Shown: positions 1-64,000 of the stretch, piece by piece
Position numbering within the stretch: the stretch's first letter is position 1
How the letters are laid out: each line of letters starts with the position of its first letter
NCBI RefSeq assembly: GCF_000828635.1
Contig: NZ_AP012547.1
Span: forward strand, 2,232,001-2,296,000
DNA length: 64,000 nucleotides
Reading direction: 5' to 3'
DNA from: Sulfuritalea hydrogenivorans sk43H
GTDB taxonomy: Bacteria; Pseudomonadota; Gammaproteobacteria; Burkholderiales; Rhodocyclaceae
Notes under the pieces: generated by a model
Told to the model about the DNA's origin: nothing
The model's database searches: none
Seen by the model: only the letters and a program-made list of their open reading frames with translations
Made by a program: the position numbers and the translations under genes

Positions 1-429
1 TTCTGGAAAATCGCCATGAAGCCCGGCCGCCCGATGGCCTTCGGCCGCATTCAACCTGATGGACCGGAGCGCCCCGGCGCCTGGCTGTTCGGCCTGCCCG
101 GCAACCCGGTGGCGGTGATGGTCACCTTCTACCAGTTCGTGCTGCCGGCCATCCAGAAGCTGGCCGGTGTCGATCCGCTCAAGCCCGTCCCCGCCTTTCC
201 CGCGCGCTGCACCGAGGAAATGAAAAAAGGCCGCGGCCGCACCGAATTCCAGCGCGGCATTTTGTTCCAGGAAAACGGCGAGTGGTGCGTGCGTCCCACC
301 GGCGCACAGGGTTCCGGCGTCCTGCGCTCGATGGCGGAAGCCGACTGCTTCATCGTGCTAGAAGCCGGGCGCGACAAAGTCGGCGCTGGCGACACGGTGA
401 ATGTGCAGTTGATGAACGGGCTGGTGTAG
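1..429 (+). CDS. moeA: Molybdopterin molybdenumtransferase MoeA, C-terminal part
   Basis: The reading frame is open from base 1 and gives 142 residues, so the 5' part lies outside the window. The visible part covers the end of the MoeA core (GRPMAFGRI, then LFGLPGNPVAVMV, typical of the MPT/molybdate-binding region) and the C-terminal beta-barrel domain ending in VGAGDTVNVQL. MoeA inserts molybdate into adenylylated molybdopterin to finish molybdenum cofactor in the cytoplasm. The next gene is convergent and its stop lies 12 bases away. The family call is firm; the paralogue type cannot be judged from a fragment. Confidence 0.93.
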   Translation, partial: FWKIAMKPGRPMAFGRIQPDGPERPGAWLFGLPGNPVAVMVTFYQFVLPAIQKLAGVDPLKPVPAFPARCTEEMKKGRGRTEFQRGILFQENGEWCVRPTGAQGSGVLRSMAEADCFIVLEAGRDKVGAGDTVNVQLMNGLV

Positions 430-441
430 GGCGCTCGATCG

Positions 442-2004
442 TCAATCAGCCGGCTCGGCGCCGCGAATCTGCGTCCGCACCTGACCGAGGCTGGCATTCA
501 GGTCGGGCAGCCTGAGGCCCATCGACACCACCGCCGACTGCCCCGGCTGCAAGCTTCCAGGCACCCAGTACTCCCGGCTGAAGCCGCCCTGCGGCACCGC
601 GCCGACGACGCGGAGCTTGTGCACGGCCACCGCGCTGCGGTTGGTGACGCGCAGCCCCAGATTGCCGTTGCCGTCCGCCACTGGCTCGACCTGGATGTAG
701 TTGCCCGGATTGCGCGGCAGATCGAGGCGGGTCAGTTCGGAACCGGCGCGCTTGCCGACATCCGACTCGGAACTGGCGGCGAGCTTGAAATGCTCGATGG
801 CCTTGGGTCGATTGTTGGCGTTCTGCGCGATGGTGCCCAGCACATAGTGGGCCGCGGCGGTCGGCAGCAGGGCGTTGCTGCGCTCCAGGTCGCTCTGCGC
901 CCCGGCGGCATTGCCCAGGCGGCTGCGGGTCAGGCCGCGATTCAGGTAATAGGCGTAGTACTCGCCGTTGCGCTTGATCGCTTCGCCGTAGTCCTGTTCA
1001 GCCTCCGCCGCACGGCCCAGCTTCTTCAGGGCATCGCCGCGCAGGGCGTAAAACATCGCTTCGCGCGGCTCCAGCTTGATCGCCCGCTCGGCCTGCACCA
1101 GCGCATGCGCCGGGTCCTTTTCAAGCGACTTGCGGCCTTCGTCGTGCGCCGCGTAGGCCGGCTTCGAACGCAGCAGGAAGGCGATCCTGCGCTGGTAGAC
1201 ATCTTCGCCGCGATACAAACCCGCCGGCAATGTCGCCGCCATGCTGCGGTTGGCCTCGACGCGCTCCTGCGACGGCGGGTGGGTGGCGAACATCCCCGCC
1301 AGCCAGTTGGATTTCTTGTCTCCCGACAGGCGCACGAAGGTTTCCTGCAGTTCCACCGCCGCCTTTGGATCGTAGCCGGCGCGCACCATGTAGTCGATGC
1401 CGTAATGATCGGCTTCGAGCTCGTGCTCGCGGCCGAAACGGAAGCTCAGCAGGGCCGCCCCGCCCGCCGCCGCGAACTCGACCAGGTCGGAATGCTTGCG
1501 GTCGGATGCCAGCACCGAAATGATCGCCGCGCCGGCCGACAGCAGGATGCCCCGCTCCATCGCGCTGGCGCCGTGGCGGGCGGCGGCATGCACGATCTCG
1601 TGCGAGAGCACGGCGGCCAGTTCCGCTTCGCTCTTCAGCTCCAGCAGCAGGCCGCGATTGACCGCCAGCTTGCCGCCCGGCAAGGCCCAGGCATTGGGCA
1701 CCGAATCGTTGATGACGACGAACTCGAAGGGCAGTTTGGGCCGGTCGCTGACCTTGACCAGCTTCTGCCCCACTTCATTGACATACGCCGTGAGCTGGGG
1801 ATCGAGGATGAACCTGCCGCCGGCCGACTGCTGGTTCTGCAGGTATTGCTGGGTGCCGATCCTGACTTCCTGCTGCTCCGACATCCAGGCCACTTCCGAC
1901 TTTTTGGTCACCGGGTTGGTGGCGCAGCCGCCGAGTGCGAGCGCGGCCAGCAGCGCCAGGGAGGCGCCATGCAAGATGCTGCGGGATCGATGGTGTGCAT
2001 TCAT
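442..2004 (-). CDS. M48 family metalloprotease with TPR repeats (BepA-like lipoprotein)
   Basis: 520 residues. The N terminus is a lipoprotein signal with lipobox LALGGC, so the protein is probably anchored on the periplasmic side of the outer membrane. The zinc protease motif HEIVHAA lies near residue 139, with the third ligand region ELEADHYGIDYMVRAGY further on. The C-terminal half carries TPR-type repeats (around 300-420), followed by a beta-rich tail. This is the architecture of BepA/YfgC, which degrades or assists stalled outer-membrane proteins such as LptD. The start is an ATG just before a classic signal peptide. It is transcribed away from mutarotase yeaD, with about 100 bases shared as a divergent promoter region. 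Confidence 0.88.
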   Translation of the reverse strand: MNAHHRSRSILHGASLALLAALALGGCATNPVTKKSEVAWMSEQQEVRIGTQQYLQNQQSAGGRFILDPQLTAYVNEVGQKLVKVSDRPKLPFEFVVINDSVPNAWALPGGKLAVNRGLLLELKSEAELAAVLSHEIVHAAARHGASAMERGILLSAGAAIISVLASDRKHSDLVEFAAAGGAALLSFRFGREHELEADHYGIDYMVRAGYDPKAAVELQETFVRLSGDKKSNWLAGMFATHPPSQERVEANRSMAATLPAGLYRGEDVYQRRIAFLLRSKPAYAAHDEGRKSLEKDPAHALVQAERAIKLEPREAMFYALRGDALKKLGRAAEAEQDYGEAIKRNGEYYAYYLNRGLTRSRLGNAAGAQSDLERSNALLPTAAAHYVLGTIAQNANNRPKAIEHFKLAASSESDVGKRAGSELTRLDLPRNPGNYIQVEPVADGNGNLGLRVTNRSAVAVHKLRVVGAVPQGGFSREYWVPGSLQPGQSAVVSMGLRLPDLNASLGQVRTQIRGAEPAD

Positions 2005-2107
2005 GATCTTGAGGTCCGGGATAAGGCCCGTGGATGACGCATTCCGAGGTCAAGGCGAACCCGTATCATAGCCGTCACCCGTCCCACAATTTTCCGGAAC
2101 ACACTTC

Positions 2108-3013
2108 ATGAACCAGGCCGCTGAACTGAATCGCCGTCTCGCCATCGCCGACTTTCTTGCCTTCGAAGAGCTGCCCGACGGCTTTGTCGTGGCGCATGTC
2201 ACCACCCCGGAGGCCACCGCCAGCATCGCCTTGCAAGGCGCCCATGTCATGCGCTACCAGCCGGCCGGCCAGGCGCCGCTGATCTGGCTCAGCAAGCTCG
2301 CCAAGCTGGCGCCGGGCAAATCCATCCGCGGCGGCGTCCCGGTGTGCTGGCCCTGGTTCGGCGCGCACCCGGGCAACGCACAGTTTCCCGGCCACGGCTT
2401 TGCCCGCACCGTGCCGTGGCAACTGCTCGACGCCGCGCTCCTGCCCGACCGGCGCGTGCGCCTCGAATTCGAACTGGTCCAGTCCGAGGCCACCCGCGCG
2501 CAATGGCCGCACGCCTCGACGGTGAGGAACATCGTCACCGTCGGCCCCGAACTCGAAGTCGAACTCGCCACCACCAACACCGGCGACAGCCCCTTCGAAC
2601 TTGGCCAGGCCCTGCACACCTATTTCGAGATCGGCGACATCCGCCAGGCCACGATTACCGGACTCGACGCCTGCGACTACATCGACAAGGTAGGCGGCAG
2701 CGCGCGCAAGACGCAGCGCGGCGCGGTCGACTTCGCCGGGGAAACCGACCGCATCTACCTCGCCACCCACGGCCACTGCGAGATTCACGACCCGGTGCTG
2801 GGCCGCCGCATCCTCATCACCAGCACCGGCAGCCGCTCCACCGTGGTATGGAATCCGTGGACCGAGAAGGCCGACAAGATGGGCGATTTCGGTCCCGATG
2901 GCTGGACCGGCATGGTCTGCGTCGAAACCGCCAACGCCGCCGAGGATGTGATTCAGCTCGCGCCCGGCGCCACGCACCGCATGACGGCGCAATACCGCTC
3001 GATCCGCGAGTAA
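2108..3013 (+). CDS. D-hexose-6-phosphate mutarotase (YeaD-like)
   Basis: 301 residues, the normal size for the YeaD/glucose-6-phosphate 1-epimerase family. Family signatures are present: RGGVPVCWPWFGAHP near residue 77, PGHGFART with the presumed catalytic histidine, and a late acidic residue in CVETANA. The enzyme interconverts alpha and beta anomers of hexose 6-phosphates in the cytoplasm. The ATG follows a 100-base gap from the divergent M48 protease gene. It stands alone; the following gene is convergent. Confidence 0.9.
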   Translation: MNQAAELNRRLAIADFLAFEELPDGFVVAHVTTPEATASIALQGAHVMRYQPAGQAPLIWLSKLAKLAPGKSIRGGVPVCWPWFGAHPGNAQFPGHGFARTVPWQLLDAALLPDRRVRLEFELVQSEATRAQWPHASTVRNIVTVGPELEVELATTNTGDSPFELGQALHTYFEIGDIRQATITGLDACDYIDKVGGSARKTQRGAVDFAGETDRIYLATHGHCEIHDPVLGRRILITSTGSRSTVVWNPWTEKADKMGDFGPDGWTGMVCVETANAAEDVIQLAPGATHRMTAQYRSIRE

Positions 3014-3027
3014 GCGCGGGGAAATTC

Positions 3028-3984
3028 CTACACCGTCCCCAGCCAGAAGGCCACGTCCATCTTGAGGAACTCGTCCCAGGGCATGTAGTGGGAGCCGTCG
3101 CAGGAGAAGGTCAGGCCGACCATGCCGTTGAACAGGTTGAGCGTCCCGGTGCGAAGATAAAACGTCTCGTCGATGAAACGCAGCGAGCCCAGCGTATCGA
3201 GGATGGCCCGGATGCGCTCCTTCGGCACCAGCGCATTGGCCGGATAGGGGTGTTTCGGGTAGGCGAGGCAGGTGTCCGGATCGACCAGCGCCTGGATATC
3301 GAACAGCCGGTAGCGGTAGGGATCGTCGAGCGTCCAATACACCGCCCTGCTGCTCGAAAAGTGCAGCATGATGTGGTACATGCCGTGATCAGCCATCAAC
3401 TCCTCGACGACGCCGAGCACGGTGTTCAACTGGCGGTCCATCTCGCTCTCGGTCCGGGTCTGGTGGAAGACCTGGCTGCGGATCGACGGATCGCCGCGCA
3501 GTTGCCGCCACTGCCGCTGCTCCTCGAAGCGCTCGCGCGTCAGCGGCAGGTCGTGGAGATAGAAATCGGCGCCGAGAAAGCCGACCGCGACTCCCGCGGC
3601 GTTGCGTACCAGCTGGATGGCGGTAAGCCCGGGGCGCCGGTCGCGCAGGGTGATGTAGGAGCGTGACAGCAGGAAACCCGTGGCCGGCTGGGATTCGCGC
3701 ATGTAGGGCCGATGCGAGCGGTCGCGGCCGAAATCGGCTGCGTTGACGCAGGCGGCGCTGACGCTGTCGGAAATCTGCACGCCATCCACATTCATGGCAT
3801 ACAGGTAGCGGCAATGGGGCACGCCGGGGAACAAGCGGGCCAGTTCGGCGTTGAGCGCGGCACGATCGCCCCAGGCCGCCGCAACACCCTGCGCGGCGCA
3901 ACGCAGCGGTTCCTCGATGATGGTCTTGAGCGACGCGCGTTGCAAGGCAACGCTCTCCTGCAGGGTATGGCCAGCGTTCGACAT
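3028..3984 (-). CDS. Stand-alone PDC/Cache sensor domain protein
   Basis: 318 residues from the ATG chosen here; an in-frame TTG lies six codons upstream. Residues about 55-160 look like a PDC (Cache-type) sensor: YLYAMNVDGVQISDS, DRSHRPYM, then GFLLSRSYITLRDRRPGLTA and a closing GVAVGFLGADFYLHDLP strand. Such domains usually sit in the periplasm of chemoreceptors or cyclases, but no signal peptide, membrane segment or output domain is visible, so this one looks cytoplasmic. The C-terminal half (about 170-318) is of unknown fold. The function is unknown; ligand sensing is inferred from the domain only. Confidence 0.65.
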   Translation of the reverse strand: MSNAGHTLQESVALQRASLKTIIEEPLRCAAQGVAAAWGDRAALNAELARLFPGVPHCRYLYAMNVDGVQISDSVSAACVNAADFGRDRSHRPYMRESQPATGFLLSRSYITLRDRRPGLTAIQLVRNAAGVAVGFLGADFYLHDLPLTRERFEEQRQWRQLRGDPSIRSQVFHQTRTESEMDRQLNTVLGVVEELMADHGMYHIMLHFSSSRAVYWTLDDPYRYRLFDIQALVDPDTCLAYPKHPYPANALVPKERIRAILDTLGSLRFIDETFYLRTGTLNLFNGMVGLTFSCDGSHYMPWDEFLKMDVAFWLGTV

Positions 3985-4002
3985 GGTGCGCGAGCTTAGC
4001 AA

Positions 4003-4268
4003 GCGAATATTCCCGATTTGTTAACTCTCATGGCAGCGAGTCCCACCTACTGATGATGAAACACGCGAAAAGCGAATTGAAGGCCCGCCCCTCCCATCCT
4101 CCCCTCACGGGGAGGCTTCTGATGATGCCCCTGCGGAGTGGGCTAAGCCCGCAAACGACGCGGGCCAAGCCACTCCGGATGATCAACTCGCTGCGCTCGG
4201 CTATCACCAGCCGCTCCGAACACGTTGTTTCACGTTAATCCTGCGCACGACCGGGCTCGCTGCGCGCT
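4003..4268. other. Intergenic region with two strong hairpins
   Basis: This 266-base gap lies upstream of the PDC-sensor gene and downstream of the flavin oxidoreductase gene, both on the minus strand. It carries a CCTCCCC/GGGGAGG hairpin near 4098-4116 and a long two-step hairpin at 4134-4177. No coding sequence with a plausible start or codon pattern was seen. Confidence 0.5.
4134..4177. repeat. Two-step inverted repeat (large hairpin)
   Basis: CGGAGTGG at 4134-4141 pairs perfectly with CCACTCCG at 4170-4177. Inside it GCCCGC (4147-4152) pairs perfectly with GCGGGC (4160-4165) around a 7-base loop. There is no T-run on either side, so it is not a standard intrinsic terminator. It may be a decayed mobile repeat or an RNA structure. 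Confidence 0.6.
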
Positions 4269-5270
4269 TCACAATCCGCACGCCGCCACCGCGATATCGA
4301 GCGAGCGCAGGCGCAGGTCGGGATCGAAGATGTCGCACACCAGGATCAGTTCATCGGCCAGCGTCGATTGCTGCAATTGCTCCAGCCCGGCGGCCACGGT
4401 TTGCGGCCCGCCGATCACCGCGGCGGCAAGGAACTCGCCGATCGCGGCGCGCTCCTGCGGATGCAGTTGCGCCATGAAGTTCTCCGCCGGCGGCGGCAGG
4501 CAGCGGCGATCGCCGTGCAGGATGCCGAGCACGCGCTGATACACGCTGGTGGCGAGGAATTCGGCTTCCTCGTCGCTGGGCGCCGCGATCAGCGGCACGC
4601 CGATCATCACGTAGGGCTGCGCCAGCGTCGCCGACGGACGAAACCGGCTGCGGTACAGATCGATCGCCTGATGCAGCAGGCGCGGCGCAAAATGCGAGGC
4701 GAAGGCGTAAGGCAGGCCGCGCTCCGCCGCCAGTTGGGCGGAAAACAGGCTGGACCCGAGCAACCAGATCGGCACCTGGGTACCGGCACCGGGCATCGCG
4801 ATGACCTGCTGGCCAGCTTGCGGCTCACCCAGCAAGCGTTGCAGTTCCGCCACGTCGCGCGGGAAATCGTCCTCGGATTCGACCCGATCGCGGCGCAGTG
4901 CGCGCATGGTGATGCGGTCGGTACCCGGCGCGCGGCCGAGGCCGAGGTCGATGCGGTCCGGATACATCTCGGCCAGCGTGCCGAAGGCCTCGGCCACGAC
5001 CAGCGGCGCATGGTTGGGCAGCATCACGCCGCCCGAGCCGACGCGCATGCGACGGGTGCCGCCGGCGATGTAGCCGACCAGCACCGCCGTGGCCGAGCTC
5101 GCGATGCCCGGCATGTTGTGGTGTTCCGCCAGCCAGTAGCGGGTGAAGCCGAGCCGTTCGACATGCTGCGCGGTGCGCAGCGCAATCGCCAGTGCATCCG
5201 CCACGGTGCCGCCCTCGCGGACGGCGACGAGGTCGAGCATGGACAACCGGGTATCGCGCAAAGTTTTCAT
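4269..5270 (-). CDS. LLM-class flavin-dependent oxidoreductase (YhbW-like)
   Basis: 333 residues, a luciferase-like monooxygenase fold throughout. Family marks include [17 protein letters not shown] near residue 44, [17 protein letters not shown] and [12 protein letters not shown]. Members bind reduced FMN from a separate reductase and oxidise unknown substrates; the closest well-known type is E. coli YhbW. The gene is monocistronic on the minus strand. It diverges from the cyclic-nucleotide-binding gene, with about 160 bases between the starts. The substrate cannot be told from the sequence. Confidence 0.88.
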
Positions 5271-5433
5271 GGACTCAATTATGCGGCCTGGACGGGCCGC
5301 GCAGGGGAGGCGCCCGACCCATCAGCTTTTCGCGTATTTCATCCTCCGCGGGTGGCACTGGGTATCATGCGCGTCCGCATCATGGAAACATCGACGACTC
5401 CGCCCCACCCGTTCATGGAAAGGCCGCAACACA

Positions 5434-5958
5434 GTGGAAACCGCCACCATTCTCAAGCTATTGGGCACCGTCAGGATTTTCAACGGCTTCGGCCCCGGCG
5501 ATCTGGAGGACTTCCTCGCGCAGACCACCGGCAGCACCGCCGGGGAAGGCGCCGAGATCATTGCCGAGGGCGAACCGGGCCGGCACATGCACATCATCCT
5601 CTCCGGCAAGGTCGAGGTCTTTCGCAAGAGCGGCGGACGATCGGTATCACTGGTCAAACTCGGCCCCGGTGAAACCTTCGGCGAAATGTCGCTGGTACTC
5701 GACGCCAACGTCGGGCGCACCGCCTCGATCCGCGCGCTCGAACGCACCGCCACGCTGAAAATCGACCACGACAACCTGGCGCGCATCCCCGCTGTCGCCT
5801 CCAAGCTTTACCGCAACATTGCCCGCACGCTCGCCACGCGGCTCAAGCTCTCGACCGATCTCGTGGTCTTCCAGGTGCAATACGGCGCCTATGTGCCGCA
5901 ATCGGCCACGCTGGGCAGGTCGCGGCGCAAGCCCGTCATCCCCGACACGGAAGACTGA
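5434..5958 (+). CDS. Cyclic nucleotide-binding domain protein
   Basis: 174 residues from a GTG start. No ATG lies in frame close to the conserved region, and GGAAAGG sits about 11 bases upstream of the GTG. Residues about 10-130 form one cNMP-binding domain, with the phosphate-binding-cassette-like GETFGEMSLV and an earlier GEPGRHMHIILSGKVEVF strand pair. There is no helix-turn-helix, so it is not a Crp-type regulator by itself. It probably senses a nucleotide and acts on a partner protein. A hairpin followed by six Ts at 6001-6032 terminates it before a convergent operon. Confidence 0.8.
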   Translation: METATILKLLGTVRIFNGFGPGDLEDFLAQTTGSTAGEGAEIIAEGEPGRHMHIILSGKVEVFRKSGGRSVSLVKLGPGETFGEMSLVLDANVGRTASIRALERTATLKIDHDNLARIPAVASKLYRNIARTLATRLKLSTDLVVFQVQYGAYVPQSATLGRSRRKPVIPDTED

Positions 5959-6000
5959 GTAGCGCGATCACGGCAAGCGCCTCGCGACGCGCCGGCGTCG

Positions 6001-6032
6001 GTCGGCGCCGTATCGCCAGCGCCGACTTTTTT
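6001..6032 (+). terminator. Intrinsic terminator containing repeat R1
   Basis: GTCGGCGC (6001-6008) pairs perfectly with GCGCCGAC (6019-6026) around a 10-base loop, and TTTTTT follows. It lies between the convergent ends of the cyclic-nucleotide-binding gene and the permease gene. The 3' arm and loop at 6007-6027 match the dispersed 21-mer R1 found elsewhere in the window. Confidence 0.8.
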
Positions 6033-6035
6033 GCG

Positions 6036-7235
6036 TCACTCGGTGCGCAGCGCCTCCACCGGATCGAGCAGCGCCGCGCGCCGGGCGGGCAGCACGCCGG
6101 CGGCCAGGCCGATCGCCGCCGCCAGGGCTTCGGCCAGCAGCACGAAGGACAGCGGCGTATGCACCGGCAGGGCCGGGACGAAGAAACTGATCGTCTGCGC
6201 CAGGCCGACGCCGAGCAGCAGGCCGACCAGGCCGCCGATCGCGGCAAGCGCCACGGCCTCGCCGAGGAACAGGCCGAGGATGGTCTGCCGCCGCGCGCCG
6301 AGCGCCACCAGCAGGCCGATCTCGTTGGTGCGCTCGGTGACGGCGATGGTCATGATGGTGACGATGCCGACGCCGCCGACCAGCAGCGAGATGCCGCCCA
6401 GCGCGCCGACGGCCATGGTCAGCACGTCGAGGATGTTCGACAGCGTGCTCATCATTTCCTCCTGGCTGATGATGGTCACATCGTCGCGGCCGTGGCGGGC
6501 CTTGATCACCTCCCTGGCGGCGGCCACCACGCTTGCGGCGGGAACGCCCTCGGCCACGGCCAGATCGATTTCATTGAGGCCTTCGCGATTGAACAGTTCC
6601 AGCGCGCGGCCCGCCGGGATGAAGGCCGTGTCGTCGAGGTCGATGCCGAGGAACTGGCCCTTGGGCTCCATGACGCCGATCACACGGAACTGCAGGCCGC
6701 CGATGCGCACCCGCGCGCCCAGCGCGTTCTCGCCGCCGAACAATTCGTTCTTCAGCTTGGGGCCGAGCACCACCTGGGCGCGGGCACTACCGGCGTCCTC
6801 GTCGGGCAGGAACTGGCCGCTGCGCACCTTGCCCTTGAACACCACGAGCATTCCCGAACCGACGCCGTAGACCGAAACACGCCGCACGCGGCCGTTGCCA
6901 TGGACCTCGGCATTGCCGAACACGCTGGGGGTGACGGCCACCACATTGGGCAGGCGCCGCAGCGTCTCTGCATCGTCCAGCGACAGCGGCCGCGCACTGC
7001 TGGGCAGGCCGATGGTCGCGCCGCCGGTCTTGGTGCGGCCGGGATGGACGCCGATCACATTGGTGCCGAACTGGGTGAACTCGGCCAGCACGTAGCGATG
7101 GATGCCCTCGCCGATCGACGTCAGCAGGATCACCGCGGCAATGCCGACCGCAATGCCGAGCAGCGTGAGGAAACTGCGCAGGCGCTGCGAACTGATGGCG
7201 CGGATGGCAAGGGCGAGGAAGTCGGTGAATACCAT
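6036..7235 (-). CDS. MacB-like ABC transporter permease (second permease)
   Basis: 399 residues from the ATG in MVFTDFLALAIRAISSQ; 43 upstream in-frame codons are repeat-derived and not counted. The protein has one N-terminal membrane helix (about 20-40), a large periplasmic MacB_PCD-type domain and three C-terminal helices with the FtsX signature (NEIGLLVALGARRQTILGLFLGEA). It is the last gene of a four-gene export operon: adaptor, ATPase, permease, permease. An R3 repeat element separates it from the preceding permease gene. The cargo is unknown; family members export macrolides, peptides or lipids. Confidence 0.88.
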   Translation of the reverse strand: MVFTDFLALAIRAISSQRLRSFLTLLGIAVGIAAVILLTSIGEGIHRYVLAEFTQFGTNVIGVHPGRTKTGGATIGLPSSARPLSLDDAETLRRLPNVVAVTPSVFGNAEVHGNGRVRRVSVYGVGSGMLVVFKGKVRSGQFLPDEDAGSARAQVVLGPKLKNELFGGENALGARVRIGGLQFRVIGVMEPKGQFLGIDLDDTAFIPAGRALELFNREGLNEIDLAVAEGVPAASVVAAAREVIKARHGRDDVTIISQEEMMSTLSNILDVLTMAVGALGGISLLVGGVGIVTIMTIAVTERTNEIGLLVALGARRQTILGLFLGEAVALAAIGGLVGLLLGVGLAQTISFFVPALPVHTPLSFVLLAEALAAAIGLAAGVLPARRAALLDPVEALRTE

Positions 7236-7249
7236 TCTCAAACCACTTT

Positions 7250-7379
7250 CCGCAGATTGCGCAGATTTCCGCAGATTTGCCGAAGATGAATATCTGGCGC
7301 AATCATTATTCGCGTTGGACGAAGCATGCTCAATGCACTTCCCAATCTGCGTCAATCTGCGCAATCTGCGGATAATCTG
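7250..7379. repeat. R3 element: iterated CGCAGATT in inverted arrangement
   Basis: The left part (7250-7279) holds three CGCAGATT-like units and the right part (7344-7379) holds three AATCTGCG units in the opposite sense, with about 65 bases of unrelated DNA between. The whole element sits between two permease genes of one operon. A similar element lies at 21164-21298 and a half element at 50328-50355. Confidence 0.8.
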
Positions 7380-7388
7380 TTTTCATAT

Positions 7389-8597
7389 TCAATGCTTCAT
7401 CAGCGCCTGCACGGGGTCCAGCCGCGCCGCCCGTCGCGCCGGCATGATGCCGAACAGCAGGCCGGTGCCGAGCGCGGTGCCCAGCGCCGCAACGACCGCC
7501 CAATCCGGGGGATAGGCGGGAAACACCGGGTACATCTGGCGCAGGATGAAGGCGCCGAAGAGGCCGAGCCCGTAGCCGGTCAGCGCCCCGACCAGGGACA
7601 GCATCGCGGCCTCGGCCATGAAGGCATTGCGGATCGTCACGGCGCGCGCGCCGAGCGCCTTGAGCAGGCCGATCTCCGCGGTGCGCTGGGTTACCGCCAC
7701 CAGCATCACGTTCATCACCAGGATGCCGGCCACCGCCAGGCTGATCGCGGCGATGCCCGCCACCGCGGCGGTCAGCGCGCGCAGCAGCTTGTCGAAGGTG
7801 GCCAGCACGGCGTCCTGCGTGATCACCGTGATGTCCTCCTCGCCATGGCGGGCCTTGAGTACGGCGGCCGCCTCGCGCTTTGCCGCCTCGATCTCGCCAC
7901 GGCTGCGGGCTTCGATCAGGACGCGGAACAGGGTGTTGGTGTTGAACAGGCTCTGCGCCACGCTGACCGGGATGAAGACCACTTCGTCGGTGTTGAGGCC
8001 GCCCACCCCCTGGCCGGAGGCCTTCAGCACGCCGACGATGCGCAGGCGCCGGTCGCCGAGGCGGATCAATTCACCGACCGCCGGAGCGCCGCCGAAAATT
8101 TCTTCCTTGATCTTGGAGCCGATCACGGCCACCGGCGGGCCGCGGCTCCAATCGGATTCGGGCAGGAAATGCCCCTGGGCGATCTTGAAGCTGCGAATGT
8201 CGAAATAGGTCGAGGCGGTGCCGGCCACCACGACTTCCCGCAGCCGGCCGTTGGCGTTGATCTCCGAATTGCCCGCCGTCAGCGGCGCCACGCGCCGCAC
8301 CGAGGGCAGCCGGGTCAGCGCGAACGCGTCGTCCACCGTCAGGTCGCGCGGCGTGGTGGTCAAGGCATTGGCCGGGCTGAAGCCGCCGGTCGCCGAGCGT
8401 CCCGGCAGGACGATGACAAGGTTGCTGCCCAGCGCCGAAAACTGCTCGACCACGTAGCGGCGCGCGCCGTCGCCCAGCGCCGTCAGCACCACCACGGCGG
8501 CGACGCCGATGGCCATGGCCAGGATCGACAGCAGGGTCCGCAGCGGATAACCCGCGGCGGCATCGCGGGCGAAGCGCAGGATGTCGGTGGTGCGCAC
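7389..8597 (-). CDS. MacB-like ABC transporter permease (first permease)
   Basis: 402 residues. There is an N-terminal helix (LRTLLSILAMAIGVAAVVVL), a periplasmic MacB core domain of about 200 residues and three C-terminal helices with the FtsX motif TAEIGLLKALGARAVTIRNAF. It starts 9 bases after the end of the ATPase gene, so it is co-transcribed. It is clearly different from the second permease, so the complex is probably a heterodimer of two permeases. The N-terminal ATPase domain of true MacB is absent and is supplied by the separate ATPase. Confidence 0.9.
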   Translation of the reverse strand: MRTTDILRFARDAAAGYPLRTLLSILAMAIGVAAVVVLTALGDGARRYVVEQFSALGSNLVIVLPGRSATGGFSPANALTTTPRDLTVDDAFALTRLPSVRRVAPLTAGNSEINANGRLREVVVAGTASTYFDIRSFKIAQGHFLPESDWSRGPPVAVIGSKIKEEIFGGAPAVGELIRLGDRRLRIVGVLKASGQGVGGLNTDEVVFIPVSVAQSLFNTNTLFRVLIEARSRGEIEAAKREAAAVLKARHGEEDITVITQDAVLATFDKLLRALTAAVAGIAAISLAVAGILVMNVMLVAVTQRTAEIGLLKALGARAVTIRNAFMAEAAMLSLVGALTGYGLGLFGAFILRQMYPVFPAYPPDWAVVAALGTALGTGLLFGIMPARRAARLDPVQALMKH

Positions 8598-8606
8598 GGA
8601 GTCGCC

Positions 8607-9311
8607 TCAGTTCTGTGCAGCGGCCAGTGACGGCCGCGCACTGTCGCTCTTCAACTCACCGTCTTCCATCATCAGTTGGCGCCGCGCGCGGCTGCCGATC
8701 TTCTGGTCGTGGGTGACGATGATCAGCGTCATGCCGCGCTCGTTGAGCGCTTCGAGCAAATGGATCACGTCGTCGCCGGTAGCGCGGTCGAGGTTGCCGG
8801 TCGGCTCGTCGGCCAGCAGCACGGCGGGCTGCATGATGGTGGCGCGGGCAATCGCGACGCGCTGCCGCTGGCCGCCGGAAAGCTGGTCGGGGCGATGGTC
8901 GGCGCGCTGGTCGAGGCCGAAATCCTTGAGCGCCTGCGCCACGCGCTGCGCCCGCTCCGCCGCCGGGATGCCGGCCAGCATCATAGGCAGGCCGATGTTC
9001 TCCGCGGCGGTGAGGCGCGGCACCAGGTGGAAGCTCTGGAACACGAAGCCGATGCGCCGGCTGCGCACGGCGGCCTGCTCGTCGGGCGTCAACGTGGTCA
9101 CGTCGCGGCCTTCGAGATGATAGGAGCCGGCATCGGGCCGGTCGAGCAGGCCCAGCAGGTTGAGCAGCGTCGATTTGCCCGAACCCGACGGCCCCATGAT
9201 GGCCACGTATTCGCCGGCCTCGACGCCGACATCGAGATGGGTCAGCGCATGCACCGTGCTGTCGCCGAGGTGGAAGACGCGCTCGATGCCGGCAAGTTCG
9301 ATTACGGCCAT
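8607..9311 (-). CDS. MacB/LolD-type ABC transporter ATPase
   Basis: 234 residues. Walker A GPSGSGKST near residue 41, signature LSGGQRQRVAIARA, Walker B VLLADEPTGNLD and the switch histidine in IIVTHD are all intact, so it should hydrolyse ATP. The sequence is of the MacB/LolD/FtsE group that drives mechanotransmission permeases. It begins 1 base after the stop of the adaptor gene and is followed by the two permeases. Confidence 0.95.
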   Translation of the reverse strand: MAVIELAGIERVFHLGDSTVHALTHLDVGVEAGEYVAIMGPSGSGKSTLLNLLGLLDRPDAGSYHLEGRDVTTLTPDEQAAVRSRRIGFVFQSFHLVPRLTAAENIGLPMMLAGIPAAERAQRVAQALKDFGLDQRADHRPDQLSGGQRQRVAIARATIMQPAVLLADEPTGNLDRATGDDVIHLLEALNERGMTLIIVTHDQKIGSRARRQLMMEDGELKSDSARPSLAAAQN

Positions 9312-9312
9312 G

Positions 9313-10479
9313 CTATTTCGATTTTTCGTCCGCCGCGGCCGCCGTGGCGCGGGCGCCGACTTTCACGCCCTCGCGCTCCAGCGAGGTGACGATGCGCTCG
9401 CCCTCGGCCAGGCCTTCGACGATTTCCGTGAACTCCCAGTTGGCGACGCCGGCCTTGACCTTGCGTTCCTCGAGCTTGCCGGTGTCGGCATTCAGGATCA
9501 TCACCTTGCTGCCCTCGATCAACGCCGCCGTCGGTACCCGCAGTACGTTCTGGCGTCCGCCGAGCACGATCTCGACGTCGGCGCTGTAGCCGACCAGCAA
9601 TTGTCCCTCTGCCGGCCGCTCGAAATCCACTTCGACATCGACCGTGCGCGCCTGCTTCTCCACGGCCAGCACATAGGGTGCCACGCGGCGCACCTTGCCG
9701 GCCAGCGGCTGCTTGGGCAGGGCGTCGAGCGTCACGCGCACCGGCAACCCGGCCTTGATCCGGGGCGCATCGACTTCATCCATCGGCGCCTTGACATAGA
9801 GACAGGCGTCGTCGATCAGGTCGATCGCCGGCGGCGTCGGCACGCCCGGCGGCGAAGGCGTCGAATACTCGCCGAGCTCGCCGACGATTTTCGCCACGAT
9901 GCCGTCGAAGGGCGCATACAGCACCATGCGGCCCTGCTCCACCCGGGTCACGGCGACGCGCGCGGCGGCCTGGGCGACGTCGGCGCGCGCCGTTTCGCAG
10001 GCCGCGGCACGGGCATCGGCCTCGCTCTTCGCCGTATCCTCGCGGGCCTCGGAAACGAAGCCCTTGTTCTTCAGGGAGGTCTGGCGCTCGGCCTCGCGCC
10101 GGGAGCTGGCCGCGGTGGTGCACACCTCCTTGACCCGCTGCGTCGCCATCGTCCGCTGCGCCTCGGCCAGGGTCTGCTGCGCCTTCTGGTCGTCGTTCCA
10201 CAGCTTCATCAGAAGCTGCCCCTTCTTCACCTTGTCGCCTTCCTTGACGCCGAGGTATTCGATGCGCCCGCCCATGATGGTGGATAGCTTGGTGCGCTGG
10301 CAGGCTTCGACCGTGCCGGCACGGGTATTCACGACCGTGGATTCGACATTGCCGCGATCGACGGACTTCATCACGACAAGCACCGGCTTGGCGCGGGTAA
10401 ACCAGAAAAAGCCGCCGGCAACGATGGCGACGAGGATGAGTGCCGGCAGGACGCGGCGCAGCAGGATGGATGTATTCAT
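9313..10479 (-). CDS. Periplasmic adaptor protein (MacA/HlyD family)
   Basis: 388 residues. An N-terminal membrane anchor (VLPALILVAIVAGGFFWF) is followed by a biotinyl-lipoyl-like half (LSTIMGGRIEYLGVKEGDKVKKGQLLMKL), a coiled-coil hairpin (about 100-175), the second half (MVLYAPFDGIVAKIVGELGEY) and a beta-barrel domain. Such adaptors link an inner-membrane ABC exporter to an outer-membrane TolC-type channel. No TolC gene is in the window. It is the first gene of the operon, and its C-terminal codons at 9341-9361 resemble repeat R1. Confidence 0.9.
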   Translation of the reverse strand: MNTSILLRRVLPALILVAIVAGGFFWFTRAKPVLVVMKSVDRGNVESTVVNTRAGTVEACQRTKLSTIMGGRIEYLGVKEGDKVKKGQLLMKLWNDDQKAQQTLAEAQRTMATQRVKEVCTTAASSRREAERQTSLKNKGFVSEAREDTAKSEADARAAACETARADVAQAAARVAVTRVEQGRMVLYAPFDGIVAKIVGELGEYSTPSPPGVPTPPAIDLIDDACLYVKAPMDEVDAPRIKAGLPVRVTLDALPKQPLAGKVRRVAPYVLAVEKQARTVDVEVDFERPAEGQLLVGYSADVEIVLGGRQNVLRVPTAALIEGSKVMILNADTGKLEERKVKAGVANWEFTEIVEGLAEGERIVTSLEREGVKVGARATAAAADEKSK

Positions 10480-10531
10480 GGCAAGCGATTATGCCGTGTT
10501 TGAACCCTCAGCGGCTCTGCGGGCGAACGGT

Positions 10532-11389
10532 TTACCGCGCCGCCAGCACCGACTCCAGCCAGGGTTCCAGACGCTGCCCGACGGCGATCACCGCTTCGAA
10601 ATGCGGCGCGGGATCCTCCGCGGTGCGCTTGTGCTTGCGCAAGGCCGGCTCCAGCAGGGGCCGCAGGGCATGCGGCACGTTGATCTGCGTCACGGCCAGC
10701 GCGCTGACATAACCCGTCACCCGCGTCTGCCTTTCATGCGTCGCCAGACGCGGGCGCACCGTGCCCTTGAGGATCAGGTAGCGGCCGCGATCCGGATACT
10801 TCGCGCGCAAGGCGGCGCGATCGAGCCCGGCATCGATGGCGAACAAGCGGCTGTTGGCGCCCTCTTCCCGTTTCAACTGCTCCTGCGCGCGCCTGGCCTT
10901 TTCGGCAAACTCCTTGCTGCCGGCATTCGCCAGGCTCGCCGCCTCGTGCCGTGCCGCGTTTTGCCGCGCCCTTTCCAGTGCCTGCTGCCAGGCCGGGCCG
11001 GCGAGTTCCAGGACCAGCAGCACTTCGCGCGGCAACTGGCGCTCGAAGCGGCGGCGACCGAAAGCGCCTTCCGCCGGCAATGTCGTGTCGAAGCCCAGTG
11101 CCGCCATGCGGGCTGTATCGAGCCAGTCCGGCGTGCCGCCGCTGAAACCGTAGCCGCCGAACTCCCCGAACGCGGGATCGGCGACGCGCCAGTTCAGGCT
11201 CAAGGCCAGCCCGCTGTTCTCCTTGGCCGCGGCCCAGCCCCAGGGCATCGTCAGCTCGCGCTGGGAAAGCGTCAGCCGGCTCTCCGCCTCGCCGCCGCGG
11301 TTGAGATAGACACCGACGAGCGCCACGGCGTTGGCCAGCAGGATCAGCAGCGCACCGGCCGCCAGGATGTATCGCGGCGTCAACTTCAT
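10532..11389 (-). CDS. GDYXXLXY-family membrane-anchored protein
   Basis: 285 residues from the ATG in MKLTPRYILAAG, which overlaps the stop of the upstream DUF2157 gene as ATGA. One N-terminal membrane helix (about 7-27) is followed by a soluble domain. The stretch GRYLILKGTVRP matches the family's GDYxxLxY signature only loosely. Genes of this family usually follow DUF2157 membrane proteins, as here, and the pair is thought to act together. No biochemical role is known to me. Confidence 0.75.
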   Translation of the reverse strand: MKLTPRYILAAGALLILLANAVALVGVYLNRGGEAESRLTLSQRELTMPWGWAAAKENSGLALSLNWRVADPAFGEFGGYGFSGGTPDWLDTARMAALGFDTTLPAEGAFGRRRFERQLPREVLLVLELAGPAWQQALERARQNAARHEAASLANAGSKEFAEKARRAQEQLKREEGANSRLFAIDAGLDRAALRAKYPDRGRYLILKGTVRPRLATHERQTRVTGYVSALAVTQINVPHALRPLLEPALRKHKRTAEDPAPHFEAVIAVGQRLEPWLESVLAAR

Positions 11390-12492
11390 GACGCGAGCTC
11401 CCCTGCCGCGCGACCCATGTGACCCACGCGGCGCAGGCGCTTCAGTACCAGCAGGATCAGGATCGCGGCAAGGCCGAGCACCAGGAAGAACAGATACTTC
11501 GGCATGATGTCCCACCACCAGTCGAAGAACTTGGTGTACAGGAAGATGACGAAGAACGTGATGCCGGTGTTGACCGTGTCGGACCACTCCCGGCGCGCCC
11601 CGACCCAGATCGCCAGCGCGCTGGCGACAAAGCCGGCAAGCTCATAGCCGCCTTCGATGGCTTTGGCGTCAAATCCCTCGTAGCCGGCGAGGTAGCTGCC
11701 CCAGCCCCAATGGCCGAGCACCAGCATCGGCACCAGCAGGCAGAGCAGGCCGAAAATGCGGTACAGGGAAGCAAAGCCCGAAACGACGCGATGCCCGATC
11801 AGCGCCGGCACGGCGAACAGCAACGCCGCCACCGGAAAGAAATTCTCCGGCCGCTCGCCCGCATGCAGCCAGTAGATGCCGCCCCACTCGCCGACCCGCG
11901 CGGCGGTGAAGGCAATCACGCAGCAGATCCCCGCCGCCAGCAGCAGGCGCAGGTCGAAGGCGTAGGCCAGCAGGAAAGCCAGCGCCGCCCAGGGAATCAG
12001 CGCGCGATCGGTGGGCGTGATGTTGAATATCTGGCCGAGCATGGTGAGATCGAGCACGAAGCAGGCGAAGGCCACCATCGCCGCCAGCTTGGTGAAGTAG
12101 CCGGACGCATCGCGGGTCTGGATCAGGACCGTCAAGCCCAGGCTGGCCAGTGCCGCGCCCAGCAGGATCGCGACCTGGGCCGTCTCGTCGAAGTGCCCCC
12201 AGAACTGGTAGAAAAGAAAGAACACGCTCGCCGCCAGCGCCAGCGCGCCGAGGAAGGATGCCACCCGCATGCCCAGCGAAAGTTGTCTGGCCTGGGCATC
12301 GCGATCGATGTCGAAGCGGCCGGCAAATCCGGACAGCAAGGCGGCGTGATGTTCGCGCACCGCCTGCCGTTGGGCGGGATCGAGCTGCAGCACGCCTTCG
12401 CTTTCCAGCCGGGCCAGTTCCGCCCGGAAGATTCCGATCTGGTCGGCACGCTGCTGCGCCTCGCTGCGCAGGGGGGCGTCGGGGGTAGTCAT
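11386..12492 (-). CDS. DUF2157 domain membrane protein
   Basis: 368 residues. A cytoplasmic N-terminal DUF2157-type region (about 1-90: LARLESEGVLQLDP, then AVREHHAALL) precedes about eight to nine hydrophobic helices to the end. It forms a translationally coupled pair with the GDYXXLXY gene. Function is unknown. It is divergent from the arsC-like gene, with 67 bases between the starts. Confidence 0.78.
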   Translation of the reverse strand: MTTPDAPLRSEAQQRADQIGIFRAELARLESEGVLQLDPAQRQAVREHHAALLSGFAGRFDIDRDAQARQLSLGMRVASFLGALALAASVFFLFYQFWGHFDETAQVAILLGAALASLGLTVLIQTRDASGYFTKLAAMVAFACFVLDLTMLGQIFNITPTDRALIPWAALAFLLAYAFDLRLLLAAGICCVIAFTAARVGEWGGIYWLHAGERPENFFPVAALLFAVPALIGHRVVSGFASLYRIFGLLCLLVPMLVLGHWGWGSYLAGYEGFDAKAIEGGYELAGFVASALAIWVGARREWSDTVNTGITFFVIFLYTKFFDWWWDIMPKYLFFLVLGLAAILILLVLKRLRRVGHMGRAAGELAS

Positions 12493-12559
12493 GGCGGTCG
12501 ATTATGCCCCGTTTGTTATGATTCGGCTCTCCCCCACGATTCGCGCCACACGCATTGCA

Positions 12560-12907
12560 ATGATAAAAATATTCGGCATCAAGAACTGCGACACCATGAA
12601 GAAGGCCTTCAACTGGTGCGACGCCAACGGCATCAGCTACGAATTCCACGACTACAAGAAACAGGGCGTGCCGCGCGACGAATTGCTCAAGTGGTGCCGC
12701 AGCCTGGGCTGGCAGGCGCTGATGAACACCAAAGGCCCCACCTGGCGCAAGCTGACGCCCGAGCAGCAGGCCATCACCACCCAGGGCCAGGCCGTGGCGC
12801 TGATGATGGAACATTCCAGCGTGATCCGCCGCCCGGTGACGGAAAACGACGCGGGACAACTCCTCGTCGGTTTCGATCCGACCACCTTCGACAGCTTCGT
12901 CCGCTGA
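12560..12907 (+). CDS. ArsC/Spx-family thioredoxin-fold reductase (YffB-like)
   Basis: 115 residues from the ATG in MIKIFGIKNCDTMKKAF; this gives the usual family length, while upstream starts add an unrelated stretch. A single redox cysteine lies at position 10 in KNCDTMKK. The late RRPV motif of the ArsC/YffB group is present (SVIRRPV). It resembles glutathione-dependent reductases of the YffB type rather than true arsenate reductase. The stop overlaps the Hsp33 start (TGATG), so the two are coupled; both are thiol-redox proteins. Confidence 0.88.
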   Translation: MIKIFGIKNCDTMKKAFNWCDANGISYEFHDYKKQGVPRDELLKWCRSLGWQALMNTKGPTWRKLTPEQQAITTQGQAVALMMEHSSVIRRPVTENDAGQLLVGFDPTTFDSFVR

Positions 12908-13767
12908 TGGACGCGGTGCATCGCTTCCTGCTGGAAGACCTCGACATCCGCGGCGCGCTGGTGCAGCTCGGCCCCTCCTGGGCCGCCATGACCAGCCGCC
13001 GCAACTACGCCGCGCCGGTGCGCGAGCTGCTCGGCGAGCTGGCCGCCGTCACCGCGCTGATCGGCAGCAACCTCAAGTCCCCCGGCCGCCTGAGCTTCCA
13101 GCTGCAGGGCCACGGCCCGGTGTCGATGCTGGTCATGGACTGCAACGAAAAGCTGCAACTGCGCGGCATGGCCAAGAGCGAACTGGCGGCCGAAGCCGTA
13201 ATCAATGTCGGCAGCATCGGCGACCTGCTCGGCGACGGCCAGCTGGTGCTGACGCTGCACCCGAAGAGCGTGCAGACGCCCTATCAAAGCGTGGTGCCGC
13301 TGACCGGCGGAACGCTGACCAAAATGTTCGAACACTACCTCGAACAATCCGAACAGCAGCCGGCCCGCCTGTGGCTGGCGGCCACGCCCGACACCGCCTG
13401 CGGCCTGTTCCTGCAAAAGCTGCCGGATGCCGACCTGCGCGATCCGGACGGCTGGAACCGCATCGAACAGCTCGCCGCGACGGTGCGCCCCGAAGAGCTC
13501 GCCCTGCCGCCGGAAGCCCTGCTGACGCGGCTGTTCGGCGAGGAAAAGGTCCGCCTCTTCGAGCCGCGGCACGCATCGTGGCATTGCCCGCGCGACGAGG
13601 AAAAGGTGCGCAACATGCTGCTCTCGATGGGCCGCGAAGAACTCGAAGCCATGCTCGGCGACGCCGAAGTCATTGCCATCGAGGACGAGATCTGCGGCCA
13701 CGAATACCGCTTCGGCGCCGAAATCGTCGACGAACTGTTCCCGCCCGACGGCCGGCTGCTCCATTGA
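12907..13767 (+). CDS. hslO: Hsp33 family chaperone with two of four zinc cysteines missing
   Basis: 286 residues, normal Hsp33 length. The N-terminal fold is typical (RFLLEDLDIRGALVQL; PGRLSFQLQGHGPV). The C-terminal redox switch normally has CxC followed by CxxC. Here the regions read SWHCPRDEEKV and DEICGHEYRF, keeping only C227 and C263. The chaperone therefore may not bind zinc through four thiols or be activated by disulfide formation in the known way. The start overlaps the reductase stop, and the stop overlaps the TTG of the next gene. Confidence 0.85.
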   Translation: MDAVHRFLLEDLDIRGALVQLGPSWAAMTSRRNYAAPVRELLGELAAVTALIGSNLKSPGRLSFQLQGHGPVSMLVMDCNEKLQLRGMAKSELAAEAVINVGSIGDLLGDGQLVLTLHPKSVQTPYQSVVPLTGGTLTKMFEHYLEQSEQQPARLWLAATPDTACGLFLQKLPDADLRDPDGWNRIEQLAATVRPEELALPPEALLTRLFGEEKVRLFEPRHASWHCPRDEEKVRNMLLSMGREELEAMLGDAEVIAIEDEICGHEYRFGAEIVDELFPPDGRLLH

Positions 13768-14510
13768 GCATCGACATCAGCGAGGAAGCGGGCGTCCGCT
13801 ACCTGCATTTCGGTTCGAGCTGGGTCCAGGGGGCAATGCGCATCGCGCGGCCCTTTGCGCTGGAACTCGACTACACCCGCGAGATGATGACGCCGCTGCT
13901 GCTGCATGACGCCGACTGGCCGCGCACGGTTTTGCAGATCGGCCTGGGCGCCGCATCGGTAACCAAATTCCTCTACCGCCACCGGCCGCAGGCGAAGCTG
14001 ACGGTGATCGAGATCGATCCGCGCGTCGAAGCCGCCGCCCGACAGTTCTTCAAGCTGCCCGACGACCCGGCGCGCATCGACATCCGCCATGGCGACGGCG
14101 CCGACTTCATGATCGAATCGAAGCAGTGCTACGACCTGATTATGGTCGACGGCTTCGACGCCGACGCCCGCACCGGCCGGCTCGACACCCTGCCCTTCTA
14201 CCTCGACTGCCGCGCCCGCCTGGCCGACGACGGCATGCTGTGCGTGAACCTGCTCTCGCGGCGCAAGGATTTCGCCAAGAGCGTGGCCCGCCTCGAAGAA
14301 GCCTTCGACGGCCGCGCCATCGCCTTTTCCTCCTGCGACAGCGGCAATGCCATCGCGCTGGGCACAATCGCCGCCTCGCCAGCGCCGACCTTTGTGGAGC
14401 TGAAAGCCGCGGCCAAAGCGCTGAAGCAGGAAACCGGCCTCAACCTGCTGCCGACGATCAGCCGGCTCTCAAGAACGCGCCACCTGGCCGGCGGCGTGCT
14501 CCAGCTGTGA
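13764..14510 (+). CDS. Spermidine synthase-like methyltransferase-fold protein
   Basis: 248 residues if the TTG overlapping the Hsp33 stop (TTGA) is the start; the next in-frame ATG is at 13836 and would lose conserved residues such as GVRYLHFGSSWVQGAM. A Rossmann nucleotide site (VLQIGLGAASVTKFLYRH) is followed by the acidic VIEIDPRVEAAARQF and the spermidine-synthase-like DLIMVDGFDAD. True spermidine synthase activity is not certain; many bacteria have such stand-alone homologues of unknown substrate. Confidence 0.75.
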   Translation: MSIDISEEAGVRYLHFGSSWVQGAMRIARPFALELDYTREMMTPLLLHDADWPRTVLQIGLGAASVTKFLYRHRPQAKLTVIEIDPRVEAAARQFFKLPDDPARIDIRHGDGADFMIESKQCYDLIMVDGFDADARTGRLDTLPFYLDCRARLADDGMLCVNLLSRRKDFAKSVARLEEAFDGRAIAFSSCDSGNAIALGTIAASPAPTFVELKAAAKALKQETGLNLLPTISRLSRTRHLAGGVLQL

Positions 14511-14517
14511 GCCGGTC

Positions 14518-15444
14518 ATGACGCAGGCGCACAAAGACCACCGCCGCGGCACGATCTACATGCTGCTGGTGATCGCCATCTGGGGCGGCTTCCTGCCGGT
14601 CGGCAAATCGGCGCTGCAGGCCGTCGACCCCTACTGGCTGACGGCGATGCGCTTCTCCGCCGCGGCGCTGGTTTTCCTCGGCCTGCTCTGGGTGCGCGAA
14701 GGCGCGGCAGCCCTGCGCACCGAAGGCCAGCTGTGGAAGATCGCCCTGTTCGGCAGCCTCGGCTTCGCCGGCTTCGGCGTCTGCCTGTTCGAAGGCCTCA
14801 AGCTGACGCGCCCAGAAATCAGCGGCATGATCCTCGCGCTGGGCCCGATCCAGGTCGCGCTGTTCCAGTGGTGGCGCACCCACCGCCGGCCCGACAACTT
14901 CACCCTCGGCGCCATCGCCCTGGCGCTGGTCGGCGAGCTGTTCGTCATCACCGCGGGCGACGTCACGCGTCTGGTCGGCGGCGACGCGCTGGGCAACGGC
15001 CTGGTCTTCCTCGCCTCGCTGTTCTGGACCGCCTACACCCTGGGCGGCCAGCAGTTCCCCGGCTGGTCGCCGGTGCGCTACAGCGCGCTCTCCTGCGCGC
15101 TCGGCCTGCTCGGCATCGCGGCCGCGCTGGGCATCGCCACGCTGGCCGGCCACAGCCAGCCGCCGAGCGCCGCAAAGATGATCGCGGTCTGGCCGCAGCT
15201 CAGCTTCATCGTCTTCTGCGTCTCGGTGTTCGGCATCCTGTTCTGGAACATGGGCGTCGCCAAGCTCGGCCCGCTCTCCGCAGGCCTCTTCGCCAACTTC
15301 ACTCCGGTCATCACCTACCTGATCGCCATCGCCCAGGGCCGCCGCCCGGAAACGCTCGAACTGATGGGCGCCGCCATCGTGCTGATCGCCCTGATCGCCA
15401 ACAACCGGCACCAGCGCGGCAAGGTCGGCCAGATCGCCACCTAA
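14518..15444 (+). CDS. DMT-superfamily transporter (EamA family)
   Basis: 308 residues with about ten hydrophobic helices arranged as two EamA repeats (about 15-140 and 160-295). The second repeat contains LGPLSAGLFANFTPVITYLIA, typical of the family. It is an inner-membrane metabolite or amino-acid exporter of unknown substrate. It starts 7 bases after the spermidine-synthase-like gene, so the run from the ArsC-like gene to here is probably one transcript. Confidence 0.88.
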   Translation: MTQAHKDHRRGTIYMLLVIAIWGGFLPVGKSALQAVDPYWLTAMRFSAAALVFLGLLWVREGAAALRTEGQLWKIALFGSLGFAGFGVCLFEGLKLTRPEISGMILALGPIQVALFQWWRTHRRPDNFTLGAIALALVGELFVITAGDVTRLVGGDALGNGLVFLASLFWTAYTLGGQQFPGWSPVRYSALSCALGLLGIAAALGIATLAGHSQPPSAAKMIAVWPQLSFIVFCVSVFGILFWNMGVAKLGPLSAGLFANFTPVITYLIAIAQGRRPETLELMGAAIVLIALIANNRHQRGKVGQIAT

Positions 15445-15799
15445 GCCGCGGCGCTGCTGCGCCGATTGCTTGTTGGCAAGCGTGGCGCCGGAAAGTTATG
15501 CGAAGCGGTATCCCCTTGTGGGACAGCGCTGATGAGACGGCGATCAATCACAACGAAACCCAGGCTATGCCGTTGTTGTCGTGCCTGCAACAACCGGGAG
15601 TGGACGCCGGTTTGCCGATTGCGTATCCTGAATGGGAATTTCAGTGGATTGACTCTCGGAACCCGCCAAATAAATTATCCGACAGAATGACTCGCGTTCA
15701 TCAAGAAATTTCGTTAAAAAACAATCAGTCCGCATGGCTCGCCAGAATATGCGACTGTCGCATATTCTGTTTACTTGCCGTTTCGTCGGCGATATCACG
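15445..15799. other. Gene-poor spacer at the edge of the accessory island
   Basis: The base composition drops toward AT here. A possible 101-codon reading frame (15498-15803, starting in GTTATGCG) has no recognisable similarity, and its end is encoded by a palindrome, so it is not called as a gene. The clear feature is the 27-base palindrome at 15743-15769. No integrase gene or attI-like site was recognised. Confidence 0.4.
15743..15769. repeat. 27-base near-perfect palindrome
   Basis: CAGAATATGCGAC at 15743-15755 is the exact reverse complement of 15757-15769, with one central T. A short run TGTTT follows. It lies 30 bases before the left edge of the gene cassette at 15800. It could be a protein-binding site, a recombination-related site or a transcript hairpin. 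Confidence 0.75.
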
Positions 15800-16372
15800 T
15801 TAGACCTCACCAATGCATAAGTTGATCTGCGCGCTACTATTGCTCGCAACCGGCGCCGCAACTGTGAGTGCCGAAACGAGGACCCCGATAGTTCAACGCG
15901 CTCTCGCAGATGTTGGTTTTACGATAGCGAACCAACGCTGTGGCACCGACGCTCGCAAGGCGACCGCCAAAGTACGGAATCGGTTTGACGAAAACGTGAT
16001 TGATGAGCGTGTGACTATCCGCTGCCCTGGAGTCAAGTTGGTGGTCTATCGAGCTTTCGCCTATTCGCCGCCTCACGAAATACTTGAGTCAATGGTCGTG
16101 ACAAAGGCCCACCCACTTCTTCCACGTGCTATCTCGCCGGGTGCTGCGCGTCGAACCGTCCTAGCCTACGCAGGAGAACCGATGGAAAGACATCAGAGCG
16201 CACTTGTGTACTTGTTGAACGACGAGGGCCCAGATCAGCACACTGCCACCCTGCGTTTCGCGAGGGACAAACTCGTGTCCCTCACATGGGCATGGAGTTT
16301 CGAGTGAGGTCTAACATTGCGGTGCAGGGGACGCTGCGCGATGAAGCCGCGCATCGCCCCTGACCTTAAACG
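15800..16372 (+). mobile_element. Integron-type gene cassette (one gene plus attC)
   Basis: The unit begins at G^TTAGAC (15799-15805) and ends with an attC-like site. The 12 bases GTTAGACCTCAC at 15799-15810 are the exact reverse complement of GTGAGGTCTAAC at 16304-16315. That is what a circularised cassette needs to form its terminal stem. The enclosed gene fills almost the whole unit, as in typical cassettes. No integron integrase is in the window, so this is a lone cassette or a remnant of an array. Confidence 0.7.
15813..16307 (+). CDS. Secreted hypothetical protein in a gene cassette
   Basis: 164 residues. Residues 1-20 form a signal peptide (KLICALLLLATGAATVSA) with a likely cleavage after AET or SA. 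The mature part has two cysteines (NQRCGTD, TIRCPGV) that could form a disulfide in the periplasm. No family is recognised. The ATG lies 13 bases inside the cassette edge, leaving almost no room for its own promoter, which is usual for cassette genes. The stop codon overlaps the attC arm. Confidence 0.7.
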   Translation: MHKLICALLLLATGAATVSAETRTPIVQRALADVGFTIANQRCGTDARKATAKVRNRFDENVIDERVTIRCPGVKLVVYRAFAYSPPHEILESMVVTKAHPLLPRAISPGAARRTVLAYAGEPMERHQSALVYLLNDEGPDQHTATLRFARDKLVSLTWAWSFE

Positions 16373-16378
16373 TTGAAG
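16309..16378 (+). other. attC recombination site
   Basis: The R'' box GTCTAAC (16309-16315) and an R' box beginning GTTGAAG (16372-16378) flank an imperfect palindrome. GGTGCAGGGGACG (16321-16333) pairs with CGCCCCTGACC (16355-16365), leaving two unpaired bases on one arm, as in attC extrahelical bases. Inside, GCGCG and CGCGC form a further stem. The R' box departs from GTTRRRY at its last base because an IS-like end starts at 16375. Confidence 0.7.
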
Positions 16379-16473
16379 CTGTAGAAAAACCCCAAATTCA
16401 TCGGCAAAAGTCTCCGCGAATGGCGCGATCCGCATCGCGCCATTCGTCATTTCACCGTCGGAGTTCTCGAGTC

Positions 16474-16494
16474 GCCGTCCCGCCAGCGCCGACT
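16474..16494 (+). repeat. Repeat R1 copy
   Basis: The sequence fits GCCGT-N2-CGCC-R-GCGCCGACT. It lies just downstream of the transposase stop at 16517, with flanking GAGTCG/CGACTC able to pair. Confidence 0.7.
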
Positions 16495-16516
16495 CTCTGG
16501 TCAGCCCTTCCCTGGC

Positions 16517-16936
16517 CTACTGCCCATATCCGTGATGCGCCAGCTTCTCGATGTTGTGCACCAGACAGAAGAGCTTCCACTGCGTATCCACCTTCTTCTG
16601 CCCGCGCACCGTGAAGCGATCCAGCCCCTTGTTGTGTCGGAGGTTGGCAAACACCGGTTCCACGGTGGCGAAGCGCCCGCCATAGAGCCGCCGGCCTCGT
16701 TCGGAGTCGATCGCCCGCTTCATGCGATCGCTGTAGCTCAGCGTGGTGCCGGGCGCCTTGCCATGGAAGAAGCTGACCTGCCGGGTCTTCGTCACGTCGG
16801 GCTTCCGCAGGCACTTGTCGCGCAGGGCGCAGGGTCCGCAATCCCGCAGCGCGCCCTGGAACTTCACCGCCAGGTGGCCATTGTGATTGCAGTTTGATCC
16901 GTTCTGGTAAAGCAGCTTCCCCGCCGGACAAACGCA
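16517..16936 (-). pseudogene. IS1182-family transposase, 3' fragment
   Basis: About 140 codons of recognisable transposase remain: a cysteine-rich insert (CVCPAG, NCNHNG, CGPCALRDKCLRKP) and the C-terminal end of a DDE transposase (GGRFATVEPVFANLRHNKGLDRF, then KLFCLVHNIEKLAHHG). This pattern is typical of IS1182 transposases. The N-terminal half with the first catalytic aspartate is absent. The frame runs on upstream to an ATG at 17014, but those codons belong to the neighbouring unrelated sequence. Confidence 0.8.
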
Positions 16937-17332
16937 GGTACCTGTCCAAGCTGCAAGGCTAGTCTCGATGACGACTACCTCAGTCACCTCGACTTTACCT
17001 GCCCTAGTTGTCACGTCGAACTTAAGTCAAACGGTCCGTTTCTCGTGGCCATCGCCCTGTTCGGCTCACTACCTCTAACAATCTGGCTGTACTCGCTGAT
17101 ACCCGAGTCAATTCCAATGATCGTTGGCTTGTTGCCGCTTGAGCTATTTGTACTGCTTGTGTTTGCGGTGCCAATACTTCGCTTTCTACGTGCCACTCCT
17201 GCACCATGAGAAGCCTGCTCAATTTACGTCGTCGCCTCTTGGGCAACTCTTGGCCATTTGCTAGCCCCTCTTGCGCTAGTTTTGGTAGTGGCCGTCGCCT
17301 TCCACATGGCACCAATACGCCCCGAGCTATAG
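16937..17332 (+). pseudogene. 5'-truncated zinc-ribbon membrane protein with internal TGA
   Basis: Reading the frame from 16937 gives CPSCKAS and, 21 residues later, CPSCHVE, a four-cysteine zinc ribbon. Two hydrophobic stretches follow (PFLVAIALFGSLPLTIWLY and IVGLLPLELFVLLVFAVPI) up to a TGA at 17207. The same frame stays open for 40 more codons and encodes a third hydrophobic stretch (LLAPLALVLVVAVAFHM) before TAG at 17330. No start codon is present because the transposase fragment begins exactly where the gene is cut. A tryptophan-to-stop change at 17207 is a simple explanation. No known family was recognised. Confidence 0.5.
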
Positions 17333-17367
17333 CGGTCATTTGACTTCCTGACGATCCGCGATGTCAT

Positions 17368-17536
17368 GCGCGAATTCTTCGTAATGCTATCGAGGCATCA
17401 AACAGGTCGCAAATCGCCGTCCCGCCAGCGCCGACTCTTGTCGAAAACCGGGGAGCGGCCAGAGGCTTGACCACACTGTCATTCCATTTGGTTCACCGCA
17501 GAATGCGGACATGAAAAGAGTTTTTCTACAGCTTCG
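17368..17536 (+). repeat. ~165-bp direct repeat, copy A
   Basis: This runs from GCGCGAATTCTT to the IS-like end TTTTTCTACAGCTTC. Copy B at 18166-18328 is nearly identical (a few substitutions and one short indel). Both contain one R1 unit. The two copies flank the HigBA-like module in direct orientation. Confidence 0.85.
17416..17436 (+). repeat. Repeat R1 copy
   Basis: This R1 unit lies inside direct-repeat copy A and is identical in its 21-base core to the copy at 16474-16494. Confidence 0.7.
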
Positions 17537-17563
17537 TTATGCGTCGCCGGACAGTCGTCGCCC

Positions 17564-17593
17564 TTGACATACCATTTGTGGTATATACATAAT
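17564..17593 (+). promoter_or_regulatory. Promoter and operator of the HigBA-like module
   Basis: TTGACA at 17564-17569 and CATAAT at 17588-17593 with an 18-base spacer form a sigma-70-like promoter. Between them ATACCA (17569-17574) and TGGTAT (17579-17584) form a perfect inverted repeat with a 4-base centre. An operator in this position fits autorepression by the antitoxin. Confidence 0.65.
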
Positions 17594-17598
17594 GCGGC

Positions 17599-17883
17599 AT
17601 GTGGCACATTGAAGAGCACCGTCGCGTCGACAAACAGCTTTCTGGCTCCGTACCCGTGGAGGTTTTGAAACGTTACGAGAAATGGAAAGACATTGCCAGG
17701 CTTTCCGGGCCGCAGGGGTTGCGAGCCATCAAGGGGTTTCACGACGAAGCACTGGCTGGTGAGTGGAAGGGTCATCGTTCCTCTCGGCTTGGGCTTCAGT
17801 GGCGAGTGATTTACCGAGCTGTCGCCAACGTGTTGCAGATTCAAGTTGTCCATGTCACCGCCCACGATTACAGGAGGCCATGA
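17599..17883 (+). CDS. RelE/HigB-family toxin
   Basis: 94 residues. The fold and C-terminal motif (GPQGLRAIKGFHDEAL, SRLGLQWRVIYRAV, IQVVHVTAHDYRR) match the RelE/HigB mRNA-interferase group, which cleaves mRNA at the ribosome. The toxin comes first, as in higBA loci, and its stop is one base before the antitoxin ATG. The whole module lies between a GTTATGCG start (17536) and a matching CGCATAAC (18139), suggesting it was once a gene cassette. Confidence 0.85.
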   Translation: MWHIEEHRRVDKQLSGSVPVEVLKRYEKWKDIARLSGPQGLRAIKGFHDEALAGEWKGHRSSRLGLQWRVIYRAVANVLQIQVVHVTAHDYRRP

Positions 17884-17884
17884 A

Positions 17885-18145
17885 ATGAAAGAGTTTCGTC
17901 CCGCGAAAAAGCGAGTTGAGGTCTCGGTGGGAGAGTCTGTCCGTATCCTGCGCGAACTCCAAGAACTGAGCCAAAGCCAACTGTCCGAACTCACGGGCAT
18001 TCCGCAAGCCACCATCTCCGCCATTGAAAATGGTCGAGTAAATCTGGGGGTTGAGCGTGCGAAGGTATTTGCCCGTGCTCTCAAGTGCCATCCCGCCGTA
18101 CTTGTATTCCCTGGCTGGGAGGTTCCGATTGAGCGCGCCGCATAA
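17885..18145 (+). CDS. HigA-like antitoxin (XRE family)
   Basis: 86 residues from the ATG one base after the toxin stop. A helix-turn-helix spans about 22-75 (VRILRELQELSQSQLSELTGIPQATISAIENGRVNLG). It should neutralise the adjacent RelE/HigB-type toxin and bind the operator at 17569-17584. The TAA stop lies inside CGCATAAC, the probable left box of an eroded attC site. Confidence 0.88.
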   Translation: MKEFRPAKKRVEVSVGESVRILRELQELSQSQLSELTGIPQATISAIENGRVNLGVERAKVFARALKCHPAVLVFPGWEVPIERAA

Positions 18146-18170
18146 CCTTGGTCAACACGGACGCTGCGCG
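18139..18170 (+). other. Left half of a probable eroded attC site
   Basis: CGCATAAC (18139-18146) is the exact complement of GTTATGCG at 17536-17543. It is followed after 12 bases by GGACGCTGCGCGA, the same 13 bases as inside the intact attC near 16328. The match ends where direct-repeat copy B begins, so the right half is lost. Confidence 0.5.
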
Positions 18171-18328
18171 AATTCTTGCTATCGAGGCATCAAACAAATC
18201 GCAAATCGCCGTCCCGACAGCGCCGACTCTTGTCGAAAACCGGGGAGCGGCCAGAGGCTTGACCACACTGCCATTCCATTTGGTTCACCGCAGAATGCAG
18301 ACATGACAAGAGTTTTTCTACAGCTTCG
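18166..18328 (+). repeat. ~165-bp direct repeat, copy B
   Basis: Second copy of the segment at 17368-17536, ending in the same GTTTTTCTACAGCTTC (18312-18327). It includes an R1 unit at 18208-18228 with one base change in the core. Confidence 0.85.
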
Positions 18329-18358
18329 CTGGGGCTCTTCAAGCGCTCGCATAGACGA

Positions 18359-18386
18359 TTGACAGACGTACGAATAAGCGTACTAT
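18359..18386 (+). promoter_or_regulatory. Promoter and operator of the Phd/YoeB-like module
   Basis: TTGACA at 18359-18364 and TACTAT at 18381-18386 with a 16-base spacer form a good promoter. GTACG (18368-18372) and CGTAC (18379-18383) form an inverted repeat inside it, a likely antitoxin operator. A strong AGGAG at 18401-18405 serves the antitoxin start. Confidence 0.65.
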
Positions 18387-18411
18387 TCGGGCTTCTTTGA
18401 AGGAGCACGAA

Positions 18412-18654
18412 ATGAACACGCTTACCGCCAGCGAAGCTCGCGCAAACCTGTACAGACTCATTGATCAAACAGCCGAGTCTCATGAGCCAATCACCATTTC
18501 CGGAAAACGCAGCAATGCCGTGCTGCTATCCGCAGAAGATTGGAGCGCAATTCAGGAAACCTTGTACCTACTGGCCGTGCCTGGCATGCGCGAGTCCATC
18601 AAAGCTGGCATGGCCGAGCCCCTCGCAAAAAGTTCGAAGGTGCTTAAGTGGTGA
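18412..18654 (+). CDS. Phd/YefM-family antitoxin
   Basis: 80 residues. The N terminus NTLTASEARANLYRLIDQ and the following VLLSAEDWSAIQETLYLL are typical of the Phd/YefM DNA-binding antitoxins. The ATG has AGGAG seven bases upstream; an in-frame start five codons earlier lacks this spacing. It overlaps the toxin gene by 7 bases, so translation is coupled. Confidence 0.9.
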   Translation: MNTLTASEARANLYRLIDQTAESHEPITISGKRSNAVLLSAEDWSAIQETLYLLAVPGMRESIKAGMAEPLAKSSKVLKW

Positions 18655-18914
18655 ATTGGGAAGTTGTTTATGCCAAGCAAGCAATGAAGGACGCAAAGAA
18701 GCTTGCTGCATGTGGTCTTAAACAAAAGGCACAAGAACTGCTCGCGATTCTTGCCGACGACCCATTTCGAAATCCACCACCCTTCGAAAAGTTGGTCGGC
18801 GATCTTGCTGGCGCGTACTCTCGCCGCATCAATATTCAGCACCGCATTGTGTACGAGGTCTTTGCCAAAGAGAAAACGGTTCGTGTCCTGCGTATGTGGA
18901 CTCACTATGAGTAA
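18648..18914 (+). CDS. Txe/YoeB-family toxin
   Basis: 88 residues with two adjacent GTG codons as possible starts. The sequence fits YoeB-type ribosome-dependent mRNA interferases: WEVVYAKQAMKDAKK at the start, NPPPFEKLVGDLAGAYSRRINIQHRIVYEV in the middle and the terminal WTHYE with the conserved histidine-tyrosine pair. The length is complete. It pairs with the overlapping Phd/YefM antitoxin. Confidence 0.9.
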   Translation: MVNWEVVYAKQAMKDAKKLAACGLKQKAQELLAILADDPFRNPPPFEKLVGDLAGAYSRRINIQHRIVYEVFAKEKTVRVLRMWTHYE

Positions 18915-18983
18915 GCAGAGGCCCAATCCATCCGTCAACACGGTCGCGAAGCTAAAGGGATCAGTAGCAATTCGACGCCAAGC

Positions 18984-19004
18984 GCCGTACCGCCGGCGCC
19001 GACT
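18984..19004 (+). repeat. Repeat R1 copy
   Basis: An R1 unit located 15 bases beyond the nagZ stop. GCGCCG (18982-18987) and CGGCGC (18993-18998) can pair. It marks the right edge of the accessory island. Confidence 0.65.
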
Positions 19005-19018
19005 CGTACAACCCGACC

Positions 19019-20023
19019 TCAGGCGGTGAGGCTCTCCACCGCTGCCCTGCCCGCCGCGTAGCGCGCGGCATCCTGCTGCCAGCGGCCGCCCGGCACAAGC
19101 CGCGCCAGCCGCGCCGAGCGAACCGGATCGGGCGTCGGCTTCCAGTTAGCCAGCACCTGGGCCACGGCATCCGGCGCGTTGCAGATCAGCAGCATGTCGC
19201 AGCCCGCGGCCCATGCGGCTTCCGCGCGCTGCACCATGTCGCCGGCAAAGCTGGCGCCTTCCATCGACAGATCGTCGCTGAAGATCACGCCGTCGAAGCC
19301 GAATTCCTTGCGCAACTTTTGCAGCCACACCGGCGAGAAACCGGCGGGCCGGCTGTCGACCCGCGGGTAGATGACGTGGGCCGGCATCACGCCGTCGAGC
19401 CGGAGGTGGCGATAGGGTTCGAGGTCGGGCGCCATTTCGGCGAGGCTGCGTTCGTCGACCGGAATCGCCAGGTGCGAATCGGCCGCGACCCAGCCGTGGC
19501 CGGGAAAATGCTTGCCGCAACAGCCCATGCCGGCGGCAGCGAGGCCGTCGATCAGGGCGCCGGCCAGTTCGGCGACGGCCGCCGGATCGCGGTGGAAGGC
19601 GCGATCGCCGATGACGCCGCTGGGGCCCCAGTCGAGGTCGAGCACCGGGGTGAAGGACAGATCGACGCCGCAGGCGCGCAGCTCGGCGGCCAGCAGGTAG
19701 CCGATGTCAGCGGCGGCCTTGCGTGCGGCGGCGGCGTCGCGATCCCACAGATCGCCGAGGCGACGCATCGCGGGGACATGGGTGAAGCCTTCGCGGCAGC
19801 GCTGCACGCGCCCGCCTTCGTGGTCGATGGTGATGGGCAATGCGGGCGCACGCAGGGCGTGGATGGCGGCGCACAGCGCGGTGAGCTGTTGCGTGTCGCG
19901 GTAGTTGCGCTTGAACAGGATCACGCCGCCGACCAGCGGATGCGCGAGGCGTTCGCGGTCGAGATCGGACAGTTCAAGTCCGGCGACATCGATCATCAGC
20001 GGGCCGAGGGGAAGTGTGTTCAT
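19019..20023 (-). CDS. nagZ: Beta-N-acetylhexosaminidase NagZ
   Basis: 334 residues, a complete family 3 glycoside hydrolase. The marks are the HEGGRVQRCREGF region, KHFPGHGWVAADSH with the catalytic-loop histidine, and the nucleophile aspartate in VIFSDDLSMEGA. It removes GlcNAc from anhydromuropeptides during cytoplasmic wall recycling. The start overlaps the acpS stop as ATGA; it is the last gene of the lepA-to-nagZ operon. Confidence 0.95.
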   Translation of the reverse strand: MNTLPLGPLMIDVAGLELSDLDRERLAHPLVGGVILFKRNYRDTQQLTALCAAIHALRAPALPITIDHEGGRVQRCREGFTHVPAMRRLGDLWDRDAAAARKAAADIGYLLAAELRACGVDLSFTPVLDLDWGPSGVIGDRAFHRDPAAVAELAGALIDGLAAAGMGCCGKHFPGHGWVAADSHLAIPVDERSLAEMAPDLEPYRHLRLDGVMPAHVIYPRVDSRPAGFSPVWLQKLRKEFGFDGVIFSDDLSMEGASFAGDMVQRAEAAWAAGCDMLLICNAPDAVAQVLANWKPTPDPVRSARLARLVPGGRWQQDAARYAAGRAAVESLTA

Positions 20024-20403
20024 GGCTTTTCCAGGATGACGAAGGCGACGGCGTAGTCCTGCTCGTCGCTGATGGAAAGATGGGCGGTCAGCCCGCGTTC
20101 TGCAAGATGCGCGGCGAGCGCCGGCCCGAAGGAAAAGCCGGGCTTGCCCAGATCATCGTGGCTGACGGCAATCTCGGGCAACAACAGAGGGGCGCGCACG
20201 CCGGTGCCGAAGGCCTTGCCCAGCGCCTCCTTCGCGGCGAAGCGCTTGGCCAGGAAGCGCGCCGGATCGAGGCTGCCACGGCAGGCCTCGCGCTCTTCCG
20301 GCGCCAGCATTTTCTCCAGCCCGCGCTCGCCATGGCGCTGCCAGTAGTCGGCCATGCGCGCGACGGCGACGATGTCGGTGCCGATGCCGAAAATCACTGG
20401 CAC
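20020..20403 (-). CDS. acpS: Holo-[acyl-carrier-protein] synthase
   Basis: 127 residues, normal AcpS size. [12 protein letters not shown] and [15 protein letters not shown] hold the metal and CoA binding residues. It moves phosphopantetheine from CoA to the serine of AcpP, which is encoded at 34.4 kb. It overlaps pdxJ by 10 bases and nagZ by 4. Confidence 0.95.
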
Positions 20404-21143
20404 TGCGCTTCGCGCATCAGGCGCTTCATTTCGGCGACGGCGTCGCGCATGCCGACGAAGATGGCGCGGCTGACGATGGCGTGGCCGATGTGCAATTCGC
20501 GGATGCCGGGCAAGGCCGCCACCGGCTGCACGTTGAAGTAGTTGAGCGCGTGGCCGGCATTGAAGCGCATGCCGGCGGCGCGGATCGCCGCGCCGGCGAT
20601 GCGGATCTTGTCCAGTTCGGCAAGCACCGAGGGGCTTTCGGCATCGCGGCCGCGGCTGTAGAAGGCGTGGGCATAAGGCCCGGTGTGGATTTCGCAGACA
20701 CGCACACCGATGCGGGCGGCGGCCTCGACCTGCGGCAGTTCGGCGTCGATGAAGACGCTGGTGACGATGCCCTCGTGGGCCAGCCGCGCCACCACCTCGC
20801 GCAGGCGCGCTTCCTGGCCGGCGACGTCGAGCCCGCCTTCGGTGGTGATCTCGTGTCGGCCTTCGGGTACCAGCATGGCCATCTCGGGCTTGAGCTGGCA
20901 GGCGATGCCGACCATCTCGTCGGTGGCGGCCATTTCGAGATTGAGCTTGATGTGGGTCAGCTCGCGCAGCCGGCGCACGTCGCGGTCCTGGATGTGGCGG
21001 CGATCTTCGCGCAGATGCACGGTGATGCCGTCGGCCCCGCCCAGGTGCGCCTCGACGGCCGCCCAGACCGGATCGGGTTCGTGACCCTTGCGCGCCTCGC
21101 GTACCGTCGCCACGTGGTCGATGTTTACGCCGAGTTCGATCAT
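20394..21143 (-). CDS. pdxJ: Pyridoxine 5'-phosphate synthase
   Basis: 249 residues from the ATG of [15 protein letters not shown], the standard PdxJ beginning, with GAGG eight bases upstream; a GTG three codons earlier is less likely. It joins 3-amino-1-deoxyacetone phosphate and deoxyxylulose 5-phosphate to make pyridoxine 5'-phosphate. Conserved parts include [16 protein letters not shown] and [11 protein letters not shown]. The R3 element lies between it and recO. Confidence 0.95.
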
Positions 21144-21163
21144 CCTAAACACCTCGATTCAGT

Positions 21164-21298
21164 CCGCAGATTTCGCAGATTACGCAGATAAAACAAACAA
21201 GTGTGCAGCACTCGCGCGCCACCCGGCAGGTGGCACAACCTGACCGGGCAACTTCCTGATTCATCTGCGCGAATCGGCGAAATCTGCGGATCAAATTT
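21164..21298. repeat. R3 element: iterated CGCAGATT in inverted arrangement
   Basis: The left part (21164-21192) has three CGCAGAT units and the right part (21261-21298) has inverted units ending ATCTGCGGATCAAAT. The middle holds the hairpin GCCACC-cggca-GGTGGC (21218-21234). It sits inside the recO-pdxJ gap of the operon. Confidence 0.8.
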
Positions 21299-21309
21299 GT
21301 CTTTTGGGG

Positions 21310-22026
21310 TCATAGTTCCTGTAACTCCATGAAAACCCGCCGCGATTGCAGCGGTTTGCCGCCCATGTGATGGGCGATCAACTGCCGCATCAGGTGCCTG
21401 CTTTCAACCCGCGTGCGCGGATTCGAATAATCGTCGGCCGCCATGTCGAGCAGGGTCTGCCCGCATACTACCGCCGTCTCGCCGGCGCCGACTGTCAACA
21501 CCGGGCCGCGCTCGATCAGGTAGTGGTATTCCCGGTCCGGAACCACCGGCTGCCCGGATTCGACATCGGTCTCCAGCGTCAGTCCGTAGCCGAGTTCCTT
21601 CAGCAGGGTTTTTTCGAAGCGGCGCAGTTCCGGGGCGTCGGCGCCGCCCGCCGCCAAAGCGCGCAAGGCGGCGGCATAGGCATCGAACAGCGCGCCGTGG
21701 GCGTCTTCGCGCGGCAGCATTTTCAGCAGCAGTTCGTTGAGGTAGTAGCCGAGCAGCAGGCAGCGCCCGCCCAGCAACGGCATGCCGCCCAGCCATTCTG
21801 CCTTGGCCAGGGTCTTGACCTCGCCGCCGCCGAACCAGCCGAGTTCCAGCGGCTGGAAGGACATCAGCATGCCACGCATGGCCGAACGCGGCCGCCTTGC
21901 GCCGCGCGCCAGCAGCGGCACGCGACCGTGGTCGCGGGTGAACACATCGACCACGAGGCTGGTCTCGCTGTAGGGATGCAGATGCAGGACATAGGCCGAC
22001 TGGCCGTCGACGCGCTTGCTGCTCAC
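21310..22026 (-). CDS. recO: DNA repair protein RecO
   Basis: 238 residues. The N-terminal OB fold is seen in AYVLHLHPYSETSLVVDVFTRDHGRVPLLARGARR. RecO loads RecA on SSB-coated single-stranded DNA with RecR. It starts 4 bases after era, a common pairing. The codons for VGAGETA (21473-21493) coincide with repeat R1. The zinc cysteines of some RecO proteins are absent, as in many proteobacteria. Confidence 0.92.
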   Translation of the reverse strand: MSSKRVDGQSAYVLHLHPYSETSLVVDVFTRDHGRVPLLARGARRPRSAMRGMLMSFQPLELGWFGGGEVKTLAKAEWLGGMPLLGGRCLLLGYYLNELLLKMLPREDAHGALFDAYAAALRALAAGGADAPELRRFEKTLLKELGYGLTLETDVESGQPVVPDREYHYLIERGPVLTVGAGETAVVCGQTLLDMAADDYSNPRTRVESRHLMRQLIAHHMGGKPLQSRRVFMELQEL

Positions 22027-22030
22027 GACG

Positions 22031-22918
22031 TCAGTCGTAACCCAATGACTTCAGCGCCCGCTCGTCGTCGGCCCAGCCGCCCTTGACCTTGACCCAGGTC
22101 TCGAGCCAGACCTTGCCGCCGAACAGGGTTTCCATTTCCTTGCGGGCGTCGGTCGAAATTCGCTTCAGCCGTTCGCCGGCCTTGCCGATGACGATGGAAC
22201 GATGGCCGTCCCGGTCGACGATCACGGCGGCATGGATGCGGCGCAGGTCGCCCTCCTGCTCGAACTTCTCGATTTCCACGGCGATGCCGTAGGGCAGCTC
22301 CTCGCCCAGGTTGCGGAACAGCTTTTCGCGCAATATCTCGGAGGCCATGAAGCGCTCGGAACGATCGGTGATGTCGTCGGCCTCGAACACCGGCGGCGAT
22401 ACCGGCAGGTAGCGGGCGACGGCGGCCAGCAGCGCATCGGTGCCGAGCCCCTTCTCCGCCGAGAGCGGCACGATTTCGGCAAAGTCATGCAAGCCCGACA
22501 CCTTGGCGATGAAGGGCAATACTTCGGCCTTGTCGGCCAGCCGGTCGATCTTGTTGATCACCAGCACCACGGGTTTGTCCGCCGGCAGCATTTTGGCGAT
22601 TTCGGTTTCGCCATTGCCCCAGCGGCCCGCTTCGACCACCAGCAGGATCACGTCGACGTCGGCGAAGGTGGAGGTCACGCTGCGGTTCATCAGCCGGTTG
22701 AGCGCATTCTTGTGCGTCATCTGGAAGCCCGGCGTATCGACGAAGATGAATTGGGCGTCGTCCGTGGTCAGCACGCCGTGGATGCGGTGGCGCGTGGTCT
22801 GGGCCTTCTTCGAGGTGATGCTGACCTTGGCGCCGACCAGGCGATTGGTCAGCGTCGACTTGCCGACGTTGGGGCGGCCGATGACCGCCAGATAGCCGGT
22901 ACGGAATTCGGAATTCAT
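22031..22918 (-). CDS. era: GTPase Era
   Basis: 295 residues from the ATG overlapping the rnc stop. G1 is [10 protein letters not shown]3 DTPGF, G4 NKIDRL and G5 near SAEKG. The C-terminal KH domain contains [21 protein letters not shown]. Era binds the 3' end of 16S rRNA and helps assemble the small ribosomal subunit. It is coupled to rnc, whose product processes the same rRNA precursor. Confidence 0.97.
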
Positions 22919-23583
22919 GGCTTGATCCCGGCGATGGCCCGCTGCGCCGCCTGTTGTTCGGCAATGCGCCGGCTGCTGCCGGTGCCGGTGGTGCGGATAT
23001 CCAGATCGGGAATCACGCATTCGACCTCGAACTCCTGGACATGCGCCTCGCCGTGCGTCGCCAGCAGGCCGTAGCGCGGCAGGGGCAGACGCCGGCCCTG
23101 CAGGATCTCCTGCAGGGCGGTTTTCGGGTCCTTGCCGGCAGCGTCGGGATTGATGCGGGCCACGACCGGCTTGTACAGAAGGTCGATGACCTTGCGCGCG
23201 GCCTCGAAGCCGGCGTCGACATAAATTGCGCCGATGATGGCTTCCACCGCATCGGCAAGGATCGAAGGGCGCCGGGAGCCGCCGCTCTTCAGCTCCCCTT
23301 CGCCCAACTGGAGGAAGTCGCCGAGATGCAGATCCCTGGCAATCTCCGCGAGGGTTTCCTGCCTCACCAGGCTTGCCCGCAGCCGCGAAAGCTCGCCTTC
23401 CTTCAGATCGTCGAAATGCTGGAACAGGTAGCCGGCGACGGCGCAGTTGAGTATCGCGTCGCCGAGAAATTCGAGGCGTTCGTTGTGCGGAGAACCGAAG
23501 CTGCGATGGGTGAGCGCTTGGCGCAGCAACTCCGGCCGGCCGAAGCCGTGCCCCAGGGCTGCCTCCAGACGCTGCGGCTTCAT
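22915..23583 (-). CDS. rnc: Ribonuclease III
   Basis: 222 residues. The signature [11 protein letters not shown] lies near residue 36, the second acidic site is in [18 protein letters not shown], and the double-stranded-RNA-binding domain fills the last 70 residues. It cuts double-stranded RNA, including rRNA precursors. Its start overlaps the DUF4845 gene stop and its stop overlaps the era start, both ATGA. Confidence 0.97.
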
Positions 23584-23942
23584 TGCTGGGCGCTGCTGCT
23601 GCCCTCGAAATCGAAGACCAGGCTGACATTACTGAACAGCGGTACCTTGCTTTCGTACTTGAACGATATCACCAGTTCGCCACCTTCCTTGGTGATCTCT
23701 AGATCTTCCGGCTTGACGCTCTTGACGTCATCCATGTCGGCACGCCGGCCAAAGGCGGCACGCACCTGGGTCACCGTGGCCGTCTTGAGGCTGGCATCGC
23801 CCGCGGTGCCCTTGACTGCCTTGACGAGGTTGCCGTATTCGATCCAGGGCGGTATGGCTTTCATCGCCAGCAGGGCTACCAGGGCCAGGGCCGCGCCACC
23901 GAGCAAGAGAGTGTTCAGACTGATGCCACGCTGATATTTCAT
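23580..23942 (-). CDS. DUF4845 membrane-anchored protein
   Basis: 120 residues from the ATG of [18 protein letters not shown]. The N terminus resembles a pilin-like leader followed by one helix (about 10-32) and a small soluble domain. This gene is regularly found between lepB and rnc in betaproteobacteria. Function unknown. Confidence 0.82.
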
Positions 23943-23950
23943 GGTACCCC

Positions 23951-24739
23951 CTAGTGAAACGAGCCGATCCGCTTCAGATCGCCGAAATTGAACCAGATGA
24001 AGAACGCCTTGCCGACCAGGTTTTCGTCGGGAACGAAACCCCAGAAACGGCTGTCCTGCGAATTGTCGCGATTGTCGCCCATCATGAAATAGTGCCCGGG
24101 CGGAACCTCGCAACTGACGCCTTCGCTATTGTAGTGACATTTATCGCCATGCGGAAAGCGGAAGATTTGCTGCACATAGGATGGCGCTTCGGCTTCGACC
24201 AAAATCTGGTGTTCCACCTTGCCCAGGGTTTCCATGAAGCGCGGGGTGTAGAACAGGCGGTCGCGATCGAAATAGTCATCGACCTTCTTCTGCACGACCT
24301 CCTGGCCGTTGATGGTCAGCTTCTTGTTGCGATAGACGATCTTGTCGCCCGGCAGCCCGACCACGCGCTTGATATAGTCGAGCGAGGGATCCGGCGGGTA
24401 GCGGAACACCATCACGTCGCCGCGCTGCGGCGTGTTCATTTCGATGATCTTCTTGTTGATCACCGGCAGGCGAATGCCGTAGGTGAACTTGTTCACCAGG
24501 ATGAAATCGCCCACCAGCAGGGTCGGGATCATCGAGCCCGAGGGAATCTTGAACGGCTCGACAAGAAACGAGCGCAGCAGGAACACGGCAAGGATGACCG
24601 GAAAGAAGCTGCCGCCGTATTCCACCCACCACGGATCGGGGGCGTCGGCCGGGCGCTTCTTGCGCGCCCAGAAATGGTCGATGCACCAGCCGATGCCGGT
24701 GGCGATGACGAGCAGGAAAAGTATCAGGGCAAAGTTCAT
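23951..24739 (-). CDS. lepB: Signal peptidase I
   Basis: 262 residues. Two N-terminal helices are followed by the catalytic serine in [13 protein letters not shown] and the lysine in [14 protein letters not shown]; the C-terminal [16 protein letters not shown] box is intact. It removes signal peptides from exported proteins at the periplasmic face. Its start overlaps the lepA stop (ATGA), the classic lepA-lepB arrangement. Confidence 0.97.
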
Positions 24740-26529
24740 TTGTCACCCACGCGCAGCACGGCAAGGAAGGCTTCCTGGGGAATTTCGACGCTGCCGACCT
24801 GCTTCATGCGCTTCTTGCCGGCCTTCTGCTTTTCCAGCAGCTTCTTCTTGCGCGTGATGTCGCCGCCGTAGCACTTGGCCAGCACGTCCTTGCGCATGGC
24901 CTTGACGTTTTCGCGGGCGATGATGGTCGAGCCGATCGCGGCCTGGATGGCGACGTCGTACATCTGGCGCGGAATCAGCTCGCGCATCTTGGCGGCCAGT
25001 TCGCGGCCGCGATACGGCGCGTTGGCGCGATGCACGATCAGCGACAGGGCGTCGACCTTGTCGCCGTTGATCAGCACGTCGAGCTTGACCACGTCCGCCG
25101 CCCGGTACTCCTTGAACTCGTAGTCGAGCGAGGCGTAGCCGCGCGACACGGATTTGAGCTTGTCGAAGAAATCCATCACCACTTCGGCCATCGGCATGTC
25201 GTAGGTGAGTTGCACCTGGCGGCCGTGGTAGGCCATGTTCACCTGCGAGCCGCGCTTCTGCTCGCACAGGGTGATGACCGCGCCGAGGTACTCTTGCGGC
25301 ACGAAAATCTTGGTGGTGATGATGGGCTCGCGGATTTCCTCCATCTTCTGCACTTCCGGCAGCTTGGCCGGATTCTCCACCTGGATCGTGCTGCCGTCGC
25401 GCATCAGCACTTCGTACACCACGGTGGGCGCGGTTGTGATCAGGTCCTGGTCGAACTCGCGCTCGAGGCGCTCCTGGACGATTTCCATGTGCAGGAGGCC
25501 GAGGAAGCCGCAGCGGAAGCCGAAGCCGAGCGCCTGCGAGACTTCCGGCTCGTAGTGCAGCGAGGCATCGTTGAGCTTGAGCTTTTCCAGCGAGTCGCGC
25601 AGGCTGTCGTACTGATTGGATTCGATCGGATACAGCCCGGCGAACACCTGCGACTTGATTTCCTTGAAGCCGGGCAGCGCCTGGGCGGCTCGTCGATCGG
25701 CGATGGTCACCGTGTCGCCTACCTTGGCGGCGTCAAGTTCCTTGATGCCGGAAATGATGAAGCCGACCTCGCCGGCGCGCAATTCGGGGCGGGTTACCGA
25801 CTTCGGCGTGAATACGCCGACCTGTTCGCACAGGTGCTGCGAGCCTTCCGCCATCAGCAGGATCTTGTCCTTGGCGCGCAGCGTGCCATCCACCACGCGC
25901 ACCAGCATCACCACGCCGACATAGTTGTCGAACCACGAGTCGATGATCAGCGCCTTCAGCGGCGCCACCGGATCGCCCTTGGGCGGCGGGATGCGGGCGA
26001 TGACAGCTTCCAGCACATCATCGACGCCGAGGCCGGTCTTGGCCGAGCAGAGGATCGCCTCGGTGGCATCGATGCCGATCACGTCCTCGATTTCCTGGCG
26101 CGCGTTGTCGGGGTCGGCGGCCGGCAGGTCGATCTTGTTCAGAACGGGAACCACCTCGACGCCGAGTTCGATCGCCGTGTAGCAGTTCGCCACGGTCTGT
26201 GCCTCGACACCCTGCGAGGCATCGACCACCAGCAGCGCGCCTTCGCAGGCGGACAGCGAACGGCTGACTTCATAGGAGAAGTCCACGTGCCCCGGCGTGT
26301 CGATCAGGTTCAGGTTGTAGGTTTTTCCGTCGCGCGCCGTGTAGGAGAGCGCCGCGGTCTGCGCCTTGATGGTGATGCCGCGCTCGCGTTCGATGTCCAT
26401 CGAGTCGAGCACTTGCGCTTCCATCTCGCGGTCGGACAAGCCGCCGCAGCGATGGATGATGCGATCGGCCAGGGTCGATTTGCCGTGGTCGATGTGGGCG
26501 ATGATGGAGAAGTTGCGGATGTGATCCAT
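24736..26529 (-). CDS. lepA: Elongation factor 4 (LepA)
   Basis: 597 residues from the ATG of [19 protein letters not shown], the standard LepA start and length. An in-frame ATG eight codons upstream falls inside a hairpin with a T-run (26539-26572) and is unlikely. G1 is [10 protein letters not shown]3 DTPGHVDF and G4 NKIDL. LepA is a ribosome-dependent GTPase that helps translation and initiation under stress. It heads the lepA-to-nagZ operon. Confidence 0.96.
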
Positions 26530-26538
26530 GGGGTCAAC

Positions 26539-26572
26539 AAAAAAGGTGCTCATTCAAACCCTTGAGCACCTT
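26539..26572 (-). terminator. Terminator-like hairpin just upstream of lepA
   Basis: On the minus strand AAGGTGCTC and GAGCACCTT pair over 9 bases around a 12-base loop, followed by six Ts. It ends the degQ/glutaredoxin transcript or attenuates read-through into lepA. Only about 10 bases separate the T-run from the lepA start codon. Confidence 0.75.
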
Positions 26573-26608
26573 GGAGGAGGCCGAAAAGCAAGGCGCGGAT
26601 TTTAGCCT

Positions 26609-26675
26609 AAAACGACGTTTCAGTGCAGGCTAATGCCTGCGAATGCAGGCGTTACGCCGAAACTAAAGTCGTTTT
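26609..26675 (-). repeat. Repeat R2, copy A
   Basis: Outer arms AAAACGAC/GTCGTTTT (26609-26616, 26668-26675), inner arms GCCTGC/GCAGGC, and the family words AGTTTCGGC and TTAGCCTGCACTGAAAC when read on the minus strand. The right arm overlaps the last codons of the glutaredoxin gene. Confidence 0.75.
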
Positions 26676-26983
26676 AAATACTCACGCACTTTCGCCGCGT
26701 CGAGGAAGTAGTGACAGAGTTCGCGACCCTCGCCGTCGACCAGCACCGGCACCAGTTCGTCGTATTTCGCTTCGAGCGCGGGATCGGCATCGACATCCAG
26801 CACCTCGATCCCGAAATGCGGCACGCCCGGCTCGCCGCGCAGGGCTTCCAGCGCGGCGAGCATGTCGTGGCACAGATGGCAGTAGTCGCGGCTGAACAAT
26901 TGCAGCCGCGGCGACGGGCGATCCTCCGCAGCGCTATTTTTCAGATACGCCCTTGATGGTGATGAAGGTCTGTGAATCGCCAC
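26663..26983 (-). CDS. Glutaredoxin-family thioredoxin-fold protein
   Basis: Up to 106 residues. The redox motif CHLC follows LFSRDY, and the fold continues through VPHFGIEVLDVDADPAL and VPVLVDG. The start is uncertain: the ATG at 26983 lies 50 bases inside degQ, while the conserved part begins near RLQLFSRDYC, where only TTG or CTG codons are available. The last four codons are part of repeat R2. A general thiol-disulfide role is likely. Confidence 0.78.
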   Translation of the reverse strand: MAIHRPSSPSRAYLKNSAAEDRPSPRLQLFSRDYCHLCHDMLAALEALRGEPGVPHFGIEVLDVDADPALEAKYDELVPVLVDGEGRELCHYFLDAAKVREYLKRL

Positions 26984-28367
26984 GCCGCACCAGCAGCGTG
27001 ATCGTGGCGCTCTTGTCGACGCCCTGCAGCAGCTCGTTGAACTGCGGCAGGGATTTGACGTCGGACTGGACGCCCTTGATGATCACCGACAGGATGATGT
27101 CGCCGGAGCGCAGATCGGTGCGCGTGCCGCCGTTCCTGACTTCCTCGACGATCAGGCCATGCTGGATGCCCAGCGCCCGCCTCTGCTCCGCGGTGGGCGT
27201 CACCAGCACCAGACCCAGCCGATTGCTCACCTGAGGTTCGGCCGGCTTGCCGCCGCGGCTGGCGCTGCGCATGCCACCTTCATCGTCGGGTATCTCGCCG
27301 ACGGTTGCAGTCAGGTCGCGGCTGGCCCCCTTGCGCCAGACCTGCACCACGACCTTGCTGCCGGGTTTGGTCGACCCCACCATGCGCGGCAGGTCGCCGG
27401 ATTCGGCGACGGGCTTGCCGTCGAACTTGAGGATGATGTCGCCGACCTCAATCCCGGCCTTGTCGGCCGCCGCCCCTTTTTCCACCGAGGCGACCAGGGC
27501 ACCCTGCGGCTTGCCCAGGTTGAAGGACTCGGCCAGGTCCTTGCTCACCTCCTGGATGCCGATGCCCAGCCGCCCGCGGCTGACCTTGCCCTTGTTCTTC
27601 AGCTGGCCCTGGACATCCATCGCCAGGTCAATCGGGATCGCGAAGGACACGCCGATCGAGCCGCCGGAACGTGAATAGATCTGCGAATTGATGCCCACCA
27701 CTTCGCCCTTCATGTTGAACAGCGGCCCGCCGGAATTGCCCGGATTGATCGCCACGTCGGTCTGGATGAAAGGCACGAAATTCTCGTGCGCCAGCGAACG
27801 GCCCTTGGCGCTGACAATGCCGGCGGTGACGGTATTCTCGAAGCCGAAGGGCGAGCCGATTGCCACTACCCATTCGCCGACCTTGAGCTTGACGGAATCA
27901 CCCAGCTTGGCCACCTGCAGGTTGCTGGCCTCGATCTTGATCAGCGCCACGTCGGTGCGCTTGTCGGCACCCAGCACCTTGGCCTTGAACTCGCGCTTGT
28001 CGGTCAGCTTGACCAGCACCTCGTCGGCGCCATCGACGACATGGGCGTTGGTCAGGATGTGGCCGTCGGCGCTGATGATGAAACCGGAACCGAGCGAGCG
28101 GCTCTTGAACTCCTGCGGCACGCCGGGGAAATTCGGAATCTGGCCCGGAAAGAAGCGACGCAGGAGCTCCTGCATCGATTCGTCCCCCTCGAACTGGAAC
28201 GGGTGAACACCACGACGGCCCTTGATGACCTGGGTGGTGCTGATATTCACCACGGTCGCACCCTGCTTCTCGACCAGTTCGGTGAAGTCAGGCAGATCGC
28301 GCGCCTGCACCTGCAGCGAAACCACCGAGGAAAAAACCACTGCGAGCAAAACGAGAAGTTTCTTCAT
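26934..28367 (-). CDS. Periplasmic serine protease of the Do family (DegQ/MucD)
   Basis: 477 residues. A signal peptide (about 1-22, ending VQA) precedes a trypsin-like domain with the triad in NAHVV, RTDVALIKI and GNSGGPLF, then two PDZ domains (about 260-355 and 385-475). It degrades or refolds damaged envelope proteins. AAGGAG lies 5 bases before the ATG. It is coupled by ATGA to rseC, so the sigma-E regulon genes rpoE-rseA-rseB-rseC-degQ form one unit, as mucD follows algU-mucABC in pseudomonads. Confidence 0.95.
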   Translation of the reverse strand: MKKLLVLLAVVFSSVVSLQVQARDLPDFTELVEKQGATVVNISTTQVIKGRRGVHPFQFEGDESMQELLRRFFPGQIPNFPGVPQEFKSRSLGSGFIISADGHILTNAHVVDGADEVLVKLTDKREFKAKVLGADKRTDVALIKIEASNLQVAKLGDSVKLKVGEWVVAIGSPFGFENTVTAGIVSAKGRSLAHENFVPFIQTDVAINPGNSGGPLFNMKGEVVGINSQIYSRSGGSIGVSFAIPIDLAMDVQGQLKNKGKVSRGRLGIGIQEVSKDLAESFNLGKPQGALVASVEKGAAADKAGIEVGDIILKFDGKPVAESGDLPRMVGSTKPGSKVVVQVWRKGASRDLTATVGEIPDDEGGMRSASRGGKPAEPQVSNRLGLVLVTPTAEQRRALGIQHGLIVEEVRNGGTRTDLRSGDIILSVIIKGVQSDVKSLPQFNELLQGVDKSATITLLVRRGDSQTFITIKGVSEK

Positions 28368-28810
28368 GACGACTCCTTGAAACGTACTTCCTGGGTTTGA
28401 ACATCCAACGATAAAAAACTGTCCTGACGCCGCGCACGAAGCTCTTTGAAGCGCAACAGCACGAGACCGCAACCGAGGCCGGCAAGGGTTCCCATCGCGG
28501 CCCATGCGTCGCCGCCCGCGGTTTGCCCGACGACGGCGCCGGCGATGGCCAGCAACACCGGCAGTACATATGAGGCCAAGGAGGCGCGCCACAAGGTGCC
28601 GTCGGCCACGGTCAGTTGCACGCGGTCGCCGATCCGGGCGCCGATCCTGTTTTCCAGCCGATAGCGGCGTGGCCCCGCGCTCAAGCCGAGCAGGCTGTCC
28701 TGACAGGCATCGGTATTCTTGCAACTGCCGCAAGCGGGTGCACGACCGGGGACTTCAACCCAGACCTCGTTGCCCGAGGCTTCGACCACGACCGCATCGC
28801 ACTGGCTCAT
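28364..28810 (-). CDS. rseC: RseC/MucC-family protein
   Basis: 148 residues. The cysteine cluster CGSCKNTDACQ lies near residue 26, and two membrane helices (about 75-95 and 100-118) follow. RseC modulates sigma-E signalling and, in some bacteria, supports SoxR reduction. It overlaps rseB (ATGA-type) and degQ. Confidence 0.88.
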   Translation of the reverse strand: MSQCDAVVVEASGNEVWVEVPGRAPACGSCKNTDACQDSLLGLSAGPRRYRLENRIGARIGDRVQLTVADGTLWRASLASYVLPVLLAIAGAVVGQTAGGDAWAAMGTLAGLGCGLVLLRFKELRARRQDSFLSLDVQTQEVRFKESS

Positions 28811-29778
28811 TTGCGTCTCCGCTCGATGCCGTCGCCAAGCCGCCTGACTGCAAGCGCCGGCACCTCGCCCATGACGACCAGTCGATGCTCGCCCAAGTGG
28901 CGCCGATACACATTGACCGGGCCGACCGTGGACATGGTGTCGGCTTCCCCTGCCGAACCGCCCGGCTCGATGAATACCGAGATCGATGCCAGCCCATCGG
29001 AAAACACCACATGAAGGCTCTCCGGATTCCCGGGCGCCGTCTGTCGCTTCATGGCCGCAACCTTGCGAAATCCCGGCAGCGCGGCACGGAAACCCCACCC
29101 CATTTCTTCGGGGTTCACCTCGGTCGCCCGCACCTGCTGCACCCGTACGCGCTCGCTGTCGAAACGCGGCTTCAGTGCCCCCTGTTCAAGCGGCCCGCCA
29201 ATCTTGACCTGGGTAAAAGCAAAGGACTCGAGCGTCTCGCCGCGTTCGCCGAGCAGGCTGGCCTTCAGCAACAAGCCGCTGGCATCGTCCATCCAGAACT
29301 CATGGCCATAACGCAACTCGTCGCGCGGCTCCAGCAGCACGGCCCGGCTCTTCATGCCCGCGACCCGCCCCAGGCCGCCGCTGCGAATTGCATAGTGCTC
29401 CGGCAAGCCGCCCAAACCGGCAGGCAGCAGGGTGGGGAACCCGCGCTTGCTCGACCGGTTCTCGATGATCAGGAGCTTTTCTTCCGGGAAAAAGCATTTC
29501 ACTTCCGTGCCGGCGCGCAACACCTCCCGCGGACTCCCGTCAAGCGCTTCGATCCGCTCGACTTCGAGACCGTTGTTCGCGGAATGTGCAATGCGCGAGC
29601 TATCGACCTTGCCGCCGCTGCGATAGACGAATGTACCGCTGTAGGTCAGTTGCCGCGAGCCTTGCGCAATGCGTTGCAGCAAGGCCAGCCCATCGTCGGC
29701 CAGGGCCGGCACAGCCAGCAGCACGGGGCTCAGCACAATCCCGAAGAATGCCGGCAGCAAGGCGCGAACCACGGCCAT
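28807..29778 (-). CDS. rseB: Sigma-E regulatory protein RseB/MucB
   Basis: 323 residues. A signal peptide (about 1-26, ending VPALA) is followed by the two-domain RseB fold, with LTYSGTFVYRSGGKVDSSRI and LPEHYAIRSGGLGRVAGM typical. RseB binds periplasmic RseA and shields it from DegS, responding to mislocalised lipoproteins or LPS. Its ATG overlaps the rseA stop (TGATG). Confidence 0.92.
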   Translation of the reverse strand: MAVVRALLPAFFGIVLSPVLLAVPALADDGLALLQRIAQGSRQLTYSGTFVYRSGGKVDSSRIAHSANNGLEVERIEALDGSPREVLRAGTEVKCFFPEEKLLIIENRSSKRGFPTLLPAGLGGLPEHYAIRSGGLGRVAGMKSRAVLLEPRDELRYGHEFWMDDASGLLLKASLLGERGETLESFAFTQVKIGGPLEQGALKPRFDSERVRVQQVRATEVNPEEMGWGFRAALPGFRKVAAMKRQTAPGNPESLHVVFSDGLASISVFIEPGGSAGEADTMSTVGPVNVYRRHLGEHRLVVMGEVPALAVRRLGDGIERRRK

Positions 29779-30293
29779 CAGCGGCCCTCGCCCGAAGCGG
29801 CAACGGTGCGTATGTTGCGCGCACCGCCAACCATGGGGCCGCCCGGCGCATAGGCCTGATGCGCCACCAGATATTCCTGCAAACGCGGCGTCGACTGCGA
29901 GCTTGCCGGCATCGACCCCGCTGCCGGTCCCGGCTTCGCGGTCGCCAGCGCAAGCTGCCGGGCCGGAGCCGTGTCGCCGCTCGGCGCCAGTACCAGCCAG
30001 GCGACTACCGCCACGCCAGCGGCGGATGCGGCGAGCGCCAATGCCGGCCGCTGCCATTCGAGCGTCCGACGCGGCGCGGGCGCCATCACGGTGGGTTCCA
30101 GTTCGATTGCCGACATCACGCGGGAAGCCACATCGATGTCGAGTCCGCGCTCGCCGCGCAAGGCCGCGCCGATCAACTGGCAATCGCACCATTCGCTGCG
30201 CAGTTCCTTCTTGCGCTTCAGTTCGCGGAATATCTCGGCAATCTCGTGGCTTTCGAGCTCACCATCCATCAGGGCCGAAATTCGTGTCTTCAT
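29778..30293 (-). CDS. rseA: Anti-sigma-E factor RseA
   Basis: 171 residues from the ATG in MKTRISALMDGELE; a GTG or ATG ten codons upstream is less typical. The N-terminal anti-sigma domain (about 1-75) is cytoplasmic, one helix (ALALAASAAGVAVVAWLVL) crosses the membrane, and a short periplasmic part follows. It holds RpoE inactive until cleaved by DegS and RseP. Confidence 0.9.
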   Translation of the reverse strand: MKTRISALMDGELESHEIAEIFRELKRKKELRSEWCDCQLIGAALRGERGLDIDVASRVMSAIELEPTVMAPAPRRTLEWQRPALALAASAAGVAVVAWLVLAPSGDTAPARQLALATAKPGPAAGSMPASSQSTPRLQEYLVAHQAYAPGGPMVGGARNIRTVAASGEGR

Positions 30294-30297
30294 GTCG

Positions 30298-30897
30298 TCA
30301 CCATCTCTTGTCCGGGGCTGCATCGAGCAAAGGCTTCAATCTGACCGAAATCGCGTCGCGCGCGCGGAAAATCCGCGAACGCACGGTGCCGATCGGACAA
30401 TCCATCACTTGCGCAATTTCCTCATACGACAAACCATCAATTTCGCGCAGGACAATCGCCGTGCGCAACTCCTCGGGCAGCGCTTCCATCGCCGCATTCA
30501 CCGTCTGGCCGATCTGCTTCGTCATCAGCAGGCGCTCCGGGGTATCCGTGTCGCGCAACAGATCCGCCTCCTCGTAGCTTTCCGCTTCTTCGCTATCGAC
30601 CCCGGTCGTCGCCGAAGCTCGCCGGCCATGGGTCACCAGCCAGTTCTTTGCGGTATTGACGCCAATCCGGTACAGCCAGGTATAAAACGCGCTGTCGTTG
30701 CGAAAACCCGGCAACGCCCGGTAGGCCCGAATGAAACTGTCCTGGACAATATCCTCCACCTCGGCCGAATCACGCACCATGCGCCCGACCAGACGCGCGA
30801 GCTTGCGCTGGTACTTGGCAACCAGCAGGCCGAAAGCCTGCTTGTCACCCGCCTGCACCCGCTCGACCAGTATCCGGTCTGCTTCGCGATCACCCAT
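30298..30897 (-). CDS. rpoE: RNA polymerase sigma-E factor
   Basis: 199 residues from the ATG of MGDREADRILVERVQAGD. Region 2 (LVAKYQRKLARLVGRMVRDSAEVEDIVQDSFIRAYRAL) and region 4 (LREIDGLSYEEIAQVMDCPIGTVRSRIFRARDAI) are intact, as in ECF sigma factors. It directs the envelope stress response. It heads the rpoE-rseA-rseB-rseC-degQ operon and is divergent from nadB. Confidence 0.96.
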   Translation of the reverse strand: MGDREADRILVERVQAGDKQAFGLLVAKYQRKLARLVGRMVRDSAEVEDIVQDSFIRAYRALPGFRNDSAFYTWLYRIGVNTAKNWLVTHGRRASATTGVDSEEAESYEEADLLRDTDTPERLLMTKQIGQTVNAAMEALPEELRTAIVLREIDGLSYEEIAQVMDCPIGTVRSRIFRARDAISVRLKPLLDAAPDKRW

Positions 30898-31082
30898 GGG
30901 CTTTGCTGTTTGTTCTCGCCAGATGAAAAAATGCGCGGTTCCGATTTGACCGCAAGCGAGTATAACAAGCCACTCCACCCACTTTCCCGCTGCTCCGGCC
31001 ACTCCGACGCCGGCCGTTGCCCACACTGACCGAAGGCCTTCGAAATAGTTCCACGTTTGGGGCAATGATATAGTCCCGCCCC

Positions 31083-32675
31083 ATGAATACAGCCGCCATC
31101 CAGCATTTCGACGTCCTCATCATCGGCAGTGGCCTCGCGGGCCAGTCGCTGGCATTGCGGCTCGCCGATACCCGCCGCGTCGCGCTGGTAACCAAGAAAT
31201 CGCTGACGGATTCCGCCTCGGCCTGGGCGCAGGGCGGCATCGCCGCGGTCCTCGATCCGGCCGACAGCGTCGCGGCCCACATCGACGATACCTTCACGGC
31301 GGGCGCCGGCCTGTGCGATCCGACCGCCACCCGCTTCGTGGTCGAACATGGCCGCGAAGCCATCGAATGGCTGATCGGGCGCGGCGTTCCATTCACCCCC
31401 GACGAATCGCCGCTGGGTTTCCATCTGACCCGCGAAGGCGGCCACGGCCAGCGCCGCATCATCCATGCGGCGGATGCGACGGGGACCGCCGTGCAGGAAA
31501 CCCTGACCGAGCAGGTGAAAAAACATCCGAACATAACGGTTCTGGAGCGGCACATCGCGGTCGACCTGATCACGGCGGCCAAGCTTGGCCTGCCCCGCAA
31601 TCGCTGCCTCGGCGCCTATGTGCTGGACATTGCCCGCGATCGCGTGCTGACCCTCGGCGCCAGCCACACGGCACTGGCCACCGGCGGCGCCGGCAAGGTC
31701 TATCTCTACACCACGAATCCCGACACCGCCACCGGCGACGGGGTGGCCATGGCCTGGCGCGCCGGTTGCCGGGTGGCAAACATGGAATTCATCCAGTTCC
31801 ATCCGACCTGCCTCTACCACCCGCACGCCAAGTCCTTCCTGATTTCGGAAGCCCTGCGCGGCGAGGGCGGCCTGCTGCGCCTGCCCGACGGTACGCGCTT
31901 CATGCCCGACCACGACAGCCGCGCCGAACTCGCGCCGCGCGACATCGTGGCCCGCGCCATCGACTTCGAAATGAAGCGTCACGGCATTGACTGCGTCTTC
32001 CTCGACATGACGCACAAGCCGGCCGACTTTCTCAAGGATCATTTCCCGACCATCCTCGCCCGCTGCCTGGAACTGGGCATCGACATCACCCGCGAACCGA
32101 TTCCGGTGGTGCCCGCCGCGCACTACACCTGCGGCGGCGTGGTCACCGACATGGCGGCGCGCACCGACCTCGGCGGGCTGTATGCGATCGGCGAAACGAC
32201 ATTCACCGGACTGCACGGCGCCAATCGCCTGGCCTCCAATTCGCTGCTCGAATGCGTGGTGTTTTCAGCTTCGGCGGCGCAGGAGATTCTCGCCGCGCCG
32301 GTCGAGCCCCTGCCCCATCTGCCGCAGTGGGACGAAAGCCGGGTGCGCGATGCCGACGAAGAGATCGTCATCTCCCACAACTGGGCCGAACTGCGTCGCT
32401 TCATGTGGGACTACGTCGGCATCGTCCGCACCAACAAGCGGCTGGAACGCGCCCTGCACCGCATCAGGCTGCTGGAAAGGGAAATCGAGGAGTACTACGC
32501 GAACTATCGCGTCGGCAACGATCTCATCGAGCTGCGCAATCTGGTATTGACCGCGCATCTGATCGTGAAAAGCGCACAGCGCCGCCACGAAAGCCGCGGC
32601 CTCCACTTCAGCCGCGACTACCCGGAAACCCTGCCGCGCGCACTGGACACCGTGCTGCACCCGCGCCAGGGCTGA
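31083..32675 (+). CDS. nadB: L-aspartate oxidase
   Basis: 530 residues. The FAD-binding N terminus is [29 protein letters not shown] and [10 protein letters not shown] are family marks, and the C-terminal helical domain ends about residue 520. It oxidises aspartate to iminoaspartate, the first step of NAD synthesis with NadA. nadA and nadC are not nearby. The gene is divergent from rpoE. Confidence 0.96.
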
Positions 32676-32687
32676 GCCCGGAATACT

Positions 32688-33110
32688 TCAGGCGGGCTGC
32701 GCCGCAGCCGAGCGCCAGCGCAGCCAGAGCCGCAACTGGCGAAAATCCTCTGCTGCAAGGCTGTCGGCAAGCAGCGTCAATGATCGCAGACGACCTTGTT
32801 GTCGATACAGCAGTACCACCAGGAACGGCAGCACCAGGGTATGCGGATGCACCGCGGCTTCGTTCGCCGTACCGCCAGCGCCGACTGTTTCAAGCCGGCC
32901 GTCGCCACGCAATACAAGCGCCTCCACCCGCTCCGTGCGGCGCACGCGCACCAGCGATGCCCCGATCGATAACAGCAAGGCGGCCGCCAGCCATGGAGGG
33001 AGCGTGGCAGCAAACACCGCGCCGGCCGCCACGACGTGTGCCAGGGACTGGATCAGCAGCAGGCGCCGGGAAGGTTTGAGCGAAACGGAAAACGGGGCGA
33101 CGGCCTTCAT
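32688..33110 (-). CDS. YgfX-like membrane protein
   Basis: 140 residues. Two hydrophobic segments (about 20-38 and 40-55) are followed by a beta-rich domain ending in LRLWLRWR, like the YgfX/CptA family found beside nadB and fabF in betaproteobacteria. E. coli YgfX was reported to affect cytoskeleton proteins; whether that holds here is unknown. Codons for VGAGGTA (32866-32886) coincide with repeat R1. Confidence 0.72.
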   Translation of the reverse strand: MKAVAPFSVSLKPSRRLLLIQSLAHVVAAGAVFAATLPPWLAAALLLSIGASLVRVRRTERVEALVLRGDGRLETVGAGGTANEAAVHPHTLVLPFLVVLLYRQQGRLRSLTLLADSLAAEDFRQLRLWLRWRSAAAQPA

Positions 33111-33122
33111 CGCCCGGCCTTG

Positions 33123-34358
33123 CTAGATGCGGCGGAAGACCAGAGAGCCGTTGGTACCGCCGAAGCCGAAATTGTTCTTCAGCGCCACGTCGATCTTCAT
33201 CGGCCGCGCCGTATTGGCGCAGTAGTCCAGGTCGCACTCCGGATCCTGGTTGAAGATGTTGATGGTCGGCGGCGAAATCTGGTGATGCACGGCAAGCACC
33301 GTGAACACCGATTCGAGTCCGCCGGCGCCGCCCAGCAGGTGGCCGGTCATCGACTTGGTCGAATTGACCACGGTTTTCTTCGCCGCATCGACGCCGAAGG
33401 CCAGCTTGATGGCCTCGGTTTCGTTCTTGTCGCCCAGCGGTGTCGAGGTGCCGTGGGCATTGACGTAGTGCACCTGGTCCGGATTGACACCGGCGTTCTT
33501 CATGGCGTTCACCATGCTCCGGCGCGGACCGTCGGTGTCGGGTGCGGTCATGTGGAAGGCATCGCCGCTCATGCCGAAGCCGGACAGCTCGGCGTAGATC
33601 TTCGCGCCGCGCGCCCGGGCATGTTCGTACTCTTCGAGCACCATGACGCCGGCGCCCTCGCCCATGACGAAACCGTCGCGATCCTTGTCCCAGGGACGGG
33701 AAGCAGTCGCCGGATCGTCGTTGCGCGTGGACAGGGCCTGGGCCGAAGCGAAGCCGCCCACGGCCAGCGCCGACACAGTCGCCTCGGCGCCGCCGCAAAC
33801 CATCGCGTCGGCATCGCCGTACTCGATCATCCGCGCCGACAGGCCGATCGCGTGCAGGCCCGTGGTGCAGGCCGTGACCACGGCAATGTTGGGCCCCTTG
33901 AGGCCGAACATGATCGACAGGTTGCCCGAGATCATGTTGCTGATGGTGCCCGGAATGAAGAAGGGCGAAATCTTGCGCGGACCGCCCGCCAGATAGTCGT
34001 TGTGCGTATCCTCGATCATCGGCAGGCCACCGATGCCGGAGCCGATGTTGACGCCGATGCGCTCGGCATCGGCCTGCGCCGTGTCGAGCCCGGCGTCGCG
34101 CAGCGCCTGGATGCCGGCCGCCATGCCGAAATGGATGAAGGTATCCATCCGGCGCGCTTCCTTCGCGGACAGGTAGGCGGTGACGTCGAAGTTCTTCACT
34201 TCGCCGGCAATCTGCGCCTTGAACGCCGCGGGATCGAACTTCGTGATGCGGCCGATCCCGCTCTTTCCGGCAAGCAGGTTGTCCCAGGCTTCGGGAACGC
34301 TATTCCCAACCGGCGAGACAAGTCCCAGACCGGTGACGACCACACGGCGTCGCGACAC
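33123..34358 (-). CDS. fabF: 3-oxoacyl-[ACP] synthase II
   Basis: 411 residues. The catalytic triad is cysteine in VVTACTTGLHAIG and two histidines in NAHGTSTPLGD and SMTGHLLGGAGG. It elongates acyl-ACP chains by condensation with malonyl-ACP. It is the last gene of the rpmF-plsX-fabHDG-acpP-fabF cluster, 38 bases after acpP. Confidence 0.97.
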   Translation of the reverse strand: MSRRRVVVTGLGLVSPVGNSVPEAWDNLLAGKSGIGRITKFDPAAFKAQIAGEVKNFDVTAYLSAKEARRMDTFIHFGMAAGIQALRDAGLDTAQADAERIGVNIGSGIGGLPMIEDTHNDYLAGGPRKISPFFIPGTISNMISGNLSIMFGLKGPNIAVVTACTTGLHAIGLSARMIEYGDADAMVCGGAEATVSALAVGGFASAQALSTRNDDPATASRPWDKDRDGFVMGEGAGVMVLEEYEHARARGAKIYAELSGFGMSGDAFHMTAPDTDGPRRSMVNAMKNAGVNPDQVHYVNAHGTSTPLGDKNETEAIKLAFGVDAAKKTVVNSTKSMTGHLLGGAGGLESVFTVLAVHHQISPPTINIFNQDPECDLDYCANTARPMKIDVALKNNFGFGGTNGSLVFRRI

Positions 34359-34396
34359 GATGAACTCCGAAAGAAAGGATTGAAACGGGGTGAGGA

Positions 34397-34636
34397 TTAC
34401 TTCTTGATGTTGGCGTTGACGTAGTCAACCGCCTGCTGCACGGTGGTGATCTTCTCCGCGTCTTCGTCGGGAATCTCGCACTCGAACTCTTCTTCCAGCG
34501 CCATCACCAGTTCCACGGTGTCGAGCGAGTCGGCACCGAGATCGTCCACGAAGTTGGATTCGTTCTTGATGTCGGCTTCATTGACGCCCAGTTGCTCGGC
34601 GACGATCTTCTTGACGCGTTGTTCGATGTTCTCCAT
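34397..34636 (-). CDS. acpP: Acyl carrier protein
   Basis: 79 residues, very acidic. The phosphopantetheine serine lies in [15 protein letters not shown]. It carries growing acyl chains for FabD, FabF, FabG and FabH encoded on both sides. AcpS, which activates it, is encoded at 20.0 kb. The upstream sequence has a strong GGAAGGAG-type ribosome site, fitting its high expression. Confidence 0.98.
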
Positions 34637-34690
34637 CTTGAAACTCCTTCCCTGATTTATCGGGTGGTAAAAAACCTGCTTATTTTAACA

Positions 34691-34716
34691 GCCTGATCCT
34701 CTCGCGGGAATCAGGC
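34691..34716 (-). terminator. Hairpin overlapping the fabG stop codon
   Basis: GCCTGAT (34691-34697) and ATCAGGC (34710-34716) pair perfectly on the minus strand, followed by a weak TGTTAAAAT run. It may partly end the fabG transcript before the strongly expressed acpP. Confidence 0.5.
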
Positions 34717-35457
34717 CATGTACATGCCGCCATTCACATTCAAGGTGCTGCCGGTGATGTAACCGGCGCGGCCGGATGCAAGAAACGCCACGGTGGCGGC
34801 GATCTCGTCCGGCTGTCCCAGACGGCCCAGCGGAATCCTGCCCAGCAGCGCGTCGCGCTGCGCGTCCGGCAGAGCCTTGGTCATGTCGGTATCGATGAAG
34901 CCCGGCGCCACGCAGTTCACCGTGATGTTGCGGCTGCCCAGCTCCTGCGCCAGCGCGCGGCTCATGCCGGCAACGCCGGCCTTGGCCGCCGCGTAGTTGG
35001 CCTGACCCGGATTGCCGGCCTCGCCCACCACCGAGGTGATGTTGATGATGCGCCCGAAGCGCGCCTTCATCATGCCGCGCATGACCAGTTTGGACAGACG
35101 GAACACGGCCTTGAGATTGGTCTCGATGACCAGGTCCCATTCATCGTCCTTCATGCGCATGGCCAGGTTGTCGCGGGTGATGCCGGCGTTGTTCACCAGC
35201 ACCGACACCGGGCCGAACTTCTTTTCGATCTCGCCGATCAGCGCCTCGCAAGCCGCCGCGTCGGTGACGTTGGCGCTCGCGCCCCAGCCGGTGATGCCGG
35301 CGGCATCGAGCGCCTGCTGAATCTCGGCGGCGCCCGCTGCCGTTGTCGCGGTTCCGACCACAGTGGCGCCCTGGGCGCCCAGTTCCAGCGCGATGGCACG
35401 GCCGAGGCCGCGCGAGGCGCCCGTCACGAGGGCAATCTGTCCCTTCAAATCCGCCAT
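34711..35457 (-). CDS. fabG: 3-oxoacyl-[ACP] reductase
   Basis: 248 residues, a short-chain dehydrogenase. TGASRGLGRAIAL binds NADPH; the catalytic set is N-S-Y-K, with INITSVVGEAG and NYAAAKAGVAG. It reduces the beta-keto group during fatty-acid elongation. It begins 11 bases after fabD. Confidence 0.97.
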   Translation of the reverse strand: MADLKGQIALVTGASRGLGRAIALELGAQGATVVGTATTAAGAAEIQQALDAAGITGWGASANVTDAAACEALIGEIEKKFGPVSVLVNNAGITRDNLAMRMKDDEWDLVIETNLKAVFRLSKLVMRGMMKARFGRIINITSVVGEAGNPGQANYAAAKAGVAGMSRALAQELGSRNITVNCVAPGFIDTDMTKALPDAQRDALLGRIPLGRLGQPDEIAATVAFLASGRAGYITGSTLNVNGGMYMA

Positions 35458-35468
35458 GTCAATTTCCT

Positions 35469-36416
35469 TTAATTTCCCTTAACAACTGCCAGCGCTGCAT
35501 CCATGGCAGCCAGATCATTCATGGCGCCGCCGTTGAGGCTTTCAACGCAGCGCTTCACCAGCCCGGACAAGACCTTGCCCGGACCGCATTCGAAAACGTG
35601 GGTCACGCCCGCCGCCTGCATCGCCTGCATGGTTTCGACCCAGCGTACCGGGGAAGCCGCCTGGCGCACCAGCGCATCCCTGATCGCCGCGGGATCGGCA
35701 AGCTGCGCCACGTCGACATTGTTGATCAGCGGAATCCGCGGCGAAACCAGCGTGAGTTCCGCCAGCCGTGCTTTCAGCGCTTCGGCCGCCGGCTGCATCA
35801 GCGAGCAATGGAAGGGGGCCGAGACGGGCAGCATCAGCGCGCGCTTGGCGCCCTTCGCCTTGACCAGTTCCGCCGCGCGTTCGACCGCCGCCTTGTGGCC
35901 GGCGATCACGGTCTGCTTCGGCTCGTTGAAATTGACGGCCTGCACCACCTGGCCCTGCGCGGCTTCGGCACAGGCTTCGATCACGGCCGCGGCATCGAGC
36001 CCCATCACCGCCGCCATGGCGCCCTCGCCGGCCGGCACCGCCGCCTGCATCGCCTTGGCGCGCAATTCGACCAGCGGTACCGCATCCTTCAATTGCAATA
36101 CGCCGGCAGCGACGAGCGCCGAATACTCACCGAGACTGTGGCCAGCCACCAGTGCCGGCTGCGCGCCACCCTTTTCCAGCCAGAGGCGATAGACCGCGAT
36201 GCCGGCGGTGAGCATCAGGGGCTGGGTATTGACCGTCTGGTTCAGCGCTTCGGCCGGGCCGTCGGTCACCAGTTGCCACAGATCGCGCCCGAGCGCGGCC
36301 GAAGCCTCGTCGAACGTGGCGCGGACTATCGCCGCATCGCCCGCATCACCGCAATACGCGGCCATCATGCCGAGCGACTGGGAACCTTGGCCTGGAAATA
36401 CGAGTGCGAATTTCAT
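35469..36416 (-). CDS. fabD: Malonyl-CoA-ACP transacylase
   Basis: 315 residues. FPGQGSQSLGMM near the start and the nucleophile serine in GHSLGEYSALVAAGVL are intact. It loads malonyl groups on AcpP. It is followed by fabG and preceded by fabH with 17 bases between. Confidence 0.97.
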   Translation of the reverse strand: MKFALVFPGQGSQSLGMMAAYCGDAGDAAIVRATFDEASAALGRDLWQLVTDGPAEALNQTVNTQPLMLTAGIAVYRLWLEKGGAQPALVAGHSLGEYSALVAAGVLQLKDAVPLVELRAKAMQAAVPAGEGAMAAVMGLDAAAVIEACAEAAQGQVVQAVNFNEPKQTVIAGHKAAVERAAELVKAKGAKRALMLPVSAPFHCSLMQPAAEALKARLAELTLVSPRIPLINNVDVAQLADPAAIRDALVRQAASPVRWVETMQAMQAAGVTHVFECGPGKVLSGLVKRCVESLNGGAMNDLAAMDAALAVVKGN

Positions 36417-36433
36417 GTTGATTATTCTCGAGT

Positions 36434-37405
36434 TCAGAACTTGAGCAGGGTCGCGCCCCAGGTGAAGCCGCCGCCGACGCCTTCCAGCAACAGATGCTGG
36501 CCGCGCTGAATGCGGCCGGCGCGTACCGATTCATCGAGCGCCAGCGGAATCGATGCCGCGGAAGTATTGCCGTGACGATCCACGGTCACGATGCATTTTT
36601 GCGGAGAAATATGAAGCTTTTTCGCGGTTGCCTGCAGGATGCGTACATTAGCCTGATGCGGAATCAGCCAGTCAACCTGCGCCGCCGTCATGCCCGCCGC
36701 GTCCAATACTTCGTTGGCGACATCGGCCAGCACCTTGACGGCAAACTTGAACACGGCCTGCCCATCCATGCGCAGGAAGGGATCGCCGGTGACGACGCCA
36801 CCGCAGATCTGGCCCGGCACCGAGAGGATGCCGTGGTGGCTGCCGTCGGCATGGAAGGCGCTGGCCAGCAAACCGGGTTCCGCCGCGGCCTCCAACACCA
36901 CGGCGCCCGCGCCGTCGCCAAACAGCACGCAGGTGCCGCGATCCTTCCAGTCGAGGATGCGCGAAAACACCTCGGCGCCGACCACCAGCGCGCACTTGTG
37001 CGAACCGGAGCGAATGAACTTGTCGGCGATCGTCAATGCATAGACGAAGCCGCTGCATACGGCCTGCACGTCGAAGGCCGGCGCACCATTGGTAATGCCC
37101 AGCTTGCTTTGCAGCAGGGCGGCGGCACTGGGAAACACGTAATCGGGCGTCGAGGTGGCGACGATGATCAGGTCGACCTCTTCGGGCTTGCGTCCGGCGG
37201 CCTCAAGGGCGCGCCGACTGGCTTCGAGCGCCAGGTCGCTGCTGGCGATGCCGGAAGCGGCCAGATGGCGGCTGCGGATGCCGGTACGCTCGACGATCCA
37301 CTCGTCGGACGATTCGAGTCCATGGGCAGCAATCAAGGCCGCGTTGCTGACGGGCTCGCCGGGAAGATAACTGCCGGTACCGCTGATTCGGGTTTGGATC
37401 GTCAC
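36434..37405 (-). CDS. fabH: 3-oxoacyl-[ACP] synthase III
   Basis: 323 residues. The catalytic cysteine is in [12 protein letters not shown], histidine in [10 protein letters not shown] and asparagine in [11 protein letters not shown]. It starts fatty-acid synthesis by joining acetyl-CoA and malonyl-ACP. It lies 10 bases after plsX. Confidence 0.97.
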
Positions 37406-37415
37406 TCAGCCTCCA

Positions 37416-38477
37416 TCAATCGCAGAGAGTCGGCGCTGCTTCGCCTTGCGTACCTGGAATTCCGCTTCGCGGGCAGGTAACGGCGGCCATGCGCGCGGCG
37501 ATGGTTTCCGGCAGGCGCTGCCGCCCCTCCTCGGCCGCCTTCTCCAGCGCAAAACGAAACGCCAGTTGATCGGCCGAGCCGTGGCTCTTGACCACGACGC
37601 CCCTGAGTCCCAGCAGGCTTGCCCCGTTATAGCGGCGGGGATCAAAACGTTGCTTGAAGGATTTCAGGGCAGGCATGGCCACCAGCGCGGCCAGCTTGGT
37701 GAAGATGTTGCGCGAAAACTCTTCCTTGAGCGCCCCGCCGATCATGTGGGCAAGGCCTTCTGCGGCCTTGAGCGTGACATTGCCGACAAAGCCGTCACAC
37801 ACCACCACATCGGCGGTGCCCTTGAAGATGTCGTTGCCTTCGACGTTGCCTATGAAATTGAGATCGGTGGCACGCAGCAACTCGGCGGCGCGCTTGACCA
37901 CTTCGTTGCCCTTGATTTCCTCCTCACCGATGTTGAGCAGGCCGACCGTGGGCCGTTCCTTGCGCTCCAGCGCGGAAACCAGCAGGGAGCCCATGATGCC
38001 GAACTGCAGCAGATGCTCGGGAGTACAGTCGACGTTGGCACCGAGGTCCAGCACATAGGTACTGCCGCGCTGCGAAGGCAGCACGGAACAGATGGCCGGC
38101 CGGTCGATGCCGGGCAGCGTCTTCAGCACGAAGCGCGACACGGCCATCAGGGCGCCGGTGTTGCCGGCGGAGACCGCCGCGCTCGCGGTGCCGTCCTTGA
38201 CCAGATCGACCGCCACGCGCATCGAGGAATCCTTCTTGCCGCGCAGGGCGCTGGCCACGGCCTCGTCCATCCCGACCATTTCGGAGGCATGGCGGATCGA
38301 AAGGCGATCGCCGAACGGGTTCCCCTCGCGCTCGACCTGCGGACGCAAGACCTCCTCGCGGCCGACCAGGATGGCGGCGCAATCGGTGTCATGACGCAGG
38401 AATTCAAAAACAGCAGGCAGCGTTACCGACGGACCATGGTCGCCGCCCATACAATCCACCGCGAGGGTGATCGCCAT
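37416..38477 (-). CDS. plsX: Phosphate acyltransferase PlsX
   Basis: 353 residues. [17 protein letters not shown] at the N terminus and [18 protein letters not shown] in the middle are typical. It makes acyl-phosphate from acyl-ACP for phospholipid synthesis. About the last 20 residues are not conserved in the family as I know it and may be an extension. Confidence 0.95.
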
Positions 38478-38510
38478 CGCTTAAGTGATCTTCCAGGGCT
38501 CTATATGTGA

Positions 38511-38546
38511 AAACGGCCGGACGCGCATCGCGCATCCGGCCGGTTT
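38511..38546 (-). terminator. Hairpin between rpmF and plsX
   Basis: AAACGGCCGGA and TCCGGCCGGTTT pair with one bulged base and a further GCGC/GCGC inner stem; TTTT follows on the minus strand. It probably lowers transcription of plsX-fab relative to the ribosomal protein gene upstream. Confidence 0.65.
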
Positions 38547-38558
38547 CGACAAAATGAA

Positions 38559-38738
38559 TTATTCGCCCTTGGCCTTTACGACCTTCTTGCCGCGATACAC
38601 GCCGGACGGCGAGATATGGTGGCGCAGGTGAACTTCGCCCGTGGTCGGCTCGACGGCCAGCGGCGGGTTGGTCAGGAAGTCATGCGCACGATGCATGCCG
38701 CGCTTGGACGGGGATTTCTTGTTCTGTTGTACAGCCAT
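38559..38738 (-). CDS. rpmF: 50S ribosomal protein L32
   Basis: 59 residues: [19 protein letters not shown] at the start, then [20 protein letters not shown] and a basic end. No zinc-binding cysteines are present, so it is the zinc-free form. It sits between yceD and plsX, the usual order in proteobacteria. Confidence 0.97.
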
Positions 38739-38752
38739 TTCGCTACTCCTTG

Positions 38753-38817
38753 TTTAGTTACAGCGTAACGCCCGCTGACGCGGTCATTAGCTTTCTCTGA
38801 AACTTTGCTTCGCTACG
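38753..38817 (+). repeat. Repeat R2, copy B
   Basis: TTTAGTTAC, TAACGCC, ATTAG and CTGAAACT occur in the family order, with CCGC/GCGG able to pair in the middle. It fills the gap between yceD and rpmF and is the most diverged of the four copies. Confidence 0.6.
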
Positions 38818-38820
38818 TTT

Positions 38821-39339
38821 TTAATGCTTCTTCAAAGCGGCCAGCGCCGAAAACGGCGATGATCCATGTTCACTTGCGCTCGCCGACGGCGATTCGCACT
38901 CTTCGTGCCGCGGCGCGATGGGCAGCGCCAGCAACACCTCATCCTCCACCAGATCCTGCACGCTCAACGCCGTTTCGGCGGCGATCGCGTCGATGCTGTC
39001 ATCGTCCAGATCGTCGTCCGGCCAATCCTCGCCGGGCGCCATCAGTTGCAGCCGGCTCGTGATTGCCAGCGGAAACTTCACACCGCCCAAGCATCGCTGG
39101 CAACACAGCACCGGCTCGCCAGCCAAATCCAGTTGCAACCACGACTTTCCCTCGTCGTCCCGCCACCCTTCCAGCCGGACCGACAAGAAACCGTCGCTTG
39201 TGCTCAGCAAGTCCGCCAGACGGGGCAGTTCACCCAAGCCGACGCGACGCTCCAGCACACCGCCACTGCGCGCGAACTCAAGACAGTCGATGACAGTTTC
39301 GGCAATCGAATCGGACAAGGACAGGCGCTCGTGCGGCAA
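38821..39339 (-). CDS. DUF177/YceD family protein
   Basis: 172 residues from a TTG start; no ATG is available in frame before the conserved part. CCQRCLGG and the later RHEEC supply four cysteines in the usual DUF177 pattern. YceD is tied to 23S rRNA accumulation or large-subunit assembly in plants and bacteria and is encoded next to rpmF, as here. Confidence 0.85.
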   Translation of the reverse strand: MPHERLSLSDSIAETVIDCLEFARSGGVLERRVGLGELPRLADLLSTSDGFLSVRLEGWRDDEGKSWLQLDLAGEPVLCCQRCLGGVKFPLAITSRLQLMAPGEDWPDDDLDDDSIDAIAAETALSVQDLVEDEVLLALPIAPRHEECESPSASASEHGSSPFSALAALKKH

Positions 39340-39385
39340 ACGGCGGATGTTATCATGCCTAACCCCCTCTTTTCAAGCCTGAAAC

Positions 39386-39967
39386 ATGTCGCGCCTTGTC
39401 GTTCTTGCCTCTACCTCTCCCTTCCGCCGCGAACTTCTGGCCCGCCTGCAGCTCCCTTTTGAAACCGTGGCACCGGAAACCGACGAATCCGCGCTTCCGG
39501 GCGAAGCGCCCGCCAGCACGGCCCTGCGCCTTTCCGAAGCCAAGGCCCGCGCCGTGGCCCGACGTTTTCCCGACGCGCTGATCATCGGCTCCGACCAGGT
39601 GGCGGCGCAGGGCAATGACCGCTTCGGCAAGCCGGGCAGCCGCCAGAATGCCATCGCCCAGTTGCGCCTGATGCGGGGAAAAGAAGTGGTCTTCCACACC
39701 GGGCTGTGCCTGCTCAACAGCGCCACCAACCGCGTCCAGACCTGCTGCATCGATACTCATGTCGGCTTTCGCGACCTCGCCGATGCCGAAATCGAGTCCT
39801 ATCTCGACAAGGAAGATGCGCTCAACTGCGCCGGCAGCGCCAGATCCGAGGGCCTTGGCATTTCCCTGCTCTCCTACCTGCGCGGCGACGACCCCAACGC
39901 CCTGATCGGGCTGCCGCTGATCGCCCTGTGCGACATGCTGCGCGCCGAGGGCCTGAGATTGCCATGA
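39386..39967 (+). CDS. Maf-family nucleotide pyrophosphatase (YceF-like)
   Basis: 193 residues. [20 protein letters not shown] is the Maf N terminus, IIGSDQVA holds the catalytic aspartate, and [14 protein letters not shown] lies in the second half. This set resembles YceF, which hydrolyses m7GTP, more than the TTP/UTP-specific YhdE type. It overlaps the next gene by ATGA. Confidence 0.9.
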
Positions 39968-40686
39968 GGGTTGCCGTGACCGGCACGCTCTGGCTGCTGC
40001 CCGTCGCCCTCGGCGATATCCCCTGGCAAGATTACCTGCCGGCGGCCACCCGCGAAGCCGCCTGCCGGCTGAGGCATTTCGTCGCCGAGAACGCCAAGAC
40101 GGCGCGCGCCGAACTCAAGCGCATCGGCCATCCCCTGCCCCTGCGCGAACTCGCCATCGATCAATTGCCGGAAACCCCGGCCCCGGCTGACATCGAACGC
40201 CTGCTGGCGCCGCTGCTTGCCGGCCACGACCTGGGCCTGATGTCCGAAGCCGGCTGTCCGGCGGTGGCCGATCCCGGCGCCTTGCTGGTGCGCCGCGCCC
40301 ATGAACTGGGCATCGCGGTCAAACCGATGGTGGGCCCTTCCTCGCTGCTGCTGGCGCTGATGGCCTCCGGACTCGACGGCCAGCGCTTCGCCTTTCACGG
40401 CTACCTGCCGGCCCGCGACCCCGAGCGCAGCCGCCGCCTCGCGGAACTTGAAAGCGAATCCGCCCGCCTCAAGCAAACACAACTGTTCATCGAAACCCCG
40501 TACCGCAACCACACCTTGTTCAACGCACTGCTGCTGGCCTGCCGGCCGAAAACGCGGCTCTGCCTGGCAACCGACCTGAGCTTGCCCAGCGAACGGATCG
40601 CCACGCGCCGCATCGCGGACTGGAAGACGACCCCGGCGCCGGATCTGGACAAGCGCCCCACCGTTTTCCTGTTGCTGGCCGACTGA
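39964..40686 (+). CDS. SAM-dependent tetrapyrrole/RsmI-type methyltransferase
   Basis: 240 residues from the ATG overlapping the maf-like stop. [44 protein letters not shown] and [14 protein letters not shown] match the RsmI family that methylates C1402 of 16S rRNA. This copy is shorter than RsmI proper and is of the stand-alone type often beside maf in betaproteobacteria. The substrate is not certain. Confidence 0.82.
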
Positions 40687-40687
40687 G

Positions 40688-41668
40688 ATGCCATCCCGGA
40701 TCAGGCTTCACCAGATCCTTGACTGGGATTCCCCACAGCAAAACACCAGCCTGCGCCGGGAACTGGCCGCCGGATTGCTGCAACAACAGGCGGCGATCGC
40801 ACCGAAGTTCTTCTACGACAAGCTCGGCTCGCGACTGTTCGAAGCGATCACCGAGTTGCCGGAGTACTACCCGACCCGCACCGAGGCCGCCATCTTCGAC
40901 AAGCATCTGGCGGACATCCGGAAGGCACTGGGCGAGGACTTCACGCTCATCGACCTCGGCTGCGGCAGTTGCGGCAAAGCCGGCCGGCTGTTTCATGCGG
41001 GACTCCTGCCCTCACGCTATGTCGCGGTCGATATATCGGTCGAATTCATGCGCGATTCGCTGCAGCAATTGAAGCGCGAGCTGCCGGCAATCGAAATGAC
41101 GGGCGTCGGACTCGACTTCACCGCGGAACTTCAACTGCCCGACGACATTCCACTGGAACGACGCACATTCTTCTATCCCGGCTCCAGCATCGGCAATTTC
41201 AGCCCGCCCGACGCCGAGCGTTTCCTGCGGGGGTTGGCCGATCGGATGGATGCGTCGGGTGGCCTGCTGATCGGTGTCGACCTGGTCAAGGACAAGGCAG
41301 TGCTGGACGCAGCCTATGACGATCCACTGGGCGTCACCGCGGCCTTCAACCGCAACCTGCTGCGGCATGTCAATGCCCGGCTCGGCGCCGACTTCGACAT
41401 CGGCGACTGGCGGCACGTGGCTTTTTACAACATCGCAAATGCCCGCATCGAGATGTATCTGGAAGCCCGTCGCGCGCTCACCGTGAGCTGGCCGGAGGCT
41501 GCCATCCGGCACTTTGCCGCCGGCGAGCGGATTCACACCGAGAATTCGTACAAATATTCGCCCGAAGGCTTCACGGCCCTGCTGGACTCCGCGGGATTCG
41601 GCGACATCCAGCCATGGACCGATCCGCACAACTGGTTTGCGCTGTTCTTCGCCCGGCCGGTGAAATAA
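40688..41668 (+). CDS. egtD: L-histidine N-alpha-methyltransferase EgtD
   Basis: 326 residues, normal EgtD size. FYDKLGSRLFEAITELPEYY, YPTRTEAAIF, the SAM site LIDLGCGSCGKAGRLF and FFYPGSSIGNF are family marks. It trimethylates histidine to hercynine using three SAM. It starts 1 base after the methyltransferase gene and ends 4 bases before the convergent selenophosphate synthetase. Together with senA, senB and senC next door it supplies hercynine for selenoneine. Confidence 0.94.
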   Translation: MPSRIRLHQILDWDSPQQNTSLRRELAAGLLQQQAAIAPKFFYDKLGSRLFEAITELPEYYPTRTEAAIFDKHLADIRKALGEDFTLIDLGCGSCGKAGRLFHAGLLPSRYVAVDISVEFMRDSLQQLKRELPAIEMTGVGLDFTAELQLPDDIPLERRTFFYPGSSIGNFSPPDAERFLRGLADRMDASGGLLIGVDLVKDKAVLDAAYDDPLGVTAAFNRNLLRHVNARLGADFDIGDWRHVAFYNIANARIEMYLEARRALTVSWPEAAIRHFAAGERIHTENSYKYSPEGFTALLDSAGFGDIQPWTDPHNWFALFFARPVK

Positions 41669-41672
41669 CCGC

Positions 41673-42737
41673 TCAGGTAGTCACTCTGACCCGCGCCGGC
41701 CCGGACTCCAGACGCCCGATCACGGTAGCTGCCGCGAAGTCCTCCGCACGAAATACCTCCAGCACGGCATCCACTGCCGCCGGCTCGCATGCCACCAGCA
41801 GGCCGCCGCTGGTTTGCGGATCGGTCAACAGGGCGCGCTGCATCGGCGTGATGGCGGCGTCCAGCGCCACATCCTCGCCGTAAGCCATCCAGTTCCGCGC
41901 CGAGGCGCCGGTGATGTAGCCCGCCGTGGCCAGGTGCTCCACTTCGGCCAGCATGGGAATCCTGAGCATATCGAGTATCGCCGACAGCTTCGCTCCGCGG
42001 CATACCTCCAGCAAATGGCCCAGCAAACCAAAACCGGTCACATCGGTCAGGGCATGTACGCCATCCAGATTCGCCAGATGCCGGCCTGGAGTGTTGAGTT
42101 TGGTGGTGCTGGCAATCATGGCCTGGTAGCCGGCGGCATCCAGTGCGCCTTTTTTCAATGCCGCCGACAGCACGCCGACGCCCAGCGGCTTGCCGAGGAT
42201 CAGCACGTCGCCCGGCCGCGCGCCGGCATTGGTTTTCACCTTGTCGGGATGCACCAGGCCCATCACCACCAGGCCGTAGATCGGTTCGACGGAATCGATG
42301 GTGTGGCCGCCGGCAATCGGGATGCCGGCCGCGGCGCAGACGCTTTCGCCGCCTTCGAGGATCTTGCCGATCACGTCCAGCGGCAGCTTGTCGATCGGCA
42401 TGCCGACCAGCGCCAACGCCATGATCGGCGTGCCGCCCATGGCATACACGTCGCTGATCGCATTGGTGGCGGCGATGCGGCCGAAGTCGTAGGGATCATC
42501 GACGATGGGCATGAAGAAATCCGTCGTGGCGATCAGGGCCTGCTCGTCGTTGAGGCGATACACCGCTGCGTCGTCGGCGGTTTCGATACCGACGATCAGC
42601 TCCTTCGGCACCGGGAAATTGCGCACGCCGCGCAGGATTTCGGTCAGCAGGCCGGGGGCGACCTTGCAGCCGCAGCCGCCGCCATGACTGAAGCTGGTCA
42701 AGCGGATCGGAGAGTTGGAAAGCTGGGGGGAATTCAT
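41673..42737 (-). CDS. senC: Selenide, water dikinase (SelD/SenC type)
   Basis: 354 residues. The catalytic motif GGGCGCKV has the essential cysteine and lysine (cysteine form, no selenocysteine codon). Downstream ATTDFFMPIVDDPYDFG and GGHTIDSVEPIYG bind ATP and metal. It makes selenophosphate from selenide and ATP. Its start overlaps the senB stop (ATGA), which couples it to selenosugar synthesis. It may also serve selenocysteine or 2-selenouridine synthesis; no selA or selB is in the window. Confidence 0.9.
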   Translation of the reverse strand: MNSPQLSNSPIRLTSFSHGGGCGCKVAPGLLTEILRGVRNFPVPKELIVGIETADDAAVYRLNDEQALIATTDFFMPIVDDPYDFGRIAATNAISDVYAMGGTPIMALALVGMPIDKLPLDVIGKILEGGESVCAAAGIPIAGGHTIDSVEPIYGLVVMGLVHPDKVKTNAGARPGDVLILGKPLGVGVLSAALKKGALDAAGYQAMIASTTKLNTPGRHLANLDGVHALTDVTGFGLLGHLLEVCRGAKLSAILDMLRIPMLAEVEHLATAGYITGASARNWMAYGEDVALDAAITPMQRALLTDPQTSGGLLVACEPAAVDAVLEVFRAEDFAAATVIGRLESGPARVRVTT

Positions 42738-43765
42738 TTTTTTGACTGCCTTGTGATTGAGTTACGGCCACTGCGCTTGACGTCGATAAGGCCGACGTCA
42801 GCCTCCACTGAAACTTCGTTTTCAAGAAGACTGCAAACAGCGGCGCATTCATGCGCCGGGGTGAACAAGGATACCCGGTCGGCGCAGCGTCGGGACAAGT
42901 TGGCGTAGTAGCGCGGATCGCGGGCCGCCTTTTGAATCAGTTCCGCCAGGCGTGCCGCATCGCCGACCGGAAACCAGCCGGGATAGTCCGCGCCGAGCAT
43001 GCCCCGGTTGCCGGGAATGTCGCTGCCCAGCACCGGCACGCCGCTGGTCACCGCTTCGATCAATACGTTGGCGCCGCCCTCCATCAGGGAAGGCAGCAGC
43101 AACAGGTGGCAGCGCTTGATCAGCTGGCGCGTGGCCGCCTGCGGCAAGGAACCCTGCGGGTGATAGCGCGCATCGCCGGCCCCCAGGCGGCGAACTTCGG
43201 CCGCCAGTTGCGGATCCAGGTCGCCGCCAATGTGGAACAGTCGTACCGGCAGTTCGGCAGGCAGGCTGCGCAAGGCGCGCAAGACAGTCAGCGGATCCTT
43301 CTCGGGCCGCAGGTGACCCACCAGTGCCAGATCGAAATGACGGCGACTGCGGCGCCCCGGCCGCAACAGGCGGGCCGACTGGTAGATGGTCATCGCCTTC
43401 GCCGCATGTTCGGGCGGTAGCGCCTGGAGGCCCTCGTCCTGCAAGACCACGAGACGACTCGCCAGCGCCAGCGAGCGCCGGGCATCCCGATCGACGGCGA
43501 TGTCGCGATAGAGGTCGGTGCCGGTCAGGACCACAATCAGCGGACGCTCCGGATAGCGCTCGGCGAAGGCGGCAATCGATGCCGCCGAGCGGCGGGCATG
43601 GAGGGCGATCAGAAAGTCGGCGCTGGCGCCACGCCACTTCATGTCGATGCTGACCCGCGCATGGGGCGCCAGGCAGCGCGCCCAGCGTTTTGCCGTGTGC
43701 CAGTTGCCGTTGTTGGCACTGGCCAGCGCGGGGCTGATAATGGCGACGGAGGGAGATGGCCTCAT
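42734..43765 (-). CDS. senB: Selenosugar synthase SenB (GT4-like glycosyltransferase)
   Basis: 343 residues. The N-terminal ALASANNGNWHTAKRWARCL is characteristic of the SenB group; LALVGHLRPEKDPLTVLRAL and LLLPSLMEGGANVLIEAV are GT4 nucleotide-sugar-binding regions. In the described pathway SenB joins selenophosphate to a UDP-sugar to give a selenosugar. Residues about 315-336 are encoded by repeat R2 and are unlikely to be ancestral. The ATG shares the bases CATG with the divergent senA start, and no clear ribosome site is seen before it. Confidence 0.86.
   Translation of the reverse strand: MRPSPSVAIISPALASANNGNWHTAKRWARCLAPHARVSIDMKWRGASADFLIALHARRSAASIAAFAERYPERPLIVVLTGTDLYRDIAVDRDARRSLALASRLVVLQDEGLQALPPEHAAKAMTIYQSARLLRPGRRSRRHFDLALVGHLRPEKDPLTVLRALRSLPAELPVRLFHIGGDLDPQLAAEVRRLGAGDARYHPQGSLPQAATRQLIKRCHLLLLPSLMEGGANVLIEAVTSGVPVLGSDIPGNRGMLGADYPGWFPVGDAARLAELIQKAARDPRYYANLSRRCADRVSLFTPAHECAAVCSLLENEVSVEADVGLIDVKRSGRNSITRQSKK
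42759..42823 (+). repeat. Repeat R2, copy C (inside the senB 3' end)
   Basis: GTTACGGCC, then TGACGTC (42778-42784), loop GATAAGGCC and GACGTCA (42794-42800), followed by AGCCTCCACTGAAACT. The stem keeps perfect pairing although two positions differ from copy D. The copy lies within the coding end of senB. Confidence 0.8.
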
Positions 43766-44960
43766 GGAGTTGAACGAAATGAGAAGCGCTGGAAAACAGC
43801 CTTTGGCCGATGCGATGCGGGATGCCCGCGATTATACGGTCAGGCTGCTTGACGACTGGGCGGCATGGCCGGACAGCGCCTGCGTCGAGGGCCTGCAATC
43901 GCCCGACCCGCTGCATCCGCCCTGCCTCGCCATCATCAACCCGCCCCTGTGGGAACTTGGCCATGTCGCCTGGTTCATGGAGTACTGGTGCCAGCGTTAT
44001 CAAGGGTCGGCGACACCGCCCCGGCCCTCCCGCCTGAAAGACGCCGACCGCTGGTACGACTCGCGCCACGTGCCGCATGACAGCCGCTGGTGGCTCGACC
44101 TGCCCGGCTGGGATGCCACGCGACGCTACCTTGCGGAGACCCTGGATGGCGCACTTGAGGCCCTGCGCAGCCTGCCCGACACCGACGCCGGCCTCTACTT
44201 TCACCGGCTTGCGCTGTTCCACGAGGACATGCATTACGAGGCCTTCCGCTACACGCAGCAGACCCTGTCCTGGCCGGCCGCGGACGGCTTGTCGGCGCTG
44301 CCGCCGGCGACCGATATCGAACTGGCCGGCGGCGAATTCATGATGGGCAGCTCACCGGATGGCTTCGTCTTCGACAATGAAAAATGGGCGCATCCGCGAC
44401 GCGTCGAAGCCTTTGCGATTGGCGCCGCGCCGGTCCGCAATTCGGACTACCTGGCTTTCGTCGAGGCAGGCGGCTACCGGCAGCCGCAATGGTGGTCGGC
44501 AAGCGGTCAGGCCTGGCTCGCCGCCAGCGGACAAACCATGCCGCGCTACTGGCGGCGCAAGGATGGGCGCTGGCGGCAACGACGCTTCGCGCAGTGGATC
44601 GATCTGGCGCCCGAACAGCCGGCGATACACCTGACGGCACACGAAGCCGAGGCCTGGTGCCGCTGGGCCGGCCGCCGGCTGCCAAGCGAAGCGGAATGGG
44701 AATATGCCGCAACCCATGCCGCCCGTTTCGACTGGGGAACGCAGGTCTGGGAATGGACGGCGAGCCAGTTCGAGCCCTATCCCGGCTTCAGTCCCGACCC
44801 CTATGCCGAATACGCCGAGCCCTTCTTCCACACCCACCGCAGCGTGCGCGGCGGCTCCTTCGCCACGCGCAGCCGCATGCGCCACCCGCGCTACCGCAAC
44901 TACTACGAGCCGCAGCGCGACGATATCTTCGTCGGCTTTCGCAGTTGCCGCGCCGGATAG
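43764..44960 (+). CDS. senA: Selenoneine synthase SenA (EgtB-like iron enzyme)
   Basis: 398 residues from the ATG with GGAGGGAG eight bases upstream; a second ATG at 43779 is possible. An N-terminal DinB-like domain gives a first iron histidine in WELGHVAWFMEYW and the motif HEDMHYE for the other two. A C-terminal formylglycine-generating-enzyme-like domain follows (GGEFMMGSSPDGFVFDNE to GGSFATRSRMRHPRYRNYY). EgtB makes a C-S bond between hercynine and a thiol; SenA makes the C-Se bond with a selenosugar. Assignment to SenA rather than EgtB rests on the senB-senC neighbours and on absence of egtA, egtC and egtE here. Confidence 0.85.
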   Translation: MELNEMRSAGKQPLADAMRDARDYTVRLLDDWAAWPDSACVEGLQSPDPLHPPCLAIINPPLWELGHVAWFMEYWCQRYQGSATPPRPSRLKDADRWYDSRHVPHDSRWWLDLPGWDATRRYLAETLDGALEALRSLPDTDAGLYFHRLALFHEDMHYEAFRYTQQTLSWPAADGLSALPPATDIELAGGEFMMGSSPDGFVFDNEKWAHPRRVEAFAIGAAPVRNSDYLAFVEAGGYRQPQWWSASGQAWLAASGQTMPRYWRRKDGRWRQRRFAQWIDLAPEQPAIHLTAHEAEAWCRWAGRRLPSEAEWEYAATHAARFDWGTQVWEWTASQFEPYPGFSPDPYAEYAEPFFHTHRSVRGGSFATRSRMRHPRYRNYYEPQRDDIFVGFRSCRAG

Positions 44961-44964
44961 TCGT

Positions 44965-45276
44965 TCAGAGGTGCTGTATCACGAACAGCGCAAGGAATCC
45001 GGCGCCGATGGTCAGCAAGGTGTTGCGCCACAGGGCGGCGACGAAGATGGCGACCAGCCCGGCCCACAAACGCGGATTGCCGCCGCCGGGAATCACCTCG
45101 CCCTGCACCAGCAACAACTCCGGCGCAACGAGTGCCGTCAGCGCGGCGATCGGCACGAAAGGCAGCAACCGCCGGAACCACGATGGCGGCTGGTAGTGCC
45201 CCTCCGCCGCAATGAAGGAATAGCGGATGCAGAAGGTCACGACACCACTGAGCAGCATCAGTCCCCAGAGATTCAT
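44965..45276 (-). CDS. AzlD-family branched-chain amino acid exporter subunit
   Basis: 103 residues with four hydrophobic stretches. FCIRYSFIAAEGHYQPPSWFRRLLPFVPIAALTALVAPE is the typical AzlD pattern. It forms a two-subunit inner-membrane exporter with AzlC; the start overlaps the azlC stop (ATGA). Confidence 0.9.
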   Translation of the reverse strand: MNLWGLMLLSGVVTFCIRYSFIAAEGHYQPPSWFRRLLPFVPIAALTALVAPELLLVQGEVIPGGGNPRLWAGLVAIFVAALWRNTLLTIGAGFLALFVIQHL

Positions 45277-45965
45277 GCCGCATTCCTTGTCAGTAGCGCG
45301 CCGACGGCAAGGCCCGCCAATGCAGCCACGAACAATCCGAGCTTGTAGGGCAGCGCCGCCAGCACCACGGCGACCGCGCCCGCCGTCAGGGCGGAGGCGA
45401 GCAATGCGCGGCTGTCGATCATCGGCACGACAATGGCGATGAAGGTCAGCGGCAGGGCGAAATCCAGCCCCAGGTCCGCGGGAAGTTGCGCGCCGATCAG
45501 CACGCCTGCCAGCGTCGCCACCTGCCAGCCGGACCACAGACCGAAGCCCGAGCCGAACAGTATCCAGTGCGCATGAGGCGAGTTCCCGCCTTCCCTGCCC
45601 GCCAGCATGTGCGGGATCGCCGCCGCATACGCTTCGTCGGTCAGCAGATAGGCCAGCAAGACTTTCCAGCGCCGCGGCAGGTGCGCAAGGATCGGCGCGA
45701 CCGAGGCGCTGTAGAGAGCGTGGCGCAGATTCACCAGCCCCACCGCACCGGCAGTGAGTAACAACGGCGCGCCGGCGCCGACCAGTTGCGCGAGCAGGAA
45801 CTGTGCGGATCCGGCGAATACGATCGACGACATCGCCATCGCCGCCAAAGGCGATATCCCGCTTTGCAGCGCCACCACGCCGTAGATCACGCCGAACGGC
45901 GCCACGCCCAGCAAGAGCGGCATGACCGAACGCAGTCCCAGCGAAAATGCAGCCGAGGGCGTCAC
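45273..45965 (-). CDS. AzlC-family amino acid exporter permease
   Basis: 230 residues with about seven helices. PLLLGVAPFGVIYGVVALQSG and SSIVFAGSAQFLLAQL at the N terminus are AzlC marks. With AzlD it exports branched-chain amino acids or analogues. It is followed by azlD. An R2 repeat lies upstream. Confidence 0.92.
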   Translation of the reverse strand: MTPSAAFSLGLRSVMPLLLGVAPFGVIYGVVALQSGISPLAAMAMSSIVFAGSAQFLLAQLVGAGAPLLLTAGAVGLVNLRHALYSASVAPILAHLPRRWKVLLAYLLTDEAYAAAIPHMLAGREGGNSPHAHWILFGSGFGLWSGWQVATLAGVLIGAQLPADLGLDFALPLTFIAIVVPMIDSRALLASALTAGAVAVVLAALPYKLGLFVAALAGLAVGALLTRNAA

Positions 45966-46031
45966 GGGCTGCCGCCGGGCCGCCCCAAGGCAGCCCCTCC
46001 AAGACTCTGCGAGCGCAGCGAGCCGTAATCA

Positions 46032-46115
46032 CCCCTTTTAGTTACGGCCGCTTCGCTTAACGCCGATAAGTCCGGCGTTAGCCTGCACTGAAACTGCGGT
46101 TTCCTGGAAAAGGGG
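46032..46115 (+). repeat. Repeat R2, copy D (fullest copy)
   Basis: Outer arms CCCCTTTT (46032-46039) and AAAAGGGG (46108-46115), inner stem TAACGCC (46058-46064) and GGCGTTA (46074-46080) around GATAAGTCC, then GCCTGCACTGAAACTGC. It is intergenic between the DMT transporter end and azlC start. Confidence 0.85.
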
Positions 46116-46131
46116 TTGGGGAAAATGTCGT

Positions 46132-47016
46132 TCACCTTTTCGCCGGCAGATTCACCAGCACGATGCCGCCCACCACCATCGCCGCCGCGACAAAAAAGTG
46201 CAGGCTGGGCTGGTCATTCATCAGCAGCATGCCGAAGAGGACGCCGAACAAGGGCGTCAGGAAGGAAAACACCAGCAGGCGGCCGGCAAGATAGCGCGTC
46301 AGCAGCCAGAACCACGCCAGGTAACTGATGAAGGCAACGACCACGATCTGATAGGCCATGGCCCAGAGAGTCGGCGCTGACAGCACGCCGACGCCGCGCT
46401 CGCCGACCAGCCAGGAGAGCGGAAACATCACCGCGGCCGACACCACCAGTTGATACAGCAAGACCTTGGTCGCAGTCACCCTGGCCAGAGCGGTAGCCCG
46501 GATCAATACCGTCGTCGCCGCCCAGAACAATGCGGCCAGCACGCCAAATGCATCGCCCAGCAGGCTGCCGCCCGCGGCTTTGTCGATGAAGGCCAGCACC
46601 AGCCCGGCAAAGGCCAGCAGCACCCCGGCACCCTGCCGCCATCCCATGCGCTCGCCGGGCACGAAAACGTGCAGGCCAAGCACCGTGAAGCACGGCGCGG
46701 TGTAGAGAAACACCACCATGCGCGAGACCGTGGTGTGTTCGACGCCGACGAAGATGAAGACGAACTCGAAGCCGAACAGCAGGCCCGCGAGCAGGCCCGG
46801 TCGCAGCGACCGGTCGGCGGCGAACAATCCCATGCCGCGCCAGCGCGCCCAGGCAAAGACCAGGACGGCGCCCAGGCCGGAGCGCAATCCGGCCTGCATG
46901 ATCGGGCTGATCTCGGCGACGGCGAACTTGATCGCCACCTGCTGCAGGCCCCAGACGGCGCATAGCAGCACCATCAGTCCGAAAGCAGCAGGGCCGGGGG
47001 CGACCCGCTGGTTCAT
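46132..47016 (-). CDS. DMT-superfamily transporter (EamA family)
   Basis: 294 residues and ten hydrophobic helices in two EamA halves. AVWGLQQVAIKFAV and VVAFISYLAWFWLLTRYLAG are typical. Substrate unknown. It is coupled to the upstream cysteine-cluster gene by ATGA. It is unrelated in close sequence to the DMT protein at 14.5 kb. Confidence 0.88.
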   Translation of the reverse strand: MNQRVAPGPAAFGLMVLLCAVWGLQQVAIKFAVAEISPIMQAGLRSGLGAVLVFAWARWRGMGLFAADRSLRPGLLAGLLFGFEFVFIFVGVEHTTVSRMVVFLYTAPCFTVLGLHVFVPGERMGWRQGAGVLLAFAGLVLAFIDKAAGGSLLGDAFGVLAALFWAATTVLIRATALARVTATKVLLYQLVVSAAVMFPLSWLVGERGVGVLSAPTLWAMAYQIVVVAFISYLAWFWLLTRYLAGRLLVFSFLTPLFGVLFGMLLMNDQPSLHFFVAAAMVVGGIVLVNLPAKR

Positions 47017-47351
47017 GCGGCCGCCACGGTCAAGTCGGACAGTCCGTGTCGCCGCCGCGCCTCGTTGCAGGCTTCATCGCCACGACCGACCGCAGCCAGA
47101 GGCGCGAATTCACGACAGGCGCTGGGGCGGAACTCGTAGATCGCGCAACTCACCGCTTCGCCTACTTTCCCGCGCAGGGCAACGCAGCGCACCGGCGCGC
47201 TGGCGGTGCCGCGCATGCACACCAGATGTGGCGCGACGGATTCGACCAGCGCCTCCGGCACGCTGCCGCCGGGCAGATCGTCGACTTCATGACAGGAAAA
47301 GGAAACCCGGTATGCCGCGCAACATGCGCCGCAGCTCTGGCAAGGACTCAC
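47013..47351 (-). CDS. YkgJ-family cysteine cluster protein
   Basis: 112 residues from a GTG (47351) directly before SPCQSCGACCAAYRVSF; a GTG ten codons upstream lies inside pit. Eight cysteines in the pattern CxxCGxCC, C, C, CAIYEFRPSACREF indicate a zinc or iron-sulfur binding protein of the UPF0153/YkgJ type. Function unknown. Confidence 0.82.
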   Translation of the reverse strand: MSPCQSCGACCAAYRVSFSCHEVDDLPGGSVPEALVESVAPHLVCMRGTASAPVRCVALRGKVGEAVSCAIYEFRPSACREFAPLAAVGRGDEACNEARRRHGLSDLTVAAA

Positions 47352-47356
47352 GGCGT

Positions 47357-48364
47357 TTACAGCAGGAAACGCCCCAGCCACCAGGCGAAAGCGGCGATCA
47401 AGGCACTGGCCGGGATGGTCAGAACCCAGGCCCAGACGATCCCGCCCGCCACACCCCAGCGCACGTTGCTCGGCCCCTTGGAAGTGCCCACGCCGACGAT
47501 GGCGCCGGTAATCGTATGCGTGGTGGATACGGGAATGCCGAGCATGGTAGCCATGAACAGAGTGATCGCGCCGCCCGTCTCGGCACAGAAACCGCCCACC
47601 GGGCGCAGCTTGGTGATGCGCTGGCCCATGGTCTTGACGATCCGCCAGCCGCCGAACATCGTGCCCAAGCCCATCGCCGCGTAGCAGGAGAACACCACCC
47701 AGGCCGGCACCGAGTCGCCGGTCTTCGAGATTCCCGCGGCAATCAGCAGCATCCAGATGATGCCGATGGTCTTCTGTGCGTCATTGCCGCCATGGCCGAG
47801 GCTGTAGAAGGCCGCCGATACCAGTTGCAGGCGACGGAAACTCTTGTCCACCTTGCGCGGCGTGCTTCTGTTGCACAGCCAGGACACCACCACCATCAGC
47901 GTGCCGCCGAGCAGAAACCCGAGCATCGGCGCGATCAGGATGAAGGCAACCACCTTGCCGATGCCGGCCCAGACCAGCGACCCGGTTCCCGCCTTGGCCA
48001 TCGCCGCGCCCGCCAGCCCGCCGATCAGTGCATGGGAGGAACTTGAAGGAATGCCGTAATACCAGGTGATGATGTTCCACGCGATGGCGCCGATCAGCGC
48101 GCCGAACACCACGTAATGATCCACGATGGCCGGATCGATGGTGCCCTTGCCGATGGTACTGGCCACCTTGAGCTGGAACACCGCAATGGCCACTACGTTG
48201 AAGAAGGCCGCCCAGGCCACCGCGTGCTGCGGCTTCAGGACGCCGGTGGAAACGATGGTGGCGATCGAATTTGCCGCGTCATGAAAGCCGTTCATGAAAT
48301 CGAATGCCAGTGCCAGCAGCACCAGCACCACGATCACCGTCAGACTCATCTCGACTGCCTGCAT
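47357..48364 (-). CDS. pit: Low-affinity inorganic phosphate transporter (Pit)
   Basis: 335 residues and about ten helices. ALAFDFMNGFHDAANSIATIVSTGVL and LGHGGNDAQKTIGIIWMLLIA are the paired PiT signatures. It imports metal-phosphate with protons. An ATG five codons in is an alternative start. It follows the DUF47 gene by 9 bases. Confidence 0.94.
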   Translation of the reverse strand: MQAVEMSLTVIVVLVLLALAFDFMNGFHDAANSIATIVSTGVLKPQHAVAWAAFFNVVAIAVFQLKVASTIGKGTIDPAIVDHYVVFGALIGAIAWNIITWYYGIPSSSSHALIGGLAGAAMAKAGTGSLVWAGIGKVVAFILIAPMLGFLLGGTLMVVVSWLCNRSTPRKVDKSFRRLQLVSAAFYSLGHGGNDAQKTIGIIWMLLIAAGISKTGDSVPAWVVFSCYAAMGLGTMFGGWRIVKTMGQRITKLRPVGGFCAETGGAITLFMATMLGIPVSTTHTITGAIVGVGTSKGPSNVRWGVAGGIVWAWVLTIPASALIAAFAWWLGRFLL

Positions 48365-48373
48365 GACAGTCGC

Positions 48374-49012
48374 TCAGGAATTCTCGAGGATGATGCCCTC
48401 GACGATATTGGCCACGTCCTCGCAACGATCGGTCACCGACTCCAGCAGTTCGTAGATGCCCTTCATCTTGATCAACTGGCGCACGTCCGCCTCTTCGCGG
48501 AACAGCTTGGTAATGCCGGTGCGCATGGCCCGGTCGGCGTCCGATTCGAGCTGGTCGATCTCGCGGCACAGCTTGAGCATGGCCGGCGCATTGTCCATCT
48601 TGTTCAGCAGGGTCACGACGGATCGCACGCGCTCGCAGCCGGAAGCGACGATGTCGGACAACTGCCTTGCTTCGGGCGTCAGTTGGCGGATGTCGTAGAG
48701 ATACATGGCTTCGGCGAAATCCTGGATCAGGTCGAGGATGTCGTCCATGCGCATGATCAGTTGGTGAATCTCGTCCCGGTCCAGCGGCGTATTGAACGAG
48801 GTGTGCAGCAGCGCAATGGTTTCGTGGGTGATCTTGTCCGCCGCCGTCTCGGTCTCGTCGATCGCCTGGACATGCTGCGCCAGCCCATCGGGCCCCTTGC
48901 CCAGATCATCGACCAGGGCCACCAGTTGCCTCCCGCCCTTTACGATCAGGTCGGCATGCGCGTTGAACAAATCGAAGAACTTGGCCTCTCTGGGCATCAA
49001 TTTCGAGAACAT
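48374..49012 (-). CDS. DUF47/PhoU-like Pit accessory protein
   Basis: 212 residues, all helical. EAKFFDLFNAHADLIVKGG and DRDEIHQLIMRMDDILDLIQDFAEAMYLYD match DUF47. These proteins are encoded next to Pit and regulate it in the cytoplasm. It forms an operon with pit. Confidence 0.92.
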   Translation of the reverse strand: MFSKLMPREAKFFDLFNAHADLIVKGGRQLVALVDDLGKGPDGLAQHVQAIDETETAADKITHETIALLHTSFNTPLDRDEIHQLIMRMDDILDLIQDFAEAMYLYDIRQLTPEARQLSDIVASGCERVRSVVTLLNKMDNAPAMLKLCREIDQLESDADRAMRTGITKLFREEADVRQLIKMKGIYELLESVTDRCEDVANIVEGIILENS

Positions 49013-49139
49013 CGGGCACCACCGCTGGCAAAAAGACCGGCGGATTTTATCAGCTAATGGCGACCGGACCCGCCTCCGGCCAACTGGTAGAATTCTTTTC
49101 GCCGCCCTCGTCGGCTAATTTGTTTTGGCCTCAACTTTC

Positions 49140-50312
49140 ATGAAACGCAACCGCCTTCCCCGCCGCGCCCGCCAGACCCCCGACTCCGAACTTCTCACCC
49201 GTCTGGCCACGCGTCTCAGCCAGTCATCGAACCGGGTCGAGGATGCCTGGTGGGAGGCCCGCCTGGCGGCTCACATAGACCACCTGCTGGCGAACGACGG
49301 GGAGGAAACTCTCGTGGCCGTGCTCGACCAGCTCTATAACGGCGGCTCGCGCGCCTACGACGAACTGGCCGACATGGTCGAATCCTGCGCCGAAACGCGC
49401 CGCGCCGAGGGCAACAGCGGCCTTGACGCCGTGATGATCGCCGTGCCGCTGCTGGCCTGGTCGCGTTTCCAGATCCCGTCGGGCGGCATTCCGGCGGCAC
49501 AACTGGAAGCGGTGCGGGTTCATCTGCAGGCCCATGTGCTGGCCGCCGACGCCAAACTCGGCCTCTCCGACATTCTCTACAGCCCCGACCAGTTGCCGCA
49601 AAGCTATGTCGCAACAGCGCAACTGGCGGAAAAGCTCGCCAAAGCGGCGATTCATGGCCGCAATCTGAAAATCGACCCGGCGCAGCTCTCCGAAACCATG
49701 AACTTCCTGTCGGATACCCGCTACCTGCTGGGCGCCGTCGCGGCGCCGCGCGGTACGGCGCTGTTCCGCTGGCAGGAAGACGACGGCGATCCCGCCGAAT
49801 CCTTCCGCCAATGGGCGCAGCAGGGCGGCGACGCCCTGCGTCCGCTGCTGCCGGCCTGCGCCATCGAGTTCCTGCCGGTGCTGGCCTACCACGCAGCGGT
49901 GCGCGATGCCGACCGTGCCTCGCGTCCCTGGTCGCTGCGCTCGGCCGTAGCCTTCCTGCAAACCGTGCTGAACCAACCCGCCGCCGAGCTGCGCGCCGTG
50001 GTGGCGCCTTTCCACGATCGCCAGCTTGAGGAATATCGCATCGGTTTCACCCAGCGCGGCAGCAGCGACGTGGTGCACGGCGTGGTCTGGCCGCTGCTGG
50101 AAAACGAGGACGAGAACAACGACGCCCCGACGCAGATCGAAGCCGCGCTTCGCGAAGCCGGCGTCAGCAGCGTGCTGATGCTCGACCAGCGTTTCCCGCT
50201 GGAGTTCTGCGACGACTGCGGCGCCCCGCTCTACCCGAATCCGGAAGGCGAGCCGGTGCACGCGGAACTGCCCGAAGACCAGGCGGAGGCCGCTCCCCGA
50301 CATCTGCACTGA
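49140..50312 (+). CDS. DUF2863 family protein
   Basis: 390 residues from ATG at 49140; an in-frame TTG precedes it by five codons. It is a long helical protein ending in a [16 protein letters not shown] motif that could bind metal (CxxC). DUF2863 is found mainly in betaproteobacteria. Function is not known. Confidence 0.8.
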
Positions 50313-50327
50313 ACCTGAAAACCTCGG

Positions 50328-50355
50328 TTCAATCTGCGAAATCTGCGGATCAAGT
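50328..50355 (+). repeat. R3 half element
   Basis: AATCTGCGAAATCTGCGGATCAA matches the right-hand half of the R3 elements at 7250 and 21164. It lies just downstream of the DUF2863 gene and next to an R1 copy. Confidence 0.65.
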
Positions 50356-50372
50356 ACTTTTGCAGCTTAAAA

Positions 50373-50393
50373 AGTCGGCGCTGACAGGACGGC
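50373..50393 (-). repeat. Repeat R1 copy
   Basis: AGTCGGCGCTGACAGGACGGC, the reverse of R1, is located 6 bases beyond the dadA stop. No T-run accompanies it. Confidence 0.6.
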
Positions 50394-50398
50394 GATTG

Positions 50399-51652
50399 TC
50401 AGAATCGATAAGGCCTCGCATCCAGCCCCGGATCGCGCCCGGCGACCATCTCCGCCAGCATCCGCGCCGAGCCGCAGGCCAGCGTCCAGCCCAGCGTGCC
50501 GTGACCGGTGTTGAGCCACAAGCCGGCCAGGCCGGCGCCGGCCATGTCGCCGATCAGCGGCACGTTGCCGGGCGTGGCGGGGCGCAGCCCGGCCCAGTAA
50601 TCGACCTTGCCGACTGCCGCCAGCGCCGGAAAGATTTCGCCTATCCGGTGCAACAGGGCTTCGCAGCGCGCCGCATTGAGCGAGGTATCGTAACCATTGA
50701 ACTCCGCCGTGCCGGCCACGCGCAGGAATTGGCCAAGACGCGAGATGACGATCTTGTGTCCGTCATCGGTCAGGCTTACCGTTGGCGCCGCAATGCCTTC
50801 GGCCAGCTCAAGCGTGGCCGAATAACCCTTGGCCGGATACACCGGCAAGCGCACGCCCAGGGGTTTCAGCAGCAAGGGCGAATAGCTGCCGAGGGCCAGC
50901 ACCGTCATGTCGGCGCATGGCGTTTCCCCGGAGGCCAGGCGCACGCCCGACACGCGGCCTCCTTCGCGTTGCAGCGCCGTTACCGTTTCGCCGTAGCGAA
51001 AGCGCACGCCGCGCCCGACAGCATGCCGCGCCAGTGTTTCGGTGAAGCGCCGGGCGTCGCCCGATTCATCGCTCGCGGTGTAGGTTCCGCCAACCACGGG
51101 CACCCGCGAGCCCCCCAGGGCCGGTTCGATGGCAAGGCATTCCGCCGCCGTTTTGGGCACCCGCTCGCAACCGAATTCGCGCATCAGCGCGGCCTGCGGC
51201 AACGCGTGCTCGAACTCGGCGGGATCGGTGTAGAAATGCAGGATGCCGCGCTCCAGATGATCGTAGTCGAGCGCCAGTTCCCGCCGCAGGGATTGCAGGG
51301 CGGCGCGGCTGGCGAGCCCGAGGCTCACGATGGCGCGCACGTTGGCCCGCGCTCGCGCCGCCGTGCATTCGCGCAGGAAACGCAGGCCCCAGGCCCATTG
51401 CGCCGGATCGGCGCGCAGACGCCAGAGCAGCGGAGCATCTTCGCGCCCCATCCATTTCAGCGCTTTCCAAGGCGCTTGCGGATTGGCCCAGGGTTCGGCA
51501 TGGCTGACCGATATCTGGCCGCCGTTGGCGAAGCTGGTTTCCTGCGCCGGCAGCGGCTGGCGCTCGATTACCGTGACCTCGTGGCCGTCGGCCGCGAGAT
51601 ACCAGGCGGTCGTCACGCCGACCACGCCGGCACCGAGCACGATCACGCGCAT
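50399..51652 (-). CDS. dadA: D-amino acid dehydrogenase, small-subunit type
   Basis: 417 residues. The FAD site is [18 protein letters not shown] and the C-terminal [29 protein letters not shown] is a DadA mark. It oxidises D-alanine and other D-amino acids to keto acids, feeding electrons to the membrane chain. A racemase gene is not nearby. Confidence 0.93.
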
Positions 51653-51733
51653 CGTCCGCCCCCGAAACTATTTGTGAAAAAGTTGATCCCACTCGCCATG
51701 GCCGCGATTATAGTCAGCGCCCCGGAGGGACTC

Positions 51734-52219
<486 letters not shown>

Positions 52220-52227
52220 TCCCGCCC

Positions 52228-52803
52228 ATGAAATTCCTCTTCGACCTCTTCCCGATCATCCTCTTCTTTGCCGCCTTCAAGGCCTTCGACATCTACGTCG
52301 CTACCGGCGTGGTGATCGCCGCCACGGCCGCGCAGATCGGCTGGGTCTGGCATCGCCACGGCAAGGTGGACACCATGCTGTGGATCAGCCTGGCGCTGGT
52401 GGTGGTCTTCGGCGGCGCGACACTGGTCCTGCGCGACGAAACCTTCATCAAGTGGAAGCCGACCGTGCTCTACTGGCTATTCGCGGCAACCTTGTTCGGC
52501 TCGGCCCGTTTCTTCGGCAAGAACCTGATCCGCGCCATGCTGGAAAAACAGGTGGAACTGCCCGAAGGACTCTGGAGCCGGCTCAACCTGGCCTGGATCG
52601 GCTTCTTCTCCGTCATGGGCGTAATCAACCTCTGGGTTGCGTTCAGCTTCAGCACCGACACCTGGGTCAGCTTCAAGCTCTTCGGCGGCATGGGGTTGAT
52701 GATCGCCTTCATCGTCGCCCAGGGCATGGTGCTCGCCAGATACCTGCCCGACGAGAAGGAATCCTCCTCCCCCCAACCCAGCGGTCCTTCGGAGAAATCC
52801 TGA
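52228..52803 (+). CDS. yciB: Inner membrane septation protein YciB
   Basis: 191 residues with five or six helices. [26 protein letters not shown] and [14 protein letters not shown] are typical of YciB/IspA-septation proteins. It affects cell envelope and division. A TATAAT at 52215-52220 lies 7 bases before the ATG, so a transcript from it would be nearly leaderless. The stop overlaps yciI (TGATG). Confidence 0.93.
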
Positions 52804-53108
52804 TGCTTTATGCAATCGTCGGCGAAGACGTGCCGAACAGTCTTGAGAAGCGCCTCGCCAGCCGCCCGGCCCACCTTGCCCGCCTGACCGAACTGGATGC
52901 CGCCGGACGCCTGGTTCTGGGCGGCCCCTGCCCCGCCATCGACAGTCCGGACCCCGGGCCCGCGGGCTTTTCCGGCAGCCTGATCGTGGCCGAATTCGAC
53001 TCGCTCGTTGCGGCCCAGGCCTGGGCCGATGCCGACCCTTATGTCGCCGCCGGCGTCTATGGCCGCGTCACGGTGCGTCCCTTCAGGCAAGTCTTCCCGA
53101 AATCGTGA
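52803..53108 (+). CDS. YciI family protein
   Basis: 101 residues. [28 protein letters not shown] and [24 protein letters not shown] are YciI marks, including the conserved Asp-Pro pair. Role unknown; structure suggests an enzyme-like ferredoxin fold. It overlaps both neighbours. Confidence 0.9.
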
Positions 53109-53368
53109 GCGTCATCGATGCGATGCGGGCGCAACTCGCCACGCTCGACCCCGTTGCGGTCGAGATCATCGACGACTCGGCGAAGCATGCCGGCCACGCG
53201 GGTGCCAGGAGCGGCGGAGGCCATTTCCGGCTGTCGATTGTCTCGCCGCGCTTTGCCGGTTGCAGGACAATGGAAAGACATCGCTTGGTGTATGATGCCT
53301 TGGGTCCGCTGATGAAGCGGGAAATTCACGCACTTAGCATTACCGCAAAAACCCCCGACGAAAAATGA
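53105..53368 (+). CDS. BolA family protein
   Basis: 87 residues from a GTG overlapping the yciI stop (GTGA). The class II KH-like fold is seen in [33 protein letters not shown], and a conserved [10 protein letters not shown] end. BolA proteins act with monothiol glutaredoxins in iron-sulfur trafficking. Confidence 0.92.
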
Positions 53369-53400
53369 CAATTTCCTCAAAACACCATTCAGGAACCACG

Positions 53401-54198
53401 ATGAACCGTACTCTCCGCCACGCCCTCCTGCTTGCCTTCGCCGTATCGGTGAGCGCAGCCCCAGCCTTTGCCCAGAAGAAGGATTCGGCAACGTTCGCCA
53501 CCGTCAATGGCAAGGCCATTCCCAAGGTTCGCGCCGATGCGCTGATCGCCGGCCAGGCAGCACAAGGCCAGCCCGATTCCCCGGAACTGCGCAAGGCCGT
53601 TACGGAAGAGCTGGTTCGCCGCGAGGTGCTGACGCAGGAATCCATCAAGAAAGGCTTCGACAAGAAGCCCGAGGTTCAGGGCCAGATGGACCTTGCCCGT
53701 CAGGGTGTGCTGATCGGCGCCTACCTCAACGACTTTGTGAAAACCCACCCGGTCACCGAGGATCAGATCAAGAAGGAATACGAGGAAATCAAGGCCAAGC
53801 TCGGCAGCAAGGAGTACAAGGCCCGCCATGTCCTGGTCGAGAAGGAAGATGAAGCCAAGGCCATCATCGCGAAGCTGAAGAAGGGCGAGAAGATCGAAGA
53901 CCTGGCCAAGGATTCCAAGGATCCCGGTTCCAAGGAACGCGGCGGCGACCTCGGCTGGGCCAACCCGGCCTCATTCGTTCCGGCTTTCTCGGCGGCGATG
54001 GTCAAGCTGGAAAAAGGCAAGTTCACCGAAACCCCGGTGAAGAGCGACTTCGGCTGGCATGTCATCCAGCTTGAAGATACGCGCGAGCTCAAGCTGCCGG
54101 GCATCGAGGAAGCCAAGGGCCAGATCGGCCAGCAACTTCAGCAGCGTCAGGTGCAAAAGCACATCGACGAGTTGCGCGCCAAGGCCAAGGTCGAGTAG
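53401..54198 (+). CDS. Periplasmic parvulin-type peptidyl-prolyl isomerase
   Basis: 265 residues from the ATG of MNRTLRHALLLAFAVSVSAAPAFAQ, a signal peptide of about 24 residues. A SurA/PrsA-like N-terminal helical domain precedes the PpiC domain (about 130-230: KARHVLVEKEDEAKAI, GGDLGWANPASFVPAF, GWHVIQLED). It assists folding of exported proteins. A strong terminator follows. Confidence 0.92.
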   Translation: MNRTLRHALLLAFAVSVSAAPAFAQKKDSATFATVNGKAIPKVRADALIAGQAAQGQPDSPELRKAVTEELVRREVLTQESIKKGFDKKPEVQGQMDLARQGVLIGAYLNDFVKTHPVTEDQIKKEYEEIKAKLGSKEYKARHVLVEKEDEAKAIIAKLKKGEKIEDLAKDSKDPGSKERGGDLGWANPASFVPAFSAAMVKLEKGKFTETPVKSDFGWHVIQLEDTRELKLPGIEEAKGQIGQQLQQRQVQKHIDELRAKAKVE

Positions 54199-54220
54199 GC
54201 CTGGTCGGCATCAAGCAAAA

Positions 54221-54244
54221 ACGGGAGCTGCGGCTCCCGTTTTT
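54221..54244 (+). terminator. Intrinsic terminator after the parvulin gene
   Basis: ACGGGAGC (54221-54228) and GCTCCCGT (54233-54240) pair perfectly around a 4-base loop, followed by TTTT. An A-run precedes the stem, so it could work in both directions. Confidence 0.88.
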
Positions 54245-54253
54245 GTTTCAGGC

Positions 54254-54274
54254 GCCGTATCGCCGGCGCCGACT
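54254..54274 (+). repeat. Repeat R1 copy
   Basis: An R1 unit directly after the parvulin terminator and 7 bases from the purL stop. GGCGCC occurs on both sides of an 8-base loop and TTTT follows, like the copy at 6007. Confidence 0.7.
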
Positions 54275-54280
54275 TTTCGC

Positions 54281-57200
54281 CTACCCCAGCCAGCGCCGCG
54301 CGTTGCGGAACATGGCGAGCCACGGTGCGTCCTCGCCCAGTCCCGGCGGCTGCCATGACATTTGCACGCTGCGGAAGGTGCGCTCGGGGTGCGGCATCAT
54401 GATCGTGAATCGGCCGTCGGCGGTCGTCACACCGGCGATACCGTCGGGCGAACCGTTGGGATTGAAGGGATAGGTCGTTGCCGTCGCGCCTCGATTGTCA
54501 ATGTAACGCATGGCCGCCAGGGCCTTGCCGCCCTGACCGGCGGCAAATTCGGCGCGCCCTTCGCCGTGGCTGACCACCACGGGCAGCTTCGAGCCGGCCA
54601 TGCCGGCCAGCAGGATCGAAGGCGACGGCGGAATTTCGACCATCACCACGCGCGCCTCGAACTGCTCGCTGCGATTGCGCTGGAAAGTCGGCCAGTCCTG
54701 CGCGCCGGGAATGATCGGAGCCAGATGCGCCATCATCTGGCAGCCGTTGCAGACGCCCAGTGCGAAGCTGTCGGCACGATTGAAGAAGGCCGCGAATTCG
54801 TCGCGCAGCCGGTCGTTGAACAGCACCGATTTGGCCCAGCCCTGCCCCGCGCCGAGCACGTCGCCGTAAGAGAAACCGCCGCAGGCGGCCAGTCCCGAGA
54901 ACGATGCCAGATGCACACGACCGGCTTGCAGGTCGGACATATGTACGTCATACGGCGCAAAGCCGGCACGCTCGAAGGCCGCAGCCATTTCGACGTGACC
55001 ATTCACGCCCTGCTCGCGCAGGATAGCGATTTTGGGTCGCGCCCCGGTGGCGACGAAGGGCGCGCCCGACTCCAGCTTCAGCGTCATCGACAAACCGGGA
55101 TTGTCGGCATCGAGCAGCGCATCGAACTCTTCCTGGGCGCAAGCCGGGTCGTCGCGCAGCCGGGCGATCTGGAAGCTGCCCTCGCTCCAGACCCGCTGCA
55201 GCTCGTTGCGGTGGGCCGCAAACACCGTCTTGGCGTTGCGCCAGACGCGCACTTCGTCGGCCGTATTGGTGGTGCCGATGGCATGCGTGCAGGCGCCGAG
55301 GCCGGCATCGCGCAATGTCTGCATCACCGCGGTGCGGTCCTCGCGGCGGATCTGCAGCACGGCGCCGAGTTCTTCGTTGAACAGCGCCGTGATCACGCGG
55401 TCGCGCTGGCGGCCGGCGATTTGCGGAAAGCGCTCGCTGCCGTCGACGTCGTTCATCAACGGGTCGTAGCAGAGTCCGTCCAGATTCAACGAGATGCCGA
55501 CATGCGAGGCGAAGCTCATTTCGCAGACGGTCGCGAACAGGCCGCCGTCCGAACGGTCGTGATAAGCGAGAATTTTTCCGTCACGATTGAGCGCCTGGAT
55601 CGCGCCGAAGAAGGCCTTGAGCGATGCCGCATCGGCATCCGGCGGCAGATCGCCACTGACGCCATGGACCTGTGCCAGGGCCGAACCGCCCAAGCGGTTG
55701 CGTCCCTCTCCCAGATCGATCAGCACCAGTTCGGTTTCACCGACCTCGGCATCCGGCCGCAATTGCGGCGTCAGTGTGCGGCGCACATCCCCGACCGGAG
55801 CGAAGGCGGAAACGATCAAAGACAGCGGCGCAGTGACCTGTTTTGCCACGCCCTGTTCTTCCCCGTTTCCTTCCCATTTGGTCCGCATCGACAGCGAATC
55901 CTTGCCGACCGGAATCGAGACGCCGAGCGCCGGACAGAACTCCAGGCCAACGGCCTTGACCGTATCGAACAGCGCGGCATCTTCATGACCATGGCCGGCA
56001 GCCGCCATCCAGTTCGCGGAAAGCTTGACGCGACCAATGTCGCCGACATCCGCAGCCGCCAGGTTGGTCAGCGCCTCGCCCACCGCCATGCGGCCCGACG
56101 CCGCGGCGTCGAGCAGTGCCAGCGGCGTGCGTTCGCCCATGGCGAAACACTCGCCGCGCAGCGTGTCATAGCCCATCGCGGTCACGGCGACGTCAGCGAC
56201 CGGCACTTGCCAGGGGCCGACCATCTGGTCGCGCGCCGTGAAGCCGCCGACGCTGCGATCGCCGATGGTGATCAGGAAATTTTTCGATGCGACCGCCGGC
56301 AGGCGCAGGATGCGCAGCGCCGCCTCCTTCAGGTCGATGCCCGCGACATCGAGCGGCGGCATGACGACCTGATGGCGGCGCGCGTCGCGATGCAGTTTCG
56401 GCGCCTTGCCGAGCAGCACTTCCATCGGCATATCGACCGGCTTGTTGCCGAAGTGGTCGTCCTTCACCGTGAGTTGGCCGTCGTCGGTGGCGACGCCGAG
56501 CACCGCGAAAGGACAGCGCTCGCGTTCGCACAGGGCGCGGAATTCTTCCAGCCGTTCGGGCGCGATGGCCAGCACATAGCGCTCCTGCGCCTCGTTGCTC
56601 CATATCTCGCGCGGGCTCATGCCCGGCTCTTCGCTGGGCAGCGCGCGCAGATCGAAAGCCGCGCCGCATCCTGCATCGTGCGCGAGTTCCGGCATCGCGT
56701 TGGAAATGCCGCCGGCACCGACGTCGTGGATGGCAAGTATCGGATTGCCGTCGCCCTGCTGCCAGCAGCGGTCGATGACTTCCTGGGCGCGGCGCTGGAT
56801 TTCCGGGTTGCCGCGCTGCACCGAGGCGAAATCGAGATCGGCGGTGTTGGCGCCGGTCGCCATCGACGACGCGGCGCCGCCGCCGAGGCCGATCAGCATG
56901 CCGGGACCACCGAGCTGGATCAGCAGGCTGCCGGCCGGGAAACGTATCTTGAAGGCGTGGTCGGCGGCAATGTTGCCGAGGCCGCCGGCGATCATGATCG
57001 GCTTGTGGTAGCCGCGCATCTCGCCATTGAATTCCTGCTCGAAGCTGCGGAAATAGCCGGCGAGATTGGGTCGGCCGAATTCGTTGTTGAATGCCGCGGC
57101 ACCGATCGGACCTTCGATCATGATGTCGAGCGCGGAGGCGATGCGCTCGGGCTTGCCGTAATTCGATTCCCAAGGCTGCGCGTAACCGGGAATCTTCAGG

Positions 57201-58213
57201 TCCGACACGGAGAAGCCGCAGAGGCCGGCCTTGGGCTTGGAACCGCGACCGGTCGCGCCCTCGTCGCGAATCTCGCCGCCGGAGCCGGTCGCCGCACCGG
57301 GAAACGGCGAGATCGCGGTCGGATGGTTGTGTGTCTCGACCTTGGCCAGGATGTGCGTGGTTTCTTCGCCGTACTCGTAGCCGCCGTCGGCGCGCGGGTA
57401 GAAACGCCGGATCGCAGCGCCCTCGATCACCGCCGCATTGTCCGAGTAGGCCACCACGGTGCCATCAGGATGCGCCTTGTGAGTCTCGCGGATCATGCCG
57501 AACAGGGACAGCGGCTGGTCTACGCCATCGACGGTCCAGCTGGCGTTGAATATCTTGTGCCGACAATGTTCCGAATTGGCCTGGGCGAACATCATCAGTT
57601 CGACGTCGGTCGGATTGCGCTGGAGTTTGCCGAAGTTCTCCGCCAGATAATCGATCTCGTCAGCGGAAAGTGCCAGCCCCAACTCGACGTTGGCCTTGAC
57701 CAGGGCATCGCGTCCGCCGGCGAGCAAATCCACGGTGCTCAAGGGCTGCGGCGCAACATGCTGGAACAGGGCCCTGGCTGCATCGATGGAATCGAGCACG
57801 GATTCCGTCATCCGGTCATGAAGCCGTGTCGCCAGCGCCGACTTTTCGCGCTCGCCGCCAATCGCTCCCGACACGTGAAATGCCGTGCCGCGCTCGATGC
57901 GCTTCACATTGGCGAATCCGCAATTGCGGGCAATATCGGTCGCCTTGGAACTCCATGGCGAGATGGTGCCGAGGCGCGGAGTCACCAACAACAGTTCTCC
58001 GTCAGGCGGCGCCGGCAATTGCGCAGGAACCCCGAGCAAGTCCTTCAACCGGCCGGTTTCATCTGCGCGAAGCGGTCCTTCCAGTTCGATGAAATACCAG
58101 TGTTCGGCAGCCAGCCGGCCTCCCGAAACGGAGCCGGCAACAGCCCTCTGCAGGCGTGCGAGGCGGGGCGCCGAAAACGCGGCAGTGCCACGCAGGGCAA
58201 GGAAATCAGCCAT
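54281..58213 (-). CDS. purL: Phosphoribosylformylglycinamidine synthase
   Basis: 1310 residues, the large single-chain PurL. The N-terminal domain, FGAM synthetase core ([32 protein letters not shown]) and C-terminal glutaminase ([13 protein letters not shown] nucleophile, [11 protein letters not shown]) are intact. It makes FGAM from FGAR, glutamine and ATP in purine synthesis. Codons at 57823-57843 coincide with R1. Confidence 0.98.
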
Positions 58214-58375
58214 GATGAAAAGAGGGGAACGGGTGAAATTCAGGGGGAAAATGCAAGTGTCGGATTATACCCCTGCGCTTGCCGCCCCTGCCGGCGACCC
58301 GGCGGCAGATTTGCATTGAACGGCGAAGCCTGCGAAACTGCTTGATTAATCAAATCCACCCGGGCGTATTACTTT

Positions 58376-59374
58376 ATGGCTATGGTCAAGCAATCCCCAC
58401 CTGAAGTTGTCCGCATGATTGCGGCACTCACGGATCACCGTGATGTCGATCTGCTCGAAACCAGCCTGCTCAAAACCGTTGCCCAGCTGTTTGCTCCCGA
58501 CTGGGCGGCCATTTTCCATGCCAACGCTGACGAAGCACCGGAATTCGCGATTGCCCTGCGCGGCGGCGAAACATCCCATGCACCATTTCCCGAATCGTTC
58601 TCGCATCTTGTCAGCGCCGAGGGCGTGACCGCATTTCCCATCATGAGCCACTCGCGTCGGGTCATCGGCTACCTGCTGGTGCGCCGGGCGCCGGAACTGT
58701 CGAACGATGAACAGGCGATGATGACCAGCCTGTTTCGGGTCTACGACAACTACCTCGCGGTACTCAAGGATTCGCAGATCGATCGCCTCACCGGACTGCT
58801 CAACCGGCATACCTTTGACGACCAGCTCGACCGGGCTCTCGGCCTCATTCGTCGCGCCTATCTGGACGGCGGAAAAGGGCGGCAGAAACGCAGGGTCGAC
58901 GATGGCAATGGCAGCTTTTTCCTGGGCGAGATCGATATCGATCATTTCAAGAGCATCAACGACAAGTTCGGCCACCTGTACGGCGACGAAGTCCTGATCA
59001 TCCTTGCCCGCATACTGCAAAGCACCTTCCGCAAAACCGACCTGATCTACCGTTTTGGCGGTGAGGAATTTGTCGTGATTGTCTACGTCGATGATCGCAA
59101 CGATGCCGACATGACGTTCGAGCGCCTGCGCCGCTCGATCGAAAACCACGCCTTTCCACAGGTCAGCAAGGTTACGGTGAGCATCGGCGTCACCGAAATC
59201 CAGGATACCTCTATTCCCGTGGAACTGCTGGGCCACGCCGATCAGTCGCTGTATTACGCCAAGACCCACGGCCGCAACCAGGTCTGCTTCTACGAAACAC
59301 TGGTCGCCAGCAATGAGATCGTGGTGCATCGCGCGGCCAATGACGTAACCCTGTTCGACGCCGCCGAAGGTTGA
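58376..59374 (+). CDS. Diguanylate cyclase with N-terminal GAF-like region
   Basis: 332 residues. Residues about 10-130 look like a GAF-type sensor. The GGDEF domain (about 140-305) has RLTGLLNRHTFDDQL, the metal aspartate region GEIDIDHFKSIND and the active motif RFGGEEF. There is no membrane segment. It should make cyclic di-GMP in the cytoplasm. No inhibitory RxxD motif was evident just before the active site. Confidence 0.88.
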   Translation: MAMVKQSPPEVVRMIAALTDHRDVDLLETSLLKTVAQLFAPDWAAIFHANADEAPEFAIALRGGETSHAPFPESFSHLVSAEGVTAFPIMSHSRRVIGYLLVRRAPELSNDEQAMMTSLFRVYDNYLAVLKDSQIDRLTGLLNRHTFDDQLDRALGLIRRAYLDGGKGRQKRRVDDGNGSFFLGEIDIDHFKSINDKFGHLYGDEVLIILARILQSTFRKTDLIYRFGGEEFVVIVYVDDRNDADMTFERLRRSIENHAFPQVSKVTVSIGVTEIQDTSIPVELLGHADQSLYYAKTHGRNQVCFYETLVASNEIVVHRAANDVTLFDAAEG

Positions 59375-59420
59375 TCCCGCAAGCCGTCGAGCGAGAACAG
59401 ACTCCCCTCTACAGGTTGCC

Positions 59421-60284
59421 ATGAGCACGTTTTCGTTTGACACCGGCACCGCCGATTTTCAGGAAAAGGTCCTCGAAGCATCGAAACGCGTACCGGTGCT
59501 GGTGGACTTCTGGGCGGAGTGGTGCGCGCCCTGCCGGGTGCTCAAGCCCGTGCTCGAAAAGCTGGCCGGCGAATATGGCGGACGCTTCATGCTCGCCAAG
59601 GTCAACTCCGACCAGCACCAGGAACTCGCCGCGCGTTGCGGCGTGCGCGGGATTCCCAGCGTCAAGGCCTTCGTCAATGGCGAAATGGTCAATGAGTTCA
59701 CCGGCGCCCTGCCCGAAATGCAGGTCCGGGCTTTCATCGACAACCTGCTGCCCTCGCCCGCCGAACCGCTGCGGATAGCTGCACAGGAGGCCCGAGCCAG
59801 GGGCGAACCCGAAGTTGCCTGCTCATTGCTGGCCGACGCGGCGCAAATCGCCCCCGCCGATGAGGCCGTGCAACTCGATCTCGCCGAAATTCACATCGAC
59901 ATGCACAACGTGGATGCCGCCAGGGCGATCCTCGATGCACATGAACACAAGGCACGCGACCTCACTCGCGTACGGGCCCTGCAGGCCCGGCTAAAGCTGG
60001 TGGTTGCCGGTACAGGAGCCGATCCCCTGACACTGACGGCCCGCATTGATGCCAATCCCGGCGACCTGGATGCCCGGCTGCAACTGGCGAACGCGCTGGC
60101 ATTGGCCAGCGACTACCGGCCAGCGCTCGAACAGCTTCTGGAAATTGTTCGCCGCGACCGCAAGTGGCACGACGAAGTTGCACGCAAAAACATGCTGGAT
60201 CTATTCGCGCTGCTGGGCACCGAACCGCGCAATGACGATCTGGTAAGGGAGTTCCGCATTCAACTGGCGCGAATCCTGAACTGA
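59421..60284 (+). CDS. Thioredoxin-TPR co-chaperone (CnoX/YbbN-like)
   Basis: 287 residues. The thioredoxin domain (about 1-110) has WCAPC, a complete active site, unlike the redox-poor SQHC of E. coli CnoX. The rest is TPR-like helices (PEVACSLLADAAQIAPADEAVQLDLAEIHID). CnoX holds proteins under bleach stress and passes them to GroEL. With CAPC this one is probably also an active thiol oxidoreductase. Confidence 0.88.
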   Translation: MSTFSFDTGTADFQEKVLEASKRVPVLVDFWAEWCAPCRVLKPVLEKLAGEYGGRFMLAKVNSDQHQELAARCGVRGIPSVKAFVNGEMVNEFTGALPEMQVRAFIDNLLPSPAEPLRIAAQEARARGEPEVACSLLADAAQIAPADEAVQLDLAEIHIDMHNVDAARAILDAHEHKARDLTRVRALQARLKLVVAGTGADPLTLTARIDANPGDLDARLQLANALALASDYRPALEQLLEIVRRDRKWHDEVARKNMLDLFALLGTEPRNDDLVREFRIQLARILN

Positions 60285-60355
60285 ACCGGCGCTGGCGCTG
60301 GCGCTGGCGCAGACAAAATATCCGGGCCGGGGACAATCAGTCTTTCCGTGCGGCC

Positions 60356-62095
60356 TCAGTTCTCTGCGCCGCCGATCACATAGAAGCGGTAGGCGTTGCG
60401 ACCCGCTTCCTTGACCGCATAAAGTGCCGCATCCGCATTGTGCTGCAAAGTATCGACATCCACCCCGTGTTCGGGAAACAGTGCGACGCCGATGCTGCAC
60501 GAGATGCTTGCGGTGCCGGCCTTCAGTTCAAAGGGTCGTGCAAGCTCGGCAACGATGCGCGCGGCCACTTCTTCGACTTCGGCCCGCGAACCGACCTCAG
60601 TGAGAATGGCGCCGAATTCGTCGCCACCCAGCCGCGCCACCGTATCTGCCGCACGCACGCTGACGCGCAGCCGTCGGGCGGTCTCGATCAGCAAGTCGTC
60701 GCCGGCGGCATGTCCCAATTGATCGTTGACCGGCTTGAACTTGTCGAGATCGGCGAAACACAGGGCAAACATGCGGCCATGACGATGGGCCTGCGAGATC
60801 GCGACCTGCAGCCGGTCGGCAAACAGCGCGCGATTGGGCAGGCCGGTCAGCGGATCATGGTAGGCCTGATGGCGAAGTTTCTCTTCCAGTTCCTTGCGCC
60901 GCGTAATGTCCGTCAGCGTCGCCACAAAGCGCACCGGCTGTCCGCCGCCGGCGATTCGGGTGATGGAAAGCCAGACAACGAAAATTTCTCCATCCTTGCG
61001 CCGATTCCAGACCTCGCCCTGCCAACGGCCATCCCGCTTGAGTCCATGCCACATTCCGGTAAAGAACTCGCGTGAGTGTCGCCCGGATTTCAGGAGCGAC
61101 ACCGGCCTGCCCAGGACATCGGATGACTCGTACCCGGTGATGATCGAAAACGCCGGATTGACCTGCACGATGAGGCCGGCATCGTCGGTGACAATGATCG
61201 CCTCGGCGGCGTTCTGGAATACCGCCGCCGCCAATTCACGCTCGACGACCTGCCGCGCCAGATCCTGATTGGCCGTCATCAAGGAGCCGGTGCGTTCAGC
61301 GATCACCTGTTCCTGCGTGGCGGCAAGCTTTTCCAGTGCCGCCACATGGCGACGGGTACGCGCCACCAGCAGATGCAGCAAAGCCATGATGATGGCCAGT
61401 ACCAGTGCGTGCACCATGCTGGTACGGACAAGTTCGGAGTCCCGGACCGCAAGCAAATGGCCTGCCGGCATGGTGACCGAAATCCCGCCGCGAATCTGTC
61501 CCAGCGTGTAGCCCTGCTTCGCGTGACAAGCCAGGCAAGCCTGCTTGACCTTGAGCGGCGCCATGTAACGATGCACTGGCGAAGGCCCCGGGATCAGTTC
61601 GACAACCTCGTCGACGCCATCTTCAAATCGGCGCAAGGCTTCCGTTTCCCAGGCATCCGGCGCATTGGCGGGACGGATCGGCTTCAGGCTGGTGATGTGC
61701 AGCTTGACGCCATCGGCGTATTCGGCGATCTCGGCAAGCTGCCGCGTCATGAAAGCCGGGTTGACCATGGTCAGCGCAACCCCGTCCTGCGTTACCACGT
61801 CGCGCCGCTGATGTTCGAGATAAGGATTGGGGCGCGTGGTCTCGCTTACCGGCACATAGACACCGCCATGCCGGGCATTCCAGTCGCGAGCCAGTTCCAC
61901 CAACTGGAACAATGCAGCGCCCCGCTCCCGCGCCATGGACTGCATGGTGTCCTCGGCATGCCTCCAGTCAAGCGCCCAGGACGCCATCACGGCGGACCCC
62001 ACTGCCACAAACAGCAGCGAGGGCAGCCACCACCGTGATCCGGGGCCCCGCGGTGACGACACTATCGATGGCATGCTCATGGTGCAATTATGCAC
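60356..62095 (-). CDS. Membrane diguanylate cyclase with Tll0287-like haem sensor and PAS
   Basis: 579 residues. The N-terminal helix (about 22-42) and second helix (about 225-245) enclose a periplasmic Tll0287-like (DUF3365) domain with the haem-binding motif CLACH. A PAS domain (about 285-400) and a GGDEF domain (about 410-575, motif LGGDEF) follow in the cytoplasm. Redox or gas sensing that controls cyclic di-GMP is inferred. The start may be the ATG at 62095 or one at 62077; the first lies in an inverted repeat. Confidence 0.88.
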   Translation of the reverse strand: MHNCTMSMPSIVSSPRGPGSRWWLPSLLFVAVGSAVMASWALDWRHAEDTMQSMARERGAALFQLVELARDWNARHGGVYVPVSETTRPNPYLEHQRRDVVTQDGVALTMVNPAFMTRQLAEIAEYADGVKLHITSLKPIRPANAPDAWETEALRRFEDGVDEVVELIPGPSPVHRYMAPLKVKQACLACHAKQGYTLGQIRGGISVTMPAGHLLAVRDSELVRTSMVHALVLAIIMALLHLLVARTRRHVAALEKLAATQEQVIAERTGSLMTANQDLARQVVERELAAAVFQNAAEAIIVTDDAGLIVQVNPAFSIITGYESSDVLGRPVSLLKSGRHSREFFTGMWHGLKRDGRWQGEVWNRRKDGEIFVVWLSITRIAGGGQPVRFVATLTDITRRKELEEKLRHQAYHDPLTGLPNRALFADRLQVAISQAHRHGRMFALCFADLDKFKPVNDQLGHAAGDDLLIETARRLRVSVRAADTVARLGGDEFGAILTEVGSRAEVEEVAARIVAELARPFELKAGTASISCSIGVALFPEHGVDVDTLQHNADAALYAVKEAGRNAYRFYVIGGAEN

Positions 62096-62096
62096 C
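62081..62096. promoter_or_regulatory. Inverted repeat over the diguanylate cyclase start
   Basis: GGTGCA (62081-62086) and TGCACC (62091-62096) are perfect complements around ATTA. The position at the first possible start codon suggests either an operator or a leader hairpin that favours the start at 62077. Confidence 0.45.
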
Positions 62097-62161
62097 GCGC
62101 AGGAACGCCGCAGCGCCCTGCAGTTTTTGTGTCAGCGCGTTTATGTCCTGACAGAGGGCAA

Positions 62162-63199
62162 TCAGCCCCTTATTTTGGCCACCAGCGCCTTTGCGTACTG
62201 GTCGGTAGTGGCGCTGCCACCGAGATCACCGGTGCGCACCTGATCCTTGTTCAGCACGTCGTCGATGGCCTGGCGCAGGCGATCGCCGAGGTCCTTGCGC
62301 TTGACGTAGTCGAGCATCATTCCGGCCGCCATCAATAGCGCGGTGGGATTGGCGATGCCCTTGCCGGCGATGTCCGGCGCCGAACCATGCACCGCCTCGA
62401 AAATCGCCGCGTCTTCGCCGATGTTGGCACCCGGCGTCATGCCCAGTCCACCGACCAGGCCGGCCATCTGGTCGGACAGGATGTCGCCGAACAGGTTGGT
62501 CGTCACCAGCACGTCGAACTGCCACGGGTTCATCACCAGCTTCATGGCGCAGGCGTCGACGATGATCTCGTCCATGATGATCTTGTCCTTGTACTCGGCG
62601 GCGTAAATCTCGCGCGCCGTTTCGAGGAAGATGCCGGTCAGCGCCTTCATGATGTTGGCCTTGTGTACCACGGTCACCTTCTTGCGGCCCTGCTTGACCG
62701 CGTAGTCGAAGGCGAAGCGGACGATGCGGCGACAGCCCTGGCGGGTGTTGATGCCGGTGGACATGCCCACTGCATGCGGGTCGCCGTCGATCGGGATGTA
62801 ATGCTCGTAGCCCATGTAGAGGCCTTCGTTGTTCTCGCGCACCATCACCAGATCGATGTTGTCGAAGCGGCCGCCGGGAACGATGGTCTTGGCCGGACGC
62901 AGGTTGGCGTACAGCTTGAATTCCTCGCGCAGGCGCACGTTGGACGAACGGTAGCCGCCGCCCGACGGGGTTTCCAGCGGTCCCTTGAGCGCCAGCTTGT
63001 TCTTGCGGATGCTTTCGATGCAGGCCGGCGGCAGCGGATCGCCACAGGCGGTGACACCGGCCAGACCCGCCACCTGGGTTTCCCACTGGAAGGGAGCGCC
63101 GAGTGCGGCGAGCACCTCGACGGTCGCGGCGGTAATTTCGGGGCCAATGCCATCACCGGGAATCAGCGTGGCGGGAATCAGGGTCAGGGTTGCGCTCAT
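62162..63199 (-). CDS. Isocitrate dehydrogenase (NAD-type, LeuB-like family)
   Basis: 345 residues from the ATG of MSATLTLIPATLIPGDGIGPEITAA. The substrate region LKGPLETPSGGGYRSSNVRLREEF has the serine expected in isocitrate dehydrogenases. GSAPDIAGKGIANPTALLMAAGMML is the nucleotide-binding region. The short single-domain form is typical of NAD-dependent enzymes rather than the long NADP type. It serves the TCA cycle. Confidence 0.85.
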   Translation of the reverse strand: MSATLTLIPATLIPGDGIGPEITAATVEVLAALGAPFQWETQVAGLAGVTACGDPLPPACIESIRKNKLALKGPLETPSGGGYRSSNVRLREEFKLYANLRPAKTIVPGGRFDNIDLVMVRENNEGLYMGYEHYIPIDGDPHAVGMSTGINTRQGCRRIVRFAFDYAVKQGRKKVTVVHKANIMKALTGIFLETAREIYAAEYKDKIIMDEIIVDACAMKLVMNPWQFDVLVTTNLFGDILSDQMAGLVGGLGMTPGANIGEDAAIFEAVHGSAPDIAGKGIANPTALLMAAGMMLDYVKRKDLGDRLRQAIDDVLNKDQVRTGDLGGSATTDQYAKALVAKIRG

Positions 63200-63429
63200 G
63201 GGGTCTCCGCGTTTCTGCAAGGAAGGTCAGTGGTCAGTCGCGCCGCTTCATCATCCCGAACGGCAATGCATCGGTGAATCAGGGCAGGCGCGGTGAAGCA
63301 TGGCACGGGGGGGGCTGAACAGCCGCTTACTGCCCACCGTGGCCGGGCCGGATTATACGCAATCCCTATTGCCCCATACATGCGACCTATCAAGACCGAT
63401 GTGCGGCCCTGTCCGCCTAGCGCCGATAA

Positions 63430-64000
63430 CTATTGCGCCGCCCTCAGGGCCGGCAGCGCCGACTGCCGCAGCATGGAGGAAACACCGAGCCAGCCGGCGA
63501 CGACCACGAGCACCGTACCCGACAGCAGACCGATCAACCAGAGCTCAGGCTGCGGCAGGTAATCGAGGCGAAAGGCGAAGCGCGCCAGGCCCCAGCCGAT
63601 GAGGCTGGCGGCAATCCCCGCCAGCAGCCCGGCGAGTGCGCCAAGCGCCGCAAACTCGACCAGCACCGCGCCCGAAAGCTGCCTGCTGCTCGCGCCCAGG
63701 GCCCGCAGCACGGCCAGTTCGTGGCGGCGTTCGTCGCTGCTGGCCTGCAGCGCCGCGTACAGTACCGCCAGCCCCGCCAGTACGGCAAAGCCGAACACCA
63801 GTTGCACGGCCCGGGCGACCTGGTCGATCGTCGCATGCAACTGCTTGACCAGCGCGGCGACATCGATCACGGTCAGGTTCGGGAAAGCCCGCACCAGTTC
63901 GGGAATTGCACCGGCCTTTTCTGACGGCAGATGGAAACTGGTGATGTAGCTGACCGGGTATTTGTCGAGTACACCGGGTGGTGACACGACGAAAAAGTTG
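63430..64000 (-). CDS. FtsX-family ABC transporter permease, C-terminal part
   Basis: The frame is open to the window edge and gives about 189 residues. Three helices near the end and the motif DERRHELAVLRALGASSRQLSGAVLVEFAALG are typical of YbbP-type permeases that pair with a LolD-like ATPase. The 5' part lies outside the window, so subunit arrangement cannot be judged. Confidence 0.85.
   Translation of the reverse strand, partial: NFFVVSPPGVLDKYPVSYITSFHLPSEKAGAIPELVRAFPNLTVIDVAALVKQLHATIDQVARAVQLVFGFAVLAGLAVLYAALQASSDERRHELAVLRALGASSRQLSGAVLVEFAALGALAGLLAGIAASLIGWGLARFAFRLDYLPQPELWLIGLLSGTVLVVVAGWLGVSSMLRQSALPALRAAQ

Follow-up and report, generated by a model that had tools for sequence, protein, structure and literature searches.

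The four genes egtD, senC/selD, senB and senA almost certainly form a selenoneine biosynthesis cluster in Sulfuritalea hydrogenivorans sk43H. They occupy positions 40688–44960 of the window, the whole stretch of 64,000 nucleotides that was analyzed (genome positions 2232001–2296000), in a genome consisting of one contig of 3.80 Mb rated 100% complete. Selenoneine is a selenium antioxidant. The locus is an ordinary cluster of this kind with already described chemistry, and the new detail is modest: the gene packing, a likely senA promoter and putative ribosome-binding site embedded in senB, the shared use of SelD, and residue variation in SenB. The pathway itself is described in PMC9814287 and PMC10702425.

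The first gene, egtD (40688..41668, + strand), encodes a predicted L-histidine N-alpha-methyltransferase, the hercynine maker, and senC/selD (41673..42737, - strand) a predicted selenide water dikinase of the Cys form, the selenophosphate maker. The remaining two genes encode a predicted selenosugar synthase of the GT-B glycosyltransferase type (senB, 42734..43765, - strand) and a predicted EgtB-like, non-haem iron selenoneine synthase (senA, 43764..44960, + strand). The original prediction had placed these genes together, and its coordinates and motifs were all present in the sequence. As it had described, egtD ends 4 bases from senC, the pair being convergent with 4 bases separating the stop codons, senB and senC overlap by ATGA (42734–42737), and senA is divergent from senB; we refine the last point in that the start codons of senA (+) and senB (-) overlap within a single CATG (43763..43766). 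The HEDMHYE iron motif lies at SenA residues 153–159 and the NNGNWHTAKRW signature at SenB residues 18–28. Upstream of egtD were a TP_methylase-family gene (stop at 40686) and a Maf gene, and past senA lie the AzlD and AzlC genes, which converge on it, and a gene for an EamA transporter. Among named genomes, the nearest relatives of SenB came mostly from Sulfuritalea and other Rhodocyclales assemblies.

All four proteins passed the cut-offs of their family models, which, along with the structure matches and the SenA tree, supports the earlier claim that this is the gene set of the selenoneine route. EgtD scored 370.6 bits on TIGR03438 (cut-off 290.9) and also matched Methyltransf_33, SelD scored 436.5 bits on TIGR00476 (cut-off 125), SenB 404.5 bits on TIGR04348, the selenosugar synthase model (cut-off 300), and SenA 524.6 bits on NF041186, the NCBI selenoneine synthase model (cut-off 420). 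With best profile E-values of 5.5e-111 (EgtD), 5e-162 (SelD), 2.5e-121 (SenB), and 1.8e-157 (SenA), the gene set is far beyond chance. Against defence-family models, EgtD had one weak match (20.6 bits) and SenC, SenB, and SenA had none.

The best solved-structure matches of SenA were the selenoneine synthases 8ryz and 8k5i (E ~5e-97), followed by OvsA (E 4e-61) and then EgtB. It failed the EgtB model (240.7 bits, cut-off 360) and passed TIGR04373, an EgtB-related signature (86.9 vs 71) that two genuine EgtB proteins from the order failed. The SenA tree had 90 rows: 86 taken from fetched loci, three partial references, and the window itself. It was built with a quick method in which support is SH-aLRT only. 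The window SenA fell within a starred set of 22 rows, and the remaining 21 were all SenB-linked. A 39-row set (support 80, unstarred) held it along with Variovorax SenA, and a larger SenA set of 68 rows had support of 91, also unstarred. Fourteen EgtB-like rows made up a starred set (100) joined to the EgtB reference at 80. In a scan of seven proteins against the SenA and EgtB models, two of these fourteen, L088 (546.8 bits) and L068 (556.9 bits), passed the EgtB cut-off and failed that of SenA. A firm grouping of SenA with EgtB, the outcome set beforehand as refuting the original prediction, was not what the tree gave, the branch that splits the 74-row SenA/OvsA part from the rest having support of 80, unstarred. 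With the EgtB cut-off failed, the SenA cut-off passed, and a tree position apart from EgtB, we rejected an identification of SenA as EgtB.

The SenA cut-off by itself is no proof of function, because proteins on the OvsA side also pass it. L081, one of the seven scanned proteins, was over the cut-off (425.8 bits) yet grouped with the OvsA reference (100, starred). Four other matches over the cut-off also fell on the OvsA side, at support 82; L062, also scanned (454.7 bits), belonged to a set of four rows, with no SenB nearby, that joined OvsA at 82. Two genomes of the order sample described below, G033 and G078, had their sole match over the SenA cut-off on this side.

These OvsA-side proteins bear on the possibility that the product is another selenometabolite, for example ovoselenol or a selenosugar as the end product, which we regard as very improbable. 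The ovoselenol route uses a selenosugar as the sen route does, SenB is also used in the OvsA route, OvsA structures were the next best PDB matches of SenA, and two sugar-contact substitutions in SenB (H235 to Asn and V157 to Glu) may change the sugar. The OvsA match of SenA was, however, far poorer than its match to selenoneine synthase (E 4e-61 vs 5e-97), so that SenA was not nearest to OvsA, and the OvsA reference fell outside the tree set shared by the window and Variovorax SenA. The linked EgtD would make hercynine, and the SenB substitutions are widespread, as detailed below. Like the OvsA route, the window cluster has a member of the EgtB-like selenoxide synthase family, and it differs in that SenA is nearer to selenoneine synthase and egtD is present.

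It is similarly hard to credit that senA is a divergent egtB, that the cluster makes ergothioneine, and that selD and the glycosyltransferase gene are there by chance. SenA still scored 240.7 bits on the EgtB model, its residues H67, H153, and H157 align with positions that we take to be the EgtB iron ligands, and the SenA/EgtB split in the tree had support of only 80. Against this, 16 EgtB matches over the cut-off scored 505.8–599.6 bits on the same model, the level that SenA falls under while exceeding its own cut-off. Gene context also argues against it: of the 46 order-sample matches that exceeded the SenA cut-off, 34 had senB nearby in the fetched loci, and senA and senB were arranged head-to-head in 22 of the 23 close-relative loci, the 23rd being cut by a contig end. 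Because SenB served as the query for all 23 relatives, finding senB in them carries no weight in itself. Compared with the ergothioneine cluster (egtB-egtD), the window shares EgtD and an EgtB-like iron enzyme, and differs in that SenA fails the EgtB cut-off, the genome has no EgtB over the cut-off, and selD and senB are present.

Selenoneine synthesis, the reading that we retain, would proceed as follows, with reactions and product taken from the characterized Variovorax enzymes. EgtD would methylate histidine to hercynine, SelD/SenC would convert selenide to selenophosphate, and SenB would transfer selenium to a UDP-sugar, forming a selenosugar. The iron enzyme SenA would join selenosugar and hercynine, and elimination and reduction of the joined product would yield selenoneine. 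What the analysis shows directly is which genes these are, the cut-offs they pass, the position of SenA in the tree, the conservation of catalytic residues, gene linkage in relatives, and genome-wide copy numbers. In a comparison confined to the proteins, senA-senB-senC of Variovorax paradoxus DSM 30034 encodes the same three enzymes of the same families; features noted for the window are the adjacent egtD, the overlapping senA/senB starts, two SenB substitutions described below, and a SelD with no second copy over the cut-off in the genome.

Searches of the complete genome returned one EgtD match, which was the cluster gene, and no EgtB over the cut-off, the best match to that profile being SenA itself. 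The idea that egtD linkage supplies the precursor fits these copy numbers. Because the genome has no EgtB over the cut-off, we infer that hercynine would go to selenoneine rather than ergothioneine; some ergothioneine may also be made by SenA acting on sulfur sugars. The cluster SelD was likewise the only one over the cut-off, with three weaker matches of at most 38.9 bits, so treating senC as a dedicated gene was an over-reading. SelA (592 bits vs a cut-off of 267.9), tRNA-Sec (71.4 vs 47), and SelU (359.2 bits vs 219.75) were all present, and since no other SelD is over the cut-off, this one probably feeds selenocysteine, selenouridine, and selenoneine. With one SelD, encoded within a small-molecule cluster, supplying three selenium uses, competition among them for selenophosphate could be tested directly.

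SenB was identified by structure and residues as well as by its model. Its best solved-structure matches were the SenB entries 8jjn, 8jjq, and 8fbx, and also 8k5u. It was identical to Variovorax SenB at the equivalents of N20, T23, H58, D86, Q131, R155, K158, E231, and E239, thereby keeping the catalytic residues N20, T23, K158, and E231. The roles of N20, T23, K158, E231, and E239 in the Variovorax enzyme are given in PMC10891094. Two sugar-contact residues differed: in the window, V157 is replaced by Glu and H235 by Asn. We compared 57 SenB sequences from fetched loci, 23 from close relatives (L022 without its first part) and 34 from the order sample. Position 157 was Glu in all 57 and position 235 was Asn in 47, His in nine, and Leu in one. 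The sugar-contact positions V157 and H235 studied in Variovorax SenB are thus mostly different in the sequences that we examined, and Glu and Asn at these positions suggest that the sugar donor may differ from that of Variovorax. The published EGGAHV motif was absent from the window SenB, which has EGGANV. PMC10891094 treats V157 and this motif in Variovorax SenB and in enzymes >55% similar to it, and because the motif was derived from such enzymes we read it as marking a subgroup rather than defining the family.

We examined 200 genomes drawn from the order, including the window's own genome, and 44 had a match over the SenA cut-off, a further indication that the order commonly carries selenoneine genes. 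In 14 of the 44 (13 of the 43 others plus our own), egtD was near senA, a count made with some fetched stretches cut by contig ends. Across 51 genomes searched for EgtD and SelD (43 from the order sample and eight behind the relatives' loci), 49 had an EgtD match, 48 of them over the cut-off (none in G084 and G207), and 49 had SelD (none in G002 and G033). Of 52 genomes, 16 had EgtB over the cut-off, and 15 of these belong to the 44; a partial EgtB match in G084 fell just under the cut-off (358.2 bits). The other 29 of the 44 had no EgtB over the cut-off, and, judged by the EgtB route and with many drafts in the set, many of them may have no hercynine-derived antioxidant other than the selenium compound.

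In the close relatives, a convergent egtD followed senC in 15 of the 23 loci, and 14 of these show the full set of four genes; L022 is cut before senA, which is therefore not visible, and comes from the same assembly as L005. Contigs ended too early to show egtD in L005, L017, and L024, and egtD was elsewhere in the genome for L006, L007, L009, L018, and L021. In the genome behind L018 its neighbour was an EgtB over the cut-off; in that behind L021 the neighbour was an EgtB match with internal stops. We do not claim the linkage of egtD to sen genes as unpublished.

The overlapping senA and senB starts recur in relatives. The same CATG provides the senB ATG in 8 of the 22 head-to-head relatives, and in the remaining 14 senB has its nearest in-frame start farther upstream, inside senA, giving a larger overlap. 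A putative sigma-70-type senA promoter, TTGGCA-17-GATAAT (43713..43741, + strand), lies antisense within senB codons 9–18. The promoter search found this one in 501 bases against 0.1 expected from shuffles, and two over 6 kb against 0.9. The -10 element GATAAT was at the same place in 19 of the 22 relatives (L016, L019, and L020 were without it) and the -35 element TTGGCA in 17. Synonymous conservation, estimated from related sequences and reported as ranks that are not probabilities, was highest of 301 windows in senB codons 6–17 (excess 0.43 at codon 6), with windows at codons 288–295 close behind (up to 0.38) and several of the highest single-position ranks in codons 297–314. Within the promoter, Ile9 was encoded by ATT in 21 of 23 sequences (25% usage; rank 23 of 970 conserved positions) and Ser16 by AGT in 17 of 19 (10% usage; rank 7). 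A putative senA ribosome-binding site, GGAGGGAG (43748..43755, + strand), lies inside senB codons 4–6, and Ser6 was TCC in 22 of 23 (rank 5 of 970). A senA promoter embedded in senB codons is therefore likely on sequence grounds. The promoter sits where the SenB protein is itself conserved, and the case at the DNA level rests on codon choice.

On the other side, a putative senBC -10 element, TATAAT (43831..43836, - strand), lies at -71 from the senB start, antisense within senA codons 23–25. In 20 of the 22 relatives the element keeps this upstream distance from the aligned senB start, exactly 71 bases (L018 and L021 were without it). The top synonymous windows of senA spanned codons 17–33 (excess 0.36 at codon 22), and windows at codons 89–90 and 370 were near the top (0.34). 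A search for a senB -35 element gave no good candidate in the window or the 22 relatives, and because the best matched only one to three of six positions, the evidence for a putative senB promoter in senA codons is weaker than for the senA promoter. Tentatively, and with more doubt than confidence, we propose that the Sulfuritalea-type sen locus is a head-to-head overlapping pair with promoters in each other's coding sequence, in which 5'-overlapping senA and senBC transcripts could interfere and act as a switch that sets selenium flow. Because the genome has no selD over the cut-off other than senC, such a switch would reach selenocysteine and selenouridine as well as selenoneine. The AGA codon of SenA Arg7 was strongly conserved (rank 1 of 970) and suggested a palindromic operator in the senB leader. 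We rejected this candidate, as a palindrome with five of six pairs occurred at this position in only 2 of the 22 relatives (L002 and L004) and was absent from the window.

The ATGA overlap at the other end of senB is lineage-specific rather than ancestral and accompanies a repeat insertion. A conserved RNA structure spanning the senB end and senC start that would hide the senC ribosome-binding site was also considered and rejected: the consensus fold of 19 sequences was weak (-5.5 kcal/mol), 2 of 13 pairs had double-sided changes, and the ribosome-binding-site stem was not included. Comparison with relatives revealed an insertion of a dispersed repeat of ~63 bp near the senB 3' end (42761..42823, - strand), complete also in L002, L005, and L022 and partial in L023. 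The profile match of SenB stops at residue 315, leaving 28 further residues, and the insert is 21 codons long. In relatives without the insertion senB ends before senC, and in L002, L005, and L022 a TAA follows the insert. This TAA is absent in the window, and reading on past the insert gives the overlap with senC. Searched with a 24-base probe allowing up to three mismatches, the repeat occurred at 16 places in the genome (0 for the reversed control), three of which lie inside the window.

The start codons of senA (43764-44960, plus strand) and senB (42734-43765, minus strand) overlapped, and the region 43713-43836 also held putative reciprocal promoters, each lying within the coding sequence of the other gene. 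This arrangement was kept in most of the 22 close relatives with head-to-head senA and senB. Arg7 of SenA (codon 7, 43782-43784) was encoded by AGA, a rare codon with 2% usage, in 19/23 sequences, and had the strongest synonymous constraint among 970 conserved positions, a ranking among related sequences rather than a probability. Synonymous conservation among relatives was also strong at the 3' end of senB (codons 297-314, 42824-42877), where the RNA fold tested was weak. This end of the gene had taken up in frame one copy (about 42761-42823) of a dispersed repeat of ~63 bp with a hairpin-like core. A 24-base probe with up to three mismatches placed the repeat at 16 genomic sites, and other copies within the window were at 26609-26631 and 46080-46102.

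Four fetched loci (L055, L059, L061, and L062) encoded proteins that exceeded the SenA cut-off and formed a separate group, with no SenB found nearby. This group joined the OvsA reference and locus L081 with a support of 82 in the tree, and its members may act on a different substrate.

The genome behind locus L021 contained an EgtB match with two internal stops (G204:C36:11628-13365), adjoined by an egtD match without stops. The interruptions may mean that the capacity to make ergothioneine has been lost, or they may be an error in the assembly.

SelD matches contained one in-frame TGA in 12/51 genomes (G131, G005, G090, G169, G046, G055, G181, G012, G104, G140, G060, and G100), which is probably the selenocysteine of SelD itself; the SelD in the window (41673-42737, minus strand) has cysteine instead.
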